Source of the DNA: Hymenobacter busanensis
GTDB lineage: Bacteria; Bacteroidota; Bacteroidia; Cytophagales; Hymenobacteraceae
Length of the DNA stretch: 64,000 nt
Direction of reading: 5' to 3'
Assembly (NCBI RefSeq): GCF_008727865.1
Contig: NZ_VTWU01000009.1
Coordinates: 1 to 64,000, forward strand
Shown: positions 1 to 64,000 of the stretch, one piece after another
Numbering within the stretch: position 1 is the stretch's first letter
Layout: the number at the start of each line of letters is the position of its first letter
Made by a program: the position numbers and the translations under genes
Notes under the pieces: generated by a model
Told to the model about the DNA's origin: nothing
What the model saw: the letters and a program-made list of their open reading frames with translations, nothing else
Database searches by the model: none

Positions 1-10
1 CGCCCTCTGC

Positions 11-45
11 ACAACGCCCCGCCGGCACTGCCGGCGGGGCGTTGT
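11..45. terminator. Strong hairpin, likely terminator of a gene left of the window
   Basis: A perfect inverted repeat has 16-bp arms (11-26 and 30-45) around a 3-base loop. The arms begin ACAACGCCCC, and a GC-rich stem of this kind also follows the gene ending at 42898. The right flank is only moderately T-rich. It probably ends a gene lying before position 1, but the strand cannot be decided. Confidence 0.6.
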
Positions 46-718
46 GTGTTTAGAGACAATTCCTATTGCAGGGCGGAGGAAGGATTTGCGGACTACTGGC
101 CAGACTTGGTAGGCAACGAGCGTAATAGAAGACCCAACGATACCCTGCTCGAATTACGCTCTGGGGTGAAGGTGGAGAAGTATTATCGATGTACCACTCG
201 GCGGGCTGTGATACGACGACATGGCTGTAGCTAAACGAGTATTAGATGGCTCTGCGGCCTGTCACAAAAGGCTTAAGTACTCGTGACTTTGAGCGGAGTA
301 TTTTACCCCAACTAGGTTAAGCACGGCTTGCTCTACCACTCAGGTTGAGCTTGAATAGCGCAGTGAGGCGCATCATCAAGGTTGTTCGAACTGGTTTACG
401 GGGCATTCTGCGCGAAATACCAGTGAATTGACGGTGCTTGGCATTTGGTGCTTTATCACATTGCTGGATGTAGAACAACTGACCGTGGTTATAGCACCAA
501 TTGCATGCGTGTGAATCGTAAGCAATAAAGGCGCTGCGTAAGCCATTGGCGCCGTCGTATTTCTTACAATGAAACTTTCGGTAAGCCCTCATTCCTGGCA
601 CCTACAGTTTGTTCAAGCTGCGCGGGTTTCCCGTGCCAGAGTTGCGTCGCCTTTTTCTCAACCCAGCCAACATCAACCCCGCTCGTTGCCCCACGGCCAA
701 GCGGCAGCAAATCAGCGC
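46..718. other. About 670 bp with no supported gene
   Basis: Base composition is clearly less GC-rich than the flanking genes up to about position 600, and no reading frame has a convincing start or a recognisable product. A 94-codon minus-strand frame (317-601) contains a short basic stretch (RRMPRK) that faintly recalls the C-terminal part of IS1-type transposases. I cannot support that identification. The stretch may be decayed foreign DNA. Confidence 0.4.
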
Positions 719-767
719 AAAAAAGCGCGGCGCTACTCGGAGTGAGCAGCGCCGCGCGGGCTTTTTT
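719..767. terminator. Bidirectional terminator after the PID-CTERM gene
   Basis: The inverted repeat GCGCGGCGCT...AGCGCCGCGC spans about 725-756. It is flanked by an A-run on the left (719-724) and a T-run on the right (762-767), so it can end transcripts on both strands. It lies 16 bp past the stop codon of the minus-strand gene at 784-993. Confidence 0.75.
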
Positions 768-783
768 CCGGAAGGTGAAAAGG

Positions 784-993
784 TTATTGACGGACCTTGG
801 TGCGTAGGCGTTTCAGCCCGTAAGCGGCGCCAGCGGCCAGTAGCAGCGAAGCCCCGCCGTCGAGCGGAACTGCCGTTGGAGTGCCCGGCAGCGGGCCGCC
901 CGAGCCGGGGTCTTGCGCCTCCGCCGAGAGCGTAAACAGCAGACCTAATACAAGTGAGGAGGCCAGCCGAAGAAAGAGTTTGGGTAGTGTCAT
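784..993 (-). CDS. Small PID-CTERM sorting-domain protein
   Basis: A 69-residue protein in three parts. Residues 1-26 are a signal peptide ending SAEAQ. A short Gly/Pro linker follows (DPGSGGPLPGTPTA). The C-terminus has the order VPLDGG, then a hydrophobic helix (ASLLLAAGAAYG), then a basic tail (LKRLRTK). That Pro-hydrophobic-Asp plus membrane helix plus Arg/Lys tail is the layout of the PID-CTERM sorting domain known in Bacteroidota, where it is thought to be a membrane sorting signal. There is almost no mature sequence besides the signal. It lies 78 bp downstream of the giant T9SS protein gene, in the same orientation, and is followed by a strong terminator, so the two could be co-transcribed. 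Its function is unknown. Confidence 0.75.
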   Translation of the reverse strand: MTLPKLFLRLASSLVLGLLFTLSAEAQDPGSGGPLPGTPTAVPLDGGASLLLAAGAAYGLKRLRTKVRQ

Positions 994-1071
994 GCCAGAA
1001 GGGGGAATGAATCAAGCGAAAAGAACACCCGGGCCGGCAGCGCCAGCCCAGGTGCTGAAGTGAAGAAGGGC

Positions 1072-4000
1072 TTAGTCAATCGTTACCCGTTTGGCAACGA
1101 CGGCGTCGCCGGCCAGAATGCGCAAGGTGTATACGCCCGTGGCCAGGTGCGACACATTGATCTGAACCTGCGCCCCGGCAGCGGAGAGCGTGGCCGACTG
1201 CTGCAGAACCTGCTGACCAATGCTGTTGTAAAGCGTGGCCTGCAAGTGCTTGGCACCCGTTACGGCCGGCATCAGCAGCGTAAAGCTCTGGTGGGCCGGG
1301 TTGGGGTACACGCTCACGCTAGCGGCGTCGAGGCCGGTTTGGTTGGCCGTGGGCCGCGTGGGCTCGAAGCGCAGCGAGAAGCGGGTGGTCAGCACGGCGG
1401 CCGCGGTAGCACTGAATGTGTACGTGGGCTGCTGACGCAAATCCACATCCAGCCCCGTCACGTCGTCGTGCAGGTACACGCCGGCACCAGGAAGGTTCAG
1501 CAGGCGATTGGCTTCGAAGGTAAACAACCCTGCTTGCGGTACTACCACGCCCAACGGAACCACAGTGGTCGTCGTGAGCAGGGGCAGGCCGTTGATGCTC
1601 AGCTGCGTACCGGCGGCCAGGGCAAACACCGACGGCACACCGCCGCCGTTGTATTGCAGCTTCAGGGCATCGTAACGCCCGTCCATGCCGGCTGTAGCGC
1701 CAGCTTCGAAGTAGATGGTGGCGTCATCGGTACCCCCGGCTCCGCGCAGAGCCAGTTGCACCACCGGCCGGGTTTCCGGCCCGCGGTTGAACGTGGGCTG
1801 CGTAGCGGAGAAGCTCGTGACGCGGGCCGCGTTGGTGAGGGCCAGCGTGGTGGAGGTGCTGCCCGGCGATACGCGCACGAAGAATGCCTGCGCCGTGGCT
1901 ACCAGCGGGTCGCCGAAGCCGTTGATGTAGCTGCGGTAGGTACCGCCGTACTGGCTGTTGCTCTGGTACACGTACATCGCGTTGTCGAGGCCGGCCGGGA
2001 TGAGTACCTGGCTCCAGTCGAGCGGCGAGGGGTAGGGGTTACCCACCAGGTGCAGGCCGCCGTTGGCGCCGCCGGTGCGGGCAAGCGGGCGACTAACCAA
2101 GCCGTTGTTGAGCGAGCCAACGAAATCCACGGTCTGCGAAGCCGGAATGTTGACCGTGTAGCCACGGCCCACTTGCAGCGCGTCGCTCAGGGCAGTAGGC
2201 GAGAACCAGCCTTTATCAAACGCACTGTACGTGGTAGCAGGGCTGGTAAGCACCCGGCTTTCGTCGTAGCCGAATACCGTGGGGAACGGCGTCACCAGGT
2301 TGGGCGTGGCCGAGGAGTTGTAGGCATCGTTGACCACGGGCGTAAAGCCGCTGGTGGCCAGATCGGCTACCGTGGTGTTGCTCACCGGCGGCGAGTAGTG
2401 GCGGTAACCCGCGCCGGCGTTCAGGGCCGGGCTGATGTAGCGCTGCACCGCAGCCGTACCGTTTACTACCCCTCCGGTGTTGTTCACCACGGCGGTTCCG
2501 GCCGCATCCGACAGCAGGGTCAGGCCGTTGCCATTGGTCGTCAGGTTGCCATTCAGCAAGGCAAGGTCCTCTTTTACGGCCAAGGCCTGGCTGAGCGTGA
2601 CCCCGGCCCCGGCGTTGCCCACGGTGAGGCTGCGCACCTGAACCGGCAGACCCGAGCCCGTAACCTGGGCCGCCGCACCGTTGTACACGTAAAGGGCGCC
2701 TGAGCTAAAGCTACGCGTGCCCGCTACTTGTACCGAGCCCGTAGCGCCGCTTGCGCTGACGCCGGCCGGTGAGCAGATGCCAAAAATGGCGCCGCTCTGC
2801 AGCGTGAAGCTGCCCGGACCGGTGATGGTAGCACAAGTACCGCTGTTGTTGGTCGACAACGAGCCGCCCGTCTGCACCACCAAGGCGCCGTTCACCACCA
2901 GGTCGCCTTGCAGGTACAGCGCACCCGTGCCCGTGATAGTCACATTGTTGTAAGTGCCGCCCGGCAGGTTCTGCGATGAGCTGACAACCAGGTTGGGTGC
3001 GTCGGTTTGGGCGCAGATGCTGAAGGAGCCGGACTCGTCGTTGCCGTACTCCCACACACGGGCGTAAACGGTGCTGCCCGGCGTCAGGCCGGTGGCGCGC
3101 AGCAGCGAGAAGGCACCCGTGCCAGCGTCGTCGTCGCAGCCGATGAGCGTGAGGTTACCGCAGCTGCCCGAATAGAGGGCCAAGCCGGTATCGGAAAGGC
3201 TGGTACCGCTGCCCTGGTCGGTTTGCACCTGCACGACGCCGTTGGCCGGCACCGTCAAGGAGTACCACACGTCGCCGCCACTATAGCTGGCGCAGCCCGG
3301 CGCGGGTGTGCCCGTGGTCGAGGAGGCGGTGGCCCCCACGTTGGTGCCGCTCACGGCCGTGCCGCAGCTGCCCACCCCGATGCTGGTGATGGGCGTGGCC
3401 GAGGCGCACTCGTCGTTGGCCGGAGCCGGAGCCCGCGTTGTAAACGTAATGCTCGAAGCCGCAGCCGTCAGGCCGCCCGCGCAGTTGCTGGTCACCGTTA
3501 CCGTGTACTGGGTACTGGGCGTCAGGCCCGTCAGGGCTACCGGCGAAGCCGTCGGAGCCGGTGTAATGGTCGTAGCCGAGCCCCCCTGCGGCGTGTAGGT
3601 CACCGTGTAGCTCGTAGCCGAGGCCGAAGCCGTGAAGCTAATGCTGGCCGACGTCGAGGTAAGGGAGTTAGCGGCTACGACAGTGGGCGGGGTACAGGCC
3701 GGGTCGGTTTGGGCGCAGACGGTGAAAGCTCCCCGGTCCTTGGTGCCGTAGGTCCATACCCGTACATACAGCGTTTCGCCCGGCGTGCGGCCGGACAGGC
3801 GAACTAAAGAAAACTGCCCGTCGGGTGAGTCGTCGTCGTCGCACTCAATGGCGGTCAAGCTGCCACAGCTGCCTGAGTACATTTCCATACCCGTATCCAC
3901 TAGCGCTGAGCTGGTTACGCTGCGGGTTTCGACCTGAACGACACCGTTGGCCGGCACCTGCACCGTGTACCATACGTCGCCGGTAGTGTAGTTGGCGCAA

Positions 4001-7000
4001 GTAGGAGTAGGAGCACCGGCTGATGCGGTAGCGCCAATGGTGGTGCCGTTGACCGGTGTGCCACAAGTGCCCACACCAATGCTGGAAATAGCCGTAGCCC
4101 CTGCGCACTCATCGTTGGCGGGCGGCGGAACCAGCGTCGTAAACGTGACGGTTGCGGCCGTAGAAGTCAGGCCGCCGGAGCAGTTTCCCACCACCGTCAC
4201 CGTGTACTGGGTGTTGGGCGTCAGGCCCGTCAGGGCTACCGGCGAAGCCGTCGGAGCCGGCGTCACGGTGGTACTGATGGAGTCGCCCAGCGCCGTGTAG
4301 CGCACGGTGTAGCTGGTGTTGCCGCTGCCAGCCGTGAAGCTGATGCTGGCCGAAGTGCTGGTGAGGTTGCCCGCCGTCAGGTTGGTGGGTGCCGAGCAGG
4401 CCGCGTCGGTTTGGGCACAGATGCTGAAGGAACCAAACGTATCGTTGCTATACTCCCATACCCGTACATACAGGGTCTCGCCGGACGTGCGGCCGGTCAG
4501 GCGAATCAGCGAGTAGGCGCCGGTGGGCGAGTCATCGTCGTCGCACTCAATGGCGGTCAGGCTGCCGCAACTGCCCGAGTACACTTCCATACCGGTGTCG
4601 CTTACCGACGAACCACTGACCGAGCCGGTTTCGAGCTGGATGATGCCATTGGCCGGTACCTGCACCGTGTACCACACGTCGCCGCCCGCATAGCTGGCGC
4701 AGCCGGGCGCAGTTACGCCGGTCGAGGACGTGGCCGACACGTTCGTGCCCGTCAAGGCCGTGCCGCAGGTGCCTACTCCGATACTGGTAATGGGCGTAGC
4801 GCCCGCGCAGTCATCATTAGCTGGGGCCGTGGTGAAGGTTCGCGTAATTAGGCCGCTTTGCTGGCCACCGGCGCAGTTTTGCCGCAGCGTCACCGTGTAC
4901 TGGGTGCTGGGGGTCAGGCTCGTCAGGGCTACCGGCGAAGCCGTGGGGGCCGGAGTGATGGTGGCAGCCGTGCCGCCTTGCGGCGTCAGGGTCACCGCGT
5001 AGTCTACGGCGCCGTTGCCGGCGGTGAAATTCAGGTTAGCAGACGTTGAGGTGATACCCGTTACGCTCACGGCGGTGGGGTCGGTGCAGGTGGGCAGCAC
5101 TAGGCAGATGCTAAAGCTGCCCGAGCCCGTTCCGGCTCCCGCGTGGTATACCCGTACGTAGTAGGGTTGACCAACAACGAGTCCCGTAAGGTTGCCAACT
5201 TCGGCGCCACCGGTTGAGGTGCCGTTGATGCAGCCCAGCGAGCTAAGCGTACCGCAAGTACCGGAATACAGTTGCACCACGGCGTCGAAACCTGAGCCGC
5301 TTTGCACGGTGAGGGTACCCGCATTGGCCGTGGCTGTAAAGCCGTACCACACGTCATCGTCGGGGGTGCCGGGCGTAGTGGCTGTGCAGGTGGGCGCGCC
5401 GCTGCTGGCCGTGGCCCCAATGGTGGTACCGCTTAGGGGCGTGCAAGTCGTGCCGTTGGGCGTCAGGGCCGTAGCGGTAGCGCACTCGTCGTTGGCAGGC
5501 GGCGCCGGCGTGGCGTAGGCCGCTAGCACAAAGCTGCCGCTGGTGCCCGAGCCGGTGCCGGCGTGGTACACGCGCACGTAGTAGGTGCCGGCGGCCAGGG
5601 CCGCGTTGGCGTAGTTTTCCGTCAGGCCGTTAGCCGTGGCGTTGACGCAGGACACGGCCGTCAGGCTGCCCGGCGTACCGCTAAACAGCTGCAGCACGCC
5701 GTCGTAGCCGCCGGAACTGCGCAGCGTCACGGTCACGTTGCTCACGGTAGGCAGCGTGAAACTGTACCACACGTCGTCGTCCGGCGTGCCGGGTGTGGCG
5801 GCCGAGCAGGTGGTGATGCTGCCGCTGGCCGTGGCGCCAGCCGATGAGTACACGGCGCAGAAGTCCGTCGGGGGCACTGTGCCCACGGTCAAAGCCGTAG
5901 CGCCGGCGGGCTCATCGTTGGTGGGAGCGGCGACCGTGGGCGGCGTACCGGCTGTGAAGGTCCCCGGCACAAAGCGGATGCTGCTGTTGCAGCTCGGCAC
6001 GATGGCCAAGGCATTGGCACCGGTGTTGGCCGTTGTGGCGTTGCTGTTCAGGAAGTACGCGGCGTTCGGTACCTGCTGGGCCAGGTACTGCCCATTGCTT
6101 GCCGAAGGACCGCTCAGGCCCAGGGAATACGAGTACGTGTAGTTGTTGCTGCCGTCGAAGCCCGACATGTTGCCGTAGACATATTCGATGGCGTTGACCC
6201 CCTCGTAGAGCTTCACCTGGAAGTTCAGGTTCGGCCCAGGGTTGTTGAAGGTTTCCATCTCAGCCCACTCCACCGTCAGCACGCGGTTGGGGGCAGTGCC
6301 GTTCAGCTGATACTTGAGTTTGGCGGCGGCCAGTGCGGCGGCGGTGCCCGCGTTGCCCTGCAGCACCAGGTCTTCCCAGAACGGGGCCAGCATGGTGTTG
6401 GCGCTGCCGTTGCCGAGGGTGTTGGCGTAGTTATCGGTGCCGGAAGGTACCTGCGCGGTGTTGAAGCTCAGCCAGCCGTTGGTGCTGACGCGGAAGTTCG
6501 TCACGGTCTGCCCCAGGTACTGGAAGCCAAAGCCAATGGCGGTACTGCCGCTCACGTTATCGTCGGTACTGGAGGTACTGCTCCAGCCCGTGAAGCTGGT
6601 GCCCGTGCTCTGAATTGACGTGTAGCTGACCCCGGTGTTGCGGCTGATGACGTAGTCGGGCGCCGGGGCGGGTGTGGTGAAGCTGCTGGGCCCGGTGCGG
6701 GTGCTGTTGCTGGCGCCGCAGTTCTGCGTCACGTAGAACTGGTACGCGGTATTGGGCGTCAGGCCCGTTAGCTGATAGCTGCCGGCCGCGATGTTCGGCA
6801 CAGTGGTGCCGCCGGTAACCGGGTTAAAGCCGGTCGGACCGTACTGCAGCGTGAAGGTGCCGCCGCCGGTAGCCGTCCAGCTCAGGTCGGCCGTGGTAGT
6901 AGTTAGGTTGCTGGCCGTCAGCCCCGAAGGGGGCAGGCAGGATGGTGGCGGGCCTAGCACCACCTGCAGGTTGGGCCGGTTGCTGGTAATCGAGCCTGTG

Positions 7001-7650
7001 CTCGTGGGTGGGCTTGTATCCGTTGCCCAGATCTGGGCGCGGTTGGTAGCCGTGGAGTAGCGGAGCTGCTTGGTGCCGCTGCTCTCGCCGTTGCCGCCGC
7101 CTGTAGCGTTGGTTTCAACGATGATTTCCAGGTTTTGCGACCCGGTGTAGTAAAACGGAGCCGGTAGCGGCAGCGTTATCCAGGTGTTGTTGGTGAAGGT
7201 GGCAGCCGGTAGCGTGCCGTCGTACACCAGCGTGGCCCCGGTTTCTTCCGTAGCGACGGTGGTAGCAACGGCAAACGAACTGGTGCTGGTTTCCTTTATG
7301 TACACCTTCACAGGCGTGGTCCCGAGGGTGCCCGTGCCCTTGGTGGTAAAGTACCAGGCTACACTTTGCACATTGACGGGAACCGTGCTGACCTCGCTGT
7401 TGAGGTAGATCATGGCCGTGCGTTCGTAGCCAAAGTAGCCCGCTAGCGGGAAGCGGCTCGACGACGTGCCGGTGTTGCCGGCTGGTACGGTCACCGTCTG
7501 GGCTGTGCCGCCGTGGGCCGCAAGCAGCCACGCAACCACGGCCAGCCACCCTGCGGGCCGACCCAGGGCCGTCCGTAGCCGGAATGGCCAGAGTGTTCTG
7601 AAGAATGTAAGCCAGGGTGTGGGCTGGCCTGTAAGTAAAGCTTTGTGCAT
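1072..7650 (-). CDS. Giant secreted T9SS adhesin-like protein with FN3 and repeated beta-sandwich modules
   Basis: A 2192-residue exported protein. Residues 1-51 form a long signal peptide ending GTAQ. A fibronectin type III (FN3) domain begins near 235 (PPSGLTASNLT). Five modules with the pattern N-D-[ED]-x-A/C-x-x-A...DVWY...YVRV begin near 578, 718, 943, 1178 and 1410. Further FN3-like domains lie between them near 855, 1083 and 1317 (LTSTSASISFTA). From about 1550 to 1700 is a beta-helix-like region, then an unassigned stretch. The last 80 residues (from VSVYPNPAH to AKRVTID) form a T9SS type A sorting domain, so the protein should cross the outer membrane through SprA and be attached or released. 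The modules resemble bacterial pre-peptidase C-terminal beta-sandwiches, and no catalytic domain was recognised. An adhesive or matrix role is inferred. Confidence 0.88.
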   Translation of the reverse strand: MHKALLTGQPTPWLTFFRTLWPFRLRTALGRPAGWLAVVAWLLAAHGGTAQTVTVPAGNTGTSSSRFPLAGYFGYERTAMIYLNSEVSTVPVNVQSVAWYFTTKGTGTLGTTPVKVYIKETSTSSFAVATTVATEETGATLVYDGTLPAATFTNNTWITLPLPAPFYYTGSQNLEIIVETNATGGGNGESSGTKQLRYSTATNRAQIWATDTSPPTSTGSITSNRPNLQVVLGPPPSCLPPSGLTASNLTTTTADLSWTATGGGTFTLQYGPTGFNPVTGGTTVPNIAAGSYQLTGLTPNTAYQFYVTQNCGASNSTRTGPSSFTTPAPAPDYVISRNTGVSYTSIQSTGTSFTGWSSTSSTDDNVSGSTAIGFGFQYLGQTVTNFRVSTNGWLSFNTAQVPSGTDNYANTLGNGSANTMLAPFWEDLVLQGNAGTAAALAAAKLKYQLNGTAPNRVLTVEWAEMETFNNPGPNLNFQVKLYEGVNAIEYVYGNMSGFDGSNNYTYSYSLGLSGPSASNGQYLAQQVPNAAYFLNSNATTANTGANALAIVPSCNSSIRFVPGTFTAGTPPTVAAPTNDEPAGATALTVGTVPPTDFCAVYSSAGATASGSITTCSAATPGTPDDDVWYSFTLPTVSNVTVTLRSSGGYDGVLQLFSGTPGSLTAVSCVNATANGLTENYANAALAAGTYYVRVYHAGTGSGTSGSFVLAAYATPAPPANDECATATALTPNGTTCTPLSGTTIGATASSGAPTCTATTPGTPDDDVWYGFTATANAGTLTVQSGSGFDAVVQLYSGTCGTLSSLGCINGTSTGGAEVGNLTGLVVGQPYYVRVYHAGAGTGSGSFSICLVLPTCTDPTAVSVTGITSTSANLNFTAGNGAVDYAVTLTPQGGTAATITPAPTASPVALTSLTPSTQYTVTLRQNCAGGQQSGLITRTFTTAPANDDCAGATPITSIGVGTCGTALTGTNVSATSSTGVTAPGCASYAGGDVWYTVQVPANGIIQLETGSVSGSSVSDTGMEVYSGSCGSLTAIECDDDDSPTGAYSLIRLTGRTSGETLYVRVWEYSNDTFGSFSICAQTDAACSAPTNLTAGNLTSTSASISFTAGSGNTSYTVRYTALGDSISTTVTPAPTASPVALTGLTPNTQYTVTVVGNCSGGLTSTAATVTFTTLVPPPANDECAGATAISSIGVGTCGTPVNGTTIGATASAGAPTPTCANYTTGDVWYTVQVPANGVVQVETRSVTSSALVDTGMEMYSGSCGSLTAIECDDDDSPDGQFSLVRLSGRTPGETLYVRVWTYGTKDRGAFTVCAQTDPACTPPTVVAANSLTSTSASISFTASASATSYTVTYTPQGGSATTITPAPTASPVALTGLTPSTQYTVTVTSNCAGGLTAAASSITFTTRAPAPANDECASATPITSIGVGSCGTAVSGTNVGATASSTTGTPAPGCASYSGGDVWYSLTVPANGVVQVQTDQGSGTSLSDTGLALYSGSCGNLTLIGCDDDAGTGAFSLLRATGLTPGSTVYARVWEYGNDESGSFSICAQTDAPNLVVSSSQNLPGGTYNNVTITGTGALYLQGDLVVNGALVVQTGGSLSTNNSGTCATITGPGSFTLQSGAIFGICSPAGVSASGATGSVQVAGTRSFSSGALYVYNGAAAQVTGSGLPVQVRSLTVGNAGAGVTLSQALAVKEDLALLNGNLTTNGNGLTLLSDAAGTAVVNNTGGVVNGTAAVQRYISPALNAGAGYRHYSPPVSNTTVADLATSGFTPVVNDAYNSSATPNLVTPFPTVFGYDESRVLTSPATTYSAFDKGWFSPTALSDALQVGRGYTVNIPASQTVDFVGSLNNGLVSRPLARTGGANGGLHLVGNPYPSPLDWSQVLIPAGLDNAMYVYQSNSQYGGTYRSYINGFGDPLVATAQAFFVRVSPGSTSTTLALTNAARVTSFSATQPTFNRGPETRPVVQLALRGAGGTDDATIYFEAGATAGMDGRYDALKLQYNGGGVPSVFALAAGTQLSINGLPLLTTTTVVPLGVVVPQAGLFTFEANRLLNLPGAGVYLHDDVTGLDVDLRQQPTYTFSATAAAVLTTRFSLRFEPTRPTANQTGLDAASVSVYPNPAHQSFTLLMPAVTGAKHLQATLYNSIGQQVLQQSATLSAAGAQVQINVSHLATGVYTLRILAGDAVVAKRVTID

Positions 7651-7968
7651 GCGGTGTGTTGTGATGGTGAAAAGAAAAAGGCTGTGAAAACGGGCAGACT
7701 AAAACCGAAATAGGGCAGAGGTCTAGCTATAGTACCACGTCCGCAAAGGGTCTATTTCTTGAATTGTGCCTTGTAATACAACTGTTTGCGTAAAAATATC
7801 TGCTGGTCGCACTCGGAATGGTACTTGGCGAAAGTCACGTGCTCTTGGTTAAGTGATACAATACGATGATGGTATATGCCTTGTATTGGATATTTTGTGA
7901 TTTATATACTTATATAAGGTGGTTGGGTGCAATTCCCAACAGTAGTCGACCCATCCGGCACCCGCTCG

Positions 7969-7976
7969 TACCTTTA
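7969..7976 (+). promoter_or_regulatory. Possible -7 element for moxR; the rest of 7651-7999 holds no gene
   Basis: TACCTTTA matches the Bacteroidota -7 consensus TAnnTTTG at 7 of 8 positions and lies 23 bp before the moxR start. No clear -33 TTG lies at the usual spacing. The 349-bp interval 7651-7999 separates divergent genes and is AT-rich in its middle (7735-7925). I see no coding frame in it. Confidence 0.4.
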
Positions 7977-7999
7977 GCCACCTGCCAGTCCGTTTGCCT

Positions 8000-8989
8000 A
8001 TGTCAGAGCCAGCCGCCACCCCCGACCTCACCCAGCATTACCAACAGAAAATCCGCCAAGCCTCGTCCGAAGTGGGCAAAGTGGTAGTGGGGCAGCAGTA
8101 CATGCTCAACCGCTTGTTTATTGGCCTGTTCACGGGGGGGCATATTCTGCTCGAAGGTGTGCCAGGATTGGCCAAAACTCTCACCATCAGCACGCTGGCG
8201 CGGGTGCTGCGGCTGCAGTTTCAGCGGGTGCAGTTCACGCCCGACCTGTTGCCGTCCGACCTCGTGGGCACCATGATCTACAATCAGAACAAGTCGGAGT
8301 TTGAGATGAAGCGCGGGCCCATCTTCGCCAACCTCGTGCTGGCCGACGAAGTGAACCGCTCCCCCGCCAAGGTGCAGAGCGCCCTGCTCGAAGCCATGCA
8401 GGAGCGGCAGGTAACCATCGGCGAAACCACCTACCCGCTCGATTTGCCGTTTCTGGTGCTGGCTACCCAAAACCCCGTCGAGCAGGAAGGCACCTATCCG
8501 TTGCCCGAGGCTCAGGTCGACCGGTTCATGATGAAAGTGTACGTCGACTACCTCAAGAAAACCGAGGAGCTGGAGGTGATGCGCCGCATGGCCAACCTCT
8601 CCTACAGCTCCGACGTGCAGCCCGTGCTCAGCAAGGAAGACGTGTTCGGCATCCGCAACCTCATCAACCAGGTGCAGATTTCCGACACGCTGGAGAAGTA
8701 CATCATCGAGCTGATTTTTGCCACCCGCAAGCCCGCCGAGTACGACCTGGCCGACTTCGCACCCTACGTGCAGTACGGCGTGAGCCCGCGCGCCAGCATT
8801 GCCATTCACCGTGCCGCCCGCGCCGTGGCCTTCTTCGACGAGCGCGACTACGTGCTGCCCGAAGACATCAAGGAAGTGGCCGCCGACGTGCTCAACCACC
8901 GCATCATGCTCACCTACGAGGCCGAAGCCGACGGCGTGCGCACCCAGGATTTGATTGAAGCCATTTTGCGCAAGGTGCCCATCAGCTAG
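8000..8989 (+). CDS. MoxR-family AAA+ ATPase
   Basis: A 329-residue AAA+ ATPase of the MoxR group, which act as chaperone-like ATPases, usually assembling metalloenzymes or envelope complexes. Walker A is GVPGLAKT (53-60) and Walker B is LVLADE (112-117). The sensor region ATQNPVEQEGTYPLPEAQ and the AAA lid domain follow in the usual order. The length is typical. The ATG at 8000 was chosen over a TTG two codons upstream. MoxR genes usually precede DUF58 and von Willebrand factor A genes (the Bat cluster). Here the gene is alone: divergent from one T9SS cargo gene and ended by a bidirectional terminator before the next. Its client is therefore not indicated by context. Confidence 0.92.
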   Translation: MSEPAATPDLTQHYQQKIRQASSEVGKVVVGQQYMLNRLFIGLFTGGHILLEGVPGLAKTLTISTLARVLRLQFQRVQFTPDLLPSDLVGTMIYNQNKSEFEMKRGPIFANLVLADEVNRSPAKVQSALLEAMQERQVTIGETTYPLDLPFLVLATQNPVEQEGTYPLPEAQVDRFMMKVYVDYLKKTEELEVMRRMANLSYSSDVQPVLSKEDVFGIRNLINQVQISDTLEKYIIELIFATRKPAEYDLADFAPYVQYGVSPRASIAIHRAARAVAFFDERDYVLPEDIKEVAADVLNHRIMLTYEAEADGVRTQDLIEAILRKVPIS

Positions 8990-9006
8990 GCGGTACTGGC
9001 AGAAAC

Positions 9007-9043
9007 AAAAAACGCCCTTCGGCCACAAGCCGAAGGGCGTTTT
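9007..9043. terminator. Bidirectional terminator between moxR and the GEVED protein gene
   Basis: ACGCCCTTCGGC and its reverse complement (9012-9023 and 9029-9040) enclose a 5-base loop. An A-run precedes and a T-run follows. It lies between converging genes and can serve both. Confidence 0.88.
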
Positions 9044-9063
9044 GTATGCAGAAAGCAGCAGGG

Positions 9064-11907
9064 TTATTCCACCACCACTCGTTTGGTAATCGGCCCGGCC
9101 GTGGTGGCGAGGTGCAGCGAGTACACGCCGCGCGACAAGCCGCTCACGTCGAATTCCGCACCAACTCCTGCGGAGGTGGGCTCCAACGTGCGTTGCTGCA
9201 CGCGTTGGCCGAGGGCGTTGTAGAGCACGGCTTCCGTGGCGGTGCGCCCGAGCAGTGCGGGCAGGTACACCGAAAACGCGTGGTGCGCGGGGTTTGGGTA
9301 CAAGGCTACCTGGGCCGCTAAAGCCGCCGGCTGCGTGGCCGAAACCGCCCCGATGGTGATGATGTAGTCTTCCGTTTCGCCGGTGCCAAACGTGGTGCAC
9401 GCGTCGGCGGGGGTGTTGCCCGAGCCGTTGGTGCGGCTGCGCACCCGCAGCCCGGTGCGGCCCAGCGGCGCCGTGGCGGGCACGGTAAAGCTGGTGGTGG
9501 CCGTGCTGCCGGCTAAGGTGCCAAATCCCACCTGAAACCCTTCCGCTGCTTCAAACACGCCGTTCTGGTTGTAGTCGATCCACGCAGTGAGGTCGGCGGC
9601 GCTGACGCCGGGAGTCAGCGCCAACTGGTAGGTCTGGCCGCGCCGCAAGGTGGCCGTGGTATTGCCCGCATCGGGGTACACCGAGTAGGCGCTGTTGGAA
9701 GTGCTGGTCGAGCACGAGGTGCCCAGGTTGCTGAGCGTGGTGCCCGGAATGGCCACACCCGAAATGGTAGGGCCAAAACAGCTGCCGGCCACGTTGGTGC
9801 AGTAGGGCAACAAGGCAAAGGAGGTTGTGGCCGCAGCCGACGTAAGGGCGCCGCTGCAGTTGGTCACCACGCTCACCGTGTAGCCCACCAGCGGCGTGAG
9901 GCCGTTGAGCACCACGGGCGAAGTCGTGACCGGCACCGTAACCGGGCTGCCGCCGGCGGGCGTGTACGTGAGCAGGTAATCGGTAGCGTTGGGCGGGCCC
10001 GTAAACTGCACCGTGGCCGTGTTGTTTGCGCCCGGCGTCACGGTGAGGCCCGAAACGGCGGGGCACAGCGCGGCGCTGGTGAAGGTGGTCGTCGCCGCTG
10101 CCGACGTCAGCCCGCTGCCGCAGTTGGCCACTATGCTCACCGCGTAGGTGGTACCAGGGGTAAGCCCGGTCAGCGTGACGGGTTGCGTGGCGCTGGTAAT
10201 GGTAATGGGCGTGCCGCCGCCTTGCGGGGTCAGCGTAATCACGTAGTCAACGCCGTTGGCAGGCCGGTTGAAGCTCAGTACGGCCGTGGAAGTGGTAATG
10301 CCGGTAACGTTGAGCGTGGTGGGCGCCGGGCAGGCCGCCGTGGTGGTAAACGACGTGCACACCGGCGGCGACTGGCCGCCACCCGTGCAGTTGCTGGCCA
10401 CGCACACCGAGTACGTGGTGCCGGGCGTAAGCCCCGTTAGCGTATACCCGCTGGTCACGCCCGATACCGTGGCCGTTTGGCCGCCCTGCGGCGTGTAGGT
10501 GATGGTGTAGTTGACGGGCGTGGGCGGGGTGCTCGGTGGGCTGAACAGCACCCGGGCCGAGGTAGCGGTAACGGCCGTCGTGCTGGGCGTGTTGACGATG
10601 GATCCGCACGGCGGCACCGAGGCGGCGCAAATGGTAAACGGGCCGCCCGGCGCGCTGGTGAAGAGGCCCACGCCATCGACGAGCACGTAGTAGGTGGTGT
10701 TGGGCGTCAGGCCCGTGGCCGTGAGCTGGGGCGTGGCCACGCCGGCCGAGCCGCTGTTGATAACGCACGCCACCGGGGTGAAGGCACCAATGCACCCGCC
10801 ACTGCTGGGGCTAAACAGCACCACGCGCTTGGCCGCCGTGCCATTAACGGTCAGGTAGAGCGAAGTACTGCCCGGGCCGGTAGCCTCGGTTTGCACCGTA
10901 AACCACACGTCGTTGGCGTAGGTGATACCGCTGCCCACGCAGTTGCTCGAACTGCCGCCGACGCCCGAAGGCGTGGCGCCGTAGGTGCTGGCCGCTACCG
11001 GTGTGCACACGTTCCCGTTCAGCGGCAGGGCCACGGCGCCGCAGGGGTTGTCGTTGGTAATCGGCACCGAAAACGTGTAGGTAGTAGACACGGGCGTGCC
11101 AAACGCGCAGCTGGCCGAAATCGTCGTTTCGTATTGGCTGCCGGGCGTCAGGCCAGTCAAGTTTAGCGTGCGGGTAGACGTGGTGAACGTGCCGAAGGTA
11201 TTCTGGGCCGTGGCGTTCCGAATGGTGACGGTGTAGGGGGGGACGGTATTGACACCGTTGGTAATGGTGATGGTGCCGGTCGTGGGGCTGGTGCTGGTAA
11301 AGGTGCCGAAGGTGGGCGGGTCGCAGACGGCCGTGCCGGGCCCGTCGCTCACGCAGATGGTAAACGGCCCCGGCTGGTCAGAGGCAAAAGCCCCCGACAC
11401 CCGCACGTAATACGTGGTGCTGGCCTGCAGCAAACCCGTAACCAAGCGGGGCGCCGAAGTATTCGGCGTGCTCGATGCCGAGGTGGCAATGGTGGTGAAG
11501 GGCCCCGCGCAGCCGGCGGCCGAAAACAGCTGCACCAGGCCGGCCGGGTTGCCGTTTACGGTGATGGTAGCTCCGAAACTGGCCGGGCCCGTGGCGGCGG
11601 TGGTGAACTTAAACCACACATCCTTGGGCGTGCCCTGCACCGTGTAGCCGTTTGGCACGGTGGTGGTGGCATCCACATTGGTGCCCGTTGTGAGCGTGGT
11701 GCACAGGCTGCCTTGCAGCGGCAGGTTCACGGCGCCGCAGGGGTCGTCGTTGGCGGGGGCCTGGGCGTGGGCGGCCAGGGCCGTCAGCAGCCACAGGGCC
11801 AGCGCCAGCACACCCCGGTGGAAGTGGCGTAACGGCCGCCGTAGAGCCGTGCTGATAAAGGCTGGGTTTCCGCGCCTTGGCGCGAGCAGGGGTAAGGGTA
11901 AATGCAT
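9064..11907 (-). CDS. Secreted T9SS protein with FN3 repeats and a GEVED domain
   Basis: A 947-residue exported protein starting at ATG 11907; an upstream TTG (11934) would add only nine residues and was rejected. The signal peptide runs to about residue 49 (LAAHAQ). Two beta-sandwich modules opening NDDPCGAV and NDNPCGAV begin near 52 and 287. FN3-like domains are at about 190-280 and, in a run, 430-690. Residues 705-845 match the GEVED domain (YCTNVAG, then AWIDYNQNGVFEAAE, ending GETEDYIITI), which is found in many Bacteroidota surface proteins and often binds metal or glycans. The C-terminus (PAALAAQVALYPNPAH to KRVVVE) is a T9SS type A sorting domain. No enzyme domain was seen. The role is probably adhesion or matrix contact. 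Confidence 0.88.
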   Translation of the reverse strand: MHLPLPLLAPRRGNPAFISTALRRPLRHFHRGVLALALWLLTALAAHAQAPANDDPCGAVNLPLQGSLCTTLTTGTNVDATTTVPNGYTVQGTPKDVWFKFTTAATGPASFGATITVNGNPAGLVQLFSAAGCAGPFTTIATSASSTPNTSAPRLVTGLLQASTTYYVRVSGAFASDQPGPFTICVSDGPGTAVCDPPTFGTFTSTSPTTGTITITNGVNTVPPYTVTIRNATAQNTFGTFTTSTRTLNLTGLTPGSQYETTISASCAFGTPVSTTYTFSVPITNDNPCGAVALPLNGNVCTPVAASTYGATPSGVGGSSSNCVGSGITYANDVWFTVQTEATGPGSTSLYLTVNGTAAKRVVLFSPSSGGCIGAFTPVACVINSGSAGVATPQLTATGLTPNTTYYVLVDGVGLFTSAPGGPFTICAASVPPCGSIVNTPSTTAVTATSARVLFSPPSTPPTPVNYTITYTPQGGQTATVSGVTSGYTLTGLTPGTTYSVCVASNCTGGGQSPPVCTSFTTTAACPAPTTLNVTGITTSTAVLSFNRPANGVDYVITLTPQGGGTPITITSATQPVTLTGLTPGTTYAVSIVANCGSGLTSAAATTTFTSAALCPAVSGLTVTPGANNTATVQFTGPPNATDYLLTYTPAGGSPVTVPVTTSPVVLNGLTPLVGYTVSVVTNCSGALTSAAATTSFALLPYCTNVAGSCFGPTISGVAIPGTTLSNLGTSCSTSTSNSAYSVYPDAGNTTATLRRGQTYQLALTPGVSAADLTAWIDYNQNGVFEAAEGFQVGFGTLAGSTATTSFTVPATAPLGRTGLRVRSRTNGSGNTPADACTTFGTGETEDYIITIGAVSATQPAALAAQVALYPNPAHHAFSVYLPALLGRTATEAVLYNALGQRVQQRTLEPTSAGVGAEFDVSGLSRGVYSLHLATTAGPITKRVVVE

Positions 11908-12010
11908 ACTAGAATTGTGGAAAGTGGAAAACAACCCTCTACGCCATCTGCTGGGTAGCGTCGAGTAAATGATTCGGCATCAAAAGCTCTGTAAACCATG
12001 CCCAAGTCGG

Positions 12011-12040
12011 GAAGAAAAGCCTGCGGCAAGCACCACAGGC
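12011..12040 (-). terminator. Terminator after the SBBP-like T9SS gene
   Basis: On the minus strand the stem GCCTGTGG/CCGCAGGC (one G-T pair) is followed by TTTTCTTC. It lies 50 bp past the stop of the gene at 12090-14930. Confidence 0.7.
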
Positions 12041-12089
12041 CTTTCTCATTAACCCAGTTGAAAGTGGTTCACTAGCAATAGAAAGTCGC

Positions 12090-14930
12090 TTACTGCCGCA
12101 CAAGGCGGCGGCTGGTCATCTGCCCGTCGGGGGTGTGCAGGCGCAGCACATACACCCCACTGGGCACGGTTTGCAGGTTAAGTGTGTGGCGCAGGGTACC
12201 GGCGGCTACCGGCACGGTGGTTTCCTGCACCAGCCGGCCGAGCGCGTCGAGCACTTGCAGCGTAGCCGAGCCGCCCTTTGGCAAATCGGCGACAATGGTA
12301 ACGGCATCGTTCGTGGGGTTGGGGTAGGCGCTCCAGGCCGCGGCGGTGTGCGCGGCTGTTAGGGCCGTGGGCATCAGCACGGTGGTGGTGGCCGTGTTGG
12401 TGCGCACCGGGGCGTTGTAGTCGAATAGAATGCGGGCGGCGTTGGGAATAACCACGCCGGCCGCCAAGCTCGGCTGCGGCTGCACCCGGAAGCGCACGAA
12501 ACCCTGCGAGGCAATAACGTTGGTGTTGCGCGCCGGCAGGTCAATGTCGCGGAAGCTCACCGTGAGCACGCCGTGGGCCGTCAGGCTCCAGTGGCAGTTG
12601 TGCGACTGCGCAATGAGCTGCAACGAGCCCGGCTGCAGCCGCTGGATGTTCAGCGTGTCTTGCACCACCACGGTGAAGGCCGTGTCGGTACCCATGTTCT
12701 GAAACCGGATGGTGTAGTCGAGCGGTTGGCGGGCGGCCACTTGCTGCGGCGTGAGCTGGGTGTAGTTCACGGTCATGTCGTTGGGGTCAAACGAGCCCGT
12801 TACGGTCTGCTGCGCGGTGCTGGTGTTATCGGCCGGTTCGGTGTCGCCGGCCAGCACGGCCGTGGCCGACGACGTGAGCACCGTGCCCAGCGCCGTGTTG
12901 ATGGGCAGGCTGAACTGCACGTCGAAGCTGCGGCTGGCAAACGGCGCCAAGCCGCTGTAGCTCCAGCTGACGGTGTTGCCGCTGGCGGAGCCGGCCGGCG
13001 TGCTGCCCACGTACTGCGCCCGCGCATCGAGCGTGGCGCTCAGCGTACCGGCGGCCGTGGTAGTGCCCGTGTTTTCCAGCGTCACGCGGTATTTGGTTAG
13101 AAAACCGGGCCGGGCAGCCCCGTAGGGTGTCAGGGTCACGCGCACGTCGGCCACGTTGGCCACCGGACTCAGACCGAAATCCAGGCCGCTGGTGGTTTGG
13201 CCCGCCGCCGGAAACTGCCCGCTATAGCCGGCCGCCGCCTGGCTGAGGGTGTAGTGCGCCGGTACATTCGGCAGGGCCAGGTTGTAGGCGCCCGCGTTGC
13301 CAAACACGTAGTACTGCCCGCTGCCGGCCACGGTGCTGTAGCTCAGCTGCTGGTTGGTTTCGGTGAGAACCACGCTCTTCGGAAAACCACCTTCGCCCGT
13401 GTCGCGCTGGCCGTTGCCGTTCTGGTCGAGGTACACGGTGCCGCTGAGGGAGGCCGCGGGGTCAAGGCGCAGCACGAAGCCGCCCGTGGGCAACTGCTCT
13501 TGGTCAAACAAGGCGTCCTCGTACAACTGGCCCGTCACGTAGAGGTTGCCGGCCGCGTCGCTCGTCAGCACCTCGCCCTGGCTGGCGTTGGAGAAGGTGG
13601 GCACCTTGCGCGGAACCGTAGGCGTAGAGGTGCGGGCCCAGCGGAGGTTGCCAGCCGCATCGTAGCTGACTACGAACAGGCAAATGCGCTTGAAACCGGC
13701 CGCTGAGAGCGGCGCCGGGCTGATGAGCGTGGTGCTGCCGAAGGTAATGGAGTTGGTGGTGGGGCCGCCAAAGGAACCCAGCTGGTACACGTTGCCGGCT
13801 GGGTCTACGGTTACGCCGGCCCGCACGAAGCCCGAACCGCCGGCTGCTCCGCGAATCCACTGGGGCACGCCGGCCGCAGAGATTTTAGCGGTGAAACAGC
13901 CCGACGAATTGAATGTCTCCGACCCGAAGGACACCGAAGGAAAGTTGGAGTCCCCCACTACGAAGGCGTTGCCGGCAGCATCCAGCGCCAAATGGCCTGC
14001 AAGGTCAACATTGCCTTGACCCGGGCCAGCGCTGGTACTGGAGGACAAAGCCCATTGCGTGTTGCCGCTAGTGGAAAGCCGGGTCACGAAAGTGTGCACC
14101 CTGGTTCCTCCCCTGGTGCCTAGCACTACGGGCGCCGCGCCGCCAAAAGTGACTTCGCCTGCGTAGCCGCCGGTGCAGTACAGGTCACCCTGTGGCCCCA
14201 GTTTCATGGCGTGAATCTTATGGTAGGGGCCAAAATTGGTTTCGGGCTGCGGCACGTACTGCTGCACTTGCGTAATGGTGCCGCCCGCATCGGCGCGCAA
14301 AATCATGGAACTGGAAGCGTTACTGCCCGGTGAAAACACGAAGCTGCCCATTGTCACCCCCGATTCGCCATTGGCCGCTACGTAGCAGGTGCTAGCTGCG
14401 TCGGCGGCCAGGGCGGTAACATCGGCCGAGGTGTCGCCCTGGTTCAGGTAGCGCAGGTACTGCACCACGCCCGCCGGGCTGATTTTGGCCAGGTAAAGTC
14501 CCACCGACGACAGGCTTTGGCCGCCGAATGTGAACGGCACCGGCGTCGTGCCCGGCCCCAGCGTTTTGGGCCGCGACTTGAAGGCCACGTACACGTTGCC
14601 GGCCGGGTCGGTGGTGATGCTGCTCAGGAAGTCGTCGTTGGTGCCCGAAGCCGGCAGCAGCCACTGCACGTTGCCGGCCGCGTCGAATTTGGCCACAAAC
14701 GAGTCGTAGTCGTTCAGGTTCAGCAAGCCGCCGCAGGAGAAGCCCCACAGGTGAAACTCGTTGCGAAACTCGCCCCCTACGTAGCTGTTGCCAGCCGCGT
14801 CGGTAGCAGCTTGGAAGCTGCTGGCCGTGGGGTATAGGCCACGCGCCCAGACGGCGTGCTGCGCCGAGGCCCACCGGCTACCGCCAAGCAGGACTATGAG
14901 CAAAAAAAATACGCGTAGAAATTTCATCAT
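12090..14930 (-). CDS. Secreted T9SS protein with beta-propeller-like repeats and CARDB/DUF11-like domains
   Basis: A 946-residue exported protein with a signal peptide at 1-23 (SRWASAQ). Residues 25-490 hold repeats of the type D-x-AGN-x-Y-V-x-G (DAAGNSYVGGEF, DPAGNVYVAF, DAAGNLYVTGQL), as in SBBP-type beta-propellers. Near 500 a SdrD-B-like segment begins (SGTVYLDQNGNGQRDTGEGG). It is followed by DUF11-like sequence (LENTGTTTAAGTLSATLD) and a DUF7619-like block beginning FDPNDM and reaching ARILFDYNAPV. The last 80 residues (WSAYPNPTNDAV to RRLVRQ) are a T9SS type A sorting domain. Such proteins are secreted and surface-linked; no catalytic motif was seen. Two ATG codons are adjacent at the start (14930 and 14927). 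Confidence 0.87.
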   Translation of the reverse strand: MMKFLRVFFLLIVLLGGSRWASAQHAVWARGLYPTASSFQAATDAAGNSYVGGEFRNEFHLWGFSCGGLLNLNDYDSFVAKFDAAGNVQWLLPASGTNDDFLSSITTDPAGNVYVAFKSRPKTLGPGTTPVPFTFGGQSLSSVGLYLAKISPAGVVQYLRYLNQGDTSADVTALAADAASTCYVAANGESGVTMGSFVFSPGSNASSSMILRADAGGTITQVQQYVPQPETNFGPYHKIHAMKLGPQGDLYCTGGYAGEVTFGGAAPVVLGTRGGTRVHTFVTRLSTSGNTQWALSSSTSAGPGQGNVDLAGHLALDAAGNAFVVGDSNFPSVSFGSETFNSSGCFTAKISAAGVPQWIRGAAGGSGFVRAGVTVDPAGNVYQLGSFGGPTTNSITFGSTTLISPAPLSAAGFKRICLFVVSYDAAGNLRWARTSTPTVPRKVPTFSNASQGEVLTSDAAGNLYVTGQLYEDALFDQEQLPTGGFVLRLDPAASLSGTVYLDQNGNGQRDTGEGGFPKSVVLTETNQQLSYSTVAGSGQYYVFGNAGAYNLALPNVPAHYTLSQAAAGYSGQFPAAGQTTSGLDFGLSPVANVADVRVTLTPYGAARPGFLTKYRVTLENTGTTTAAGTLSATLDARAQYVGSTPAGSASGNTVSWSYSGLAPFASRSFDVQFSLPINTALGTVLTSSATAVLAGDTEPADNTSTAQQTVTGSFDPNDMTVNYTQLTPQQVAARQPLDYTIRFQNMGTDTAFTVVVQDTLNIQRLQPGSLQLIAQSHNCHWSLTAHGVLTVSFRDIDLPARNTNVIASQGFVRFRVQPQPSLAAGVVIPNAARILFDYNAPVRTNTATTTVLMPTALTAAHTAAAWSAYPNPTNDAVTIVADLPKGGSATLQVLDALGRLVQETTVPVAAGTLRHTLNLQTVPSGVYVLRLHTPDGQMTSRRLVRQ

Positions 14931-15084
14931 CGGATGATAGAAGGTTCAGACACCCACCGCGCGCAACGCTGTGGTGCGGGCTGGAAAACTGACCCCGGCC
15001 GGTAGGCAACTTTCCCTTTCATGGCACCAGACCGGAGTTGCTGACAAAAGGCTTCCGGCCCGGTGAAATATTTTCCAGCGGCGG

Positions 15085-16797
15085 CTACAATGCCCAGCGC
15101 ACCCCAAACTGCAGCCCCGTTGCCGTCGACTGCTGCCGCACGCCCGCCGCGGGCCGGTACACCGACAAAGCCTGCCAGCGCAGGGCCGGCGCTACGCTCA
15201 CGCTCAGCCGCGAGGTCAGCCCGTAGTTCAGCGCCAGGCTGCCGCTCAGGACCAGGTTGAGCGGCCGGAACGGTCCTTCGTGCACTCGTATGCGCTCGGT
15301 GCGGTAGCTGCGGCCGTCTTCGGTCACGAGCTGCGTGCCGCCCAAAAACAGCTGCACCTGCGCGCCAGCGGCCACATCGGCCCACCAACGGGAGCCCGTG
15401 GCGGGCGTGAGGCGGTAGCGCAGCAGCAGGGGCAGCGTCACGAAGCGGTAGTTGGGCGTGAGGGTTTTGTAGGTGGTGGTTTCGCGCTTGCTCACCAGCG
15501 GCGTCACGGTTTTCTGTGTCGTCCGGATGCTGTCGTGCTGCAGGATGGTGGTGAATACCGTGTCGGGAATGGCCACGTACACCGTGTCGTAGCGCAGCAC
15601 CTGCCCGCTCTGGTTGAACACCGGCGAGAGTTGCGGCACCAGCCGGTCGCGCACCGAGTACACCGTATGCGTGCTGGTGAAATACTGGCTGGTGTGCGTA
15701 ATGGTCGTGTCGTAGGTCACCGTCACGTCGGTGCGGCGGTTGGTCAGGCGCATTTCGGTGCCCAGGGTGTTGTAGCCCAAGCCCGCGCCCACGCTTAGGC
15801 GGTCGGTGAGGCGGCATTCGGCCATGGCCGCCACGTTGATGCCCTTGCGTCCCATTTCGTGGTTGCGGCGCAAGGCCAGCAGCGTGTCGGAGGTATTCAG
15901 GCGCAGGTAGTTCTGCTCGGCCGCGCCCGTGAGCAGCAGGCTCCAGCGGTGGGGCGGGCGGTGCGGCTGGGCGGTGTCGGGGGCCGGGGCGGGAGTGGCC
16001 GCAACGGCCGGCGCTTCGGTACCGGGTGCCTCGCCCAGCGCCAGCAGCAGGCTGTCCGTTTGCAGCCGCAGCCGAATCAGCTCGGCGCGCTTGGCGCGTA
16101 GCGCGCTGCGCAGCACGGCCAGCTGCGGGGCGGCCGAATCGCGCCGCTGCCATTGCGTGGCGCGCTCCAGGGCCACCAGCTCGCGCAAAGCGCCGGGCAC
16201 CGAATCAGGCGCCGCAAGGCCGAAGGCAAGACCGGCGGAAACCTGCGGGCGAGCCGCGGCTGCGGTTTCGCTAGAACTCGTGCGAATCGAATCTACAGAG
16301 GCCACAACTACCGTTGTCAGTACGGATGCTTGGGGCGAAATGGCGCCTGCCGAGGCCAACTGCGGTGCTACAGCGGTGCGCCCAACCGCGGGCCGAACAG
16401 CCGGCAGCCGCACCAGGCGAGAGTCACTGGTTGAGTGCTGTAGCGAAGAGTAGCCGCTCGCAGAAACGTGGGCTGCGGGCTGCCGGCGGGCAAGCGCGGC
16501 CGGGGCCAGTGTTGCTGGGGTTGCTGACTGAGACAAAGTGCGTGCTACCACCGTGGAGTTCGGCGGCACAACCACCCGTTTCGGTAGCAGCCAACCAATG
16601 GCTACGCCCAACAGCACGGCCAGCGGCAGCAGCCACGGCAGCGGCAACGGCCGGCGCGCTGGGCGCGGCTCGGGCGGCAGCGCGGCCAGGCGCTCCTCAA
16701 TGCCCCGCCACACGGGCGCGGCCGGTGGCAACGTATAGTCGCTAAACGCCTCGCGCAACGATTCGTCCAGGCGGTTGAAGTCGGGTTCCTCACTCAT
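15085..16797 (-). CDS. Sigma-coupled membrane-anchored beta-barrel protein (possible anti-sigma partner)
   Basis: A 570-residue protein whose ATG overlaps the stop of the ECF sigma factor gene (ATGA at 16794-16797), so the two are translationally coupled. Residues 1-50 are a short acidic then basic cytoplasmic segment (DESLREAFSDYTLPPAAPVW). One membrane helix lies at about 52-71. A low-complexity Ala/Pro/Ser region of some 180 residues follows. The C-terminal 290 residues have the alternating pattern of an outer-membrane beta-barrel (GAGLGYNTLGTEMRL, YRFVTLPLLLRYRL) and end in aromatic-rich strand FGVRWAL. In Bacteroidota such proteins often follow ECF sigma genes. The N-terminal segment may hold the sigma factor, while the barrel-like part senses or contacts the envelope; that role is inferred. 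It lacks a cleavable signal peptide. Confidence 0.7.
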   Translation of the reverse strand: MSEEPDFNRLDESLREAFSDYTLPPAAPVWRGIEERLAALPPEPRPARRPLPLPWLLPLAVLLGVAIGWLLPKRVVVPPNSTVVARTLSQSATPATLAPAALARRQPAAHVSASGYSSLQHSTSDSRLVRLPAVRPAVGRTAVAPQLASAGAISPQASVLTTVVVASVDSIRTSSSETAAAARPQVSAGLAFGLAAPDSVPGALRELVALERATQWQRRDSAAPQLAVLRSALRAKRAELIRLRLQTDSLLLALGEAPGTEAPAVAATPAPAPDTAQPHRPPHRWSLLLTGAAEQNYLRLNTSDTLLALRRNHEMGRKGINVAAMAECRLTDRLSVGAGLGYNTLGTEMRLTNRRTDVTVTYDTTITHTSQYFTSTHTVYSVRDRLVPQLSPVFNQSGQVLRYDTVYVAIPDTVFTTILQHDSIRTTQKTVTPLVSKRETTTYKTLTPNYRFVTLPLLLRYRLTPATGSRWWADVAAGAQVQLFLGGTQLVTEDGRSYRTERIRVHEGPFRPLNLVLSGSLALNYGLTSRLSVSVAPALRWQALSVYRPAAGVRQQSTATGLQFGVRWAL

Positions 16798-17348
16798 GAT
16801 CGAACAAAGTTGTGCCGCTGGTGCAGCAGCCAGAGTTGTTTGCGCGCTTTGCTAAGCTGCGCTTTGGAGGTGCTTTCCTGAATGCCGAGCAGTTCCCCGA
16901 TTTCGGCGTGCGAATACCCATCGACGGCGTAGAGCAGCAGCACCAGCCGGCAGCCGTCGGGCAACTGCTCAATCAGGGCCAGCACTTCGGCCACGCTCAG
17001 GCGGTCGAGCGCGTCGGATTCCGGCGCGGCGGGCTCCAGAATGTCGTCGAGCTGCACCTGGGCGCGGCGCAGTTTGCCGCTCTGGAAGTGGTTGATGGCC
17101 GTGGTAACGACCACGCGCCGGATCCAGCCTTCCAGGGAGCCTTCGGCCCGGAAGTCGGCAATGCGGGTAAATACCTTCACGAAGGCGTCCTGCAGGATGT
17201 CTTCGGCCTCGGGCAACGACCGCGCATACCGCCGCGCTACGCCCAGCATTTTGCCGGCGTAGCGGGTGTAAAGCGCCCGTTGGGCCGCCGGTTCGCGGCG
17301 CCGGCAACGGGCAAGCAGATCGTCGAGGTCGGGGTAAAAATCCGGCAT
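16794..17348 (-). CDS. ECF-type RNA polymerase sigma factor
   Basis: A 184-residue sigma-70 family protein of the extracytoplasmic-function (ECF) group. Region 2 covers about 12-90 (DLDDLLARCRRREPAAQRAL, then EAEDILQDAFVKVF). Region 4 covers about 120-175 (LPDGCRLVLLLYAVDGYSHAEI, then STSKAQLSKARKQL). There are no regions 1 or 3. It should direct RNA polymerase to a small set of promoters in response to an envelope signal. The next gene overlaps by 4 bp and may encode its regulator. It is divergent from a methyltransferase gene. Confidence 0.93.
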   Translation of the reverse strand: MPDFYPDLDDLLARCRRREPAAQRALYTRYAGKMLGVARRYARSLPEAEDILQDAFVKVFTRIADFRAEGSLEGWIRRVVVTTAINHFQSGKLRRAQVQLDDILEPAAPESDALDRLSVAEVLALIEQLPDGCRLVLLLYAVDGYSHAEIGELLGIQESTSKAQLSKARKQLWLLHQRHNFVRS

Positions 17349-17609
17349 GTAACCACGCCCGTGCCGGGCGTCTGGCGCCTAGACAGGGCAGGATAGAAAA
17401 AGGCTGCTATCGAGGAGAAAAAAAGGATAATGATACGGGCTATACCGCAATAAACCTGCGCCCAATGGCTGCAAAGTGATGAAATTGGTCCAGGGCACGC
17501 AACACTGCAACTGCCAATTTTGCACCGGAATCAGGCTCTTGCTGATGCGGGTGCGGTACCGGAAGCTGCGCCGGCGGCTCTTCCGGCAACGGTATGGCGC
17601 TGCATGCCG

Positions 17610-17617
17610 CATATTTG
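17610..17617 (+). promoter_or_regulatory. Possible -7 element for the methyltransferase; the rest of 17349-17651 holds no gene
   Basis: CATATTTG matches TAnnTTTG at 7 of 8 positions and lies 34 bp before the proposed GTG start at 17652, leaving room for a short leader. The 303-bp divergent interval 17349-17651 shows no coding frame with a supported product. Confidence 0.35.
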
Positions 17618-17651
17618 CAGCTGCTTTCCTGTGCTTTTTTCGTTGCTGGCC

Positions 17652-18467
17652 GTGTCTCGTCTTTCCAAAACCCTGCGTGCCCTGGGCAGCCTCGCCCGCA
17701 ACCCCTGGCTGCTCAACCACGTGCTGGCCGCCGACACCGACGCGTGGCAACGCCAAGCGCTGCGCCACGCAGCCCGCTGGCAGGTAGGCGAATACGGCCT
17801 GCCCGAGACGCCGCTGACCAACCTGCTGCCGCCGGGCGGCGACACCGTACACCCTTTCGCCTTCGGTGGCGGCGGCTCCCTGCCTACCGATTTGCTGCTG
17901 CTGCGTGCCCTGGCCCGCCAAAAACCGGGCGCCTCGTATTTCGAAATCGGGACGTGGCGGGGCGAAAGCGCCGCCGCCGTGGCCGATGTAGCCGCCACGG
18001 TCCACACGCTCAACCTCTCGGCCGACGAGCTGCGCCAAATGGGCATGGCCCAGGCGTACATCGACCTGCACGGCCACTTTTCCCGGCCTCTGCCCAACGT
18101 CACGCACCTGCACGGCAACTCCGCCACCTTCAACTTCGGCGGCCTCGGCCCCTTCGACGTGGTGTTCATTGACGGTGACCACCGCTACGAGGCCGTGCGG
18201 CGCGACACCGAGCGCGTGTTTGCCGAACTGCTGCATCCGCAGTCGGTAGTGGTGTGGCACGATGCCGCCCAGCAGCCGGGCCAACCGCGCTGGGAAGTAC
18301 TAACCGGGCTGCTGGATGGCATACCCGCTACGGCCGCGGGCCAGCTGTACGCCGTGCAAAACACGCTCTGCGCCCTCTACAGTCCCACGCCGCTGCCCGC
18401 GCAGGTGCATCAGCCGCACGCCGCGCCCAATCCCGCTTTTGCGGTACACGTGCAGCCGCTGCGCTGA
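17652..18467 (+). CDS. Class I SAM-dependent methyltransferase
   Basis: About 271 residues with a Rossmann-type methyltransferase core. Motif I is YFEIGTWRGESA, followed by an acidic strand end, and the later strands are DVVFIDGDHRYEAV and SVVVWHDA. The FIDGDHxYE motif is typical of the Methyltransf_24 family, which often modifies sugars or acts in polysaccharide gene clusters. It converges on the flippase and glycosyltransferase genes, which fits a role in surface polysaccharide synthesis. The start is uncertain: GTG 17652 (SRLSKTLRALG) is preferred because a promoter-like box lies just upstream. ATG 17604 would add 16 mostly hydrophobic and Cys-containing residues. Confidence 0.82.
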   Translation: MSRLSKTLRALGSLARNPWLLNHVLAADTDAWQRQALRHAARWQVGEYGLPETPLTNLLPPGGDTVHPFAFGGGGSLPTDLLLLRALARQKPGASYFEIGTWRGESAAAVADVAATVHTLNLSADELRQMGMAQAYIDLHGHFSRPLPNVTHLHGNSATFNFGGLGPFDVVFIDGDHRYEAVRRDTERVFAELLHPQSVVVWHDAAQQPGQPRWEVLTGLLDGIPATAAGQLYAVQNTLCALYSPTPLPAQVHQPHAAPNPAFAVHVQPLR

Positions 18468-18482
18468 TATACGCGCTTGGTT

Positions 18483-19739
18483 TTAGCGCTGCAGCAGTTG
18501 CCGCCAACCGGCAAGGTCTTGCCAGCGCGGTATAAAATGGCTGGGCGACAAGGTGGTGGCCCGCCGAAATTGCCAGAGCAAATAGCCTGTGGAAGCGAGG
18601 TAGGAAATCGTGGTGGCTAAGGCCGCGCCCTGGGCGCCGTAGCGCGGAATCAGCACGGCACAGCCCATCAGCGTAACCGCAATGCCCACCGTCTGCGCCC
18701 AGTTGTTGATGCGGTAGCGGGCCAGGCCAGCAAAATAGCTGCTCATCAGCATCGAAAGGCTGATGGCGAGGGTGCCCGGGGCCAGTAGCGCAATAATGGG
18801 CCGCGCCGCCCCGAATTCCGGGCCGAAAATGCGCGCCAGCACAGCGGCCGGCAGGGCCACCAGCGCTAGCACGGCCGCAGCCGTGGCCAGCAGCGCCAGC
18901 CGCGCCGTGCGGGCCGTGGCGTGGGCTTCGGTTTGCTCGTCGTGGGCGTGCACCAGGTCGAGGTATTGCACCTGGGCCGCGGAGCGCGGAATGAGCCAAA
19001 TAGCCTCGGCCAGCGCCGTACCCACCGACAGCACGCCCACCGCTTTGGGCCCGGCCAGCGCCGCCACAAAGTAGTAGCTGAGGCGGTAGTTGAGGAACGA
19101 AAGGATGTTGGAAAAATGCGCCCCGCGGCTGTGCTGGGCCAACTCACGCACGGCCGCGCGCAAACCGGCGCCGCGCGCCCACCCGTCGGTGGTGCGGGCC
19201 AGCAGCAGCAGGCTAACCAGCAGCGGCAAGCCGTAGGCCGGGTAGCTCACCCACCAATACGCCGCTACGGTCCGTTCCTCGAAACCCGACAGCACCAGCC
19301 AGAGGCCACCGGCCAGTAGCCCGGCCTGGGCCAGGTTCAGTAGGTTGTAGGTTTGCTCCCGGCGCCGGGCCAGCAGCAGCGAAGTGGTGATGGACAAGCC
19401 CGCCTGCAGCCACGCAATGCCCAGCAGATGCAGCAAGTACGTGGGCGACGGGTGCCGCCAGAGCCACACGCCCGCCGTGCCCAGCAGGCAAACCAGCGTG
19501 GCCCAGGCACTGGCCGGCACCAACAAATGCCACTGGTTGCGCCGCGCGCCCAGGTAGATCAGCGACGAGCCGCCCAGCAGCCCAATGAACAGCAGCAGCA
19601 GCGCTACGTCGGTCACAAACAAACTGACTTGCCCGCGCCCCGCCGCGCCCAGAAACCGAGCTGTGACGAGGACCACCGCGAAGTTGAGCAGCGCAATGCC
19701 CAAACGGGCGGCAAACGTCTGAATGAGGCGGCGCAGCAT
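18483..19739 (-). CDS. Polysaccharide flippase (Wzx-like, MOP superfamily)
   Basis: A 418-residue integral membrane protein with about a dozen hydrophobic segments. It belongs to the polysaccharide biosynthesis/oligosaccharide flippase group, which moves lipid-linked sugars across the inner membrane. Seen: an N-terminal amphipathic start (MLRRLIQTFAARLGIALLNF), GAAGRGQVSLF in the first loop typical of the family, and regularly spaced helices to the C-terminus. ATG 19739 was chosen; it follows the upstream glycosyltransferase stop by 4 bp. A TTG 15 bp further upstream would overlap that gene. The two genes form a pair for one polysaccharide pathway. Confidence 0.88.
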   Translation of the reverse strand: MLRRLIQTFAARLGIALLNFAVVLVTARFLGAAGRGQVSLFVTDVALLLLFIGLLGGSSLIYLGARRNQWHLLVPASAWATLVCLLGTAGVWLWRHPSPTYLLHLLGIAWLQAGLSITTSLLLARRREQTYNLLNLAQAGLLAGGLWLVLSGFEERTVAAYWWVSYPAYGLPLLVSLLLLARTTDGWARGAGLRAAVRELAQHSRGAHFSNILSFLNYRLSYYFVAALAGPKAVGVLSVGTALAEAIWLIPRSAAQVQYLDLVHAHDEQTEAHATARTARLALLATAAAVLALVALPAAVLARIFGPEFGAARPIIALLAPGTLAISLSMLMSSYFAGLARYRINNWAQTVGIAVTLMGCAVLIPRYGAQGAALATTISYLASTGYLLWQFRRATTLSPSHFIPRWQDLAGWRQLLQR

Positions 19740-19743
19740 AGGG

Positions 19744-20985
19744 CTAGCGGGCAACTACCGATTGCGGCACCGGCGTGCGAACAATATTGGCGTAGAGGGC
19801 CGCAAAACGTTGCCCCACGGCTGGGTAGCTGAAGTTTTCCTCCGCAGCGGCCCGCAGCACAGCAGGGTCGAAGCGGGCGGTATCGGCCTGCAACACCGTC
19901 AGTAGCGCCTGGGCCAGCGCCGCTTCGTCGGCGGGCGGCACCAGCAGGCCGCGGGTGCCGTCGGGCGGGAGCAGTTCGGGTACACCGTTTACGCTCGTGG
20001 CCACCGCCGGCAAGCCGCTGGCCTGGGCTTCGATGAGCACGCAGGGCAAGTTTTCGTAGTTGGAAAACAGCACAAAGGCCTGCGCCCGTCGCATTTCTTC
20101 GGCTACCTGCGGCGAGGTTAGTTTGCCCAAAAACTCCACCGTACCATCGGCCAGCAGGCCCAGGTCGGTGGCCAGCTGGTGCATCTGAGCTTCGGCGGCG
20201 CCGTAGCCGGCAATGCGCAAATGTAGGTTCAAGTGCGGATGCGCGGTGCGCAGGCGGGCCACGGTGCGCAGCAGGCCACTCAGGTTTTTGGCCTTTTCGT
20301 TGAACGCCGCTACGTTCAGCAGCCCGCGCCGTCGCTGGCCGGCAGCAGGCAAATGAAACAGCTCGGTATCCACTACGTTCGGCACGATGACGGTGCGCGG
20401 GTTCACGCCGCCCAGCCGGGCAAGGTTGCGGCGCAAATCGTCGGAAACAGGGGTGTAGGCAGCGGCTTGGCGCACCAGCAGGCCGGCCAGCCACTGCCGA
20501 AACCGGCCGAGCTTCCACACGTTGGCCGGCGCGAAAATCGTCCAGTTTTCGGTAATGAGGTATGGAATGCCGCGCAGCCATTTCAGGGCCAGGGCAAAGG
20601 CACCGGTACGCAGCAGCACGTGGGCGTGCACGATTTCGGGCCACTGTCCGCCCCAGTGCCGGCGCACTGCCCGCAGACCGCGCCAGGTGCAGAGTGTCCA
20701 CAGCACCAGCTTCAGCAGGCGGTCGACCGGGCCGATGCCGGTGAGGCGGGCGCGGTAGTAGTAGCGCCAGGTGGGCACGCGGCCCTTTAGGTCAACCTCC
20801 ACGTCGATGAGCCGCGGCAGCGGACCCCGCGCCACGGCGGCAAACACCACGGCTATGCGGGCCGGGCCGTCGGCGTCGGCCACGCGCGCAATGGCGTCCA
20901 CGTGCCGCGCCACGAAGTCGCCGTCCTGGTCGTCGTAGCGGTTGGGGTACCATTTGGGCAGCATGAGCACGCGCGGGAGCGGCAT
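19744..20985 (-). CDS. Glycosyltransferase family 4 protein
   Basis: A 413-residue GT-B fold glycosyltransferase. It starts MPLPRVLMLPKWYPN, the usual first strand and loop; a longer frame upstream lacks an ATG and reads as non-protein. The N-terminal acceptor domain has IVHAHVLLRTGAFAL. The donor domain has GLLNVAAFNEKAKNL and the EX7E motif in ENLPCVLIEA, followed by SGLPAVATSVNGVPELL. It transfers an activated sugar to a growing glycan; the sugar cannot be told from sequence. It is followed after 4 bp by the flippase gene. Confidence 0.9.
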   Translation of the reverse strand: MPLPRVLMLPKWYPNRYDDQDGDFVARHVDAIARVADADGPARIAVVFAAVARGPLPRLIDVEVDLKGRVPTWRYYYRARLTGIGPVDRLLKLVLWTLCTWRGLRAVRRHWGGQWPEIVHAHVLLRTGAFALALKWLRGIPYLITENWTIFAPANVWKLGRFRQWLAGLLVRQAAAYTPVSDDLRRNLARLGGVNPRTVIVPNVVDTELFHLPAAGQRRRGLLNVAAFNEKAKNLSGLLRTVARLRTAHPHLNLHLRIAGYGAAEAQMHQLATDLGLLADGTVEFLGKLTSPQVAEEMRRAQAFVLFSNYENLPCVLIEAQASGLPAVATSVNGVPELLPPDGTRGLLVPPADEAALAQALLTVLQADTARFDPAVLRAAAEENFSYPAVGQRFAALYANIVRTPVPQSVVAR

Positions 20986-21070
20986 AAGCAGAAAGCAGCG
21001 AGGGGAATTGGGCCAACGAAAGCGCAAGCTACGGCATTGTGGGCAGTAGCGGCGCCCCAAAACGGTATCG

Positions 21071-21098
21071 GCCCGCCCCCGGATGGGAGCGGGCCGGC
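21071..21098 (-). terminator. Possible weak terminator after the beta-helix protein gene
   Basis: GGCCCGC and GCGGGCC arms surround a loop of about 13 bases, in the gap between the stop at 21139 and the next start at 20985. On the minus strand only GATACCGTTTTGG follows, so termination may be weak. Confidence 0.35.
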
Positions 21099-21138
21099 CC
21101 ACTCATTCACTGCAATAGATAACGTAACAGCGCCGTCC

Positions 21139-22863
21139 TTATTGGCTCACCACGAAGCGCACCGTTAGCACATCGGCGCCGGCGCTGACGGTGGCAATGT
21201 AGAGGCCCGATTTCAGCGTGGCCGGCAGCGCAATTTCCTGCTGACCGGCAGCGGCTTGCTGGTTCTGGCGCACCACGGCTACTTCGCGGCCCGTCACGTC
21301 GAGCACGCGCACCGATACCGCGCCGGCCCGCTGCAGTTCAAACCGTAGCGTGGCGGCGCCGGCCGTGGGGTTCGGGGCCACGCTCAGGCCTTGCAGGGCT
21401 TTGCTGGCGGGCTGGGTGGCCAGCACTTGGCCGGGCACGTTGTAGCAGGTGGTTTGGGGGTTGAAGTTGGTCCAGCCTTCGGTCCAGTTGGTGTTGCCGA
21501 ACGCGCCGCGGAACGTTACCACGTCGAAGGTGCCGTTGACGCCGCCGTTGCCGGTGCCGGTTACTTTGGCGTTGGTGAAGGCGGCGCCCGTGTTCAGCAG
21601 CGAAGCCGCCGGCAAGGCAAAGTTCGGGGCGCACTGGCGGTTGTTGCCGCAGTTGCCTTCAAAGAACAGGTTGTCGTAGTTCAGGCCCAGCGCCGCCAGC
21701 GTGCGGGTGGTATCGTTGCCGTTGCCGCCCACAAAGGCGTTGATGTTGAAGGCCGGCGTGGCGGCAGAGGTGCCGCCCAAACGGGCAGCGCGGGGGCTGT
21801 AGCCGGCCAGCACGTTGTTTTGAAACAGCAAGGTGCCCGCCGTGGCGTTGGCCTGGGTAGTGCCGGGGGCGCCGCCGTTGATTTCGAGCCCGGCGCGGCG
21901 GCCCGCAAACACGCTGTTGAAGATGCTCTGCGACGAATTCTGGCGGATAAGCGCGCCGGCCGAGTTGGCAAACGGGCTGGCCGGCGCGGGTGTCGTGGGC
22001 AGAAACACGCTCATGTTGGAAAACACCGCCGAGGTTTGGGGGGTAGCCGCGCTGTTGGTGCCGTCGTTGTCGCTTTCGAAGCCGTTCGACACGCCGTTCG
22101 TGGCGAAGTCGCCGCGGCTCTGGTCGCGCACCGCAATGCCAAACTGCACGCGGCCCGAGTAGCCGAAATCGGTGTCGAAATCGTCGTCGGTGCCGGCCAG
22201 GGCCACGAGGTACTTGGCGTTGACGGTGCCGCCGAACCACTCAAACGAGTCGTCGCCGGAAGCCGTTACCTGAATGTGGTCGATGGTGGTGCCGGCGCCC
22301 ACGCCGCCCAGCGTCAGGCCGTTGATTTCGTTGCCGGGCAGAAACGGAATGCCGGGAAATTCGATGCGCACGTACTGCAGCACGCCCGAGTTGTCGAGCG
22401 GATTGGTGCCGCCGTAGGTAGCCTCTGTGCCACCCTCAATCTGGGGGCTGCCGGTGCGGTTGGTAGGGGCGTTGCCGCAGATGATGATGCCGCCCCAGTC
22501 GCCGGGCTGGCGCTGGCCCGCCGGCTTTTCGGAAGTGAAAACGATGGGCTGCGAAGCCGTGCCGGCTGCGTTGATGCGGCCGCCCTGACGGATGACCAGT
22601 GCCCCTTGGTTGGCAAAGCTGCCCTTGATGATGGTGCCCGGCTCGATGGTGAGCGTAACGCCGCTGTTGACGTACACGATGCCGTTGAGCAGGTAGATGT
22701 TATTGCGGGTCCAGGTGGTGTTGGCGGTTATGGCAAAACCCGATTTGTCGGGCGTGCCACTGCCCACGGCCACTACGTTCGGGGCGGTGGCGGGGCAGGT
22801 GGTTTGGGCATGCGCGGCCGCTACCGAAGCCGCGAACAACAGAGCGAGTACAGTCTTTTTCAT
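21139..22863 (-). CDS. Secreted T9SS protein with parallel beta-helix-like body, paired with a TonB receptor
   Basis: A 574-residue exported protein with signal peptide 1-20 (VAAAHAQ). The body has features of a right-handed beta-helix or pectate-lyase-like fold: GVTLTIEPGTIIKG, ALVIRQGGRINAAG, PIVFTSEKPAG, GDWGGIIICG, then SGDDSFEWFGGTVNAKYL and ALAGTDDDFDTDFGY. Proteins with the GDWGGI...GTDDDFDTD pattern are common in Bacteroidota beside a TonB-dependent receptor, as here. The C-terminal 80 residues (LQGLSVAPNPTAG to VRFVVSQ) are a T9SS type A sorting domain. The substrate is unknown. Acidic loops may bind calcium or another cation. A hairpin separates it from the upstream receptor gene. 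Confidence 0.85.
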   Translation of the reverse strand: MKKTVLALLFAASVAAAHAQTTCPATAPNVVAVGSGTPDKSGFAITANTTWTRNNIYLLNGIVYVNSGVTLTIEPGTIIKGSFANQGALVIRQGGRINAAGTASQPIVFTSEKPAGQRQPGDWGGIIICGNAPTNRTGSPQIEGGTEATYGGTNPLDNSGVLQYVRIEFPGIPFLPGNEINGLTLGGVGAGTTIDHIQVTASGDDSFEWFGGTVNAKYLVALAGTDDDFDTDFGYSGRVQFGIAVRDQSRGDFATNGVSNGFESDNDGTNSAATPQTSAVFSNMSVFLPTTPAPASPFANSAGALIRQNSSQSIFNSVFAGRRAGLEINGGAPGTTQANATAGTLLFQNNVLAGYSPRAARLGGTSAATPAFNINAFVGGNGNDTTRTLAALGLNYDNLFFEGNCGNNRQCAPNFALPAASLLNTGAAFTNAKVTGTGNGGVNGTFDVVTFRGAFGNTNWTEGWTNFNPQTTCYNVPGQVLATQPASKALQGLSVAPNPTAGAATLRFELQRAGAVSVRVLDVTGREVAVVRQNQQAAAGQQEIALPATLKSGLYIATVSAGADVLTVRFVVSQ

Positions 22864-22904
22864 GGCGTAAAGCGAGGTGTAATCCAGGGTGGGACTTGAC
22901 GCTG

Positions 22905-22912
22905 CAAAGCTC
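22905..22912 (-). promoter_or_regulatory. Possible -7 element for the beta-helix T9SS gene
   Basis: On the minus strand GAGCTTTG matches TAnnTTTG at 7 of 8 positions, about 42 bp before the ATG at 22863. It lies just past the hairpin that ends the receptor transcript, so the gene may have its own promoter. Confidence 0.3.
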
Positions 22913-22921
22913 TGACACAGA

Positions 22922-22948
22922 AACGCCCACCCGGTAGGGGTGGGCGTT
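22922..22948 (-). terminator. Hairpin between the TonB receptor gene and its T9SS partner gene
   Basis: AACGCCCACCC and GGGTGGGCGTT form an 11-bp perfect stem with a 5-base loop. It lies 45 bp after the receptor stop and 59 bp before the next start. The following bases (TCTGTGTC) are only weakly T-rich, so it may attenuate rather than stop transcription. Confidence 0.6.
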
Positions 22949-22993
22949 ATGGTTTCGTTGCGCGGGTGTTACGTTTCTGTGTTCCGGCCGCTG

Positions 22994-25840
22994 CTAAAAG
23001 CGGTAGGTCAGGCCCAGCGTGGAGTACTGGCCACGCCGGTAGCGGGCATACACGGCCTGCTGCTCGAAGTCGGCAATTTTGCCGTTGCGGTCGAGGTCGT
23101 AGTACTGGCGCACGTACTGGTTTAGCAGGTTCTGCACGCCGGCTCGCACTTCCAGGTGCGGCCCAAAGCCCTTGGTCACGGCCAGGTCCACCACGTGGCG
23201 CGGCAGCTCAAACACGCTGAAGTTCTGCCGCTGGTCGCCCACAAACGTGATGCGCGGCCCGACCACGTTGTACTGCGCCGATACCTGCCAGCGCCGGTCG
23301 TCGTCCTGGTAAAAGGTGCCGAAGTTGACCACGTAGGGCGACTGGCCCTGCAGCGGGCGGTTGGTGAGGGCGAAGTCTTTGTTTTGCGCCAGGGCCGTGT
23401 CGAGCTGCACCCGGCTGCGAATCAGCGAAGCGTTGACCACGAACGAGAAGCGCTGCCAGAACGCGTTGTCGACCACCGTGGCCAGCGACTTGCGGGCTTC
23501 CACTTCCACGCCCACGTCGTAGGCGCGGTCGGCGTTTTGGTAGGTCAGCGTCACGTTGCCGTTGGAGCGCGTCACCTGCTCGATGGCGTCGGTAAAGTGC
23601 TTGTAGAACACACCCACCGACAGCATTTCCGAGCGCGTGGGGTAGAATTCGTAGCGCAAATCGGCGTTGTAAATGCGGGCCGTGAGCAACGAGTCGTTGC
23701 CCTGCACAAAGAAGTTCGTGTTGAAATCGTAGTAGGTGTAGTCGGCAATTTCGCGGAACTCGGGGCGGTTCACCGACACGCTCGAACCAGCCCGCAGCAG
23801 GTGCCGCTCGTTGAAGGTGTACGTCGCGTTCAACGAGGGCAGCACGAACGTGCGAATTTCCTCGTAGGGCTTTTTGGTGGCCGTGGCCGACTCCGTTTCG
23901 CCCGAGGCCAGCTGCTTGCGGTTGTACTCCACTCGCACGCCGCCGCTCAGGTTAAATTTGTCCGACAGCGGCGCCACAGCGCTCAGGTAGCCGGCCACTA
24001 GGCGGTTTTCGCCGGTGTAGCGGTCCTGCGGAAGCGTGCCTTCGCGAATCACAAAGCCGCCGTTGGGGTAAATGTTGGCTTCGTCGAAAATGCTGCTGAG
24101 CGGCAGCGCGGCCAGGGCTTGGTTGAAGCGCGCCGAGCGGGTGTAGTTGAAGTAGCGGCTGGTGTAGCTGCGGCGCTTTTCTTCGGCGTAGAACCCGGCC
24201 CGCAGCTTGTAGAGGTTGGCGCTGAGCGTGTCGCGGCCCGGCAGGCGCTGCTCAAACTGGCCGCTGGCCATGTAGGTGTCTTCGCCCAGCTTGGAGTAGA
24301 AGCGGGAACTGGTCTGCGGCACCACGTCGACGGACACCACAAACGGGTTGGGGCTTTCGTCGGTATCGGGCCGGTTGTAGCGCGTCTGCTGGTTCTGCCG
24401 GTAATCGGGCTCGTCGCGACTCACGTGGTTGTAGCCCGTAGCCCAGGTAATGGTGCTGCGGCCGGCGGCGCCCACCTCGTGAGTGCCACCCAACTGGCCC
24501 GAGTAAATGCTGCGGCTCTGGTAGTGCAGGGCGTAGTCGTTGCGCTGCTGCGCGTCTTCGCCGGTGCCGTTTTCAAAGTTCAGCCCTTGGCGGTTCACCA
24601 CCTCGTCGGTGCCGTACTGGTTGAAAAAATTGCGCAGCTCCAGGCGGTTGTGGTCGTTCAGCCGCACCTGGTAGTTGTGAATGATGCCCAGGCGCACCGC
24701 CGACACGCTGCGGGTGTCGGTGTAGCTGAATTTGGGGTCGAGAATACCCGCGCGGTATTCATTGAAGCGCTGCCGCTCCGAGGTGTACTGCTCTTGAGTA
24801 GACGAGTACGAAATAGACGTTACGTTGCTCACGTACGCCCGCCCGATGTCGAAGCGGCGGTTGAGGCCGAGGGAAAACCGCAGGTCGGGCCGCGAGGTGC
24901 CCACGCTGGGCAGAAACTCGTTGCGCAGGCTGCCGCGCACGGCTTCGGCCTGGGCCGCATCGGTGGGTTTGCCCGGCGAAAGGGCCGTTACGGCGCTTGG
25001 CATGTCGCGCTGGCCGCTGTCGAAACCCAGGAAGTCGGTTTTGCTGTGGTTGGTGCTCAGGTAGCCGCCCTTGAAGGTGTTGGTGCTTCGCGCCCAGCCC
25101 GAAACACTCAGCGAAGTCGAGTTGTCGAGCACCGAGTTCTTGGTGTACACTTTCACCACGCCGCCGCCAAATTCGCCCGGCAACTCCGGCGAGCCGCTCT
25201 TGAAAATCAGCACCCGGTCGATGACCGAAGAAGGCAGAATATCAAACGAGAACGAGCGGGTGTCCACCTCGGCCGAGGGCGTCAGAGCATCGTTCAGCAG
25301 CACCGTGTTGTAGCGTTCGGCCAGCCCGCGAATCACGATAAAGTTGTTGTTCTGCACCGTCACACCCGGAATGCGCTTCACCACTTCGGCCGCGTCGCGG
25401 TCCAGGGTCTTCACAATCTGGTCGTTCGACATGCCGCTCACCACCACTTCGCTCTTGCGCAGGTCTTGGATCAGCGCCACTTCGGTGCCGGTCTGCTTTT
25501 GGCCGGTCACGGTCACTTCTTTCAGCTCGGTCGTATTCTCCTCCAGCGTGCCGTTGAGGGTCGTTTTCTGGCCCGCCGTCACCACCACGCCTGCAAAGTT
25601 CATCGGCTTGTAGCCCAGGTACGTCATCAGGATGTTGTAGGTGCCCGCCGGTAGCTTCAGCTCGTAGTTACCCGCCACGTCCACTGGGGCGGCCTGCGTG
25701 GTGCCGGCCACTACCACCGTGGTGCCAATGACGGCCTCGCCGGTTTTTTTGTCCAGTACCTTGCCCACAATGGCGCCTTGCTGGCCCCGGGTTAAAGTGC
25801 TGATCAAGAGGGCAAAAATTAGTAGAAAAAAACGTTGCAT
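22994..25840 (-). CDS. TonB-dependent outer-membrane receptor
   Basis: A 948-residue outer-membrane receptor. A signal peptide (1-19) is followed by a carboxypeptidase-regulatory-like domain at about 22-105 (GAIVGKVLDKKTGEAVIGTT), as usual in Bacteroidota. The plug lies at about 115-235 (IVKTLDRDAAEVVKRIPGVT, then FIVIRGLAERYNTVLLNDA). The remaining roughly 700 residues form the 22-strand barrel and end in the strand RGQYSTLGLTYRF with terminal Phe. It imports a ligand using TonB-ExbBD energy. There is no SusD gene beside it; instead the downstream partner is a beta-helix T9SS protein. The ligand is unknown. A perfect -7 box lies 23 bp upstream of the start. Confidence 0.92.
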   Translation of the reverse strand: MQRFFLLIFALLISTLTRGQQGAIVGKVLDKKTGEAVIGTTVVVAGTTQAAPVDVAGNYELKLPAGTYNILMTYLGYKPMNFAGVVVTAGQKTTLNGTLEENTTELKEVTVTGQKQTGTEVALIQDLRKSEVVVSGMSNDQIVKTLDRDAAEVVKRIPGVTVQNNNFIVIRGLAERYNTVLLNDALTPSAEVDTRSFSFDILPSSVIDRVLIFKSGSPELPGEFGGGVVKVYTKNSVLDNSTSLSVSGWARSTNTFKGGYLSTNHSKTDFLGFDSGQRDMPSAVTALSPGKPTDAAQAEAVRGSLRNEFLPSVGTSRPDLRFSLGLNRRFDIGRAYVSNVTSISYSSTQEQYTSERQRFNEYRAGILDPKFSYTDTRSVSAVRLGIIHNYQVRLNDHNRLELRNFFNQYGTDEVVNRQGLNFENGTGEDAQQRNDYALHYQSRSIYSGQLGGTHEVGAAGRSTITWATGYNHVSRDEPDYRQNQQTRYNRPDTDESPNPFVVSVDVVPQTSSRFYSKLGEDTYMASGQFEQRLPGRDTLSANLYKLRAGFYAEEKRRSYTSRYFNYTRSARFNQALAALPLSSIFDEANIYPNGGFVIREGTLPQDRYTGENRLVAGYLSAVAPLSDKFNLSGGVRVEYNRKQLASGETESATATKKPYEEIRTFVLPSLNATYTFNERHLLRAGSSVSVNRPEFREIADYTYYDFNTNFFVQGNDSLLTARIYNADLRYEFYPTRSEMLSVGVFYKHFTDAIEQVTRSNGNVTLTYQNADRAYDVGVEVEARKSLATVVDNAFWQRFSFVVNASLIRSRVQLDTALAQNKDFALTNRPLQGQSPYVVNFGTFYQDDDRRWQVSAQYNVVGPRITFVGDQRQNFSVFELPRHVVDLAVTKGFGPHLEVRAGVQNLLNQYVRQYYDLDRNGKIADFEQQAVYARYRRGQYSTLGLTYRF

Positions 25841-25862
25841 AAGCGCGGTCTGGTTGGCTGCA

Positions 25863-25870
25863 CAAAGCTA
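25863..25870 (-). promoter_or_regulatory. -7 element of the TonB receptor gene
   Basis: On the minus strand TAGCTTTG matches the Bacteroidota -7 consensus TAnnTTTG exactly, 23 bp before the ATG at 25840. No convincing -33 TTG was seen. Confidence 0.55.
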
Positions 25871-25955
25871 TTTTCGACCTGTTATGCCAGCGTGACCCGT
25901 GAATTATGCTTATGTTATCGGCAGCCCAACCATCTGAAATTCTGCCCCAACCCCG

Positions 25956-25963
25956 TACTTTTG
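25956..25963 (+). promoter_or_regulatory. -7 element of yicC
   Basis: TACTTTTG matches TAnnTTTG exactly, 29 bp before the ATG at 25992. It is divergent from the receptor promoter about 90 bp away. Confidence 0.55.
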
Positions 25964-25991
25964 CGCCGCCTTTTCCGGCCCATCCGCTTCT

Positions 25992-26888
25992 ATGCTGCAA
26001 TCCATGACTGGCTTTGGAGTCGCCCAGCGCGAAACCGAGTCCTATACCCTGTCGGTTGAAATCCGCTCCCTCAATTCCAAAGGCCTCGACCTGACGCTGC
26101 GCCTGCCCCGGGCGCTGTCGGCCAGCGAGTTGGAATTACGCAATCTGGTGTCCAAGCAGCTCGTACGCGGCAAAGTCAACGTCAACGTCGACCTCACCCG
26201 CCCGGCAGCCAACCGCACCGCGCGCGCCGCCCTCAACCGCGAGGCCCTGACCGCCGCCTACCAGGAGTTGCAAGCCGCCGCTGCCGAATTGGGTGCCGAT
26301 ACAGCCAATTTGCTCGAGTTGGCCTTGCGCCTGCCCGGCGTCGTGCAGTCGCCGGCCGAGGCCGCCGCGCCCACCGAAGAGGAGGCCCCGCTCACCTGGG
26401 ACGAATTGGCCCCCTTGGTGCAAGAAGCCCTCGACCGCACCCTCGAATTCCGCCGCACCGAAGGCCAGACCCTCACCACCGAAATCCTGGGCTACATCGA
26501 CCGCATCCGCATTCTGCTGTCCGATGTGGAGCGCCACGACCCCACGCGGCTGGAGAACGTGCGCCAACGACTGCGCGACAGCCTCGGCGAGCTGCTGCAG
26601 AGCGAGCAATTCAACAGCGGCCGGTTCGAGCAGGAGCTTCTGTACTACATCGAGAAACTCGACATCGCCGAGGAAAAGGTGCGGTTGGTCAGCCATTTGC
26701 ACTACTTCACCGAAACGGTTCATCTTCCTGAGCCCACAGGTAAGAAATTAGCGTTCATATCACAGGAAATCGGACGCGAAATCAACACCATCGGGTCCAA
26801 AGCCAACGATTCTGCCATCCAGCATTTGGTGGTAGGCATGAAGGAAGAGCTCGAAAAAATCAAGGAACAGCTCAACAACATTCTTTAA
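25992..26888 (+). CDS. yicC: YicC/YloC family endoribonuclease
   Basis: A 298-residue protein with the family's N-terminus (MLQSMTGFGVAQ, then LSVEIRSLNSKGLDL) and its conserved C-terminal domain (GKKLAFISQEIGREINTIG, then KEELEKIKEQLNNIL). Length and order are typical. Family members are reported to be endoribonucleases acting on small RNAs and messages. In many genomes gmk (guanylate kinase) lies next to yicC; here it does not follow within the window. The gene stands alone, with a -7 box upstream and about 300 bp of non-coding sequence downstream. Confidence 0.93.
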   Translation: MLQSMTGFGVAQRETESYTLSVEIRSLNSKGLDLTLRLPRALSASELELRNLVSKQLVRGKVNVNVDLTRPAANRTARAALNREALTAAYQELQAAAAELGADTANLLELALRLPGVVQSPAEAAAPTEEEAPLTWDELAPLVQEALDRTLEFRRTEGQTLTTEILGYIDRIRILLSDVERHDPTRLENVRQRLRDSLGELLQSEQFNSGRFEQELLYYIEKLDIAEEKVRLVSHLHYFTETVHLPEPTGKKLAFISQEIGREINTIGSKANDSAIQHLVVGMKEELEKIKEQLNNIL

Positions 26889-27090
26889 GCACAAACCACC
26901 GACGTCGCAATTTCGTAAAGCCTCAATTGAACATTCTTCATAAATTCCAGCATAGGCTTATGTTGATGTTCAACGGGAAGCTTCAACCCGAAGTACACGT
27001 TTAAGCAAAACCCAAAATGCTGCTAGGGAATCAGATAAGCCGATTTGTAGCGGCGAACAGCTGTACCGACATTATTTTTTCTTCATAATG

Positions 27091-27120
27091 TTGGTGTTTC
27101 GGTTTTTCTCTCTAAATTGT
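27091..27120 (+). promoter_or_regulatory. Likely promoter of the small exported protein gene; the rest of 26889-27194 holds no gene
   Basis: TTG at 27091-27093 and TAAATTGT at 27113-27120 are separated by 19 bp, the spacing of the Bacteroidota -33/-7 promoter. The -7 box matches at 6 of 8 positions. The 306-bp interval 26889-27194 is AT-rich and shows no coding frame or strong terminator. Confidence 0.45.
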
Positions 27121-27194
27121 GTTATCCAAACAGACTGCCTCCGCACTTTTGGGTACGTTACCAAGATTAAACTTCACCTCTTTCAGTTACGACC

Positions 27195-27740
27195 ATGAAA
27201 AACGTTCTACTCGCCCCAATTTGCTGCTTGGTTGCAGTATTCTTGATGGCAGCCCGGCCTTTCGCCGAAGTGGAGCTGGTCAAGAAGCGTGTGCTTAGCG
27301 AACGGGTTGAAATCCTGATTCCAAAAGGCTTTGAGGTAATGACCGAGCAACAGATGGATTTCCTGTACGCGAAAGCGCAGAGCCGTCCGAGCGTCATTTA
27401 CACCAATGCGTCGCACGCCAGCCTCTCGTTTACGTACACCGACAACACCGCCGACCAGGACATGGTCCCGATGTACGCGCAGAACTTCGTAAAGACATAC
27501 AAGAAGCAATACCCTGACGCTCAGTTCTTTGCAGAAGGTGTGAAAGAGGTAAATGGTCGCCAGGTTGGGTTCATCGAAATGATGAAGCCGGAACTGGGCC
27601 ACCAGATGTACACCTTGATTTTCTTCACCGACGTAGAGAACCGCCTGCTGATGTGCACCTTCTCGTGCCCCGACCGCCAGAAGCCCGAATGGGAATCGGT
27701 GGCCAAACAGGTAATGGGCTCTTTCCGTACCAATAGCTAA
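27195..27740 (+). CDS. Exported protein of unknown function (DcrB/PsbP-like size and layout)
   Basis: A 181-residue protein with an N-terminal signal or anchor segment (residues 1-22, hydrophobic, with two Cys but no clean lipobox). The mature part begins AEVELVKKRVLSERVEILIP and has alternating strands (SLSFTYTDNTADQDMVPMYA, then RQVGFIEMMKPELGHQMYTL), ending VAKQVMGSFRTNS. This layout recalls small alpha/beta exported proteins of the DcrB/PsbP type, but I cannot confirm membership. It is monocistronic, with a plausible promoter and a strong terminator. Its codon use is less GC-biased than its neighbours. Confidence 0.75.
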   Translation: MKNVLLAPICCLVAVFLMAARPFAEVELVKKRVLSERVEILIPKGFEVMTEQQMDFLYAKAQSRPSVIYTNASHASLSFTYTDNTADQDMVPMYAQNFVKTYKKQYPDAQFFAEGVKEVNGRQVGFIEMMKPELGHQMYTLIFFTDVENRLLMCTFSCPDRQKPEWESVAKQVMGSFRTNS

Positions 27741-27771
27741 GCGGCGAGTCGCCAACCCGCCGTTTTTACGT

Positions 27772-27823
27772 CATCCCGGAATTGTCTGATCCACCTCAGA
27801 CGATTTCGGGATGATTTGTTTTA
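27772..27823 (+). terminator. Terminator after the exported protein gene
   Basis: An 18-bp stem with two mismatches (27772-27789 with 27796-27813, arms starting CATCCCGGAATTG) is followed by ATTTGTTTTA. It lies 32 bp after the stop at 27740. Confidence 0.8.
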
Positions 27824-27858
27824 TGCCAATACAGGCTCCCCAGTCGGCTCTTATATTA

Positions 27859-29172
27859 TTATGGAGTCTTGGCTTGACTTGCGTTAGCACCTTGCAACTG
27901 CATAAAGCCCACCAACAGCTTGAACAGGCCGCCGAAACCGCTCAGCGGAAGCGTAGCACTTCGGTCCAGCACATCGTGGTAGAACGTTGGCTGCCCGCGC
28001 AGATACAGGAAGAAAGCCGGTACACCCGCCTCGGAGAAAGGATAATGATCGGAGTTGGCAGCGCGGCCGCGGGAGGCTAAGCCGGGCAGGAAGCGGCCGG
28101 CTTCGTTGAGCGTAACGAGCTGTTGGTAGGCGCGCTCGTGAATTCGCCCGTTTACGACCGTAGCCCCGTCTTGACCGGTGCCTTCCAAATCGAGATTTAG
28201 CAGAAACCGAATGCGTTCGAGTGGGAGTAAAGGGTGTTGCACAAAATAGCGGGAGCCCAGCAAGCCGGCTTCCTCGCCGCCAAATGCAACGAAGGCAATG
28301 GAATATGCCAGTCGGTTTTCGGGTTTGGCATAGTACTCGGCCAGTTCGAGCAGCATGGCCGTGCCGCTGGCGTTGTCGTTGGCGCCTGGGAAATACGTGC
28401 GGCGCCCCATGTGCCCGAGGTGGTCGTAGTGCGCGGTAACTACTAAAAACGAATCGGGCTGGGCTGTGCCGCGCAGAAAACCGGCTACGTTATGGGTCTG
28501 GTAATTGGCCGTAAGAGCCGCCGTTACTTCTATGGTTGCTTGTTGCGCGCCTTGCTGCGGCCAACTGCTGGCAAGCACCAGGAACTGCGGCTGCGGCTGT
28601 TGATGATCGGCCAGCGAAGCCGTGAGCTTAACCGGAACCAGCGTGATGCGGGCGGCCGCTTCGGCAATATGCTGGGCAAACGCAGCCGGTAACGTGCGCA
28701 GCCGGTCAGCGTCGCGCTGCCGCAGTATCAACACACGGTGTTGCAGCGGTTGCTGCAGAAACCGCTGCCCGGCGGCTTCATCGGTGAAGATGAGGGTGTC
28801 GAGCGTGGTGATTAGGCCTTGTACGGAACCGCCACCGGATTCGGGCTCCGCAATAAAGTCGAGGCCGGGCCGTAGGGCTTTGCCGTCGATGCGCAGGTGC
28901 ATGCGGTCCGGAAAGGTATTGACCGTAAGCAGGAAGGGTTGCTGAAAACCCGGGGCTAACGGTGTGAGGCCAATTTGCTGGAACCGCTTGGCCAAAAAGC
29001 GGGCCGCCTGCGTATCGCCGCCGCGCACGTAGCCCCGTCCGTGCAGGCGCGGGCTTGCCAGGTATTCGATGGTGCGCCGGACCCGGCGGAGGTCCTGGGC
29101 GCACACGGGAGCTGCCGCGCCGAGCCAGAGGCCCACAACCGCGAAAGCAAGGCTGGAATACCGACGGAGCAT
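27859..29172 (-). CDS. Exported M28 family zinc metallopeptidase
   Basis: A 437-residue protein with signal peptide 1-26 (AAPVCAQ), so periplasmic or secreted. A protease-associated-like segment lies at about 100-220. The M28 peptidase domain follows with all expected metal ligands visible: H248 in AHYDH, D266 in GANDNASG, E300 (general base) and E301 in GGEEAGLLGS, D328 in NLDLEG, and H376 in NSDHYPF. It should be an aminopeptidase using two zinc ions. ATG 29172 was chosen because it opens the signal peptide; a longer frame upstream reads through the vanZ-like gene. It starts 17 bp after vanZ and probably belongs to the gcvH-vanZ transcript. Confidence 0.92.
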   Translation of the reverse strand: MLRRYSSLAFAVVGLWLGAAAPVCAQDLRRVRRTIEYLASPRLHGRGYVRGGDTQAARFLAKRFQQIGLTPLAPGFQQPFLLTVNTFPDRMHLRIDGKALRPGLDFIAEPESGGGSVQGLITTLDTLIFTDEAAGQRFLQQPLQHRVLILRQRDADRLRTLPAAFAQHIAEAAARITLVPVKLTASLADHQQPQPQFLVLASSWPQQGAQQATIEVTAALTANYQTHNVAGFLRGTAQPDSFLVVTAHYDHLGHMGRRTYFPGANDNASGTAMLLELAEYYAKPENRLAYSIAFVAFGGEEAGLLGSRYFVQHPLLPLERIRFLLNLDLEGTGQDGATVVNGRIHERAYQQLVTLNEAGRFLPGLASRGRAANSDHYPFSEAGVPAFFLYLRGQPTFYHDVLDRSATLPLSGFGGLFKLLVGFMQLQGANASQAKTP

Positions 29173-29189
29173 GTCAGAACTCGTAAAAG

Positions 29190-29600
29190 TCAGGCCCAGT
29201 ACCGCTGCACGAGGCGCATCAGCCCCAGGCCAGCAACGGTGCCGAGGGTGTCGCTGATGACGTCGCTCCACTCGCCCATGCGGCCCAGATCCATTTGGGT
29301 TTGCAGCACCTCAATGAGCACGCCCAGCAGCGTGCAGCCCAGAAAGACGTGCCAAAAAGCCCGGCGACGCAAACGCGGGAAGCGTTCTTGTCGCCGGGCT
29401 GAGAAGACGTAGAGCACGGCCAGCACCAGAAATACGCCTGCGTGAGCTGCCGAGTCGAACGACAGCAGCTCCCAGTGCGGCATGGGCGGGATGCCATCGA
29501 GTGGGCTCAGAGTGAGCCACAGCACGATGAGCGTCCAGATGATGGGCAGGGCAACCCAGGCAGGCCGCCGCGCCGCCAAAGACGAAGCTGGTGCGGCCAT
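29190..29600 (-). CDS. VanZ-like family membrane protein
   Basis: A 136-residue protein with four membrane segments. It has the VanZ-like signature: TLIVLWLTLSPLDG in helix 1, then DSAAHAGVFLVLAVLYVF, GVLIEVLQTQMDLGRMGEWSD with its acidic loop, and a final helix. Family members are small inner-membrane proteins; the founding member gives low-level teicoplanin resistance, but most have no known role. It lies 14 bp after gcvH. A VanZ-like gene next to gcvH and sprA is a recurring arrangement in Bacteroidota. Confidence 0.9.
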   Translation of the reverse strand: MAAPASSLAARRPAWVALPIIWTLIVLWLTLSPLDGIPPMPHWELLSFDSAAHAGVFLVLAVLYVFSARRQERFPRLRRRAFWHVFLGCTLLGVLIEVLQTQMDLGRMGEWSDVISDTLGTVAGLGLMRLVQRYWA

Positions 29601-29614
29601 ACGCCAAGCGGGAA

Positions 29615-29995
29615 TTAAGCGCCTACTAGTTCGCCGTAGGCCTCGGCCGACAGCAGCGCGTCCACCTCAGCGGCATTGCCAACCGACATCTTGATCATCC
29701 ATCCGTCGCCGTAGGGGTCGGAGTTAACCAGCTCGGGCGAGTCACCCAGCTTGGAATTTACTTCGAGCACGGTGCCCGAGAGCGGGCTGAACAGGTCCGA
29801 TACCGTCTTGACGGCCTCTACGGTACCAAATACTTCGTCCTTGGCTACGTCCTTGTCAGCAGAGTCGATGTCGACGTACACGATGTCGCCGAGTTCTTTC
29901 TGGGCGAAATCGGTGATGCCAACGTAGGCAACGTCGCCTTCAACGCGGACCCACTCGTGTTCTTTCGTGTACTTCAGTTCGCTGGGGAGATTCAT
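29615..29995 (-). CDS. gcvH: Glycine cleavage system H protein
   Basis: A 126-residue lipoyl-carrier protein that shuttles the aminomethyl group between the P, T and L proteins of the glycine cleavage system. It begins [20 protein letters not shown]. The lipoylation motif is [18 protein letters not shown] with the modified lysine at K63. The C-terminus has [11 protein letters not shown]. Length is typical. ATG 29995 was chosen over an upstream frame extension. The genes for the P, T and L proteins are not in the window. A perfect -7 box lies about 60 bp upstream, so gcvH-vanZ-peptidase has a promoter separate from sprA. Confidence 0.96.
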
Positions 29996-30055
29996 AAAAC
30001 GCGCAACAAAGCAAATGAGGAAACTTCGACAACGGCCGCTCAAAGCGGCGCGGGC

Positions 30056-30063
30056 CAAAGGTA
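30056..30063 (-). promoter_or_regulatory. -7 element of the gcvH operon
   Basis: On the minus strand TACCTTTG matches TAnnTTTG exactly, about 60 bp before the gcvH start and just past the sprA terminator. Confidence 0.6.
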
Positions 30064-30086
30064 AGGCATAGCGGCATTGCCCGGTA

Positions 30087-30142
30087 CAAAAAATCGGCGG
30101 GCGGAGCCGCTTCCACCAAGGAAACTACTCCGCCCGCCGATT
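30087..30142 (-). terminator. Terminator of sprA
   Basis: On the minus strand a long stem (TCGGCGGGCGGAG paired with CTCCGCCCGCCGA) with a loop of about 22 bases is followed by TTTTTTG. It lies 18 bp after the sprA stop. Confidence 0.88.
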
Positions 30143-30159
30143 ATTGCCGCTTTCTGGGG

Positions 30160-33100
30160 CTATTGCGTGATGCTGTAGCGCAACTGAATACCGCCTTCGG
30201 TGGTCACGTTGCGGAACGACCCGCTCACGCGCGGCTCGGAAATATTGCGCGTAAAGAAGAATTGGATGTTCAGGCGCTGATCGATCATGTAGTCGATGGT
30301 GGGGCGCAGCTGCACTTGGCGGTTGCCGTTGGTTTCCTTTTCTTCCGTAATACCGCCGCTGGCATTCGGGTCGTCGATGGAGGTGGGCTGCACCACGTTC
30401 AGGATGCTGCGCTGCACCGTGGACGTGTTGCGGATGGAAAGGTCAAGGCGCACGTTCAGCTCGTTGCGGAGCACGCGCTGCTCGCCGCCGATGCGGAACG
30501 GAATGCGGAAGCGGTTGGTGGTGTAGCCGAGGCCAATGGTAGCGCTCTGCGAGCGAAGCTCCGTAATCTGCGCGTTGGTGGTGTTGAGCACCACGTTGCG
30601 GTCGATGGAGTAGTCGGCGCGGCCGTTGAACTTCTCGGTGGTCTGGAAGTTCACCCCGATCAGCGGCGACATCCGTTCGCTGATGCTGGCCTGGTTGACG
30701 ACGTAGTACGGAATCAGCTGCCCATCGACGTTGGTTTTGGTAGCCAAGAACTCGGGTTCTTCCTGGTACTGCGTGGCCGTGGTGTAGCTCAGAATGCGGT
30801 ATTCCGAGGAGTAGGCGTGCGTAAGCGACACCGAGCGGAAGTACTGCTTGAAGAACGGCACCTCGCTCAACCCGTTGTAGTCGATGCGCCAGTTGGGCAG
30901 CGGAATCACGCCGAAGGGGTTAAATTTCTTGGGCTTGTAGCTTTCCGACGAGCGGCCCTGGTAGGCATCGAGGAAAGCGGGAATGAGTACGTCCTGCGAG
31001 TTGAAGCCGTAGATGCCTGCCCGGTTGGCCGACTGCAGCCGTTGGCGCACCGTGTTGCGGTTGTTCACAAACTGCCCAAACGCAGCCGACTCCTTGCTCT
31101 TGTTCCAGTCGCCAAACAGGGTTTGGAGCGAGAAGAACGACGAGCTGAACGAGCCCGACCCCAGCGGAATCAGGTCGGCCAACTGCCCGTTGCCGAGCGG
31201 CTGCAGCGTTACCGAATCGACGGCGAGGCGGTAGAACGTTTCGCGGTTGCGCACTTTCTGACGGCGCGCGTCGAGCTGAATGTTGAAGTTGCGGAACGGC
31301 TCGAGTGCCGTGCGCAGGTTCAGGTTTTCGGTTTCGAGGGAGCTGAGCGGGGTGTTCAGCAGGTCGCTTCGGTCGGTGTACCAGCCGTTGGCCTGGGCAC
31401 GCCGGTACAGGTCGCCCAGCTCGTACTGCTGACCCAGAATGAACGGCACGCCCGGCGCGTCGAAGGCATCGTTGAGGCCGAAGAAACGCGTTTTGGGCAG
31501 GTAGCCGGGCAGCAGCGTGCCGGCCGTGCGGGCGTAGGTAAAGTTCAGCGAACGGGCCGTCATCAAGGAGCGCAACACAGCTTTCAGGAACCGCAGTTGG
31601 TTGGTTGTGTCGGCCTCGGCTTTGCCGGCCGTTTCGGTGCGAGCCGGCGTGCCCAGGCTGCCGGCCGGGTCGTTAAGCGAACGGCCTTTGCGGAGCTTAT
31701 CCAGTGCGCCGCCTTGGCTGGGGCGCTGGCCGGGAGGCGGCGCGTTGTTGATGATGTTGAGGAACTTGACCTTGTTGTAGAGCTTCACCAAGTCGATGCG
31801 GCCGTTGAGGCTCACATCCTGGTTGTTCTGGATAGTGTTGCCCAGGTTCACGGCCACGGTGGCCGTGTCGGAGAGGCCGGTGCCGGGCTTGGGGGCCCGA
31901 ATGGCCGTGGAGGCCGCCTGCCAGGTGTAATTGGCGGCGTAGCGGGCATCGGCGCTCAACCAGTCGGTCAAGGGGAACTTGTCGAGCGGCAGGCGGTAGG
32001 TGAGGGCTGCCGTTTGGTTGAAGTTGGTGGTACGGCCACCCTGCTGCAGGTTTTTCTTGAGCGCGGCGCGGTTGGCGCGCGCCTGCGGGCTGTCGTCGAT
32101 GGTACTGCCCACGCCTTCGTCTACACTGCTGCGGTTGGTGGCGGTGTAGTCAAAAATGAGGCTCTTGGTCAGGTCCCACTTCAGGTCGTAGATGCGGTTC
32201 AGGAAGAAGCTCTTCTGGAACACCCCCGGAATGCCGGCCGTGGTGGGCACTTGGCCGGGCGCAAACGTGCGCTGCAGGTACCGCTCGTTGTAGCGGCGGT
32301 CGAGGTCGGCGCGGAAGGCAAAGCGCGAGGGCAGGGGCGTGAAGTTCAGCTCCTGCAAAAACTTCAGGTAAGGCGAGTTCAGGGCCTGCACCTTGCTCAG
32401 GGGCGTGTAGTTTTTGGGCGTGGGCTGGTAGGTGTAGGCCAACGCGCCGGTGTAGGTGCGGGTGAAGTCGCGGTCGGTGGCAATGTCAGTGTAAAGGCGC
32501 TCCGTCAGCGAGTAGCTTAAGGCCAGGTTTTCGGGGTCGTAGGGCTTGGGCTTGCGGTCGGGGTTGGCCGTGGCCGAGCGTTCCTTGCGCACGTTGAGCA
32601 GACTGATGGAGCGGCTGCGCAGCTGCGTGGTTACCTCGCGCCGGTAGTTGGCGCGGTCGGCATCGGTTTCAAACTTCTGCAACGACTGCGTGAGCTTAGT
32701 GTCGGGGTCGAGCGGGTCGTACTGGGGCGAGCGGCTTTCCTGGCCGGCTTGCAGCAGCACCGGCACGCGCAGGTTCAGCTTTTCGGGCAGGAACTTCTCG
32801 GCCGCCACGGCCGCGTTGATGTCGCCGCGCGCCACGTTTTCGAGGGAACGTTGCGAAGGTTTGTCCTGCAACGAGCCAAAGCCAACCGACATGTAGGAGC
32901 CGGTGGCCGTGATGTTGGCCACGTCGGCGAGCTTGGTGTTGAAGCGCGCCGTAGCCGCCCAGCCGTCGGTGTTGTCGAAGTCCTTCACGCGCAGCTCGTC
33001 GGCCCACAAGCACACCGATTTGGTGGGGCCGCCGCCGCTGGGGCCGTCGGCCGGGTTCAGCACGCCAATCATGGCGCCCTGCACCGCGCTCAGGTCGGGG

Positions 33101-36100
33101 TTGCCGAGGATGGTGATGGTGGCGTTGACCACCGTGCCGTCGGGCAGCGTAACGGGGCGCGACACCACGTACGGAATCAGCAGGCTGGCACCGGCCTGGT
33201 TGCGGCGGGCCTTGGCGTCGATCAGGTCCTGCAGGCCCAGGTCAATTTCGTTTTGCAGCGGCCAGATGTCGCGTTGCGTCAGGCCCGAGCCGGGCTGGGT
33301 AATCTTCAGCGGCAGCGAGTATTCGTAGTAGTTCTGGGTGTAGTCGGTGCCGAGGCGAATGAAACCGCGCACCTCGCCGTCCTGCACGTTGGTTTCGCTT
33401 TCGGCATGCAAAAACAGCTTCAGGCGCTTGTAGCGCAGCATATTCAGGTTCACGTTTTTGTAGGCGGCCTTAGCGTAGCCGTCCTCCAGGCCTTCCACGC
33501 ACAGGCGCAACGACTGCTCGTTCTGCTGGCGGTTCACCGTGCTCGACCCGTACTCTTTGTCGCGCACAATGTCGGGCGGCTCCACGTAGGGAATGGCGTC
33601 GCTGGCAGCCGACGAGCGGCCGTTTTCTTCCACGCTCACCGTCGACACGGCAAACGAAATAGCGTCGTCGAGCACGTTTACGCCTTGCAGGTTGGGCTGT
33701 GAAATCACGCCCAGGTAGCGGCGCCACTGGTTGGCCAGAAACTGGAATTGCAGCATGCGCAGCACCACGGGGTCCTCAAAACCGGTGAGGTACATGCGCA
33801 CGAAGCGGATGGACTTGAACCCGAACGGCTGGTTGTTGTTGCCCACGATGCCCGAGGGCGTGCGAATCGGAATGCGGAACTGGTACCATGATACCTCGTC
33901 GCCGTTCACCGTGTTCGTCACCTTGTCGATGATGTAGTTCTCGCCCACCCGCAGTTGGCCGGGTTCCAGCGGCACGCGGTACTCGTAGTAACGCTCCGTC
34001 TCGTTGAGCACGTTGTCGCGGTTCAGGTCTTCCTTGTCGGGGAAGGCCGTGGAGCTTTGCGTGCCGCTCTCGCGCGAGTTGCCCTCCATGCCGTTGAAGT
34101 TCTTGTACCGGCCCAGAATCTTGGTGTTGCTGTTCAGGTACGAGCCGTCGAGGTGGTGGCGGAAGTCGTCGGCCGAGGGGTCGGCCACGTTGGCGTAGCC
34201 GGGAATGTTGTTAAAGAATTCCTGCTCCTCGGTCGAGGTTTTTCCGTCGAGGCCAATGTCCTGCCGGGCCCGGCCGCCGGGGGCAGTGCTAAAAGCGTCG
34301 GTCAGGAATTGCTGCCGCGTGGCCAGGCCGTAGGGCGAGGCCTGCGTGATGTTCGGAATCTGGGAAGCGTCTTCGCTGCCGTCGGGCAGGCCGTTCTCAA
34401 ACTCGTTGAGGCCGTCCTTGAGCACGTCTTCCGAAATGGTGCCGAGGTTGAAATACAGCTCGCCGCCGGTGCGCGGGGCCGAAGGCGGGTTCTGCGAGTC
34501 GTCGATGAGGTTGTTGCCGTTCTGGCTCTGAATGAACGGGTCCATCAGCCAGAATTCGATGTACTCCACGTTGGCGTTGTCGAAATCGGTATCGAAGGTG
34601 ATTTCGCGCGAAATGCCGCCGTAGTGCTGCCGCCGGTTCACGTCGGTCAGAAACTGGCCGTCGGCCGAAATGCGGGGGCTGAGGTTGTACTGGCCCCGCT
34701 CGCGGGGGTAATAAGCCAGGTCAAACGTGTTTTCGTAGCTGTTGCCGATGGCGCCGTTGTCGCGGTTCGGGAAGACCTCGTTGCGCGGCACGCCGCGGGT
34801 GTAGTGGTTTTTCAGCGACGGGTCGTCGGCCCCAATGTTGTTGGGCTTGCTCGTGCCGTTGGTGTAGTACGTCTGGTCGATGGTGTACCAGGCCAGCTTG
34901 GCGCGGTTGTAGTTGGCCGCCAGGCCCGGCAAGGTTCCGCCCGGCACCACGGCCGGCGTACTGGCCAGGCGCCATGCCGTATTCGAGGTTAGGCCCGAGA
35001 GGGAATAGGGCGTACGTGCATTCTCGAAGTCGTCGAGGTACGATACGCCGTTTTCGCCGCGGCCCAGCTGCGACTTGCCCGGCACCAGCTGCGCAAACTC
35101 GCCGCTGAACGCCACCGACGACGGCGCCTTCGTGTTCACGAAGGGCAGCATGTCGAGGTATTTGGTGAGCACGCGCGAGTCGCGGCGCAGGCTCATGTCG
35201 AGGCCGTACATGGTGTTGTTGCCCGGCTCTTCACCCAAACTCACCCGGTTGATGCCCGGCGCCTGGTTTTCGAGCAGGTGCAGAATGGTGCCGCCGAAGT
35301 TGATGTCCTCGCTCAACTTGTAGTCGAAACGGGTGCCCAGCAGCTTGCGGGGCAGCACCTGCACCACGGCGTCGCGCTCAAACTCCACCCGCAACTCGGC
35401 GGCCGAGTTCAGGTAGCTCTGGTTGAGAATCTTGACCTTCGCCTGGTCGTAGAATACTTGGTAATCGGCGCCTTCCTGCAGCAGCGTGGAGCCCGAATAC
35501 ACGCGCACCGAACCCTCTGGCACCCGAATGCCGGGCAGCGTAATTTCGTCGGTGGCGGTGGCCGAGTACTTGCCTTTCAGGTAAAACTTGTCCTTCTCCT
35601 GCACCTGCGCCGCATCCGACTGCACCCGCGTGTACAGCTCCTGGTACACGTACTTGTCGATGAGCGGCTTCTCGGTCACCGGGTCGAAGCGCGCCCGCAG
35701 GTAGCTGCCGTAGGGCTCTACCACCGGGAAAATGATGCGCCCGAACGTGGGGTCCACCGTCAGGCCCTGCAGAAAGTCGAAGTTGCCGTCGGCCGGCCGG
35801 TCGTTGTTGGGGTTCACGTTGTCCAGGTTCAGCACCTGGTTCAGCGGAATGTTCTGCACCTGCTGGCCTTCTTTCAACGACAGCAGGTCCACGCCCGTCG
35901 CATCGTCTTTGTAGATGATGTCCATCTGGAACTTGTCGCGGCTCAGCTGCGAGGCGTTCAGCGAATAGATGTTCTTCATCATCAGGTCGAACACCGGCAG
36001 GTTGCCCGTCGCCAGGTTCTTGTTGAGGCGGTTCTGGGTCGAGTCGGCCTGGGCCACGCCGGGCGTGGTCGAGCGCAGCATCTTCAGAAACACCACGTCT

Positions 36101-37662
36101 TCGTCGCCCACGTTGGCGTAGTCGTCCACCAGCTCGCCCACCTTGTAGGGGCGGCCGTTGAACATATACTCGTACGACACCGCCAGCACCTGCTCGGGCA
36201 ACAGCGGCGTGTTCAGCGACAGGTAGCCCAGCTGGGCGTTGAAGGTATATTCGCTGGTGTTCAGCTTGCGGGCCCGCACGCGCTCAAAATCCACGCTTTT
36301 CTGCAGGCCCAAGCCGTTCAAAAAAGCATCGACGCCAGCCCCCGAGTTGGTTCGGTCGCCGGTGCGCACTTGGCTGAAAAGCTGGTTTGCGGTGTTGCTG
36401 GCCGGCGTGGTAGCCTGCGGATTGCTGCCCAGGATGTTGCCCCGGTAGGTGCGCAGCGGCTCGGCAATGTCTTGCAGGGCCACCACATTGCGCAGGTTAT
36501 CGGTGGTGCGGTTGTCGTTGGTAATGTATACCTCCAGGCGGCGGATTTCCACCCCGCTCTGCACCGTGGGCAGGTTGCGCAGCACGTTGTCGTACCGGTC
36601 GCGGAAATACTGCGAGAGGAAGAAGTGACGGTTGGCTTCGTAGTCGCTGGCCTTCACCTCGAAGTTGCGGCTCTGGGACCCGTTCTGCACCCGAATTTCA
36701 TCGGCGGTGCCGCGCATGGTAGCGGCCACGCTGGTCACGGCCAGCTTGCCGAACTGCATCTGCACCTTGGCACCAAACAGGTTTTGCCCGCCCTGCATGA
36801 GCGAGTTGTTGAGGGGCAGACTCACGTTGCCCATCTCCACCTTCCGAATGATGTCGGTGTCGTAGCCCGTGAAGTCAGCCTTGATCTGGTTTTCGAAGTC
36901 GAAGGCCGCGCGGGTGTCGTAGTTGAAGAGAATCTTCAGCTTGTCGCCGATCTGCCCGGTCAGGTTCAGGTTGAAGTTCTGCTGAAACTGAAAGTCGCCG
37001 TTGGTGCGCTGGCGCAGCGTCAGAGCTGGGTTGTCGTTGAAATTCTGGCGCCAGCCCAGCGAAATGGTGGCCGAGCCGTTGGGCCGAATGTCAATAAAGT
37101 CGCCGCCGAAAATGCGGCCCAGGCCCGGCGCTAGGTAAATCTTCGGAATCAGGCGCTTGGAGGCCGGGGAACCGGTTTCGCCCGCCACCGTGCCTTCCGA
37201 CTTGGTGCGGAAGTAGTTGCGAATGGCCTGCTGCTGCTGCAGGCGCTGAAACTCGTCGTACGACACGCGGGCCGGGTCGCGGTAGTCCACGTCGGTGCCC
37301 ACGTTTTCCTCCACGTCCACAAAATCGAGTGAGTCGCCCACCGTCACCTGCCGCTTCACGTTCGAGGGCAAAGGCAGAATAAAGGGCGAGCGGCGGCGCT
37401 CCGACAAGAAGTTGCCGGGGCGGTCGGAGGGAGCTACGCGCGGGCGCCGGCTGGGCCGGTAGCGCGTGGTGTCGCCCACCACGGGGCGGGTGGTGTCGGG
37501 CAGCGCCCGCAGCAACGGCCCACTATGGCCGGCTTCGAGCCAGCTCCAGAGCTGCGAGAAAGCAAAACCGCGTCCGCCGACCGGTTCAGCCTGCGACCAC
37601 CAGGCCAGCAGCGACGCAGCAACGACGGAGAGGGCGGTGAAGGACTTCTTACCGGAGTTCAA
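30160..37662 (-). CDS. sprA: T9SS outer-membrane translocon protein SprA
   Basis: A 2500-residue protein, close to the length of known SprA proteins, which form the very large single-chain beta-barrel through which T9SS cargo crosses the outer membrane. Seen: an N-terminal export signal (SFTALSVVAASLLAWWSQA), a short proline-rich linker, then sprA family sequence (RLIPKIYLAPGLGRIFGGDF, DIRPNGSATISLGWRQNFND, FNYDTRAAFDFENQIK) and long runs of amphipathic strands to the C-terminus (GGIQLRYSITQ). There is no ATG in frame near the start. TTG 37662 is the best start because it opens the signal peptide, and all upstream codons within the gap to ruvA lack ATG or GTG. It lies 39 bp after ruvA and is followed by a strong terminator and gcvH. 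The five sorting-domain proteins in this window are its likely cargo. Confidence 0.95.
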   Translation of the reverse strand: MNSGKKSFTALSVVAASLLAWWSQAEPVGGRGFAFSQLWSWLEAGHSGPLLRALPDTTRPVVGDTTRYRPSRRPRVAPSDRPGNFLSERRRSPFILPLPSNVKRQVTVGDSLDFVDVEENVGTDVDYRDPARVSYDEFQRLQQQQAIRNYFRTKSEGTVAGETGSPASKRLIPKIYLAPGLGRIFGGDFIDIRPNGSATISLGWRQNFNDNPALTLRQRTNGDFQFQQNFNLNLTGQIGDKLKILFNYDTRAAFDFENQIKADFTGYDTDIIRKVEMGNVSLPLNNSLMQGGQNLFGAKVQMQFGKLAVTSVAATMRGTADEIRVQNGSQSRNFEVKASDYEANRHFFLSQYFRDRYDNVLRNLPTVQSGVEIRRLEVYITNDNRTTDNLRNVVALQDIAEPLRTYRGNILGSNPQATTPASNTANQLFSQVRTGDRTNSGAGVDAFLNGLGLQKSVDFERVRARKLNTSEYTFNAQLGYLSLNTPLLPEQVLAVSYEYMFNGRPYKVGELVDDYANVGDEDVVFLKMLRSTTPGVAQADSTQNRLNKNLATGNLPVFDLMMKNIYSLNASQLSRDKFQMDIIYKDDATGVDLLSLKEGQQVQNIPLNQVLNLDNVNPNNDRPADGNFDFLQGLTVDPTFGRIIFPVVEPYGSYLRARFDPVTEKPLIDKYVYQELYTRVQSDAAQVQEKDKFYLKGKYSATATDEITLPGIRVPEGSVRVYSGSTLLQEGADYQVFYDQAKVKILNQSYLNSAAELRVEFERDAVVQVLPRKLLGTRFDYKLSEDINFGGTILHLLENQAPGINRVSLGEEPGNNTMYGLDMSLRRDSRVLTKYLDMLPFVNTKAPSSVAFSGEFAQLVPGKSQLGRGENGVSYLDDFENARTPYSLSGLTSNTAWRLASTPAVVPGGTLPGLAANYNRAKLAWYTIDQTYYTNGTSKPNNIGADDPSLKNHYTRGVPRNEVFPNRDNGAIGNSYENTFDLAYYPRERGQYNLSPRISADGQFLTDVNRRQHYGGISREITFDTDFDNANVEYIEFWLMDPFIQSQNGNNLIDDSQNPPSAPRTGGELYFNLGTISEDVLKDGLNEFENGLPDGSEDASQIPNITQASPYGLATRQQFLTDAFSTAPGGRARQDIGLDGKTSTEEQEFFNNIPGYANVADPSADDFRHHLDGSYLNSNTKILGRYKNFNGMEGNSRESGTQSSTAFPDKEDLNRDNVLNETERYYEYRVPLEPGQLRVGENYIIDKVTNTVNGDEVSWYQFRIPIRTPSGIVGNNNQPFGFKSIRFVRMYLTGFEDPVVLRMLQFQFLANQWRRYLGVISQPNLQGVNVLDDAISFAVSTVSVEENGRSSAASDAIPYVEPPDIVRDKEYGSSTVNRQQNEQSLRLCVEGLEDGYAKAAYKNVNLNMLRYKRLKLFLHAESETNVQDGEVRGFIRLGTDYTQNYYEYSLPLKITQPGSGLTQRDIWPLQNEIDLGLQDLIDAKARRNQAGASLLIPYVVSRPVTLPDGTVVNATITILGNPDLSAVQGAMIGVLNPADGPSGGGPTKSVCLWADELRVKDFDNTDGWAATARFNTKLADVANITATGSYMSVGFGSLQDKPSQRSLENVARGDINAAVAAEKFLPEKLNLRVPVLLQAGQESRSPQYDPLDPDTKLTQSLQKFETDADRANYRREVTTQLRSRSISLLNVRKERSATANPDRKPKPYDPENLALSYSLTERLYTDIATDRDFTRTYTGALAYTYQPTPKNYTPLSKVQALNSPYLKFLQELNFTPLPSRFAFRADLDRRYNERYLQRTFAPGQVPTTAGIPGVFQKSFFLNRIYDLKWDLTKSLIFDYTATNRSSVDEGVGSTIDDSPQARANRAALKKNLQQGGRTTNFNQTAALTYRLPLDKFPLTDWLSADARYAANYTWQAASTAIRAPKPGTGLSDTATVAVNLGNTIQNNQDVSLNGRIDLVKLYNKVKFLNIINNAPPPGQRPSQGGALDKLRKGRSLNDPAGSLGTPARTETAGKAEADTTNQLRFLKAVLRSLMTARSLNFTYARTAGTLLPGYLPKTRFFGLNDAFDAPGVPFILGQQYELGDLYRRAQANGWYTDRSDLLNTPLSSLETENLNLRTALEPFRNFNIQLDARRQKVRNRETFYRLAVDSVTLQPLGNGQLADLIPLGSGSFSSSFFSLQTLFGDWNKSKESAAFGQFVNNRNTVRQRLQSANRAGIYGFNSQDVLIPAFLDAYQGRSSESYKPKKFNPFGVIPLPNWRIDYNGLSEVPFFKQYFRSVSLTHAYSSEYRILSYTTATQYQEEPEFLATKTNVDGQLIPYYVVNQASISERMSPLIGVNFQTTEKFNGRADYSIDRNVVLNTTNAQITELRSQSATIGLGYTTNRFRIPFRIGGEQRVLRNELNVRLDLSIRNTSTVQRSILNVVQPTSIDDPNASGGITEEKETNGNRQVQLRPTIDYMIDQRLNIQFFFTRNISEPRVSGSFRNVTTEGGIQLRYSITQ

Positions 37663-37701
37663 GAAAGAGGAAGGTAAAATGGAGTCAGCAGCAGCAAGAA
37701 G

Positions 37702-38307
37702 CTAGTTCGACTTAAGAGCAAATTTAATTAATTCCTCCACGCTCAGATCGTTGCCGTGCTTGTGCTGGATCTGTTCCAGCGTCTTCTCGGCAGCGGTCCG
37801 CGCAAAGCCCAACGTCACTAGCGCGGCTAACGCTTCCGAGCGGTTTGTATTGTGCTGCTTGGCCAGGGGCACCACTTCCACGCCGGCTTTGGCCAGCAGT
37901 TCGTCTTTGCGCAGCCGGTCGCGCAGGTCCAGTACAATGCGCTGCGCCGTCTTCGGTCCCACGCCCTTGATGGCCTGGATGGAGCGCACGTCTTCCTGAA
38001 TAATGGCGTGGCGAATTTCGGCTACTGACATCGACGACACAATCACGATGCCCGTGCCCGGCCCGATGCCCGACACCGAAATCAGGTGCATGAACAGGGC
38101 TTTTTCGTTGGGGTCGAGGAAGCCGTAGAGCGTCTGGCCGTCTTCCTTCACGTGGTGGTAGGTGTAGAGCTTGGCCCGCTCGCCCTCGGCGGGCAGCTTG
38201 GAGTAGGTGGCCAGCGAAATCTTCACTTCGTAGCCCACGCCGTTCACGTCCAGAATGGCCTGAGCGTGGTCTTTGTAGGCGAGCTTTGCGTCGAGGTAGG
38301 CAATCAT
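37702..38307 (-). CDS. ruvA: Holliday junction branch migration protein RuvA
   Basis: A 201-residue protein of typical length that binds four-way DNA junctions as a tetramer and loads the RuvB motor. Domain I is an OB-fold (MIAYLDAKL, then LDVNGVGYEVKISL). Domain II has the two helix-hairpin-helix motifs GIGPGTGI and GVGPKTAQRIVLDLRD. Domain III is the C-terminal RuvB-binding helix bundle (SEALAALVTLGFARTAAEKT). It lies just upstream of sprA, an arrangement shared by many Bacteroidota. ruvB and ruvC are not in the window. Confidence 0.96.
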   Translation of the reverse strand: MIAYLDAKLAYKDHAQAILDVNGVGYEVKISLATYSKLPAEGERAKLYTYHHVKEDGQTLYGFLDPNEKALFMHLISVSGIGPGTGIVIVSSMSVAEIRHAIIQEDVRSIQAIKGVGPKTAQRIVLDLRDRLRKDELLAKAGVEVVPLAKQHNTNRSEALAALVTLGFARTAAEKTLEQIQHKHGNDLSVEELIKFALKSN

Positions 38308-38456
38308 AGAGGCAGCAGCGCGGGTAGGGAAGGCCCGCGGGTTCGTGAATATCGGAAGGAATTAGGAGCCGGGGCCGAAAGTGGCGCCCCGGCCGGTCGT
38401 TCCTAACACAACTTGGGGCTAAAAAGCTCGGCCGTAACCAAGCTTTTTTAAGCATT

Positions 38457-38541
38457 GTAGCGCGAACTTTCCATTCGCGTATTGCTGCACAATGGCCGTC
38501 TGGGCATCGGCAACGATACGCGCACGAAAAGTTCGCGCTAC
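38457..38541. repeat. Nested inverted repeat between maeB and ruvA
   Basis: Outer arms of 14 bp (GTAGCGCGAACTTT, 38457-38470, and its complement at 38528-38541) enclose inner arms CGCGTAT/ATACGCG (38476-38482 and 38516-38522). The right arm ends 6 bp past the maeB stop, so it could form the 3' structure of that mRNA. The layout looks like a dispersed palindromic element, but only one copy was seen here. Confidence 0.6.
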
Positions 38542-38547
38542 TACCCG

Positions 38548-40818
38548 CTACAGCGGTTGGTTATAGGTCTGCGCGTCGACCACGGCAATGGCGGTCATGT
38601 TCACAATGTCGCGCACGCTCGCGCCCAGCTGCAGGATGTGCACCGGTTTGCGCATGCCCATCAGCACCGGCCCAATAACCTCGGCCCCGCCGATTTCCTG
38701 GAGCACCTTGTAGGCGATGTTGCCCGAGGTGAGGCCGGGAAAAATAAGCGTGTTGGCGCCTTTTTCGGCCAGCTCCGAGAAGGGGTAATGCTCGCGCAGC
38801 AACTGCGGACTCAGGGCCGTGTTGGCCTGCATCTCGCCGTCCAGAATCAGGTCCGGGAAGCGGCGCTTGGCCAGCTCCGTGGCCTTGCGCATTTTGTCGG
38901 GCAGGGGGCCTACGTTCGAGCCGAAGTTGGAGTAGCTCAGCACGGCAATGCGCGGCTCGGTGTCGAAGAAGCGCACGGCGCGGGCCGTCAGGCCGATGAT
39001 GTCGACCAGCGCCTCGGCCGAGGGGTCGATGTTGACGGTGGTGTCGGAGAAGAAGAACGGGCCCTTCTTGTGGAGCACGATGTACATGCCGGCGGCCCGC
39101 TGCACGCCGTCTTCCACCCCAATGATTTGCAGGGCGGGCAAAATGCTGCGGCCGTAGTCCTTGGTGAGGCCGGTGATGTAGCAGTCGGCCTCGCCGTTGT
39201 CGAGCATCACGGCCCCGAAGTAGTTCCGCTCGCGCATCAGGCGCTTGCCTTCGTAGAGCGTGATGCCCTTGCGCTGCCGCTTGCGGAAGAGCAGCTCGGC
39301 GTACTCGTTGCGCTTGGCCTCGTCCTGCAGGATGTCGATGATTTGGCAGCCTTCCAGGTCGAGGCTGTTCTGGCGGGCAATCTGCTCGATCTTTTCGCGG
39401 TTGCCGAGCAGGATGGGCTGGGCAATGCCCTCGTCGTGCACGATCTGGGCAGCCTTGAGGATTTTGTAGTTGTCGGCCTCGGGGTACACCACGCGCTTGG
39501 GGGCCGAGCGGGCCCGCGAGGTGATGCGGTTCATCAGCTTCTGGTTTACGCCCAGGCGGCTGCGCAGCTCGTCCTCGTAGGCGTTCCAATCCTCGATGGA
39601 CTGCCGGGCCGAGCCGCTGTCCATGGCGGCCTTGGCCACGGCGGGCGAAACGGTGGTAATCAGGCGCGGGTCGAGCGGCTTGGGAATGAGGTAGAAGCGG
39701 CCGAACGAGAGGGTATTGTCGCCGTAAGCCTTGTTCACGATGTCGGGCACGGGCTCCTTGGCCAGCTCGGCCAGGGCGTGCACGGCGGCCAGCTTCATGG
39801 CCTCGTTGATTTCGGTGGCGCGCACGTCCAGGGCCCCCCGGAAGATGTAGGGGAAGCCCAGCACGTTGTTCACCTGGTTCGGGTGGTCGGAGCGCCCGGT
39901 GGCCATAATCAGGTCGTCGCGGGTGGCCATGGCCAGGTCGTAGTCGATTTCCGGGTCGGGGTTGGCCAGCGCAAACACAATGGGGTCTTTGGCCATCTTC
40001 AGCAGCAGCTCGGGGGCCAGCACGTTGGCGGCCGAGAGGCCCAGGAACACGTCGGCACCGTCCAGGGCCTCGGCCAGGGTGCTGATGGGGCGGGCGGTGG
40101 CAAACTGCATCTGCAGCTCGGCCAGGTTGGTGCGCTCGGGCGTGATCAGGCCGTCCTTGTCGAACACCACCACGTTTTCGCGCTTCAGGCCCAGCTCCAG
40201 GTACAGGCGCAGGCACGAAATGGCCGCCGCACCGGCGCCGCTGACCACCAGCTGAATTTCGTCAATCTTCTTGCCCACCACTTCCAGCGCGTTCAGCAAA
40301 GCGGCCGAGGAGATGATGGCCGTGCCGTGCTGGTCGTCGTGCATCAAGGGAATGTTCATCTTCGCCCGCAGCTCCGTCTCGATGCGGAAGCACTCGGGGG
40401 CCTTGATGTCTTCGAGGTTGATGCCGCCGAAGGTGGGCTCCAGGGCCTTCACCACCCGAATGAACTCGTCGGGGTCGGTGGCGTCAATTTCGATGTCGAA
40501 GCAGTCGATGCCGGCGAATTTCTTGAACAATACCCCCTTGCCTTCCATCACGGGCTTGGAGGCGGCCGGGCCGATGTTGCCGAGGCCGAGCACGGCGGTG
40601 CCGTTGCTGATAACGGCTACCAGGTTGCCCTTGGCGGTGTACTTATAGACGTCGTCGGGGTTTTGGGCAATGGCCTTGCAGGGCTCGGCCACGCCAGGGG
40701 AGTAGGCCAGGGCCAGGTCAATCTGGGTGCTGACGGGCTTGGTGGGCACCACTTCGATTTTGCCGGGCGGGTTCTGCGAGTGGTAGTTGAGGGCCTCTTC
40801 CTTATTGATCTTCAGCAT
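38548..40818 (-). CDS. maeB: NADP-dependent malic enzyme with phosphotransacetylase-like C-terminus
   Basis: A 756-residue two-part enzyme. The N-terminal malic enzyme part (about 1-165) has [13 protein letters not shown] with the catalytic Tyr, and the Lys-containing stretch [19 protein letters not shown]. It is followed by the metal-binding MHDDQHGTA and the NAD(P)-binding domain ([15 protein letters not shown]). Residues about 425-756 resemble phosphate acetyltransferase ([17 protein letters not shown]), a domain that in MaeB is usually regulatory, binding acetyl-CoA. It converts malate to pyruvate, CO2 and NADPH. ATG 40818 ([13 protein letters not shown]) was chosen; the frame continues upstream through a terminator. 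Both ends are flanked by hairpins, so it is probably a single-gene transcript. Confidence 0.95.
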
Positions 40819-40832
40819 GGGCGGCGGTGGGT

Positions 40833-40870
40833 GCAAACAAACAAAACGGCCGCACCGAGGCGCGGCCGTT
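40833..40870 (-). terminator. Terminator between the lipoprotein gene and maeB
   Basis: On the minus strand AACGGCCGC and GCGGCCGTT arms are followed by TTTGTTTGTTTG. It lies 58 bp past the lipoprotein stop and just before the maeB start. Confidence 0.75.
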
Positions 40871-40927
40871 AAGCAAGTTGGGGCGAAATCGGGGGAAATG
40901 AAAGCCGCCGGCCCGATTAGGCCGATC

Positions 40928-41545
40928 CTAGCGCACGGGCAGGTTGGCAAACGTGCCCTCCACCGTAATGCGGCAGCGGGCCTTGCCCTGGTCGTCAAGA
41001 GCGGGGTTGAGCGGATCGGCGGCGTCGGGCACCAGCAGGCGGTAGCTGCCGCCGATGAGGCGACGGTCGGCGTCGTAGCTGCTCACCGTGAAGGTACCTT
41101 CGAGGGCCGTGAAGTCGGTGGCGTAGGTGCGGCCCCAGGCGTCGGAGCCGGCGCGGCCGGTGAAGGCGTAGCGCACCCCTACCTGGCCGCCGGGCACGGC
41201 GGTGGAGCGCAGCGAGTAGGTGCCCACGAGGGCGGCCGGCAGCGGGCGGCGGTCGAGGGAAAACGTGAGCATGTCCTGCTGCGGGTTGTGGAGCTGCTGG
41301 AATGAAAAGCTCAGCACGTCGCCGGATTGCAGGGCGGTGCCGTAGAGCTCGGCCGGGGCGTAGCCGATGGCGCTGCTGACGCTGGTGGCGGGGTAGTAGA
41401 AGCTGCGCTGCAAGCTGAAGGCGGGGCCCGGCTGAGCGAGGTCGGTGGCGGGTTGGGGCTCGACCTCGGGGCGGTCGGTGCAGGCCGGGGTGGCGGCGAG
41501 CAGCAAGGCAGCGGTGCCGAACAGGAGGGGGAAGCGGTTTTTCAT
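40928..41545 (-). CDS. Putative lipoprotein of unknown function
   Basis: A 205-residue protein with a hydrophobic N-terminus (FPLLFGTAALLLAATPAC), giving a possible, slightly non-standard lipobox with lipidated C22. The mature part is beta-rich: LQRSFYYPATSVSSAIGYAP, then VLSFSFQQLHNPQQDMLTFS and a C-terminal RCRITVEGTFANLPVR. I do not recognise a named family. ATG 41545 was chosen because it opens the signal sequence. It has its own terminator. The upstream 160 bp separate it from the tandem repeat array. Confidence 0.75.
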   Translation of the reverse strand: MKNRFPLLFGTAALLLAATPACTDRPEVEPQPATDLAQPGPAFSLQRSFYYPATSVSSAIGYAPAELYGTALQSGDVLSFSFQQLHNPQQDMLTFSLDRRPLPAALVGTYSLRSTAVPGGQVGVRYAFTGRAGSDAWGRTYATDFTALEGTFTVSSYDADRRLIGGSYRLLVPDAADPLNPALDDQGKARCRITVEGTFANLPVR

Positions 41546-41709
41546 AGCGCAGAAAGGCAGAGCGGTTTGTGTGGGAAGGCCGCGTTTCAAGTCCTGTGCC
41601 AGTTGTAGACGGACAAAAAGGGGCAAAAACCGCAAGTGCTTCGCGATAAAGCGGTTGGTTTTGCAGGCATCACCCGATCATGTGAGGGCGTGGGGCGACG
41701 TGCCAGCAC

Positions 41710-42035
41710 CGTTGCAATCGGGCGCGGGCACGTTGCAACGCTGCTCGGGACCGTTTCAACGCTACGCGACACCGTGCTAAAACAGGTCGGAAGCGTTGCA
41801 AGGGTACTCGGGAGCGTGCTAAAACGGCTCGGAAGCGTCGCAAGCCAGCTCGGGAGCGTTTCAAAACACCTCGCGACCGTTTCAAACCGACTCGGAAGCG
41901 TTTCAAAACGGCTCGGGACCGTTTCAAACCGGCTCGGCAGCGTTTCAAAACAGCTCGGCAGCGTTTCAAAACGGGTCGGCAGCGTCGCAACCCGTCTAGG
42001 AAGCGTTTCAAACACCCGCGGGAACGTTGCAAAGC
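41710..42035. repeat. Tandem array of 15 degenerate 21-bp repeats
   Basis: Fifteen units of exactly 21 bp start at 41710 and recur every 21 bp to 42024, with a partial sixteenth beginning at 42025 (CGTTGCAAAGC). No insertion or deletion breaks the period. Within a unit, CGT at positions 1-3 and AA at positions 7-8 are the same in all 15. The rest follows a consensus that begins CGTTTCAAAAC and ends CTCGGGAG or CTCGGCAG. Translation gives seven-residue repeats in at least four frames: VSKRLGS-like and RFKTARD-like on the plus strand, and FETLPSR-like and VLKRCRA-like on the minus strand. The 590 bp between 41546 and 42136 hold no other supported gene. The array is directly repeated with no spacers, so it is not CRISPR. 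Confidence 0.92.
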
Positions 42036-42136
42036 GACTTATTTGCAGAAGGATAGGATTCTATTTATACTACCGCCGGGTTTCGGCCCCTATTCCACGT
42101 GCCTTTCTCGTTTTTCACTTCATACCCCTTTTCCTC

Positions 42137-42898
42137 ATGAATCAGGATACCCGCAACACGCTTACCCGCTTTGAGAAAGTAAAGGCCTTTTTCGACGACC
42201 ACGCCGGACTGGTGGCCTCGGTAGGGGCACTGGCCGCGGCCGTGGCTACCTACAAGGGCCTGCTGGCCGTGCTGCCCAAGTCGGCCGACGCCCCCGGCGG
42301 CACCACCGAGGGCGCTACCGAAGACAAAGGCGCCAGCCGCGCCGCGCTGGCCAAGCAGCTGGTGCCCCTGATGCACGCCCTGAAGCTGTACTACAAAAAA
42401 GCCGGCGACCTGGAGCGCGCCCGCGCTATGGACCTCACCCGCCCCAGCAGCCTGGGCACCATGGCCGTGAGCAAGTTTACCGGCCTCGTGGCCAAAGCCC
42501 TGGCGTACGCCGAAGAGCTGACGCCCGGCGCGCTGGCCGACTACAACCAGCCCGATGCCAAAATCAAGGCCTTCGGTACGGCCGCCGAGGCTTTTGGGGT
42601 AAAGAAAAACCGCCCCACCGAGCTGCGCGACCAACAGAAAACGGCCGGCGAAACCCTCGACGAGCAGGTCGACGAGGTGCGCGAGTACGTGGGCGACGAC
42701 CTGGCCTCGGCCGTGGGCCTGCTCGCCGACACCAACCCCGAGTTCGTGCGCGGCTTCAAGCAAGCCAACAAAACCGACGACCGCCCCGGCAAGCAAAATA
42801 AAGCCCTGCGCAAAGCCAATGCCGCCAAGCGGGCGGCTGCGGCCAGCGGCGAAGGCGGCAGCATAGTGAGCGGCGGGGCCGATGGGAATGGGATATAG
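42137..42898 (+). CDS. Conserved-looking helical protein of unknown function downstream of the 21-bp array
   Basis: A 253-residue protein I do not recognise. It begins MNQDTRNTLTRFEKVKAFFD, has one moderately hydrophobic segment at about 24-45 (GLVASVGALAAAVATYKGLL), then a long helical, charged body (KQLVPLMHALKLYYKKAGDL, ALADYNQPDAKIKAFGTAAE, EQVDEVREYVGDDLASAVGL). It ends in a basic Lys/Ala/Arg stretch and a Gly/Ser tail. There is no signal peptide and no catalytic motif. The reading frame is open upstream through the whole 21-bp array to a GTG at 41636. The ATG at 42137 is nevertheless preferred, since the sequence between the array and this ATG is Cys/Arg/Phe-rich and unlike the body. 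Helical content and size would fit a structural or DNA/RNA-associated protein; that is inference. Confidence 0.8.
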   Translation: MNQDTRNTLTRFEKVKAFFDDHAGLVASVGALAAAVATYKGLLAVLPKSADAPGGTTEGATEDKGASRAALAKQLVPLMHALKLYYKKAGDLERARAMDLTRPSSLGTMAVSKFTGLVAKALAYAEELTPGALADYNQPDAKIKAFGTAAEAFGVKKNRPTELRDQQKTAGETLDEQVDEVREYVGDDLASAVGLLADTNPEFVRGFKQANKTDDRPGKQNKALRKANAAKRAAAASGEGGSIVSGGADGNGI

Positions 42899-42923
42899 CA
42901 AGTAGCCCGTCCAGTAGAAACAG

Positions 42924-42966
42924 CAACGCCCCGGCCGAAAACGGTCGGGGCGTTGTGCGTTTTTGC
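42924..42966 (+). terminator. Terminator after the 253-residue protein gene
   Basis: CAACGCCCCGGCCG pairs with CGGTCGGGGCGTTG (one G-T pair), followed by TGCGTTTTTGC. It lies 25 bp past the stop and also before the end of the opposing gene at 42991. Confidence 0.8.
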
Positions 42967-42990
42967 TTGCGTGGGTTTGAGTGCAATCAT

Positions 42991-43320
42991 CTAACCACCC
43001 ACCACAACGTCTAGGAAAACGTAATGTATAAATAAGCCAAGCGCCAAAACCAATAGGCGGATAAGCAGCCATATGATTTCTTTATTCTGCCGGAAAATGC
43101 CAATAGTAGCTGTTAAGACAACAGGGAAAGATACTATGCTAAAATATAGACTTACTGCAATAAGAAAGTAGAGTATTGATAATGTAATTTCATTAGAGTT
43201 GGGTTCGTAATTGGGGTGAGGCCAATGAGAAAATTTTGCAAAGAATACGATACTTAAAGAAAAATATAGAACGGCAGAAATAAATGGGAATGTCGCAAAA
43301 ATGTTAAATGCTTTTTTCAT
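42991..43320 (-). CDS. Small membrane protein of unknown function, AT-rich gene
   Basis: A 109-residue protein with three membrane helices: about 10-28 (FPFISAVLYFSLSIVFF), 45-72 (ITLSILYFLIAVSLYFSI) and 84-106 (LLIRLLVLALGLFIHYVF). No family was recognised. The gene is much richer in A+T than its neighbours and uses codons such as ATA, AAT and TTA that are rare elsewhere in the window, a sign of recent acquisition. It follows the next small membrane protein gene after 22 bp, so the two probably form an operon. Confidence 0.7.
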   Translation of the reverse strand: MKKAFNIFATFPFISAVLYFSLSIVFFAKFSHWPHPNYEPNSNEITLSILYFLIAVSLYFSIVSFPVVLTATIGIFRQNKEIIWLLIRLLVLALGLFIHYVFLDVVVGG

Positions 43321-43342
43321 TGGTGCGGCAGTGGATTGCGTG

Positions 43343-43675
43343 TTAAGATGCTTTTACTAGAACGAATGAGGCGACGAGTATCGTAGTAAAGAAAACGATG
43401 GTGCAGATGTTGGCTGCTTTCCTGTTTTCTCTGGCTGCTTCTACGGCTTCTTTCTCTGTAATAAATATGTATTGCAACGCGAATAAAGCGGCTAATAAGA
43501 CTAAACATACAGGCAATACGGGCAATTCCCTCGTAAATTTCAATATAGATATAAGTAGTATAAATAAGAATAAAGACACTATTCCTGTGCTACGCAACCA
43601 CGCTGATGACTTTTGTGGTCCACGCTTATAATAAAGCAGTAGGCGTCCGGTAACAAGTAAAAAGAAATATTTCAT
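43343..43675 (-). CDS. Small membrane protein of unknown function, AT-rich gene
   Basis: A 110-residue protein starting MKYFFLLVTGRLLLYYKRG (ATG 43675; a longer frame upstream runs into the palindromic repeat). Three hydrophobic segments are seen: about 28-45 (GIVSLFLFILLISIL), 53-70 (LPVCLVLLAALFALQYIF) and 88-108 (CTIVFFTTILVASFVLV). Between the last two is a charged stretch (TEKEAVEAARENRKAAN). It is AT-rich like its downstream partner and directly abuts a palindromic repeat on its 5' side. Its function is unknown. Confidence 0.7.
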   Translation of the reverse strand: MKYFFLLVTGRLLLYYKRGPQKSSAWLRSTGIVSLFLFILLISILKFTRELPVLPVCLVLLAALFALQYIFITEKEAVEAARENRKAANICTIVFFTTILVASFVLVKAS

Positions 43676-43705
43676 TGAGACATTATCGAGGTTTGAGACT
43701 TTGCT

Positions 43706-43952
43706 TATGCAGAGCCTGCCGAACCGCAGGAAGGCGTAGCCCAGCATCTATACCGCGTTGTCCGCTCATTATGCAGAGGCGCAGCCGAACCGCAGGCCGA
43801 CGTAGTCAAGCATCAGCATCTCGCTTGCTGAGGTCCGAGAGTGGCTTTACTATTCGAGTAAACACGCGAGATGCTTCGCTCACGCTCTGCATGACGGTCA
43901 AGCGAATCGGGAGGCTGTGCTTAACTATACGCCTTCCTTCGGTTCGGCAGAC
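43706..43952. repeat. Nested palindromic repeat element
   Basis: Outer arms (about 43711-43739, with GCCGAACCGCAGGAAGGCGT, and 43928-43951, with ACGCCTTCCTTCGGTTCGGC) enclose an inner pair (about 43770-43822 and 43865-43893). The inner arms contain ATGCAGAGGCGCAGCCGAA and AGCATCTCGC on the left, and GCGAGATGCTTCG...CTCTGCAT on the right. The inner part is the same kind as the element at 47551-47658. It fills most of the gap between the membrane protein gene and the FG-GAP protein gene; no coding frame was seen. Confidence 0.75.
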
Positions 43953-43975
43953 TCTGCCTGACGGCCTATTAGGCG

Positions 43976-45430
43976 CTATTGCAGCAGCACCCGGCGCGTG
44001 ATGCTGCCCTGGGCGTTGTGCAGGCGCAGCAGGCATAGGCCGCGCGGCAGCCCGTCTACGGCCAACTCGCCGGAGGCCGGCACGGCCTGGGTACGCAATA
44101 CCCGGCCCAGCGCGTCGGTGAAGGTGGCCGTGAGCGGGGCAGCATTCAGCCCAGCCGGCAGCTGCACGCGCAGGCGGTTGGTGGCCGGGTTGGGGTGTAC
44201 TTGCAGGTCGGCCAGTGCGGCGGCCGGTTTGGCGGCCAGCACCTGGCCGGTGTTGCGGAACACGCGCACGGTGTGGTCGCCGGCGCAGGGCACCACCAGG
44301 TCGGGGCGGGCGTCGCCGTCCACGTCGGCCAGGCGCAGGGCTGTCGGGTCGGGGCCGGTGGGCAGCAGCTGCGGCGCGTCGAAGCAGGCGGGGTAGGCGC
44401 CGCCGTTGTGGCGGTAGACGCGCAGCTGGCCCGCGGCGGTGAGTACCACCAGTTCGGCGCGACTGTCGCCGTTGAGGTCGGTGAGCAGCAGCTGCACCGG
44501 GGCCGCGCCCACGGGCAGGCGCAGCGGGTTTTCGTACAGGTAGCCCTGCTGCGGATTCAGACGAGACAACTGCAGCACCACCTCGTTGTCGGTGTTGCCG
44601 ATGGCCACGTCGGGCAGGTCCTGGCTGTTGACGTTGCCCACGGCCACGCAGGTCGGCGTGGGGGCCAGCGCCGGAATGGGCTGGGCGCTGCCGGTACTGA
44701 ATACGCGTGCGGTTCCGGTGTTGAAAAACCAAAGCACGTTGCCGGCCTGCGGTTGCACGTAGAACGCGTCCAGCTCGCCGTCGAGGTTCAGGTCGGCCAG
44801 GGCTACGTCGGCGGGCCGCCCGCCGGAGCTGGTGCTGACGAACCCCAACGAAGTCATGGACTGCGGGTAGAGGCTCACCACGCCCATGCCCGAGGACTGG
44901 AACCCGTCGCGGATGGTGACCACGTCGATGACGTTGTCGCCGTTGAGGTGGCCGGCGCGCAGGCGCGGGCTGTTGTAGAGCCCGGTGGCGTCGATGTAGA
45001 ACGAGGCCGGGGCCAGGAAGGCGGCTTGGCCGGCGGCGTTGGCGTTGCGGAAGCTTTGTAGGTGGGCCTGATCGGCGCCGAGCACGGCCAGGTCGTCGGC
45101 GGCGTTGGCCGCGGGTTGGTTGTCGAGCGGCACGGCCACGAGCGAGGCGGGGGAAGCGCCGGTCACCACCGACGCGATGGGCGCGGGCAGGAACGAGCCG
45201 GCCGTAGCGCCGGGCGCGAACAACTCCACGCGGTTAAGGCCGCGCTCGGACACGGCCAGGTCGGGGCGGCCGTCGTGGTCGAAGTCGCCGATTGCTACGT
45301 CGCTCGGCGCGGCACCGGTGGCTAGTTGCAACGTGGTCGTGGCCTGGAAGCCGATGGGGCCGGGAGTGGGCTGCGCTAGGGCCGGAAAAGCAGCCAGCCC
45401 GAAGGATGCCAGAAGTAGATAGTGCTTCAT
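43976..45430 (-). CDS. Secreted T9SS protein with FG-GAP/VCBS repeats
   Basis: A 484-residue exported protein with signal peptide 1-19 (AFPALAQ). The body has FG-GAP/VCBS-type repeats, each with a calcium-loop-like D-x-[DN]-x-D/N-G motif: IGDFDHDGRPDLAV, AGHLNGDNVIDVVT, LADLNLDGELDAFY, LTDLNGDSRAELVV, LADVDGDARPDLVV. These build a beta-propeller as in integrin alpha chains and bacterial surface proteins. The last 80 residues (LQVHPNPATNRLRVQ to ITRRVLLQ) are a T9SS type A sorting domain. No enzyme domain was seen, so a binding or structural role is likely. ATG 45430 was chosen because it opens the signal peptide. Confidence 0.88.
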   Translation of the reverse strand: MKHYLLLASFGLAAFPALAQPTPGPIGFQATTTLQLATGAAPSDVAIGDFDHDGRPDLAVSERGLNRVELFAPGATAGSFLPAPIASVVTGASPASLVAVPLDNQPAANAADDLAVLGADQAHLQSFRNANAAGQAAFLAPASFYIDATGLYNSPRLRAGHLNGDNVIDVVTIRDGFQSSGMGVVSLYPQSMTSLGFVSTSSGGRPADVALADLNLDGELDAFYVQPQAGNVLWFFNTGTARVFSTGSAQPIPALAPTPTCVAVGNVNSQDLPDVAIGNTDNEVVLQLSRLNPQQGYLYENPLRLPVGAAPVQLLLTDLNGDSRAELVVLTAAGQLRVYRHNGGAYPACFDAPQLLPTGPDPTALRLADVDGDARPDLVVPCAGDHTVRVFRNTGQVLAAKPAAALADLQVHPNPATNRLRVQLPAGLNAAPLTATFTDALGRVLRTQAVPASGELAVDGLPRGLCLLRLHNAQGSITRRVLLQ

Positions 45431-45506
45431 AAACAGAGTAAGGAAACCCAACAAAGATATCGGAAGCACGAGCAAGTAACAGCCGCTGCGTGCCCCTGGG
45501 CCGGCG

Positions 45507-45514
45507 TAATTTTT
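45507..45514 (+). promoter_or_regulatory. Possible -7 element upstream of cysE
   Basis: TAATTTTT matches TAnnTTTG at 7 of 8 positions, 75 bp before the cysE start. No -33 TTG lies at the usual distance, so this is tentative. Confidence 0.25.
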
Positions 45515-45589
45515 ACTGCCCGGTAAGCAGAAGCGCCTCTACCTTGTTACGCAACCGGGGCGGCTGTCTTGTAGGCCGCCACTTCTGCC

Positions 45590-46420
45590 ATGCCACATAC
45601 CTTCTTCCATACCCTGGCCGCCGCGCACCAGGCCGCGCCCGCGCCGCTGCCCACGGCAGCATTTGTGGGGCTGGCCGAGCGCCTGCTCGACGTGCTCTTT
45701 CCCGAGCGCTCCGCCGACCGCCTCGCCGGTCCCGCCGCCGTAGCCGCCGCCGTGCAGCACCTCGAACACGACCTGGCCGCCCTGCTGCCCGCTGCCCCGG
45801 CCCTACCCCGGCCGCCGCAGGAGCTGGCCGCCGAGCTGGTAGCCCAACTGCCCGCCCTGCACGAGCTGCTGCTGCTCGATGCCCAAGCCATTCTGGCCGC
45901 CGACCCCGCCGCGCAGGATTTGGCCGAAGTCATCGGCACCTACCCCGGCTTCTACGCGCTGGCCCTGCACCGGCTGGCCCACGCCCTGCACCGGCGCGGG
46001 GTGCGGCTGCTGCCGCGCCTGCTCAGCGAGCATGCCCACCAGCGCACGGGCATCGACATTCACCCCGGCGCCCGCATCGGCCGCTCCTGTAGCATCGACC
46101 ACGGCACGGGCATCGTCATCGGCGAAACGGCCGTCATCGGCGACCATGTGCGGCTGTTTCAGGGCGTCACGCTGGGGGCCCTAAGCGTGGCCAAGGAGCT
46201 GGCCAGCATCAAGCGCCACCCCACCATCGAAGACCACGTGGTGGTGTACGCCGGGGCCACCATCCTGGGCGGCAGCACCGTGGTGGGCCGTCACAGCATC
46301 ATCGGCGGCAACGTGTGGCTGACCGAGAGCGTGCCCTCGCACTCCCGCGTGTATCACCGCGCCCAACTGCACGTTACCCGCACCGAAGACCCCTCCGCCG
46401 ACTTGGTCTTTTCGATTTGA
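45590..46420 (+). CDS. cysE: Serine O-acetyltransferase
   Basis: A 276-residue enzyme that acetylates L-serine with acetyl-CoA, the first step of cysteine synthesis. An alpha-helical N-terminal domain (about 1-140, with VIGTYPGFYALALHRLAHAL) is followed by a left-handed beta-helix of hexapeptide repeats. The catalytic pair is D156 in GIDIHPGARIG and H171 in DHGTGIVIGET, with the same 15-residue spacing as in the E. coli enzyme. The N-terminal domain is Ala/Leu-rich. The extra 50 residues before the core are typical of the longer Bacteroidota form. The cysteine synthase gene follows 177 bp downstream, with a large palindrome between. Confidence 0.94.
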   Translation: MPHTFFHTLAAAHQAAPAPLPTAAFVGLAERLLDVLFPERSADRLAGPAAVAAAVQHLEHDLAALLPAAPALPRPPQELAAELVAQLPALHELLLLDAQAILAADPAAQDLAEVIGTYPGFYALALHRLAHALHRRGVRLLPRLLSEHAHQRTGIDIHPGARIGRSCSIDHGTGIVIGETAVIGDHVRLFQGVTLGALSVAKELASIKRHPTIEDHVVVYAGATILGGSTVVGRHSIIGGNVWLTESVPSHSRVYHRAQLHVTRTEDPSADLVFSI

Positions 46421-46436
46421 ATGAGCTTCCCCATCT

Positions 46437-46540
46437 GTCATCCTGAGGCGCAGCCGAAGGACCTTCTCCCCGCTGAGCAAGTCATTGTGAAGACCACCTT
46501 TCTGCTGTGAGAAGGTCCTTCGGCTGCGCCTCAGGATGAC
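46437..46540. repeat. Palindromic repeat with 32-bp perfect arms between cysE and cysK
   Basis: The arm at 46437-46468, starting GTCATCCTGAGGCGCAGC, is repeated exactly in reverse complement at 46509-46540, a 32-bp perfect inverted repeat around a 40-bp loop. The core GAGGCGCAGCCGAAG recurs with one change in the element at 47551-47658. It looks like a dispersed REP- or MITE-like element. In the mRNA it would form a very stable hairpin 17 bp after the cysE stop. Confidence 0.88.
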
Positions 46541-46597
46541 GGGGAAAAGCAACTGAATTCTCATTTCATCCTTCCAGCCTTTCAACCCTTTCATCCG

Positions 46598-47521
46598 ATG
46601 AAAGCCAACTCCATTCTCGATACCATCGGCAACACGCCGCTGCTGCGCCTCAACCGCCTGTTCCAGTCCATCCGCCCCGATGTGGAAGTGTGGGTGAAGC
46701 TGGAGCGCGCCAACCCCGGCGGCAGCATCAAAGACCGCATTGCCCTGTCCATGATTGAACAGGCAGAGCGGGACGGCCTCATCACGCCCGACAGCCTGAT
46801 TGTGGAGCCCACCTCGGGCAACACCGGCGTGGGCCTGGCCTTGGTAGCGGCCGTGAAAGGCTACAAGCTCACCCTCGTGATGCCCGAAAGCATGAGCATC
46901 GAGCGCCGCCGCCTGATGGCCGCCTACGGGGCCAGCCTCGAACTCACGCCCCGCGAAAAAGGCATGAAGGGCGCCATCGAAAAGGCCCACGAAATCGTGA
47001 ACAGCACCCCCGGCGCCTGGATGCCCATGCAGTTTTCGAACCCGGCCAACATTCTGGTGCACGCCGACACCACGGCCCAGGAAATCCTGCGCGACGCCCC
47101 CGAAGGCTTCGACTTCCACATCACCGGCGTGGGCACCGGCGGCCACATCACGGCCGTTACCGAAGTGCTCAAGCCGCTGTTTCCGCGCATGAAAACCTTT
47201 GCCGTCGAGCCCGAACTCTCGCCCGTTATCAGCGGCGGGTCACCCGGTCCGCACCCCATCCAGGGCATCGGCGCCGGCTTCATCCCCGACAACCTCCACA
47301 CCCGCATCCTCGACGGTACCATCCAGATTTCGCAGCAGGAAGCCTTCGACATGGCCCGCCGCGCCGCCCGCGAAGAAGGCCTGTTCGTGGGCGTTTCGTC
47401 CGGCGCATCGCTCGCCGCCGTAGCCAAAAAGCTGCCCGAAGTGCCCCAGAACGGCCGCGTGCTCACCTTCTGCTACGACACCGGCGAGCGGTACCTATCG
47501 GTCGACGGGCTGTTCGTGTAA
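46598..47521 (+). CDS. cysK: Cysteine synthase (O-acetylserine sulfhydrylase)
   Basis: A 307-residue PLP enzyme that makes L-cysteine from O-acetylserine and sulfide. The PLP lysine is K45 in [10 protein letters not shown]. The substrate-binding loop is [12 protein letters not shown] (about 73-84), the phosphate loop [11 protein letters not shown] (about 175-185), and the C-terminal signature [10 protein letters not shown] is present. Length is typical of the CysK group. Serine acetyltransferase is encoded just upstream, so the two steps are encoded together. The C-terminus ends VDGLFV. A palindrome follows at 47551. Confidence 0.95.
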
Positions 47522-47550
47522 GGCAACAACCCGTCTACCGCGTCTACTGA

Positions 47551-47658
47551 ACGTCATGCAGAGGCGTAGCCGAAGCATCTCGCGTGTTTACTAGGATAGT
47601 GAATTCAACTATCCAGCATCAGCACGTGAGATGCTTCGGCTACGCCTCTGCATAACGT
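47551..47658. repeat. Palindromic repeat element after cysK
   Basis: Arms of about 36 bp (47551-47586, with GAGGCGTAGCCGAAGCATCT, and 47623-47658) are nearly perfect reverse complements. The centre carries an inner palindrome (GGATAGT at 47594-47600 and ACTATCC at 47608-47614). Same family as the inner part of the element at 43706-43952. It lies between converging genes and could act as a terminator for both. Confidence 0.88.
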
Positions 47659-47676
47659 TTTTTCTATCCTGAGAGT

Positions 47677-49737
47677 TTACAAGCTAGCCACAATCAGCTT
47701 CTGGCCCAGCTTCACCTCGTCGGTCTTCAAATGGTTGAGCTTGCGCAGCTGCTCCACCGTCACGCCCTGGTAGCGGCGCGAAATGTTGTAGAGCGTGTCG
47801 CCGGGCTGCACGATGTGCACGCGCGGTGGCAGCTCGGGCGTGGCTTTCCGCACCGTGGCAGTCGGCTCGGCTGCGCGGCGGCTGGCTACCGTCTTGGCTG
47901 CAGGGGCCTCCGCCACGGCTTCCGAATCGGCCGGAGCGGCGAGGCGAAGCTTCTGGCCGGGCGTGACTACCTGCGTTTTCAGGTTGTTCCAAGCCACCAG
48001 CTGCTCTACCGAGACGCCCCGCTCGCGGGCCAGCTTGGTGAGGTAGTCACCTTTGCGCACCACATATTCCACCGCAGCCGCCTGCTGGTTCTGCACCTGC
48101 GCGGCGGCAGTTTCAGTAGTCGCGGGCTCCGGGGCAGGTTCTTTCTCTGCTTTTTCAGTCGCCGCCAGCGGCACGCGGGTACTGGCTTTCACTAGTGCCG
48201 GCTCCGATGCGGCATCCGTCACCATTTCGGCCTCAGTCTCTGCCTTGCCAGGCTTGTCAGCGGCTACCACGGGCCGTTTGGTCACTCTCACGCCCATTTC
48301 GGCGGGTGTGCGCGGGGCCGCAGCCACAGCGGGAGCGGCGGGTTTTTTCGCAACCACCGCCACGGTCGTTTCGGCCGGCGCATTGTCTTTGGCCGGCAGG
48401 AACACCACCAGCTTCTGGCCCGGCTTCACGCCGCGGCCCTTGGGCAAGTCGTTCCAGCGCCGCAGCTGCGCTGCCGATACCCCGTACCACTCGGCCAGCT
48501 CCGCAATGTCCTGCCCACGCTTCACGGTATGCACCTTGCGGCGGGTGCGACTTATGGCCGCGCCTTCGTCTGCAGCCTTGCGCGGTGGGCCAGCAGCGGC
48601 TATTTCCTCCTTTGGGAAGGGCTCGACGCCGGCCAGACGAACCGGCAGCGGCTGCAGTGGTTGCGGGAGGGCACTTTGGGGGCGGCAGAAATCAAACAGG
48701 GTAGCGCGGCCTACTTCCTGCAGCAACGGTCTGGCCGATGCCGGGTATTGTAGCGCGTAGGGGCGGTAGTTGTCGGGCAGGTAGCTGCGGCGCAGCTCGG
48801 GGTTGAAGCGGCGCATGGCTACCGAATCGAGGCCGAGGGCCTGACTCATGCGCGTGAGGTCGAAGGCGCGGCCACCGAGCTGCAGCGTGTCCATTTCCTG
48901 CGCGTACTGGTACTTGAGCTCGGGCGAATGAAGCTGGTGCTGCTCGGCGTACTTCATGGCGTACATGATGGCCGTGAAGGTGGGCACGTAGTTGCGCGTT
49001 TCCTTGGGCAGGTTGGGGTACAGCTCCCAGAACTTCTTTTTGCCGGTGCGACGCATCACGCGCTGCATGTTGCCCGCGCCCCAGTTGTAGGCAGCCAGCA
49101 CCAGCTCCCAGTCGTGAAACATGCCGTAGAGGTAGCGCAGGTGTTTGCAGGCCGCCTCGGTCGACTTCTCCGGGTTCATCCGCTCATCCACCCACTCGTC
49201 GCGTTTCAGGCGCAGGTCGCCGGCCGTAGGGCCCATAAACTGCCACAGGCCTGTGGCCCCCACCTTGGATTTGGCCGTGGGAATCAGCGCCGACTCGACC
49301 ACCGACAGGTACTTCAAATCCTGCGGCAGGCCGTACTTGGCGAGGTACTTCTCGAAGAGCGGAAAATAGAGGTTTTCGCGCTCCAGCACGCGCTGGGTGT
49401 AGGTGCGGTTGCGCGACGTGAAGTAGGTCACGTAGCTCATCACCATCCCGTTGAAGGTGTGCGGCACGTCCGTCTCGAAACAGCCGATCCGGTCGCACAC
49501 CAGGTCGCGCAAATCGGGCGCGGTTTGCAGCCACGCCAGGCGGGCCGAGTCGACTTCCATCGGCTCGGCCACCAGCGAATCGGGTTGCAGCTGGAGTTGC
49601 ACCTGCACCGTGTCATCCGACGTTACCGTTTCGGGCTGAACCGTGGGCGGCACGGCGGGTTGCGTTTGGGCCGCCGCGGGGCGGGCAAAGGCAGCGGCCA
49701 TTAGCAGCAGAACGGAAGCGCGAATCGGTCGTTTCAT
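47677..49737 (-). CDS. LysM-containing membrane-bound lytic murein transglycosylase (MltD-like)
   Basis: A 686-residue exported protein with signal peptide 1-23 (ARPAAAQ). Residues about 120-260 form a goose-lysozyme-like transglycosylase domain with catalytic E148 (YLSVVESALIPTAKSKVGA), TGLWQFMGPTA and LAAYNWGAGN. Three LysM domains that bind peptidoglycan lie at about 402-448 (HTVKRGQDIAELAEWYG), 555-605 (YVVRKGDYLTKLARERG) and 638-683 (HIVQPGDTLYNISRRY), separated by Ala/Glu/Thr-rich linkers. It cleaves glycan strands to 1,6-anhydro ends. There is no lipobox cysteine, unlike E. coli MltD. gatA lies 8 bp upstream in the same direction, so they are probably co-transcribed. Confidence 0.93.
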   Translation of the reverse strand: MKRPIRASVLLLMAAAFARPAAAQTQPAVPPTVQPETVTSDDTVQVQLQLQPDSLVAEPMEVDSARLAWLQTAPDLRDLVCDRIGCFETDVPHTFNGMVMSYVTYFTSRNRTYTQRVLERENLYFPLFEKYLAKYGLPQDLKYLSVVESALIPTAKSKVGATGLWQFMGPTAGDLRLKRDEWVDERMNPEKSTEAACKHLRYLYGMFHDWELVLAAYNWGAGNMQRVMRRTGKKKFWELYPNLPKETRNYVPTFTAIMYAMKYAEQHQLHSPELKYQYAQEMDTLQLGGRAFDLTRMSQALGLDSVAMRRFNPELRRSYLPDNYRPYALQYPASARPLLQEVGRATLFDFCRPQSALPQPLQPLPVRLAGVEPFPKEEIAAAGPPRKAADEGAAISRTRRKVHTVKRGQDIAELAEWYGVSAAQLRRWNDLPKGRGVKPGQKLVVFLPAKDNAPAETTVAVVAKKPAAPAVAAAPRTPAEMGVRVTKRPVVAADKPGKAETEAEMVTDAASEPALVKASTRVPLAATEKAEKEPAPEPATTETAAAQVQNQQAAAVEYVVRKGDYLTKLARERGVSVEQLVAWNNLKTQVVTPGQKLRLAAPADSEAVAEAPAAKTVASRRAAEPTATVRKATPELPPRVHIVQPGDTLYNISRRYQGVTVEQLRKLNHLKTDEVKLGQKLIVASL

Positions 49738-49745
49738 GCCGGGCG

Positions 49746-51191
49746 TCAGGGAGTGGTTACAGAGGCAGCAACGGTTTCGGTCAGGTGTTTGGCAAAGGCC
49801 AGCAAGTCGGCTTCGCGGAACGCGCCGCCCATAATCTGCAGGCCAATCGGTAAGCCCTGCTGGTCGTGGCCGGCCGGCACCGAAATGGCGGGCACGCCCG
49901 CCAACGACGCCTGAACGGTAAAGATATCAGCAAGATACATCGACAGCGCGTCCTTGGTATTCTCGCCGATGCGGAACGCCGTGGTGGGCGCCGTGGGCAG
50001 AATCAGGAAATCGTACTGGCGCAGCAGCTCGTCGGTCTGCTCCTTAATGAGGCGCCGCACGCGTTGGGCTTTGGTGTAGTAGGCGTCGTAGTAGTCGGCC
50101 GATAGTACGAAGGTGCCCAGCAGAATGCGCCGCTGCACTTCTTGGCCAAAACCCTGGCTGCGGCTTTTCTTGTAGAGCGACTCCAGGTCGGTGGCGTCGT
50201 CGGCGCGGTACCCGTACTTCACCCCATCGAAGCGGCCCAGGTTGGACGAGGCTTCGGCGGTGGTGAGGATGTAGTAGGTGGGCACCATGTAGTCGAGGTA
50301 GGGGAAATCCACCGCGTCGACCACGTGGCCCTGGCCGCGCAGCTGCTCAATGGTCGTTTCCACGGCCTGCTTGATGTCGGGCGCGAGGCCCGGCCGCTCC
50401 AGCGTGTCGCGGATGTAGCCGACGCGGTAGTGCGCCTGCGGCTCCAGCTGCCGCGAGTAAGCCGGCACGGGCTCGTGGCTCACGGTAGCATCAAACTCGT
50501 CGGGGCCGGCCATTACTTCCAGCAGCAGCGCGGCGTCGTCTACCGAGCAGGTGAGCGGGCCGATCTGGTCAAACGACGAGGCGTAGGCCACCAACCCGTA
50601 GCGCGACACGCGCGAGTACGTGGGCTTCAGCCCCACAATGCCGCAAAACGCGGCCGGCTGGCGCACCGAGCCGCCGGTATCGGAGCCGATGGAAGCCAGG
50701 CACATATCGGCCTGTACGGCCACCGCCGAGCCACCCGACGAACCGCCCGAGACCCGCTCGTGGTCAAGGTCGTTGCGCACCGGGCCGAAGTACGACGACT
50801 CGTTGGAGGCGCCCATGGCAAACTCGTCGCAGTTCTGGCGGCCGATCAGGATGGCGTCTTCGTCGAGCAGCCGCTGCACGGCCGTGCCCGTGAAGAGCGA
50901 CTTGAAGCCGTCCAGGATGTGGCTGCTCGATTGGAGGGTATGGCCTTTGTAGGCCAGCACGTCCTTCAGCCCGATGACCATGCCGGCCAGCTTGCCGGCC
51001 GTGCCGGCCGCCAGCTTGGCGTCCACGGCGTCGGCCTGTTGGCGGGCTTCGTCGGCCCACACTTCCAGGAAGGCGTTCAGGTGCTGTTTGCGCTGGATGT
51101 TATCCAGATAATACTCCACGAGCTGACGGCAGGTGAAAGAACCGGCCGTCAGCTCGTTACGAACTTCCGTTAGGGAGTTGAAGCGTCTCAA
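49746..51191 (-). CDS. gatA: Asp-tRNA(Asn)/Glu-tRNA(Gln) amidotransferase subunit A
   Basis: A 481-residue amidase of the GatA group, the glutaminase subunit of GatCAB, which converts mischarged Glu-tRNA(Gln) or Asp-tRNA(Asn) to the correct amide. The catalytic Ser-cisSer-Lys triad is visible: K76 (GLKDVLA), S151 (SGGSSGGSA) and S175 (GSDTGGSVRQP), each three positions less than in the S. aureus enzyme. No ATG lies in frame near the N-terminus. TTG 51191 is taken because it gives the usual opening RRFNSLTEVRNEL. gatB and gatC are not in the window. It lies 16 bp after a tatA gene. Confidence 0.94.
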   Translation of the reverse strand: MRRFNSLTEVRNELTAGSFTCRQLVEYYLDNIQRKQHLNAFLEVWADEARQQADAVDAKLAAGTAGKLAGMVIGLKDVLAYKGHTLQSSSHILDGFKSLFTGTAVQRLLDEDAILIGRQNCDEFAMGASNESSYFGPVRNDLDHERVSGGSSGGSAVAVQADMCLASIGSDTGGSVRQPAAFCGIVGLKPTYSRVSRYGLVAYASSFDQIGPLTCSVDDAALLLEVMAGPDEFDATVSHEPVPAYSRQLEPQAHYRVGYIRDTLERPGLAPDIKQAVETTIEQLRGQGHVVDAVDFPYLDYMVPTYYILTTAEASSNLGRFDGVKYGYRADDATDLESLYKKSRSQGFGQEVQRRILLGTFVLSADYYDAYYTKAQRVRRLIKEQTDELLRQYDFLILPTAPTTAFRIGENTKDALSMYLADIFTVQASLAGVPAISVPAGHDQQGLPIGLQIMGGAFREADLLAFAKHLTETVAASVTTP

Positions 51192-51207
51192 GGGAGCTTG
51201 TGTTAGA

Positions 51208-51597
51208 TCAAGTGGTAGGATGCTTGTCGTCGGCGGCGGAGGGGACGTGGGGCAAGCCAGCGGGTGTTACCGTGGGTTGCTCGGGTGCCGAAACCGGCTG
51301 CTCGGGCTGATCGAGTGACGTGGGCTGGTAGGCTACCGGCGTGGGCGGCTCCGCAGCCTGGTAGCCGGGCTGTTGATAGCCCGGCTGCGGCTGCTGGTAG
51401 TTGGGCGTGCTGCCGGCATTTTCGATTTCGCTGCGAATCTCGCGCGAGGCGTCTTTGAATTCGCGAATGCCTTTGCCAAGGCCCCGAGCCAGTTCGGGAA
51501 TCTTGTTGGCGCCGAAAAAAATCAGGATGACGACCATGATGAGCATAATCTCACCACCGCCCAAGTCACCCAGAAACAACAAAAGAGGAGTGTGCAT
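51208..51597 (-). CDS. tatA: Twin-arginine translocase TatA-family protein with long tail
   Basis: A 129-residue protein. The N-terminal half is classic TatA: a short membrane helix (MLIMVVILIFFGANKIPELA), a hinge with the conserved FG, and an amphipathic helix (GLGKGIREFKDASREI). The C-terminal half (about 60-129) is a Pro/Gln/Tyr-rich, disordered tail, longer than usual. TatA monomers form the pore that exports folded proteins across the inner membrane. A second tatA lies 12 bp upstream and gatA 16 bp downstream. No tatC is in the window. Confidence 0.9.
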   Translation of the reverse strand: MHTPLLLFLGDLGGGEIMLIMVVILIFFGANKIPELARGLGKGIREFKDASREIRSEIENAGSTPNYQQPQPGYQQPGYQAAEPPTPVAYQPTSLDQPEQPVSAPEQPTVTPAGLPHVPSAADDKHPTT

Positions 51598-51609
51598 GGC
51601 GAAGCAGAA

Positions 51610-51816
51610 TTAGGAGCGCGGCTGCTGCGGGTCGTTGTCGCGGTATTCGGGCTTGTTCGAGTCCTTGGTCGCGTCTTTGAACTCACGCACGCCCTGTCCC
51701 ATGCCTTTAAACAACTCAGGAATGCGCTTGGCGCCAAACAGCAGCACGATGACAAAAATGATCAGCAGGATTTCAGTCGTACCGAAGCTGCCAATCAGGA
51801 AAAGCGAAGAGAACAT
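51610..51816 (-). CDS. tatA: Twin-arginine translocase TatA/TatE-family protein
   Basis: A 68-residue TatA: membrane helix (TEILLIIFVIVLLFGAKRIP), hinge FGAKRIPELF, amphipathic helix (KGMGQGVREFKDATKD) and a short polar tail (YRDNDPQQPRS). ATG 51816 was chosen; the frame is open further upstream but that sequence is not TatA-like. It is the first gene of the run tatA-tatA-gatA-transglycosylase. A -7-like box lies 61 bp upstream. Confidence 0.92.
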   Translation of the reverse strand: MFSSLFLIGSFGTTEILLIIFVIVLLFGAKRIPELFKGMGQGVREFKDATKDSNKPEYRDNDPQQPRS

Positions 51817-51876
51817 GAGGCCGAGGGAAGTTAAAGGCGAAAGAAAGGCGTACGAATGCGCCGGCCGTTGGGATTG

Positions 51877-51884
51877 TAAAGATA
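51877..51884 (-). promoter_or_regulatory. Possible -7 element of the tatA-gatA run; the rest of 51817-52126 holds no gene
   Basis: On the minus strand TATCTTTA matches TAnnTTTG at 7 of 8 positions, 61 bp before the ATG at 51816. The 310-bp interval 51817-52126 lies between divergent genes. I see no coding frame of its own in it. Confidence 0.4.
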
Positions 51885-52126
51885 CCCCATATTTTGCAAA
51901 TGGGGGGCGGTAGAAAGCGGTTTGCGGCATCCGGATGCCGCCGCGCAAGTAGCAGCCGCTTTCGTGTTGAACGGGTGAAAATCCGCATTGAGCGGTAGAA
52001 TATTTTTGTTCGTCGCGCAAAACTCAGAGTGAAATTGGGCACGTATGTATCTTGCTAACCTGTTTCTGCCGTATCCGTGGCAGAAGAATTGTGCATTTCC
52101 TCCGCCCGTGCCAATTCCTTGCTGCT

Positions 52127-53083
52127 ATGCCCACACGCGCTACCATTCCTCCCCCTGCTCTTGCCAAAGCCGATTCCCGCTATTCCACTGAGGAAGAGCG
52201 GCTGGAAGCGTTGCGCGCCTACCAAATCCTAGACACTGCTCCCGACGAAGACTTCGATGCCCTGACGCGGCTGGCCGCTTATATATGCGGTACGCCCATT
52301 TCGTTGGTGTCGCTCATCGATACCTCGCGCCAGTGGTTCAAAGCCAACTTTGGCTTAGACGGAATTTCCGAAACGCCCCGAGAGTATTCGTTTTGCCAGT
52401 ACGCCATGGTCGCAGACGGGGTATACGAGGTCGACGACGTGGAGTCCAACCCGATGTTCCGCAACAACCCGCTGGTAACCGGCAACCCCAATATCCGCTT
52501 TTACGCCGGGGCCCCGCTCGTCACCCCAAGCGGGCAGCCCTTGGGCGCCTTGTGTGCCATCGACACCAAGCCCCGCCACCTGACCGCTGCCCAGCGCGAT
52601 GCGCTTCAAACCCTGGCGCGGGAGGTGGTGTCGCATTTGGAGCTGCGACGCGCGCGCCTGCAGCTAGAGCAGGAGCAGCAGAAGCTCGACGGCCTGATGC
52701 GCATGGCCAACGACGCCGCGCAGACGCTGTATTCGGGCGGGCGCTCGGAGATATTTGTGAAGCAAGAGCACAAGCTGGTGCGAATCAACACGGCCGATAT
52801 TCGCTACGTGGAAGCCCTGGGCGACTACGTAAATATTTACGCCGCTCAGGAGCGCTTCACCGTATACACTACAATGAAAGACATGTTGGTGCGCTTGGCC
52901 GGACGCGATTTTGTGCGGGTACACCGCAAATACATCGTGCGGCTCGATCGTATCGTGGCCATTGAAGGCGACTCGGTGATGATTGACAACTCCCGAACCG
53001 GTGCCGACGCGGGCCGTTCCGTGGCGGTTCCTATCGGGAACTCCTACAAAGGCGACCTGATGGGGCAGCTGAATTTGGTGTAG
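52127..53083 (+). CDS. GAF-domain transcriptional regulator with LytTR DNA-binding domain
   Basis: A 318-residue cytoplasmic regulator. A GAF sensor domain covers about 30-165 (EERLEALRAYQILDTAPDED, then ISLVSLIDTSRQWFKANFGL, EYSFCQYAMV and PLGALCAIDTKP). A coiled-coil linker follows (LELRRARLQLEQEQQ). A LytTR DNA-binding domain covers about 218-318 (VRINTADIRYVEALGDYVNI, then FVRVHRKYIVRLDRI). It should bind DNA as a dimer in response to a small ligand, redox change or similar signal sensed by GAF. There is no receiver domain and no kinase gene beside it, so it is a one-component system. Targets are unknown. ATG 52127 was chosen over an upstream in-frame extension. Confidence 0.9.
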   Translation: MPTRATIPPPALAKADSRYSTEEERLEALRAYQILDTAPDEDFDALTRLAAYICGTPISLVSLIDTSRQWFKANFGLDGISETPREYSFCQYAMVADGVYEVDDVESNPMFRNNPLVTGNPNIRFYAGAPLVTPSGQPLGALCAIDTKPRHLTAAQRDALQTLAREVVSHLELRRARLQLEQEQQKLDGLMRMANDAAQTLYSGGRSEIFVKQEHKLVRINTADIRYVEALGDYVNIYAAQERFTVYTTMKDMLVRLAGRDFVRVHRKYIVRLDRIVAIEGDSVMIDNSRTGADAGRSVAVPIGNSYKGDLMGQLNLV

Positions 53084-53268
53084 GTACACGAGTGTCGTCT
53101 ACGTACAGCTGCTTTTCAGCGAGGAATATGCGCCATTGGGCGAGTAATCGAACCGAAAAGCCCAGCAACCTTCTATCTTTCGGATGTTATCGGGGGATTA
53201 ATCTTTTGGCGCCCAGCGCTGGAGAAGGATTAACTGATAGCTAAGTTTGTTTTCATAGCTCAGAAAGG

Positions 53269-53296
53269 CACCGTATGCTGTACGGTGTTTTTTTTT
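53269..53296 (+). terminator. Intrinsic terminator downstream of the LytTR gene
   Basis: CACCGTA and TACGGTG form a 7-bp stem with a 5-base loop, followed by a run of nine T. It lies 186 bp past the stop of the regulator gene. The interval 53084-53268 has no supported gene and could form a 3' leader or a small RNA; no further evidence was seen. Confidence 0.75.
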
Positions 53297-53320
53297 GCCC
53301 TCGGCTGAGCGGCACGGCCC

Positions 53321-54739
53321 TTACTTGCGTCCGAGCCAGGATTCGGGGTTGAGGTTGGTGCTGTTGCGCCATACCTGGAATTGCAGTTCCGAGGTGCCCT
53401 CCGAGTTGGTATACACCGTGCCAATGGGCTGGCGCATTTTCACCGTCTGGCCTTCGCTCACGCTCACCGAGCGCAGCTTGGCGTACACCGTGAAGTACTC
53501 GCCGTGCTGCACCATCACCACGTTGTTCATGCCGGCAATGTTGGCCACGGTCAGCACCTTGCCGTCGAAAATGGCCCGCACCGGCTCGCCGGCGCTGGTC
53601 TGGATATCGACGCCGCGGTTTTCCACGGTCACGTTCTTGAGCACCGGGTGCGGGTGGCGGCCGAAGCGCTGCGAGATGAAGCCGCGGGCTACGGGCCACA
53701 GCAAGCGGCCGTGGTTGTCGGAGAAAGACGACGATAGCTCGGCCGTTTCGGGCGTGAGCGTCACTCGGTCGGTGCGGGTGGTGGCCTCGGCTACTTCGGC
53801 GGCTTCAGCGGCTTCCACGGCGTCGCGGCGGGCGGTGGTGCGCTCGGCGGCGGTGGCGGTGGGGCGCTCGGCGCGTTCGGCGCTGGCCTGGGCGGCGGCT
53901 TTGGCGGCGGCGGCTTTGGCGGCGGCGCGGGCGGCGGCCACGCGGGCGGCGCGGGCAATTTCCTCACGCACGCGCTGGGCAATCAGGTTGTCGAGCTGAC
54001 GGATGGACTGCTGGCGTTCGGCCAGTTCCTTGCGCAGCTGCTCTTCCTGCTGGCTGAGCTGCTGCACCACTTGGTCTTGCTGCTCGCGCATGGTCAGCAG
54101 GCTGCGCTTCTCGTTGAGCTGGGTACTAAGCACCACGCTTTTCTGCTGGCGCTTCTGCGTGAGGCCGGTTAGCTGCTGGTGCAAATCTTCCTGGGTGCGC
54201 TGAATGACGGCCGCTTGCTGCCGCCGCGCTTCGGAGTACTGCCGCACGTAGCTCAGGCGCCGCATCCACTCGTTGAACGAGTCGGCGGCGAACAGGAACA
54301 TGATGCGGTTGTAGGAATTGGCCGTTTTCGACGACGCGTATACCAGCTGGGCATACTCGGCCTTCAGCCGCTCCAGGTCCGACTGCTTTACCTTCACCTG
54401 GGTTTCGGTCTGGCGCACGTCGGTATCGATGTACTGCAGCTCCGACGACGTGCTTTTGATGACGTCCTGCTGCACCGTAATCTTCTCCTTGAGCGCGTTC
54501 AGCTGCCCCAGCGAGGATTGCTTTTTCTGTTGGGTTTGCTCCAGAATGCGGCTCGTCTCGCGAATGCGGCGCAGGGTGTTGCGCCGTTCCCGTTCCAGCT
54601 GGGCTTTGGTTTTCACCGTCGTTCGCTGCTGGCTGGGCCGCTTCTGCTGCCCCGGCACCGACGTGATAAACGCCAGCAAGAGCAGCCCGATGAGCAGCCC
54701 CAGCTGCCCGCGGCGGCTACTTGCGGTTCTTACGCCCAT
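53321..54739 (-). CDS. EnvC-like murein hydrolase activator with degenerate M23 (LytM) domain
   Basis: A 472-residue exported protein: signal or anchor segment (1-30), a long coiled coil (about 40-250, e.g. QLERERRNTLRRIRETSRIL), an Ala/Glu-rich linker (about 255-330), and a C-terminal LytM/M23 fold (about 340-472). In active M23 enzymes zinc is held by HxxxD and HxH. Here the first ligand reads NRGVD (His to Asn), and the last strand reads SELQFQVW instead of the usual HLHFE. The zinc site therefore looks lost, as in E. coli EnvC, which does not cut but activates amidases during division. It overlaps the DUF4292 gene by 23 bp. Confidence 0.88.
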   Translation of the reverse strand: MGVRTASSRRGQLGLLIGLLLLAFITSVPGQQKRPSQQRTTVKTKAQLERERRNTLRRIRETSRILEQTQQKKQSSLGQLNALKEKITVQQDVIKSTSSELQYIDTDVRQTETQVKVKQSDLERLKAEYAQLVYASSKTANSYNRIMFLFAADSFNEWMRRLSYVRQYSEARRQQAAVIQRTQEDLHQQLTGLTQKRQQKSVVLSTQLNEKRSLLTMREQQDQVVQQLSQQEEQLRKELAERQQSIRQLDNLIAQRVREEIARAARVAAARAAAKAAAAKAAAQASAERAERPTATAAERTTARRDAVEAAEAAEVAEATTRTDRVTLTPETAELSSSFSDNHGRLLWPVARGFISQRFGRHPHPVLKNVTVENRGVDIQTSAGEPVRAIFDGKVLTVANIAGMNNVVMVQHGEYFTVYAKLRSVSVSEGQTVKMRQPIGTVYTNSEGTSELQFQVWRNSTNLNPESWLGRK

Positions 54740-55499
54740 ATGCGGCCGGTACACTAAACGGAAAATCCAGCCGCTCCTTGTCGAGGTCGACGTTGCGGTA
54801 GCTGATGGACACCACGGCGGCCGGGCGCCCCGGCTGCTGCGCTTCCACCAACGTGCCGTGTGCAAACAGCTGGGCGTTCTTTTCCAGCGGTTTGAAATCA
54901 GCGTAGGTGACGGTTACGCTGTTGTTGGTTTGCACGTCCTGCACGGTCAGCTTCTGCACGCGCGAGCGGCTCAAATCAATCAGCTGCTCCACCAGCACGC
55001 TGGCCTGCTGGTAATTCACTTTTTGCACCGGGCCCTCGTTGCTCACGCGCAGGCCGGTGTTGTCGGATGCTGCGGGCAGGTAGTCGCCCAGCAGCAGCGC
55101 CTGCATTTGGGTGAAGGTGACGGGTACGTTGAACTGGCGAGTGAGGTAGGAGAAATTGCCGGCGTAGTAGGTCTTCTCCAGCTTGTTAATTACCTGCACC
55201 GAGTCGGGCGTAATCATGGCGCGCACGCCCTCCACGCCCAGCAACGACGCCGACAGCCAAATGACGCTGTCTTTGCGCATGCGCAGGTTCACGTTGGCCG
55301 AGTACTTCTCGCCGTTGGCATCAATCTGCGCCTTGCCCTTGGCCGACAAATAGGTGAAGTCGAGGTTTCGGGCTTTTACTTCCGGCGCTACCGGTTTGGG
55401 CGGCGCGGTGGCAGTTTTGGTGGGGAAGATGGAGCGGTGGCAGGCGCCCAACCCCAGGCTTCCTACTAGCGCGAGCAGCAACGGCCAGCGTCTATTCAT
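54717..55499 (-). CDS. DUF4292 lipoprotein
   Basis: A 260-residue lipoprotein with a clean lipobox (LGAC, C20). The mature part is a LolA/LolB-like beta-sheet protein: LDFTYLSAKGKAQI, VNLRMRKDSVIWLSASLLGV, EGVRAMITPDSVQVINKLEK, matching DUF4292. Members are found in Bacteroidota and are thought to work in outer-membrane lipoprotein or lipid handling, but the role is unproven. The gene overlaps the upstream TPR gene by 8 bp and the downstream EnvC-like gene by 23 bp, so the three are translated as a unit. Confidence 0.9.
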   Translation of the reverse strand: MNRRWPLLLALVGSLGLGACHRSIFPTKTATAPPKPVAPEVKARNLDFTYLSAKGKAQIDANGEKYSANVNLRMRKDSVIWLSASLLGVEGVRAMITPDSVQVINKLEKTYYAGNFSYLTRQFNVPVTFTQMQALLLGDYLPAASDNTGLRVSNEGPVQKVNYQQASVLVEQLIDLSRSRVQKLTVQDVQTNNSVTVTYADFKPLEKNAQLFAHGTLVEAQQPGRPAAVVSISYRNVDLDKERLDFPFSVPAAYGRKNRK

Positions 55500-57303
55500 A
55501 GAGTTTACGGTCTTTGATTTTGCGGTCGATCTGCGTGGACGTGCCGCCGGCCTTGCGGGCCCGCTGCCACTGCTCCACGGCGCCGGCCGCATCGCCTAGT
55601 TGAAAGAGTACGTCGCCGTAGTGCTCCAGCACGGTGCCATCCTTCGAAGTTTTGATGGCCTTTTCCAACTGTTGGCGCGCGCCGCTGTAGTCTTTCAGCT
55701 TGTACAACACCCAGGCGTACGTATCGAGGTAGGTGTCGTTGTCGGGAAACTGCTTGACGAGCTTGCCCGCCATTTCCTTGGCCCTGGGCAAATCCTTGCC
55801 GCGCAGCGAGAGGTAGTAGCTGTAATTGTTGAGGGCCTGCGCGTTGTTGGCGTCAAACGTCAGCGCGGCTTGGTAGGCGGCGTCCGACTTGTCGTACTCC
55901 TTCAGCTCGTGGTACACGTCGCCGAGCTGGGTATCGAACTGCGCGCTCAGCTCGGGGTTGTCGGTGGTCAGCTTACGGCCCTGCTCCAAAGAGCGAACGG
56001 CCTTGGCCGGCTGCTTGGCGAAGGAGTAGCCCACGCCGTTGTAGAACCAGAATACGGCCTGATTTGGGAACAACTCCAGCGCCTGGCTGGTGTGGCGCAA
56101 GAGCGAGTCGGTCTGGGCCAGCTCGGCGTCGATGCTCACCACCTGCTGCCAGATTTTGTAGTGCGAGTTGTCGAAGCGCAGCGCCCGGAGGTAGTTGTCG
56201 CGGGCCTGGGCCTTTTTGTTGGCCAGCAGCTGCACGTCGCCAGCCACCGAGTAGGCCTTGGGCTCTTTCGGATGCACGCGGGTGGTAATGTCGGCCAGTT
56301 CCAGCGCCGTTTTCTCGATGGCCGGATTGGGCAGCTGCTTCAGATAATCAACCAGAATGCGCACTTTTTGGTCGATGTTCAGCCCCGGGCTTTCAAACGC
56401 CTGCTTGATCTGCACCTCCGACTCGGCCGTGTTGCCCTGCTGGCGGTAGGCGTCGGCCAAGATCATGTGAGCCTGCGGGTTGTCGGGGTCCTGGCGCAGG
56501 GCTTTCTGGGCCACCCGAATGGCGTCGGGCAGGCGGTTGTTGGCGGCGTACATTTCGGCCTGGGCCAGCACGTAGCGCACCTCGTCGGGGTTGGCCGCAA
56601 TCAGCGCTTCGCCTTCCTGCAGGGCCTTGTCGAGGTTGTTCTGCTTGAGGTAAATCTGCTGCTTCTTGAACGACACTTCGTCGAGCGGGCCGAACTCTTT
56701 CTCGGCTTCGTCGAAAGCAGTCAGGGCTTCGTTCAGCTTGCCCTGCTGCAGGTACAAATCGGCCAGATTGAAGAGGTATTCCTTGGAATCGGGCACGTCG
56801 TGCACCAGGCTCACGTACACCTTGGCGGCTTCGTCGTACTGCTTCTGGGTGCTGAAAATCTGGGCCAACAGCAGGTAGTAGTACGGGTTTTTGGCGTCGA
56901 TGCGCAGGGCGGCCTGGGCGAAGTTGGCAGCGTCTTTGAGGTTGCCGGTCAGCAGGTTCGTCTCGGCAATCTTGTAGTTGATGGCCGCGTTGTTGGGGTT
57001 CAGCTGGTAGGCTTTCAGCAGCCGTTCCTGGGCCTTATTGTAGTCTTCGAGCAGCAAAAACTTCACGCCATCCACAAAGTACGCCTCGCTCATTTCCCGG
57101 TCTTTCTCGGTGAGCTGGCGGTTTTGCTTGGCGGCTTCGATGAGGGCTTGGCGCTGCAGCTCCTTCTTCTCCTTGCGCGTGAGCTTCTTCGCTTTTTCCT
57201 TCTTGGGTTTGCCGTCGGTTGCCGGGGATGCCTGCTGGGCATACGTGGGCCCGGCCAGCAGCAGGACCGTGAAAAGAAGGAAGTAAGCAGCAGCGCGGGT
57301 CAT
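55492..57303 (-). CDS. Exported tetratricopeptide repeat protein
   Basis: A 603-residue exported protein: signal peptide 1-22 (AGPTYAQ), a basic Lys-rich stretch (KKEKAKKLTRKEKKELQ), then at least ten tetratricopeptide (TPR) repeats to the C-terminus, e.g. AYFVDGVKFLLLEDYNKAQE, PYYYLLLAQIFSTQKQYDEA, KEYLFNLADLYLQQGKLNEA, TYLDTYAWVLYKLKDYSGAR. TPR repeats bind partner proteins; in the periplasm or outer membrane such proteins often act in envelope assembly. Overlap with the DUF4292 gene (8 bp) points to a shared complex. The partners are not known. Confidence 0.9.
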   Translation of the reverse strand: MTRAAAYFLLFTVLLLAGPTYAQQASPATDGKPKKEKAKKLTRKEKKELQRQALIEAAKQNRQLTEKDREMSEAYFVDGVKFLLLEDYNKAQERLLKAYQLNPNNAAINYKIAETNLLTGNLKDAANFAQAALRIDAKNPYYYLLLAQIFSTQKQYDEAAKVYVSLVHDVPDSKEYLFNLADLYLQQGKLNEALTAFDEAEKEFGPLDEVSFKKQQIYLKQNNLDKALQEGEALIAANPDEVRYVLAQAEMYAANNRLPDAIRVAQKALRQDPDNPQAHMILADAYRQQGNTAESEVQIKQAFESPGLNIDQKVRILVDYLKQLPNPAIEKTALELADITTRVHPKEPKAYSVAGDVQLLANKKAQARDNYLRALRFDNSHYKIWQQVVSIDAELAQTDSLLRHTSQALELFPNQAVFWFYNGVGYSFAKQPAKAVRSLEQGRKLTTDNPELSAQFDTQLGDVYHELKEYDKSDAAYQAALTFDANNAQALNNYSYYLSLRGKDLPRAKEMAGKLVKQFPDNDTYLDTYAWVLYKLKDYSGARQQLEKAIKTSKDGTVLEHYGDVLFQLGDAAGAVEQWQRARKAGGTSTQIDRKIKDRKLYE

Positions 57304-57412
57304 GGAAACGGCAGCGACGAAGCGCAAAAAAAGAGAGTAACGGAGCATTTGGGCGGGAATTGCCGTGGCTCCTAAAAGATACGGCATTCCCCCCAAAACC
57401 CGCCCGACGCGC

Positions 57413-58423
57413 CTACAGTTTCAGCGCGTTGTAGTCGCCCACACTCAGGTCGGCAGGCGTGCCGGTGAGGCTGGCGTGGCTGCCCACCATCGAGTTCTGA
57501 ATGTTGGCGTTCTGCACCGTGGCCGACTTCTGCAGGATGCTGTTGACCACCACCGAGTGGCGCACCACCGAGCCGTCGCCGACCGACACGTGCGGGCCGA
57601 TAATGCTGTTTTCGAGCACCACGTTTTCGCCGATGTACACCGGCTGAATGATTACGGTGTTCTGCAGCGTAGCGGTTTTCGACACCGTGTCTTCGCCGGC
57701 TTCCTTTAGGTATTCGAGGTAGCGCTGGTTGGTGAAAACGGTGGCGTCTTTGTTGCCGCAGTCGAGCCACTCGGTAACCGGGCCGGGAATAAACACGGCA
57801 CCCTGGTTTTTCATGTTCTCCAGGGCGTTGGTGAGTTGGTACTCGCCTTTGTCCTTGATGTCGTTGTCGAGCAGGTATTGCAGCTCGCGCTTCAGGTACT
57901 CGCCGTCTTTGAAGTAGTAGATGCCAATGATGGCCAGGTCCGACACGAACTCCTGCGGCTTCTCAATCAGCTCGGTAATGCGACCCTGCTCGTCGAGCTT
58001 CACCACGCCGAAGGGGCGCGGGTCTTCCACGCGCTGCACCCAAATGGTGCCGTCGGCGGAGGTGTCGAGGGTGAAATCGGCTTTGAACAAGGTATCGGCA
58101 AAAGCCACCACCAGCGGGCCGCTCAAGGAGTCTTTGGCGCACAAAATGGCGTGGGCCGTGCCCAGCGGCTCGTCTTGGTACACGATGGTGCCTTTCGCGC
58201 CCACCGATTCGGCAATCTTGATCAGGCTTTGCTCTACCTCGGCCCCGAAACGGCCCACAATAAACGCTACCTCTTCTACCTGCTGCCCAACCACTTTGGC
58301 AATGTCCTCCACGAGGCGCTGTACGATGGGTTTGCCGGCAATCGGAATCAAGGGTTTCGGTACGGTGAGGGTGTGGGGGCGCATGCGCTTGCCCATGCCG
58401 GCCATCGGGACGATGATTTTCAT
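57413..58423 (-). CDS. Sugar-phosphate nucleotidyltransferase
   Basis: A 336-residue enzyme of the sugar nucleotidyltransferase family. The N-terminal Rossmann domain has the signature MAGMGKRMRPHTLTVPKPL and GTAHAILCAKD. The metal-binding residues are in AFADTLF. Residues about 245-336 form a left-handed beta-helix (VIIQPVYIGENVVLENSIIG, SVVRHSVVVNSILQKS). Enzymes of this kind make dTDP-, GDP- or UDP-sugars for envelope glycans; the specific sugar cannot be told. It is close to the flippase and dut genes in the same orientation. Confidence 0.9.
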   Translation of the reverse strand: MKIIVPMAGMGKRMRPHTLTVPKPLIPIAGKPIVQRLVEDIAKVVGQQVEEVAFIVGRFGAEVEQSLIKIAESVGAKGTIVYQDEPLGTAHAILCAKDSLSGPLVVAFADTLFKADFTLDTSADGTIWVQRVEDPRPFGVVKLDEQGRITELIEKPQEFVSDLAIIGIYYFKDGEYLKRELQYLLDNDIKDKGEYQLTNALENMKNQGAVFIPGPVTEWLDCGNKDATVFTNQRYLEYLKEAGEDTVSKTATLQNTVIIQPVYIGENVVLENSIIGPHVSVGDGSVVRHSVVVNSILQKSATVQNANIQNSMVGSHASLTGTPADLSVGDYNALKL

Positions 58424-58496
58424 AGGGGGTCGTGAGAGAAGAAGAAAGTTTGGGGCGTGTACGTAGCGGGCCGCAAAACGCCCCGCAAAAGTCGAC

Positions 58497-58533
58497 CGCA
58501 GATTTGACGGATTTTACTGATTTCGCAGATTTT
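58497..58533. repeat. Short AT-rich direct repeat
   Basis: CGCAGATTT occurs at 58497-58505 and again at 58524-58532, separated by GACGGATTTTACTGATTT. The second copy continues into a T-run, so it may help end transcription on the plus strand. Sequences of this kind turn up in intergenic DNA of other Bacteroidota. Confidence 0.4.
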
Positions 58534-58614
58534 TTTGCACCTGAGGGCGAAGTAAGTGCTTAAATAACCGAATGAAAGCCCCGGCCAGTGTTACGTACTC
58601 ACCTGCCGCAGAAG

Positions 58615-59055
<441 letters not shown>

Positions 59056-59092
59056 ACGAAAGGCGGCAGCTCGACTGCTACCGGGCCCAAAG

Positions 59093-60610
59093 CTACGGTT
59101 TGGCTGCCACTCGCGCGGCAGGCAGTGTGCGGCGCTCCACCACAAAAAGCACGGCCACAAAGCCCAGCGTCAGCAGTACGTGCGCGCCTTGGCGCAACCA
59201 CCAGTCGGCAATGGGCACGTACCAGCCCACGGCCACCACGCCCACGGCCAGCAGCAGCCACGCGGCCAGCCGACCAACCGGGTAGGGCACCGGGAAGTAG
59301 CGGTTGCCCAGCCACCAGCAGGTAAAGGCCATCAGAAAGTAACAGGCCAGGGTGGTGAAAGCACAGCCCAGGTAGCCCAGGTGCGGGATGAGCAGCCAGT
59401 TGAGCACCACCGTGAGCAGGGCGCCGCCCGCGCTGATGTAGGTGCCGAAGTAGGTGCGGTCGGTGAGCTTGAACCACACCGAGAGGTTGTAGTACACGCC
59501 CAGAAACAGGTTGGCCAGCAGCAGCACCGGCACCACCGCCACGCCGGTGCGGTACTCGGGGCGGCGCAGAAACAGGTGCTCCAAAATGTCGAGGTTCAGG
59601 CTGACAGCCACGAAAATAACCGCGCAGCAGAGCGTAAACCACTTCAGCACCACGGCAAAGGTGGCGGGGGAGTTTTTTTCCTGGGCCTGCGAGAAGAAGA
59701 ACGGTTCGGCGGCGTAGCGGAAGGCCTGAATGACGAGCTGCATGAAGATGCTGAGCTTGTAGCAGGCCCCGTACACGCCCACCGCCGTCAGGTTCGACTG
59801 GCCGGGGTAGAAGCCTTCGGGCAGCCAGTACTTGAGCATGGGGCGGTCGAGGGTTTCGTTGATCATGCCGGCCAAACCCATGAGCATGATGGGGTAGCCG
59901 TAGCGCCACAGCGCCGGGACCTGAGCCCAATCGAGGCGGAAGCGGAAATCGGTCAGCTCGCGCCAGAGCAGCGGAATGAACAGCGCATTGGCCAGCAGGT
60001 TCACCCAGAACACGTAGCCCACGCCCAGGTCGGGGTCGTAGATGTAGCCGATGAGCGGGCGCAACCCCGTGAGGTATTTGCCCTGCCACACATCGGCGCA
60101 GAACACCACGAAAAACAGCGTCAGGCCGACGTTGGCGGCTACGTTGGCCAAGCGGATGGCGGCAAACTTTTTGGCCTTGCCTTCCAGCCGCAGGCGCGCA
60201 AACGGAATGGCCACCACCGCGTCGATGGCCATAACCAAGGCCAGCCAGATAAAGAACCGCTCTTTGCCGGGGTACTTGAGGATTTCGGCAATGGGCCCGG
60301 AAAGCAGCATGACCAACCCGCTAAGCACTGCGCTGCTGAGCAAGAGCAAGCTCAGCACTTGGCTGTAGAGCTTGCGGCGGTTGGCGCCGGCGCGGTTGGC
60401 AAAACGGAAAAACGCCGTTTCCATCCCGAAGGTGAAGACCACGTTCAGGAAGGCCACGTAGGCGTACAGCTCGGTGACGATGCCGTACTCCGACGCCGCA
60501 AAGCGGGCCGTGTAGAGTGGCACCAGCAAGTAGGTGAGCACGCGGCCCACAATGCTGCTCACGCCGTACACGGCCGTTTGGCCGGCTAGCTTTTTGGCCA
60601 GTCCGCTCAC
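59093..60610 (-). CDS. Lipopolysaccharide/oligosaccharide flippase
   Basis: A 505-residue membrane protein with about 14 hydrophobic segments, of the MOP-type polysaccharide flippase family. It begins [20 protein letters not shown], then [20 protein letters not shown], and a [13 protein letters not shown] motif usual for the family. It moves lipid-linked glycan precursors across the inner membrane. The start is GTG 60610: an in-frame TAA stands directly before it, and no ATG follows until well inside the first helix. It is the first gene of the run flippase-dut-nucleotidyltransferase-TPR-DUF4292-EnvC-like. Confidence 0.9.
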
Positions 60611-60651
60611 TTAGGTCGTGGAATTAGCGTCCGCAATCAATACCAACAGGC

Positions 60652-61440
60652 TTAGGCGCCGGTGAAGTGCGCCGGGCGTTTCTCCAAAAAGGCCTGCGTG
60701 CCCTCGTGGAAATCGGCGGAGCGGAAGCAGCGGCCGAAAGCGTTGGCTTCGGCCTGGTAGCCGTTGCGCTCGGGCGAGTAATAGGCGTTTACGCAGTCGA
60801 TGACCATGCCCACGGCCAGCGGCGCTTTGGAAATGATGCGCGTGAGCAGCTGGCGGCAGAAGTTCAGCAACTCGGCCTGCGGCACCACGTGGTTTACCAA
60901 ACCCAGGCGCAGGGCCTCATCGGCTTTGATCTGGTCGGCGCTCATCAGCAGCTCCAGCGACTTGCCTTTGCCCACCAGCTGGGTGAGGCGCTGGGTGCCG
61001 CCGTAGCCGGGCACCAGGCCCAGGTTCACTTCGGGCTGGCCGAAACGGGCATTGTCGGAGGCTACGCGTATGTGGCAGGCCATGGCCAACTCGCAGCCGC
61101 CGCCCAGCGCAAAGCCGTTGACGGCCGCAATAACCGGTTTGGTGCTTTCCTCAATCATGCAGAATACTTCCTGCCCGGCTTCGGCCACGCGGCGGCCCAT
61201 CACCTCGTCGAGGCCGGCCAGCTCGGCAATGTCGGCACCGGCCACAAAAGCCTTTTCGCCACTGCCCGTAATGATGACACCGCGCACGCGCTCATCGTCG
61301 CGGGCCATTTCCATGGCCTGTTTGATGTCGGCAATGGTGGCCGCGTTCAGGGCGTTGAGCTTGGTGGGGCGGTTTACGGTGATGGTCAGAATGCCATCAT
61401 CGGTGCGGTCGAGGGCGAGGTTGTCGAGGGCAGTGCTCAT
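60652..61440 (-). CDS. Enoyl-CoA hydratase/isomerase family protein
   Basis: A 262-residue crotonase-fold enzyme that adds water to trans-2-enoyl-CoA in fatty acid breakdown or a related pathway. Oxyanion-hole regions are AFVAGADIAEL and NGFALGGGCELAM. The two catalytic glutamates of true hydratases are present (GGGCELAM and FGQPEV), followed by PGYGGTQRL. This fits hydratase activity, rather than one of the many other crotonase functions. ATG 61440 was chosen over a long upstream extension. It is divergent from mscL. Confidence 0.92.
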   Translation of the reverse strand: MSTALDNLALDRTDDGILTITVNRPTKLNALNAATIADIKQAMEMARDDERVRGVIITGSGEKAFVAGADIAELAGLDEVMGRRVAEAGQEVFCMIEESTKPVIAAVNGFALGGGCELAMACHIRVASDNARFGQPEVNLGLVPGYGGTQRLTQLVGKGKSLELLMSADQIKADEALRLGLVNHVVPQAELLNFCRQLLTRIISKAPLAVGMVIDCVNAYYSPERNGYQAEANAFGRCFRSADFHEGTQAFLEKRPAHFTGA

Positions 61441-61619
61441 GCGCAGGGGCGTGCAGGCAAGGGAATGAGGTGATGGGCAAAGATAGACAGCAATTGTGGG
61501 CGAGGTATGCCAGGGCCAAACGAGCAGAACGACTCGTCCGGCGAGGCTGGGCAGGCGTCGGGCGAAAGGTCTGTGGTTCGGCCGGCATAAAACGGAAGTT
61601 TGCAAGCGGTACCGGCAAA

Positions 61620-61656
61620 GTAATAATTCACACCGGTGAATATTATTATTACTTTG
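61620..61656 (+). promoter_or_regulatory. mscL promoter with overlapping imperfect palindrome
   Basis: TACTTTG at 61650-61656 matches the -7 consensus and lies 44 bp before the mscL start. Directly upstream and overlapping it is an imperfect palindrome: GTAATAATTCAC (61620-61631) faces GTGAATATTATTATTAC (61636-61652). It is placed where a repressor or activator could bind. No regulator was identified. The rest of 61441-61700 has no supported gene. Confidence 0.45.
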
Positions 61657-61700
61657 GTCGGGTCCTGCTTTCCTTCTCTCACCCCAACCAACACATCACC

Positions 61701-62129
61701 ATGGGCTTCGTCTCCGAATTCAAGGAATTCATCTCGAAGGGCAACGTACTTGACCTCGCCGTCGGCGTCATCATTGGCGCTTCGTTCGGCAAAATCGTCG
61801 CCTCACTTACCGACGACATCATCATGCCCATCCTGAGTCTGGCGACGCGCGGCATCGATTTCAAGGAGAAGTTCTTTGCCCTCGACGGTCAGCATTACGA
61901 TTCGCTGAAGGCCGCCCAGGATGCCAAAGCAGCCACGCTTAACTACGGCAACTTCATCAATGCCATCATCTACTTCCTGGTCATTGCTTTCGTCATCTTT
62001 TGGGTGGTGAAGTTGGCCAACCGCTTCAAGCGCCCCGCGCCGGTGGCCGTGGTTTCGGAGCCGACGCCTTCCAAAGAGCAAGTGTTGCTGATGGAAATTC
62101 GCGACGCCCTGCGCACCCGCAACGCTTAA
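61701..62129 (+). CDS. mscL: Large-conductance mechanosensitive channel
   Basis: A 142-residue channel protein of typical length that opens under membrane tension and releases solutes during osmotic downshock. The N-terminal amphipathic helix and first membrane helix read GFVSEFKEFISKGNVLDLAV and GVIIGASFGKIVASL. The periplasmic loop follows (about 48-75), then the second helix (FINAIIYFLVIAFVIFWVV) and a charged C-terminal helix (SKEQVLLMEIRDAL). ATG 61701 was chosen over an upstream in-frame extension. A terminator follows the stop by 42 bp. Confidence 0.96.
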   Translation: MGFVSEFKEFISKGNVLDLAVGVIIGASFGKIVASLTDDIIMPILSLATRGIDFKEKFFALDGQHYDSLKAAQDAKAATLNYGNFINAIIYFLVIAFVIFWVVKLANRFKRPAPVAVVSEPTPSKEQVLLMEIRDALRTRNA

Positions 62130-62171
62130 CGCAGCACCTGCACACCTTTACGTTCCGCAAAAAACGTTGCT

Positions 62172-62219
62172 GGCCGATTTCCACCGCTCACGTTAGAGGG
62201 GCCGGAAATCGGCCTTTTT
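62172..62219 (+). terminator. Terminator of mscL
   Basis: GGCCGATTTCC and GGAAATCGGCC (62172-62182 and 62204-62214) form an 11-bp perfect stem followed by TTTTT. Confidence 0.9.
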
Positions 62220-62242
62220 GTTCTCCTTTCCTGCTCCCGACT

Positions 62243-63235
62243 ATGAAGAAGACGCTCTACACCCTACTGCTATTGCCCACGCTCAGCCTTGCCCCGCGGC
62301 TTGCGCTGGCTCAGGACCCGGCGCCCAACCGCGCGCCGCTGCCGCCCACTACCTACAAGATTTCGACCGAAGTAGATACCACCCAGGGCTGGCGGCGTGG
62401 CGGCGTGGGTACGTTCAATTTCAGCCAGGTTAGCCTGCGCAACTGGGCGCCGGGCGGGCAAAGCTCCCTGTCGTTGCTGGCCATCGGCAACTCGTTTGCG
62501 CACTACCGCGGCCCCGAGCACACCTTCGACTTTGCCGCCGATGTGGTGTACGGCCTGCTAAAGCCGGGCAAAGCACGGGTGCGCAAAAACGACGACCGGC
62601 TGGAGTTGAATGCCCGCTACGGCCACTTTCTCACCAACAAGCTGTCGTGGGCGGCCCAGCTGAACCTGAAAACGCAGCTTACGCCCACGACCGATCTGGT
62701 GCGAACCGACTCGTTGCTCTCGCGCTTCTTTGCCCCGGCCTACATCCTGGCCTCGCTTGGCATCGACTACCGGCCCAACACCGACTTCTCGCTGTTCCTG
62801 TCGCCCATTACCGGAAAGTTTACCGTGGTGGGCGACCGTACGCTGGCCGATGCCGGCGCATTTGGCGTGAAAGCGGCCCGGCGCGATGCCCAAGGCCGGC
62901 CGGTGGCAGGTACCGGCGAGCGGCTGCGCGAGGAAATAGGGGCCTATCTGAACGGCCGTTACCGCAAGCCAGTACTTACCAACATCACCTACCAAACCAA
63001 GCTGGAACTGTTCAGCAACTACTTTCACAACCCGCAGAACATCGACGTGAACTGGGAGAACCTGATTGACTTCAAGGTCAACAAATTCGTCAGTGCCAGC
63101 GTAGCCACCGTCTTGGTCTACGACGACGATATTCTGGTGCCCGTCGACCGCAACGAAGACGGCGTGCCCGATTCGCGCGGGCGGCGCGTGCAGTTCAAGG
63201 AAACGTTAGGTATCGGGCTGACTTACAAGTTTTAA
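62243..63235 (+). CDS. DUF3078 family outer-membrane protein
   Basis: A 330-residue exported protein with signal peptide 1-24 (PRLALAQ). The mature part matches DUF3078: WRRGGVGTFNFSQVSLRNWA, PGGQSSLSLLAIGNSFAHY, then alternating barrel strands (LSWAAQLNLKTQLTPTTDLV, YQTKLELFSNYFHNPQNIDV) and a C-terminal strand ending LGIGLTYKF with a final Phe, as in outer-membrane barrels. Its function is unknown. The family is confined mainly to Bacteroidota. A calcium-loop-like stretch (VDRNEDGVPDSRG) is present near the end. It follows mscL after a terminator. Confidence 0.9.
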   Translation: MKKTLYTLLLLPTLSLAPRLALAQDPAPNRAPLPPTTYKISTEVDTTQGWRRGGVGTFNFSQVSLRNWAPGGQSSLSLLAIGNSFAHYRGPEHTFDFAADVVYGLLKPGKARVRKNDDRLELNARYGHFLTNKLSWAAQLNLKTQLTPTTDLVRTDSLLSRFFAPAYILASLGIDYRPNTDFSLFLSPITGKFTVVGDRTLADAGAFGVKAARRDAQGRPVAGTGERLREEIGAYLNGRYRKPVLTNITYQTKLELFSNYFHNPQNIDVNWENLIDFKVNKFVSASVATVLVYDDDILVPVDRNEDGVPDSRGRRVQFKETLGIGLTYKF

Positions 63236-63332
63236 AAATAGGAACTAACTTGCCCATCCACCCCGTTTTTCCCGCAGCCTGTGGCACATGGTTTGCCGGG
63301 ACGCTTTGCCCACCCACACCCAACCATCACCC

Positions 63333-63782
63333 ATGAAAGTATTTTTTGCCGCCGCGGCCCTGCTTTGCACCGGCCTGCTGACGACACATGCTGCCCACGC
63401 CCAGACCACGGCGGCCGCCTCGCGGGAGGAGCAAGCCCAGAAGGCCAACGAAGCCGGCCTGCGCAAGCGCAAAGCCGGTTCGCCCGACGACCTGGCCCGC
63501 ATGCAGCGCCGCATGAGCATGAACCCCGACGAGGTGAAGCGCGACCAGCAGATTGAGGTGTTGGAAGCCCGTTCGGGCGTTACCAGCTACTCGGCGGGCA
63601 GCTCGGCCGGCTCGCGCCAGTATGAGAAAGGCAGCGGTGGTTTCACCGTGAAACGCTTCCGCGACAAAAACAGCGCCGCCCTGCAAAAGCGTGGCCAGTC
63701 GCGCCCCGCGCCCGGTATCGACCCCAAGGGCAAGCCGCTGAAGCACAAAAAGCCCCATAAGTTCCTGGGGCTGATTGGATAA
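63333..63782 (+). CDS. Small exported protein of unknown function
   Basis: A 149-residue protein with signal peptide 1-23 (THAAHAQ). The mature part is hydrophilic and rich in Lys, Arg, Ser and Gly (EEQAQKANEAGLRKRKAGSP, MQRRMSMNPDEVKRDQQIEV, GSSAGSRQYEKGSGGFTVKR), with a strongly basic C-terminus (KGKPLKHKKPHKFLGLIG). No family or motif was recognised, and it is probably largely disordered. ATG 63333 was chosen because it opens the signal peptide. A strong terminator follows. Confidence 0.75.
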   Translation: MKVFFAAAALLCTGLLTTHAAHAQTTAAASREEQAQKANEAGLRKRKAGSPDDLARMQRRMSMNPDEVKRDQQIEVLEARSGVTSYSAGSSAGSRQYEKGSGGFTVKRFRDKNSAALQKRGQSRPAPGIDPKGKPLKHKKPHKFLGLIG

Positions 63783-63805
63783 CGAGTCACTCCTGTTACG
63801 ACATG

Positions 63806-63838
63806 AAAAAGCCCCGGCGCAGAGCTCCGGGGCTTTTT
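63806..63838. terminator. Bidirectional terminator
   Basis: GCCCCGG and CCGGGGC (63811-63817 and 63827-63833) with an A-run before and a T-run after. It lies between the converging gene ends at 63782 and 63934. Confidence 0.9.
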
Positions 63839-63933
63839 GCTTTTTCGTTGGACCGGGGCCACCGTTCGCCCCCAGCTACTGGAAAAAGTGTCGAGGAGCG
63901 CAGCCACTGTAGCAAGGCCGCGCACAACAGCGG

Positions 63934-64000
63934 TTAGCGCAATACCATGTCGTGGAGCACTACCACATGCTCCTTGGCTTGCTGATCGAAAGCGATGGTG
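63934..64000 (-). CDS. 3' end of an unidentified gene running off the window
   Basis: The minus strand is open from the window edge and ends in TAA at 63934-63936. The 21 visible residues include AFDQQAKEHVVVLHDMVLR, which read as ordinary protein. They are too few to name a family. The gene converges on the terminator at 63806-63838. Confidence 0.55.
   Translation of the reverse strand, partial: TIAFDQQAKEHVVVLHDMVLR

Follow-up and report, generated by a model that had tools for sequence, protein, structure and literature searches.

Rows of direct repeats standing beside the gene of the protein that reads them are known from parC of ParMRC, tubC of TubZRC and iterons, and in some of these the repeats are spaced by nearly two turns of the helix. 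In ToxIN, a type III toxin–antitoxin system, a single gene is directly preceded by short tandem repeats. In REP/RAYT systems the RAYT is a tyrosine transposase and the REP sequences are palindromic. Each of these systems is partly similar to the locus described here, which lies in the window, that is, the whole stretch of 64,000 nucleotides of Hymenobacter busanensis DNA that was analysed. Plasmid centromere arrays and iterons resemble it in that rows of repeats stand next to the gene of a reader, which is putative here, and in a specificity that would be private to each paralogue. The present locus differs from the plasmid centromere arrays in being chromosomal, in that the neighbouring window genes checked include no motor gene, and in a unit that is free and changes fast; its protein differs from the plasmid centromere adaptors in having no match to a ribbon-helix-helix or winged-helix family. 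The type III systems share with the locus the short tandem repeats directly 5' of a single gene, whereas degenerate units, the lack of an RNA structure signal, an all-helical protein model and the signature of a DNA face set it apart from ToxIN. As in REP/RAYT systems, one gene is accompanied by repeats and gene-less copies exist elsewhere, but neither a tyrosine transposase nor palindromic repeats were seen.

The specificity of ParR binding has been described (PMC9426499). BrickBuilt, a MITE minisatellite of Porphyromonas gingivalis, has 23-nt units that follow a single consensus, ends in small inverted repeats and is, like the present arrays, a tandem array with dispersed copies in a Bacteroidota genome; it differs in that the part of the source considered here describes no linked gene family (PMC4596501). 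The TAACTGA heptamer arrays of some Bacteroidetes are intergenic direct repeats whose presence or absence at a given site varies among relatives, as it does here; they differ in having a 7-nt unit of one single sequence, and the part of the source considered here describes no linked protein family (PMC4679880).

The window array (Table 1) consists of 15 successive 21-bp units at 41710-42024, the last full unit being 42004-42024, and of a decaying 16th unit at 42025-42045 that retains approximately its first half. An earlier note, made from the letters alone, had described 15 exact 21-bp units without an insertion or deletion, and the unit alignment confirms this with zero indels. The note was also right that CGT and AA are invariant: C1, G2, T3, A7 and A8 are fixed in 15/15 units, and so is G17, which had been overlooked. 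Identity between neighbouring units averages 0.69, compared with approximately 0.27 expected from the G+C content of 62.6%, and Tandem Repeats Finder scores the array core at 202 with period 21 and at 218 with period 42. The consensus pooled from the window array and its two relatives in the home genome is CGTTtCAAA.C.gCTCGGgAg. The detector places the array end 97 bp before the start codon of the 253-aa gene, where the note had estimated about 100 bp. A CRISPR array was rejected, because the units are contiguous and degenerate and near-identical repeats with unique spacers are absent. The window contains no tRNA, nor does any Rfam model match it at gathering score.

Table 1. Features at and beside the array-bearing locus of the window.
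Feature	Coordinates	Strand	Basis or remark
Lipoprotein-like gene (by eye; without Pfam match), outside the locus	40928..41545	-	Points away from the array
Array of 21-bp units, 15 full and one decaying, indel-free	41710..42039	+	Repeat detection, unit alignment
Spacer between array and gene	42040..42136	+	Promoter-like pair inside
Gene for 253-aa predicted all-helical protein of a divergent family	42137..42898	+	ORF, profile searches, model
Terminator-like site, 15-pair stem then T run, directly 3' of the gene	42923..42966	+	Sequence scan

The promoter-like pair, TTTGCA-18-TATACT at 42042-42071, abuts the array end and is the one such pair in 41540-43000, against 0.1 in shuffles. The pattern typical of Bacteroidota promoters is not enriched in the interval between array and gene across 42 homologue loci (1 versus 0.4 expected). 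A Pfam scan of eight neighbouring window genes (37702-47521) identified RuvA, malic enzyme/phosphate acetyltransferase, FG-GAP and PALP, together with a hexapeptide match just under the cut-off, a ceramidase match below the cut-off and two genes without a Pfam match; no ParM or TubZ motor gene is present among these eight. Two dispersed repeats were also seen in the window. The one at 46434-46540, approximately 105 bp long, matches on both strands as an imperfect palindrome and is REP- or MITE-like, and the other lies at 43707-43967; both have many copies in the home genome and in congeners among the matches listed.

The window protein has no Pfam match up to an E value of 1, no PHROGs match, no PADLOC match up to 0.1 and one noise-level NCBIfam row far below the cut-off (E 0.068), in agreement with the earlier note, to whose author no family matching the 253-residue protein was known. 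Other family members that were tried give weak rows below the cut-off or none, the best defence row having an E value of 0.0078 (P0007), and identity with a known defence gene was rejected. The window protein and a Stygiobacter member were modelled with AlphaFold from 13 sequences each; both models are all-helical, with mean pLDDT values of 81.5 and 86.2, respectively, and a pTM of 0.53 each. Neither the window-protein model compared with the PDB (best E 0.37, with low TM-scores) nor the Stygiobacter-member model compared with viral models (best E 0.37) has a match at E <= 0.001. Searched with a profile, PDB sequences yield short helical matches only, the best being to a designed helical repeat protein (37 positions, E 0.0028) and to GldL (46 positions, E 0.0054). 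Some members of 302-318 aa have extra C-terminal parts (L145:1501-2439, L146, L148 and L119; L107 and L117; L112), and most of these have a 21-bp array of their own; the addition in L112 appears fibronectin-III-like by eye, and L107, L112 and L145 have no Pfam match at the cut-off.

When 58 genomes were searched with the window protein, five further loci were identified, with identities of 24-30%, and a 21-bp array lies just upstream of the gene in all five. A detector of diverged tandem periods was applied to 400 kb each of the home genome and genome G145 and found 21-bp arrays with new units adjoining genes of approximately 230 residues that resemble the window protein. Profile A1 was made from eight family members, two of which (P0004 and P0005) had been found via their arrays; the count of five in five is independent of these array-found members. 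This profile matched at least 13 of 247 phylum-wide genomes, part of the candidates having been scored, and 8 of 38 relatives, the home genome being included in both counts. A named collection gave 15 family loci under the titles Stygiobacter, Ignavibacteria, Ignavibacteriales, Melioribacteraceae, Mariniphaga, Bacteroidales, Carboxylicivirga linearis and Bacteroidetes MAGs, and the family is present in Bacteroidota and Ignavibacteria.

For a wider count, 59 loci were examined, of which 57 have at least 590 bp upstream, with L141 omitted as the other half of the L137 gene; the 57 include the window and six other home-genome loci. The best period in the 600 bp upstream is 21, 42 or 63 in 44 of the 57 loci and 20 in two, and 11 have none; six of these 11 are fragments or truncated genes (L108, L110, L124, L125, L149 and L161) that were kept in the count. 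Downstream, none of 55 loci has a 21-, 42- or 63-bp array within 600 bp, one having a period of 14, and only 5 of 1320 consecutive 600-bp background tiles from two genomes contain such arrays. The detector matches of period 21 or 42 in the tiled stretches are three arrays beside family genes and L095. This L095 array (1159-1376, G145) has a 42-bp period with inverted blocks, unlike the other arrays. The well-kept units of L160:2098-2370, from a Mariniphaga MAG, alternate in two forms and so make a 42-bp dimer. The AT-rich upstream regions L162:2024-2290 and L158:2190-2420 have a period of about 20 instead of 21; they may represent low complexity or arrays in decay.

The linkage is also found in the reverse direction. 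An intergenic 21-bp array, C4:295438-295683, stands before a 238-residue gene (start 295780) that profile A2 scores at merely 2 bits. Homologues of this gene fetched by protein alone amount to nine loci, with a 21-bp array upstream in eight and downstream in none, the query alone having been selected for its array; the ninth, without an array, is a partial match with an internal stop. The array thus pointed to a diverged branch that behaves like the main family. The linkage of the array to the gene family is real and general. The earlier note had suggested that the array and the helical protein may be a linked element and had proposed inspection of the 600 bp upstream of homologues: the counts of 5/5 by direct search, 44/57 in the wider set and 8/9 in the second branch bear this out, and the element is a recurring locus. 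It had also named homologues without an array and arrays at unrelated loci as evidence to the contrary, and both occur in part, since 13 of the 57 loci have no 21-, 42- or 63-bp array at the threshold used and the window unit stands at two loci without a family gene.

The 21-bp period is constant over loci of 33-68% G+C while the unit sequences differ, and by-eye comparison revealed no motif common to the units of all loci. At E <= 0.001 the window unit is found in the home genome only among 58 related genomes including it. A looser unit pattern matches in 6 of 204 genomes of the bacterial family, compared with one chance match in one genome for its reversed control, and several of the matches are 21-bp arrays with different units, which first pointed to the period rather than the sequence as the common feature. 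The conservation of the 21 columns was obtained for each array and subjected to Fourier transformation in 26 groups of 48 arrays, the groups being selected by the analyst; the set includes the gene-less L002 and L003 as well as L031 and L034, which have no family-profile gene nearby, and leaves out L032. The 10.5-bp harmonic accounts for 0.269 of the variance over the 26 groups and is the largest harmonic in 15 of them. Column permutation gives 0.100 +/- 0.016 and autocorrelated noise 0.155 +/- 0.022, and 0 of 4000 simulations of each kind reach 0.269. The 3-bp harmonic is depleted (0.065 versus 0.100 expected). An earlier version of the spectrum used 41 arrays with at least 6 units and a score of at least 24 and left out L112, L124, L137 and L141. 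The 10.5-bp harmonic of eight further arrays averages 0.25, a value that carries no significance figure.

The window array itself has a 10.5-bp harmonic of 0.06, its largest being the 7-bp harmonic at 0.32, and the pooled window group of three arrays reaches 0.10. Therefore, the helix-face claim stands at the level of the family. A two-arm hairpin within the unit could have mimicked the 10.5-bp signal, but complementarity is at chance (mean z 0.14 +/- 0.18 over the 26 groups). By eye, unit spacings of 20 and 21 bp are mixed in L150 (Stygiobacter) and L179 (congener G001, period 41), so that the helical phase is kept and the frame is lost. Since the conserved positions recur every 10.5 bp, which is one turn of B-DNA, and not every 3 bp, the constraint on the period is likely to be the face of the helix and not the reading frame. 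The natural reading of the spectrum is contact with one face of B-DNA, with two grooves per unit. One 21-bp array, L032:1396-1588 (G121), appears by eye to be coding, with a heptad linker in the protein, and its unit resembles the window unit.

Our preferred reading, with a probability of roughly 0.43, is that the arrays are rows of DNA-recognition sites that serve the adjacent gene and are most likely read by its product. The locus would comprise an upstream row of direct recognition sites that recur at intervals of two B-DNA turns, together with a gene that encodes a helical protein of approximately 230-250 aa. The binder, most likely the product of the adjacent gene, would sit head to tail on successive units, always on the same helix face, and the bound protein would make two groove contacts per unit. 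The ordered assembly would form beside the promoter of the gene and may thereby bring about autoregulation. Where the same unit forms an array without the gene, that array may label a further genomic site. Coexisting systems in one cell would stay apart if every paralogue recognised a unit of its own.

It is also possible, although rather doubtful, that the array acts at the DNA level through another reader or through its repetitive phased structure, as in insulation or silencing, and that the gene merely needs the array. The protein itself, which is not strikingly basic, leaves room for such a role. The median pI over 41 homologues is 8.9, several of them being acidic (e.g. L104, L107, L115, L117 and L121), and when the last 25 residues are removed the median net charge is 0, with a range from -15 to +8. 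Neither Pfam nor comparison of its all-helical model with the PDB assigns the window protein to a ribbon-helix-helix or winged-helix DNA-binding family. Variation is lowest in residues 1-10 and approximately 191-220 and is spread throughout the rest of the family protein, where no hypervariable recognition patch was found. Because no DNA-binding fold or family is recognised and the protein body is near-neutral, we infer DNA binding from the linkage and not from the protein sequence.

The turnover of the unit bears on both of these readings. The arrays evolve faster than the adjacent gene: array identity is 76% where the proteins are 95% identical, and at 82% protein identity it ranges from 0.70 down to 0.38 and can be near background (L128/L130, 0.38; L142/L144, 0.48). 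This turnover would fit the fast-changing contacts of a recogniser and would equally fit a partly sequence-independent role. The latter also agrees with a gene-less site that holds arrays in three congeners with differing units. However, the same columns are constrained between related arrays, which is unexpected under a sequence-agnostic role. In the three of 17 array pairs similar enough to test, within-array conservation and between-array difference are correlated with r values of -0.84, -0.76 and -0.43, and the conserved columns differ less between arrays than the other columns in L120/L133 (13% versus 35.5%), L144/L147 (19% versus 36%) and L104/L115 (11% versus 18%), the last two pairs being paralogues in one genome. 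Furthermore, the unit follows the paralogue among close orthologues, which have units in common, and many more distant pairs have no shared units.

A selfish or mobile element, REP/RAYT- or MITE-like, whose product spreads the array and leaves gene-less arrays as its copies, is improbable. The gene-less arrays speak for it. The home genome (4.89 Mb, 11 contigs) contains two further arrays of the window unit, C7:463087-463356 (77%) and C9:86637-86864 (76%), and the profile finds no family gene within 1.5 kb on either side of these two arrays, which are L002 and L003. Three other gene-linked home arrays, used as one query, detected gene-less arrays at C5:47.5 kb, C5:70.3 kb and C9:113.5 kb, again with no family gene nearby by profile; units of three of the four gene-linked home arrays queried recur in gene-less arrays. 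By eye, the first of these three lies 5' of a gene resembling polyprenyl synthetases and the second 5' of a methyltransferase-like gene; the third is flanked by convergent genes, a position in which an operator makes little sense. Period 21 accounts for 13 of the 28 tandem signals in 1.66 Mb of the home genome, and every other period for at most two. Three of these 13 signals (C4:318489, C4:110539 and C5:75816) lie inside long ORFs and were set aside as coding.

Patchy presence, in at least 13 of 247 genomes, internal stops in some family copies and array-less sites in relatives are also what a mobile element would leave. At the site of the gene-less array L002, no array was detected in congeners G002, G006 and G007, and G004 and G005 have a short gap without an array. 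The window site has no array within the 1.5-kb flanks of seven congener loci beside the malic enzyme gene; three of the seven keep DNA similarity to the lipoprotein-like neighbour, and an array was seen in none of these three. L002 has one imperfect 15-nt inverted pair (80%) outside its array. The window and L003, however, have only unit-internal pairs of 10-13 nt and no terminal inverted repeats at the array ends, and the family has no transposase-like match. Searches of plasmids, phages and viral contigs, with one query each, gave no match either. Moreover, in one branch of the family the neighbouring gene is, by eye, conserved across two genera, and the L002 site carries arrays in three species.

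The history of the L002 site is informative for the preferred reading, that is, recognition sites that serve the adjacent gene. In G003 the place is taken by a 21-bp array and in G001 by a 41-bp one, with units that differ from those of L002, suggesting that an array can persist while its unit is replaced. Neither is clearly similar to the available gene-linked arrays of its own genome, and this speaks against simple addressing in trans. Both arrays, L179:1163-1383 (G001) and L186:1121-1368 (G003), lie upstream of the same hydrolase-like gene as L002.

Less probable than a mobile element is an arrangement like that of type III toxin–antitoxin systems, in which a repeat RNA made from the array would neutralise the protein encoded downstream. 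The layout is the same, with short direct repeats just upstream of one gene, but Pfam, NCBIfam and PADLOC reveal no ToxN/AbiQ-like match, the predicted folding of the array RNA is on a par with that of shuffled sequences (z -0.24), and the units show no hairpin signal. The interval between array and gene contains a single weak terminator-like match of five pairs, located at the array end, and the 10.5-bp pattern of a DNA face is not a property of RNA.

Slightly less probable still is a coding role, in which the units would be translated as heptads, either in an extension of the N terminus or in a repeat peptide of their own. The 21-bp period is divisible by three, the window array can be read in an open frame into the gene, and open frames are in slight excess (at least one in 22 of 26 groups versus 18.1 expected, with a mean of 1.85 versus 1.42). 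However, the frame of the gene is open across the whole array in only 10 of 34 loci, a count that leaves out low-scoring, broken and fragment loci, and none of the six frames is open in 4 of the 26 groups, each represented by one array. The depleted 3-bp harmonic and the mixed 20- and 21-bp spacing in L150 and L179 also argue against coding. The suggestion of the earlier note that selection acts on the reading frame is thus not supported, given 10 open gene frames in 34 and a high 10.5-bp harmonic beside a low 3-bp one.

Slippage gives rise to tandem repeats and gene-less arrays exist, but neutral minisatellites lying near these genes by chance are strongly disfavoured and the least probable alternative of all, because the linkage is upstream only across the phylum, the period is fixed despite diverged units, and columns are constrained.

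Full-text searches of open-access PubMed Central, judged by titles and the starts of abstracts, returned no description of such loci. We tentatively raise the possibility, doubtful as it is, that these loci are an undescribed class of chromosomal DNA-address systems of Bacteroidota and Ignavibacteria, in which each helical protein would line up head to tail along rows of a private two-turn unit at its own gene and elsewhere in the genome, and in which the code would rewire fast and several systems would remain insulated from one another in one cell. The sequence of the cis array is nearly free while its two-turn spacing is fixed, and such conservation of geometry over sequence is unusual. The family would provide a testable case of rapidly rewiring specificity among paralogues, and intergenic repeats that resemble drifting minisatellites can be parts of functional loci.
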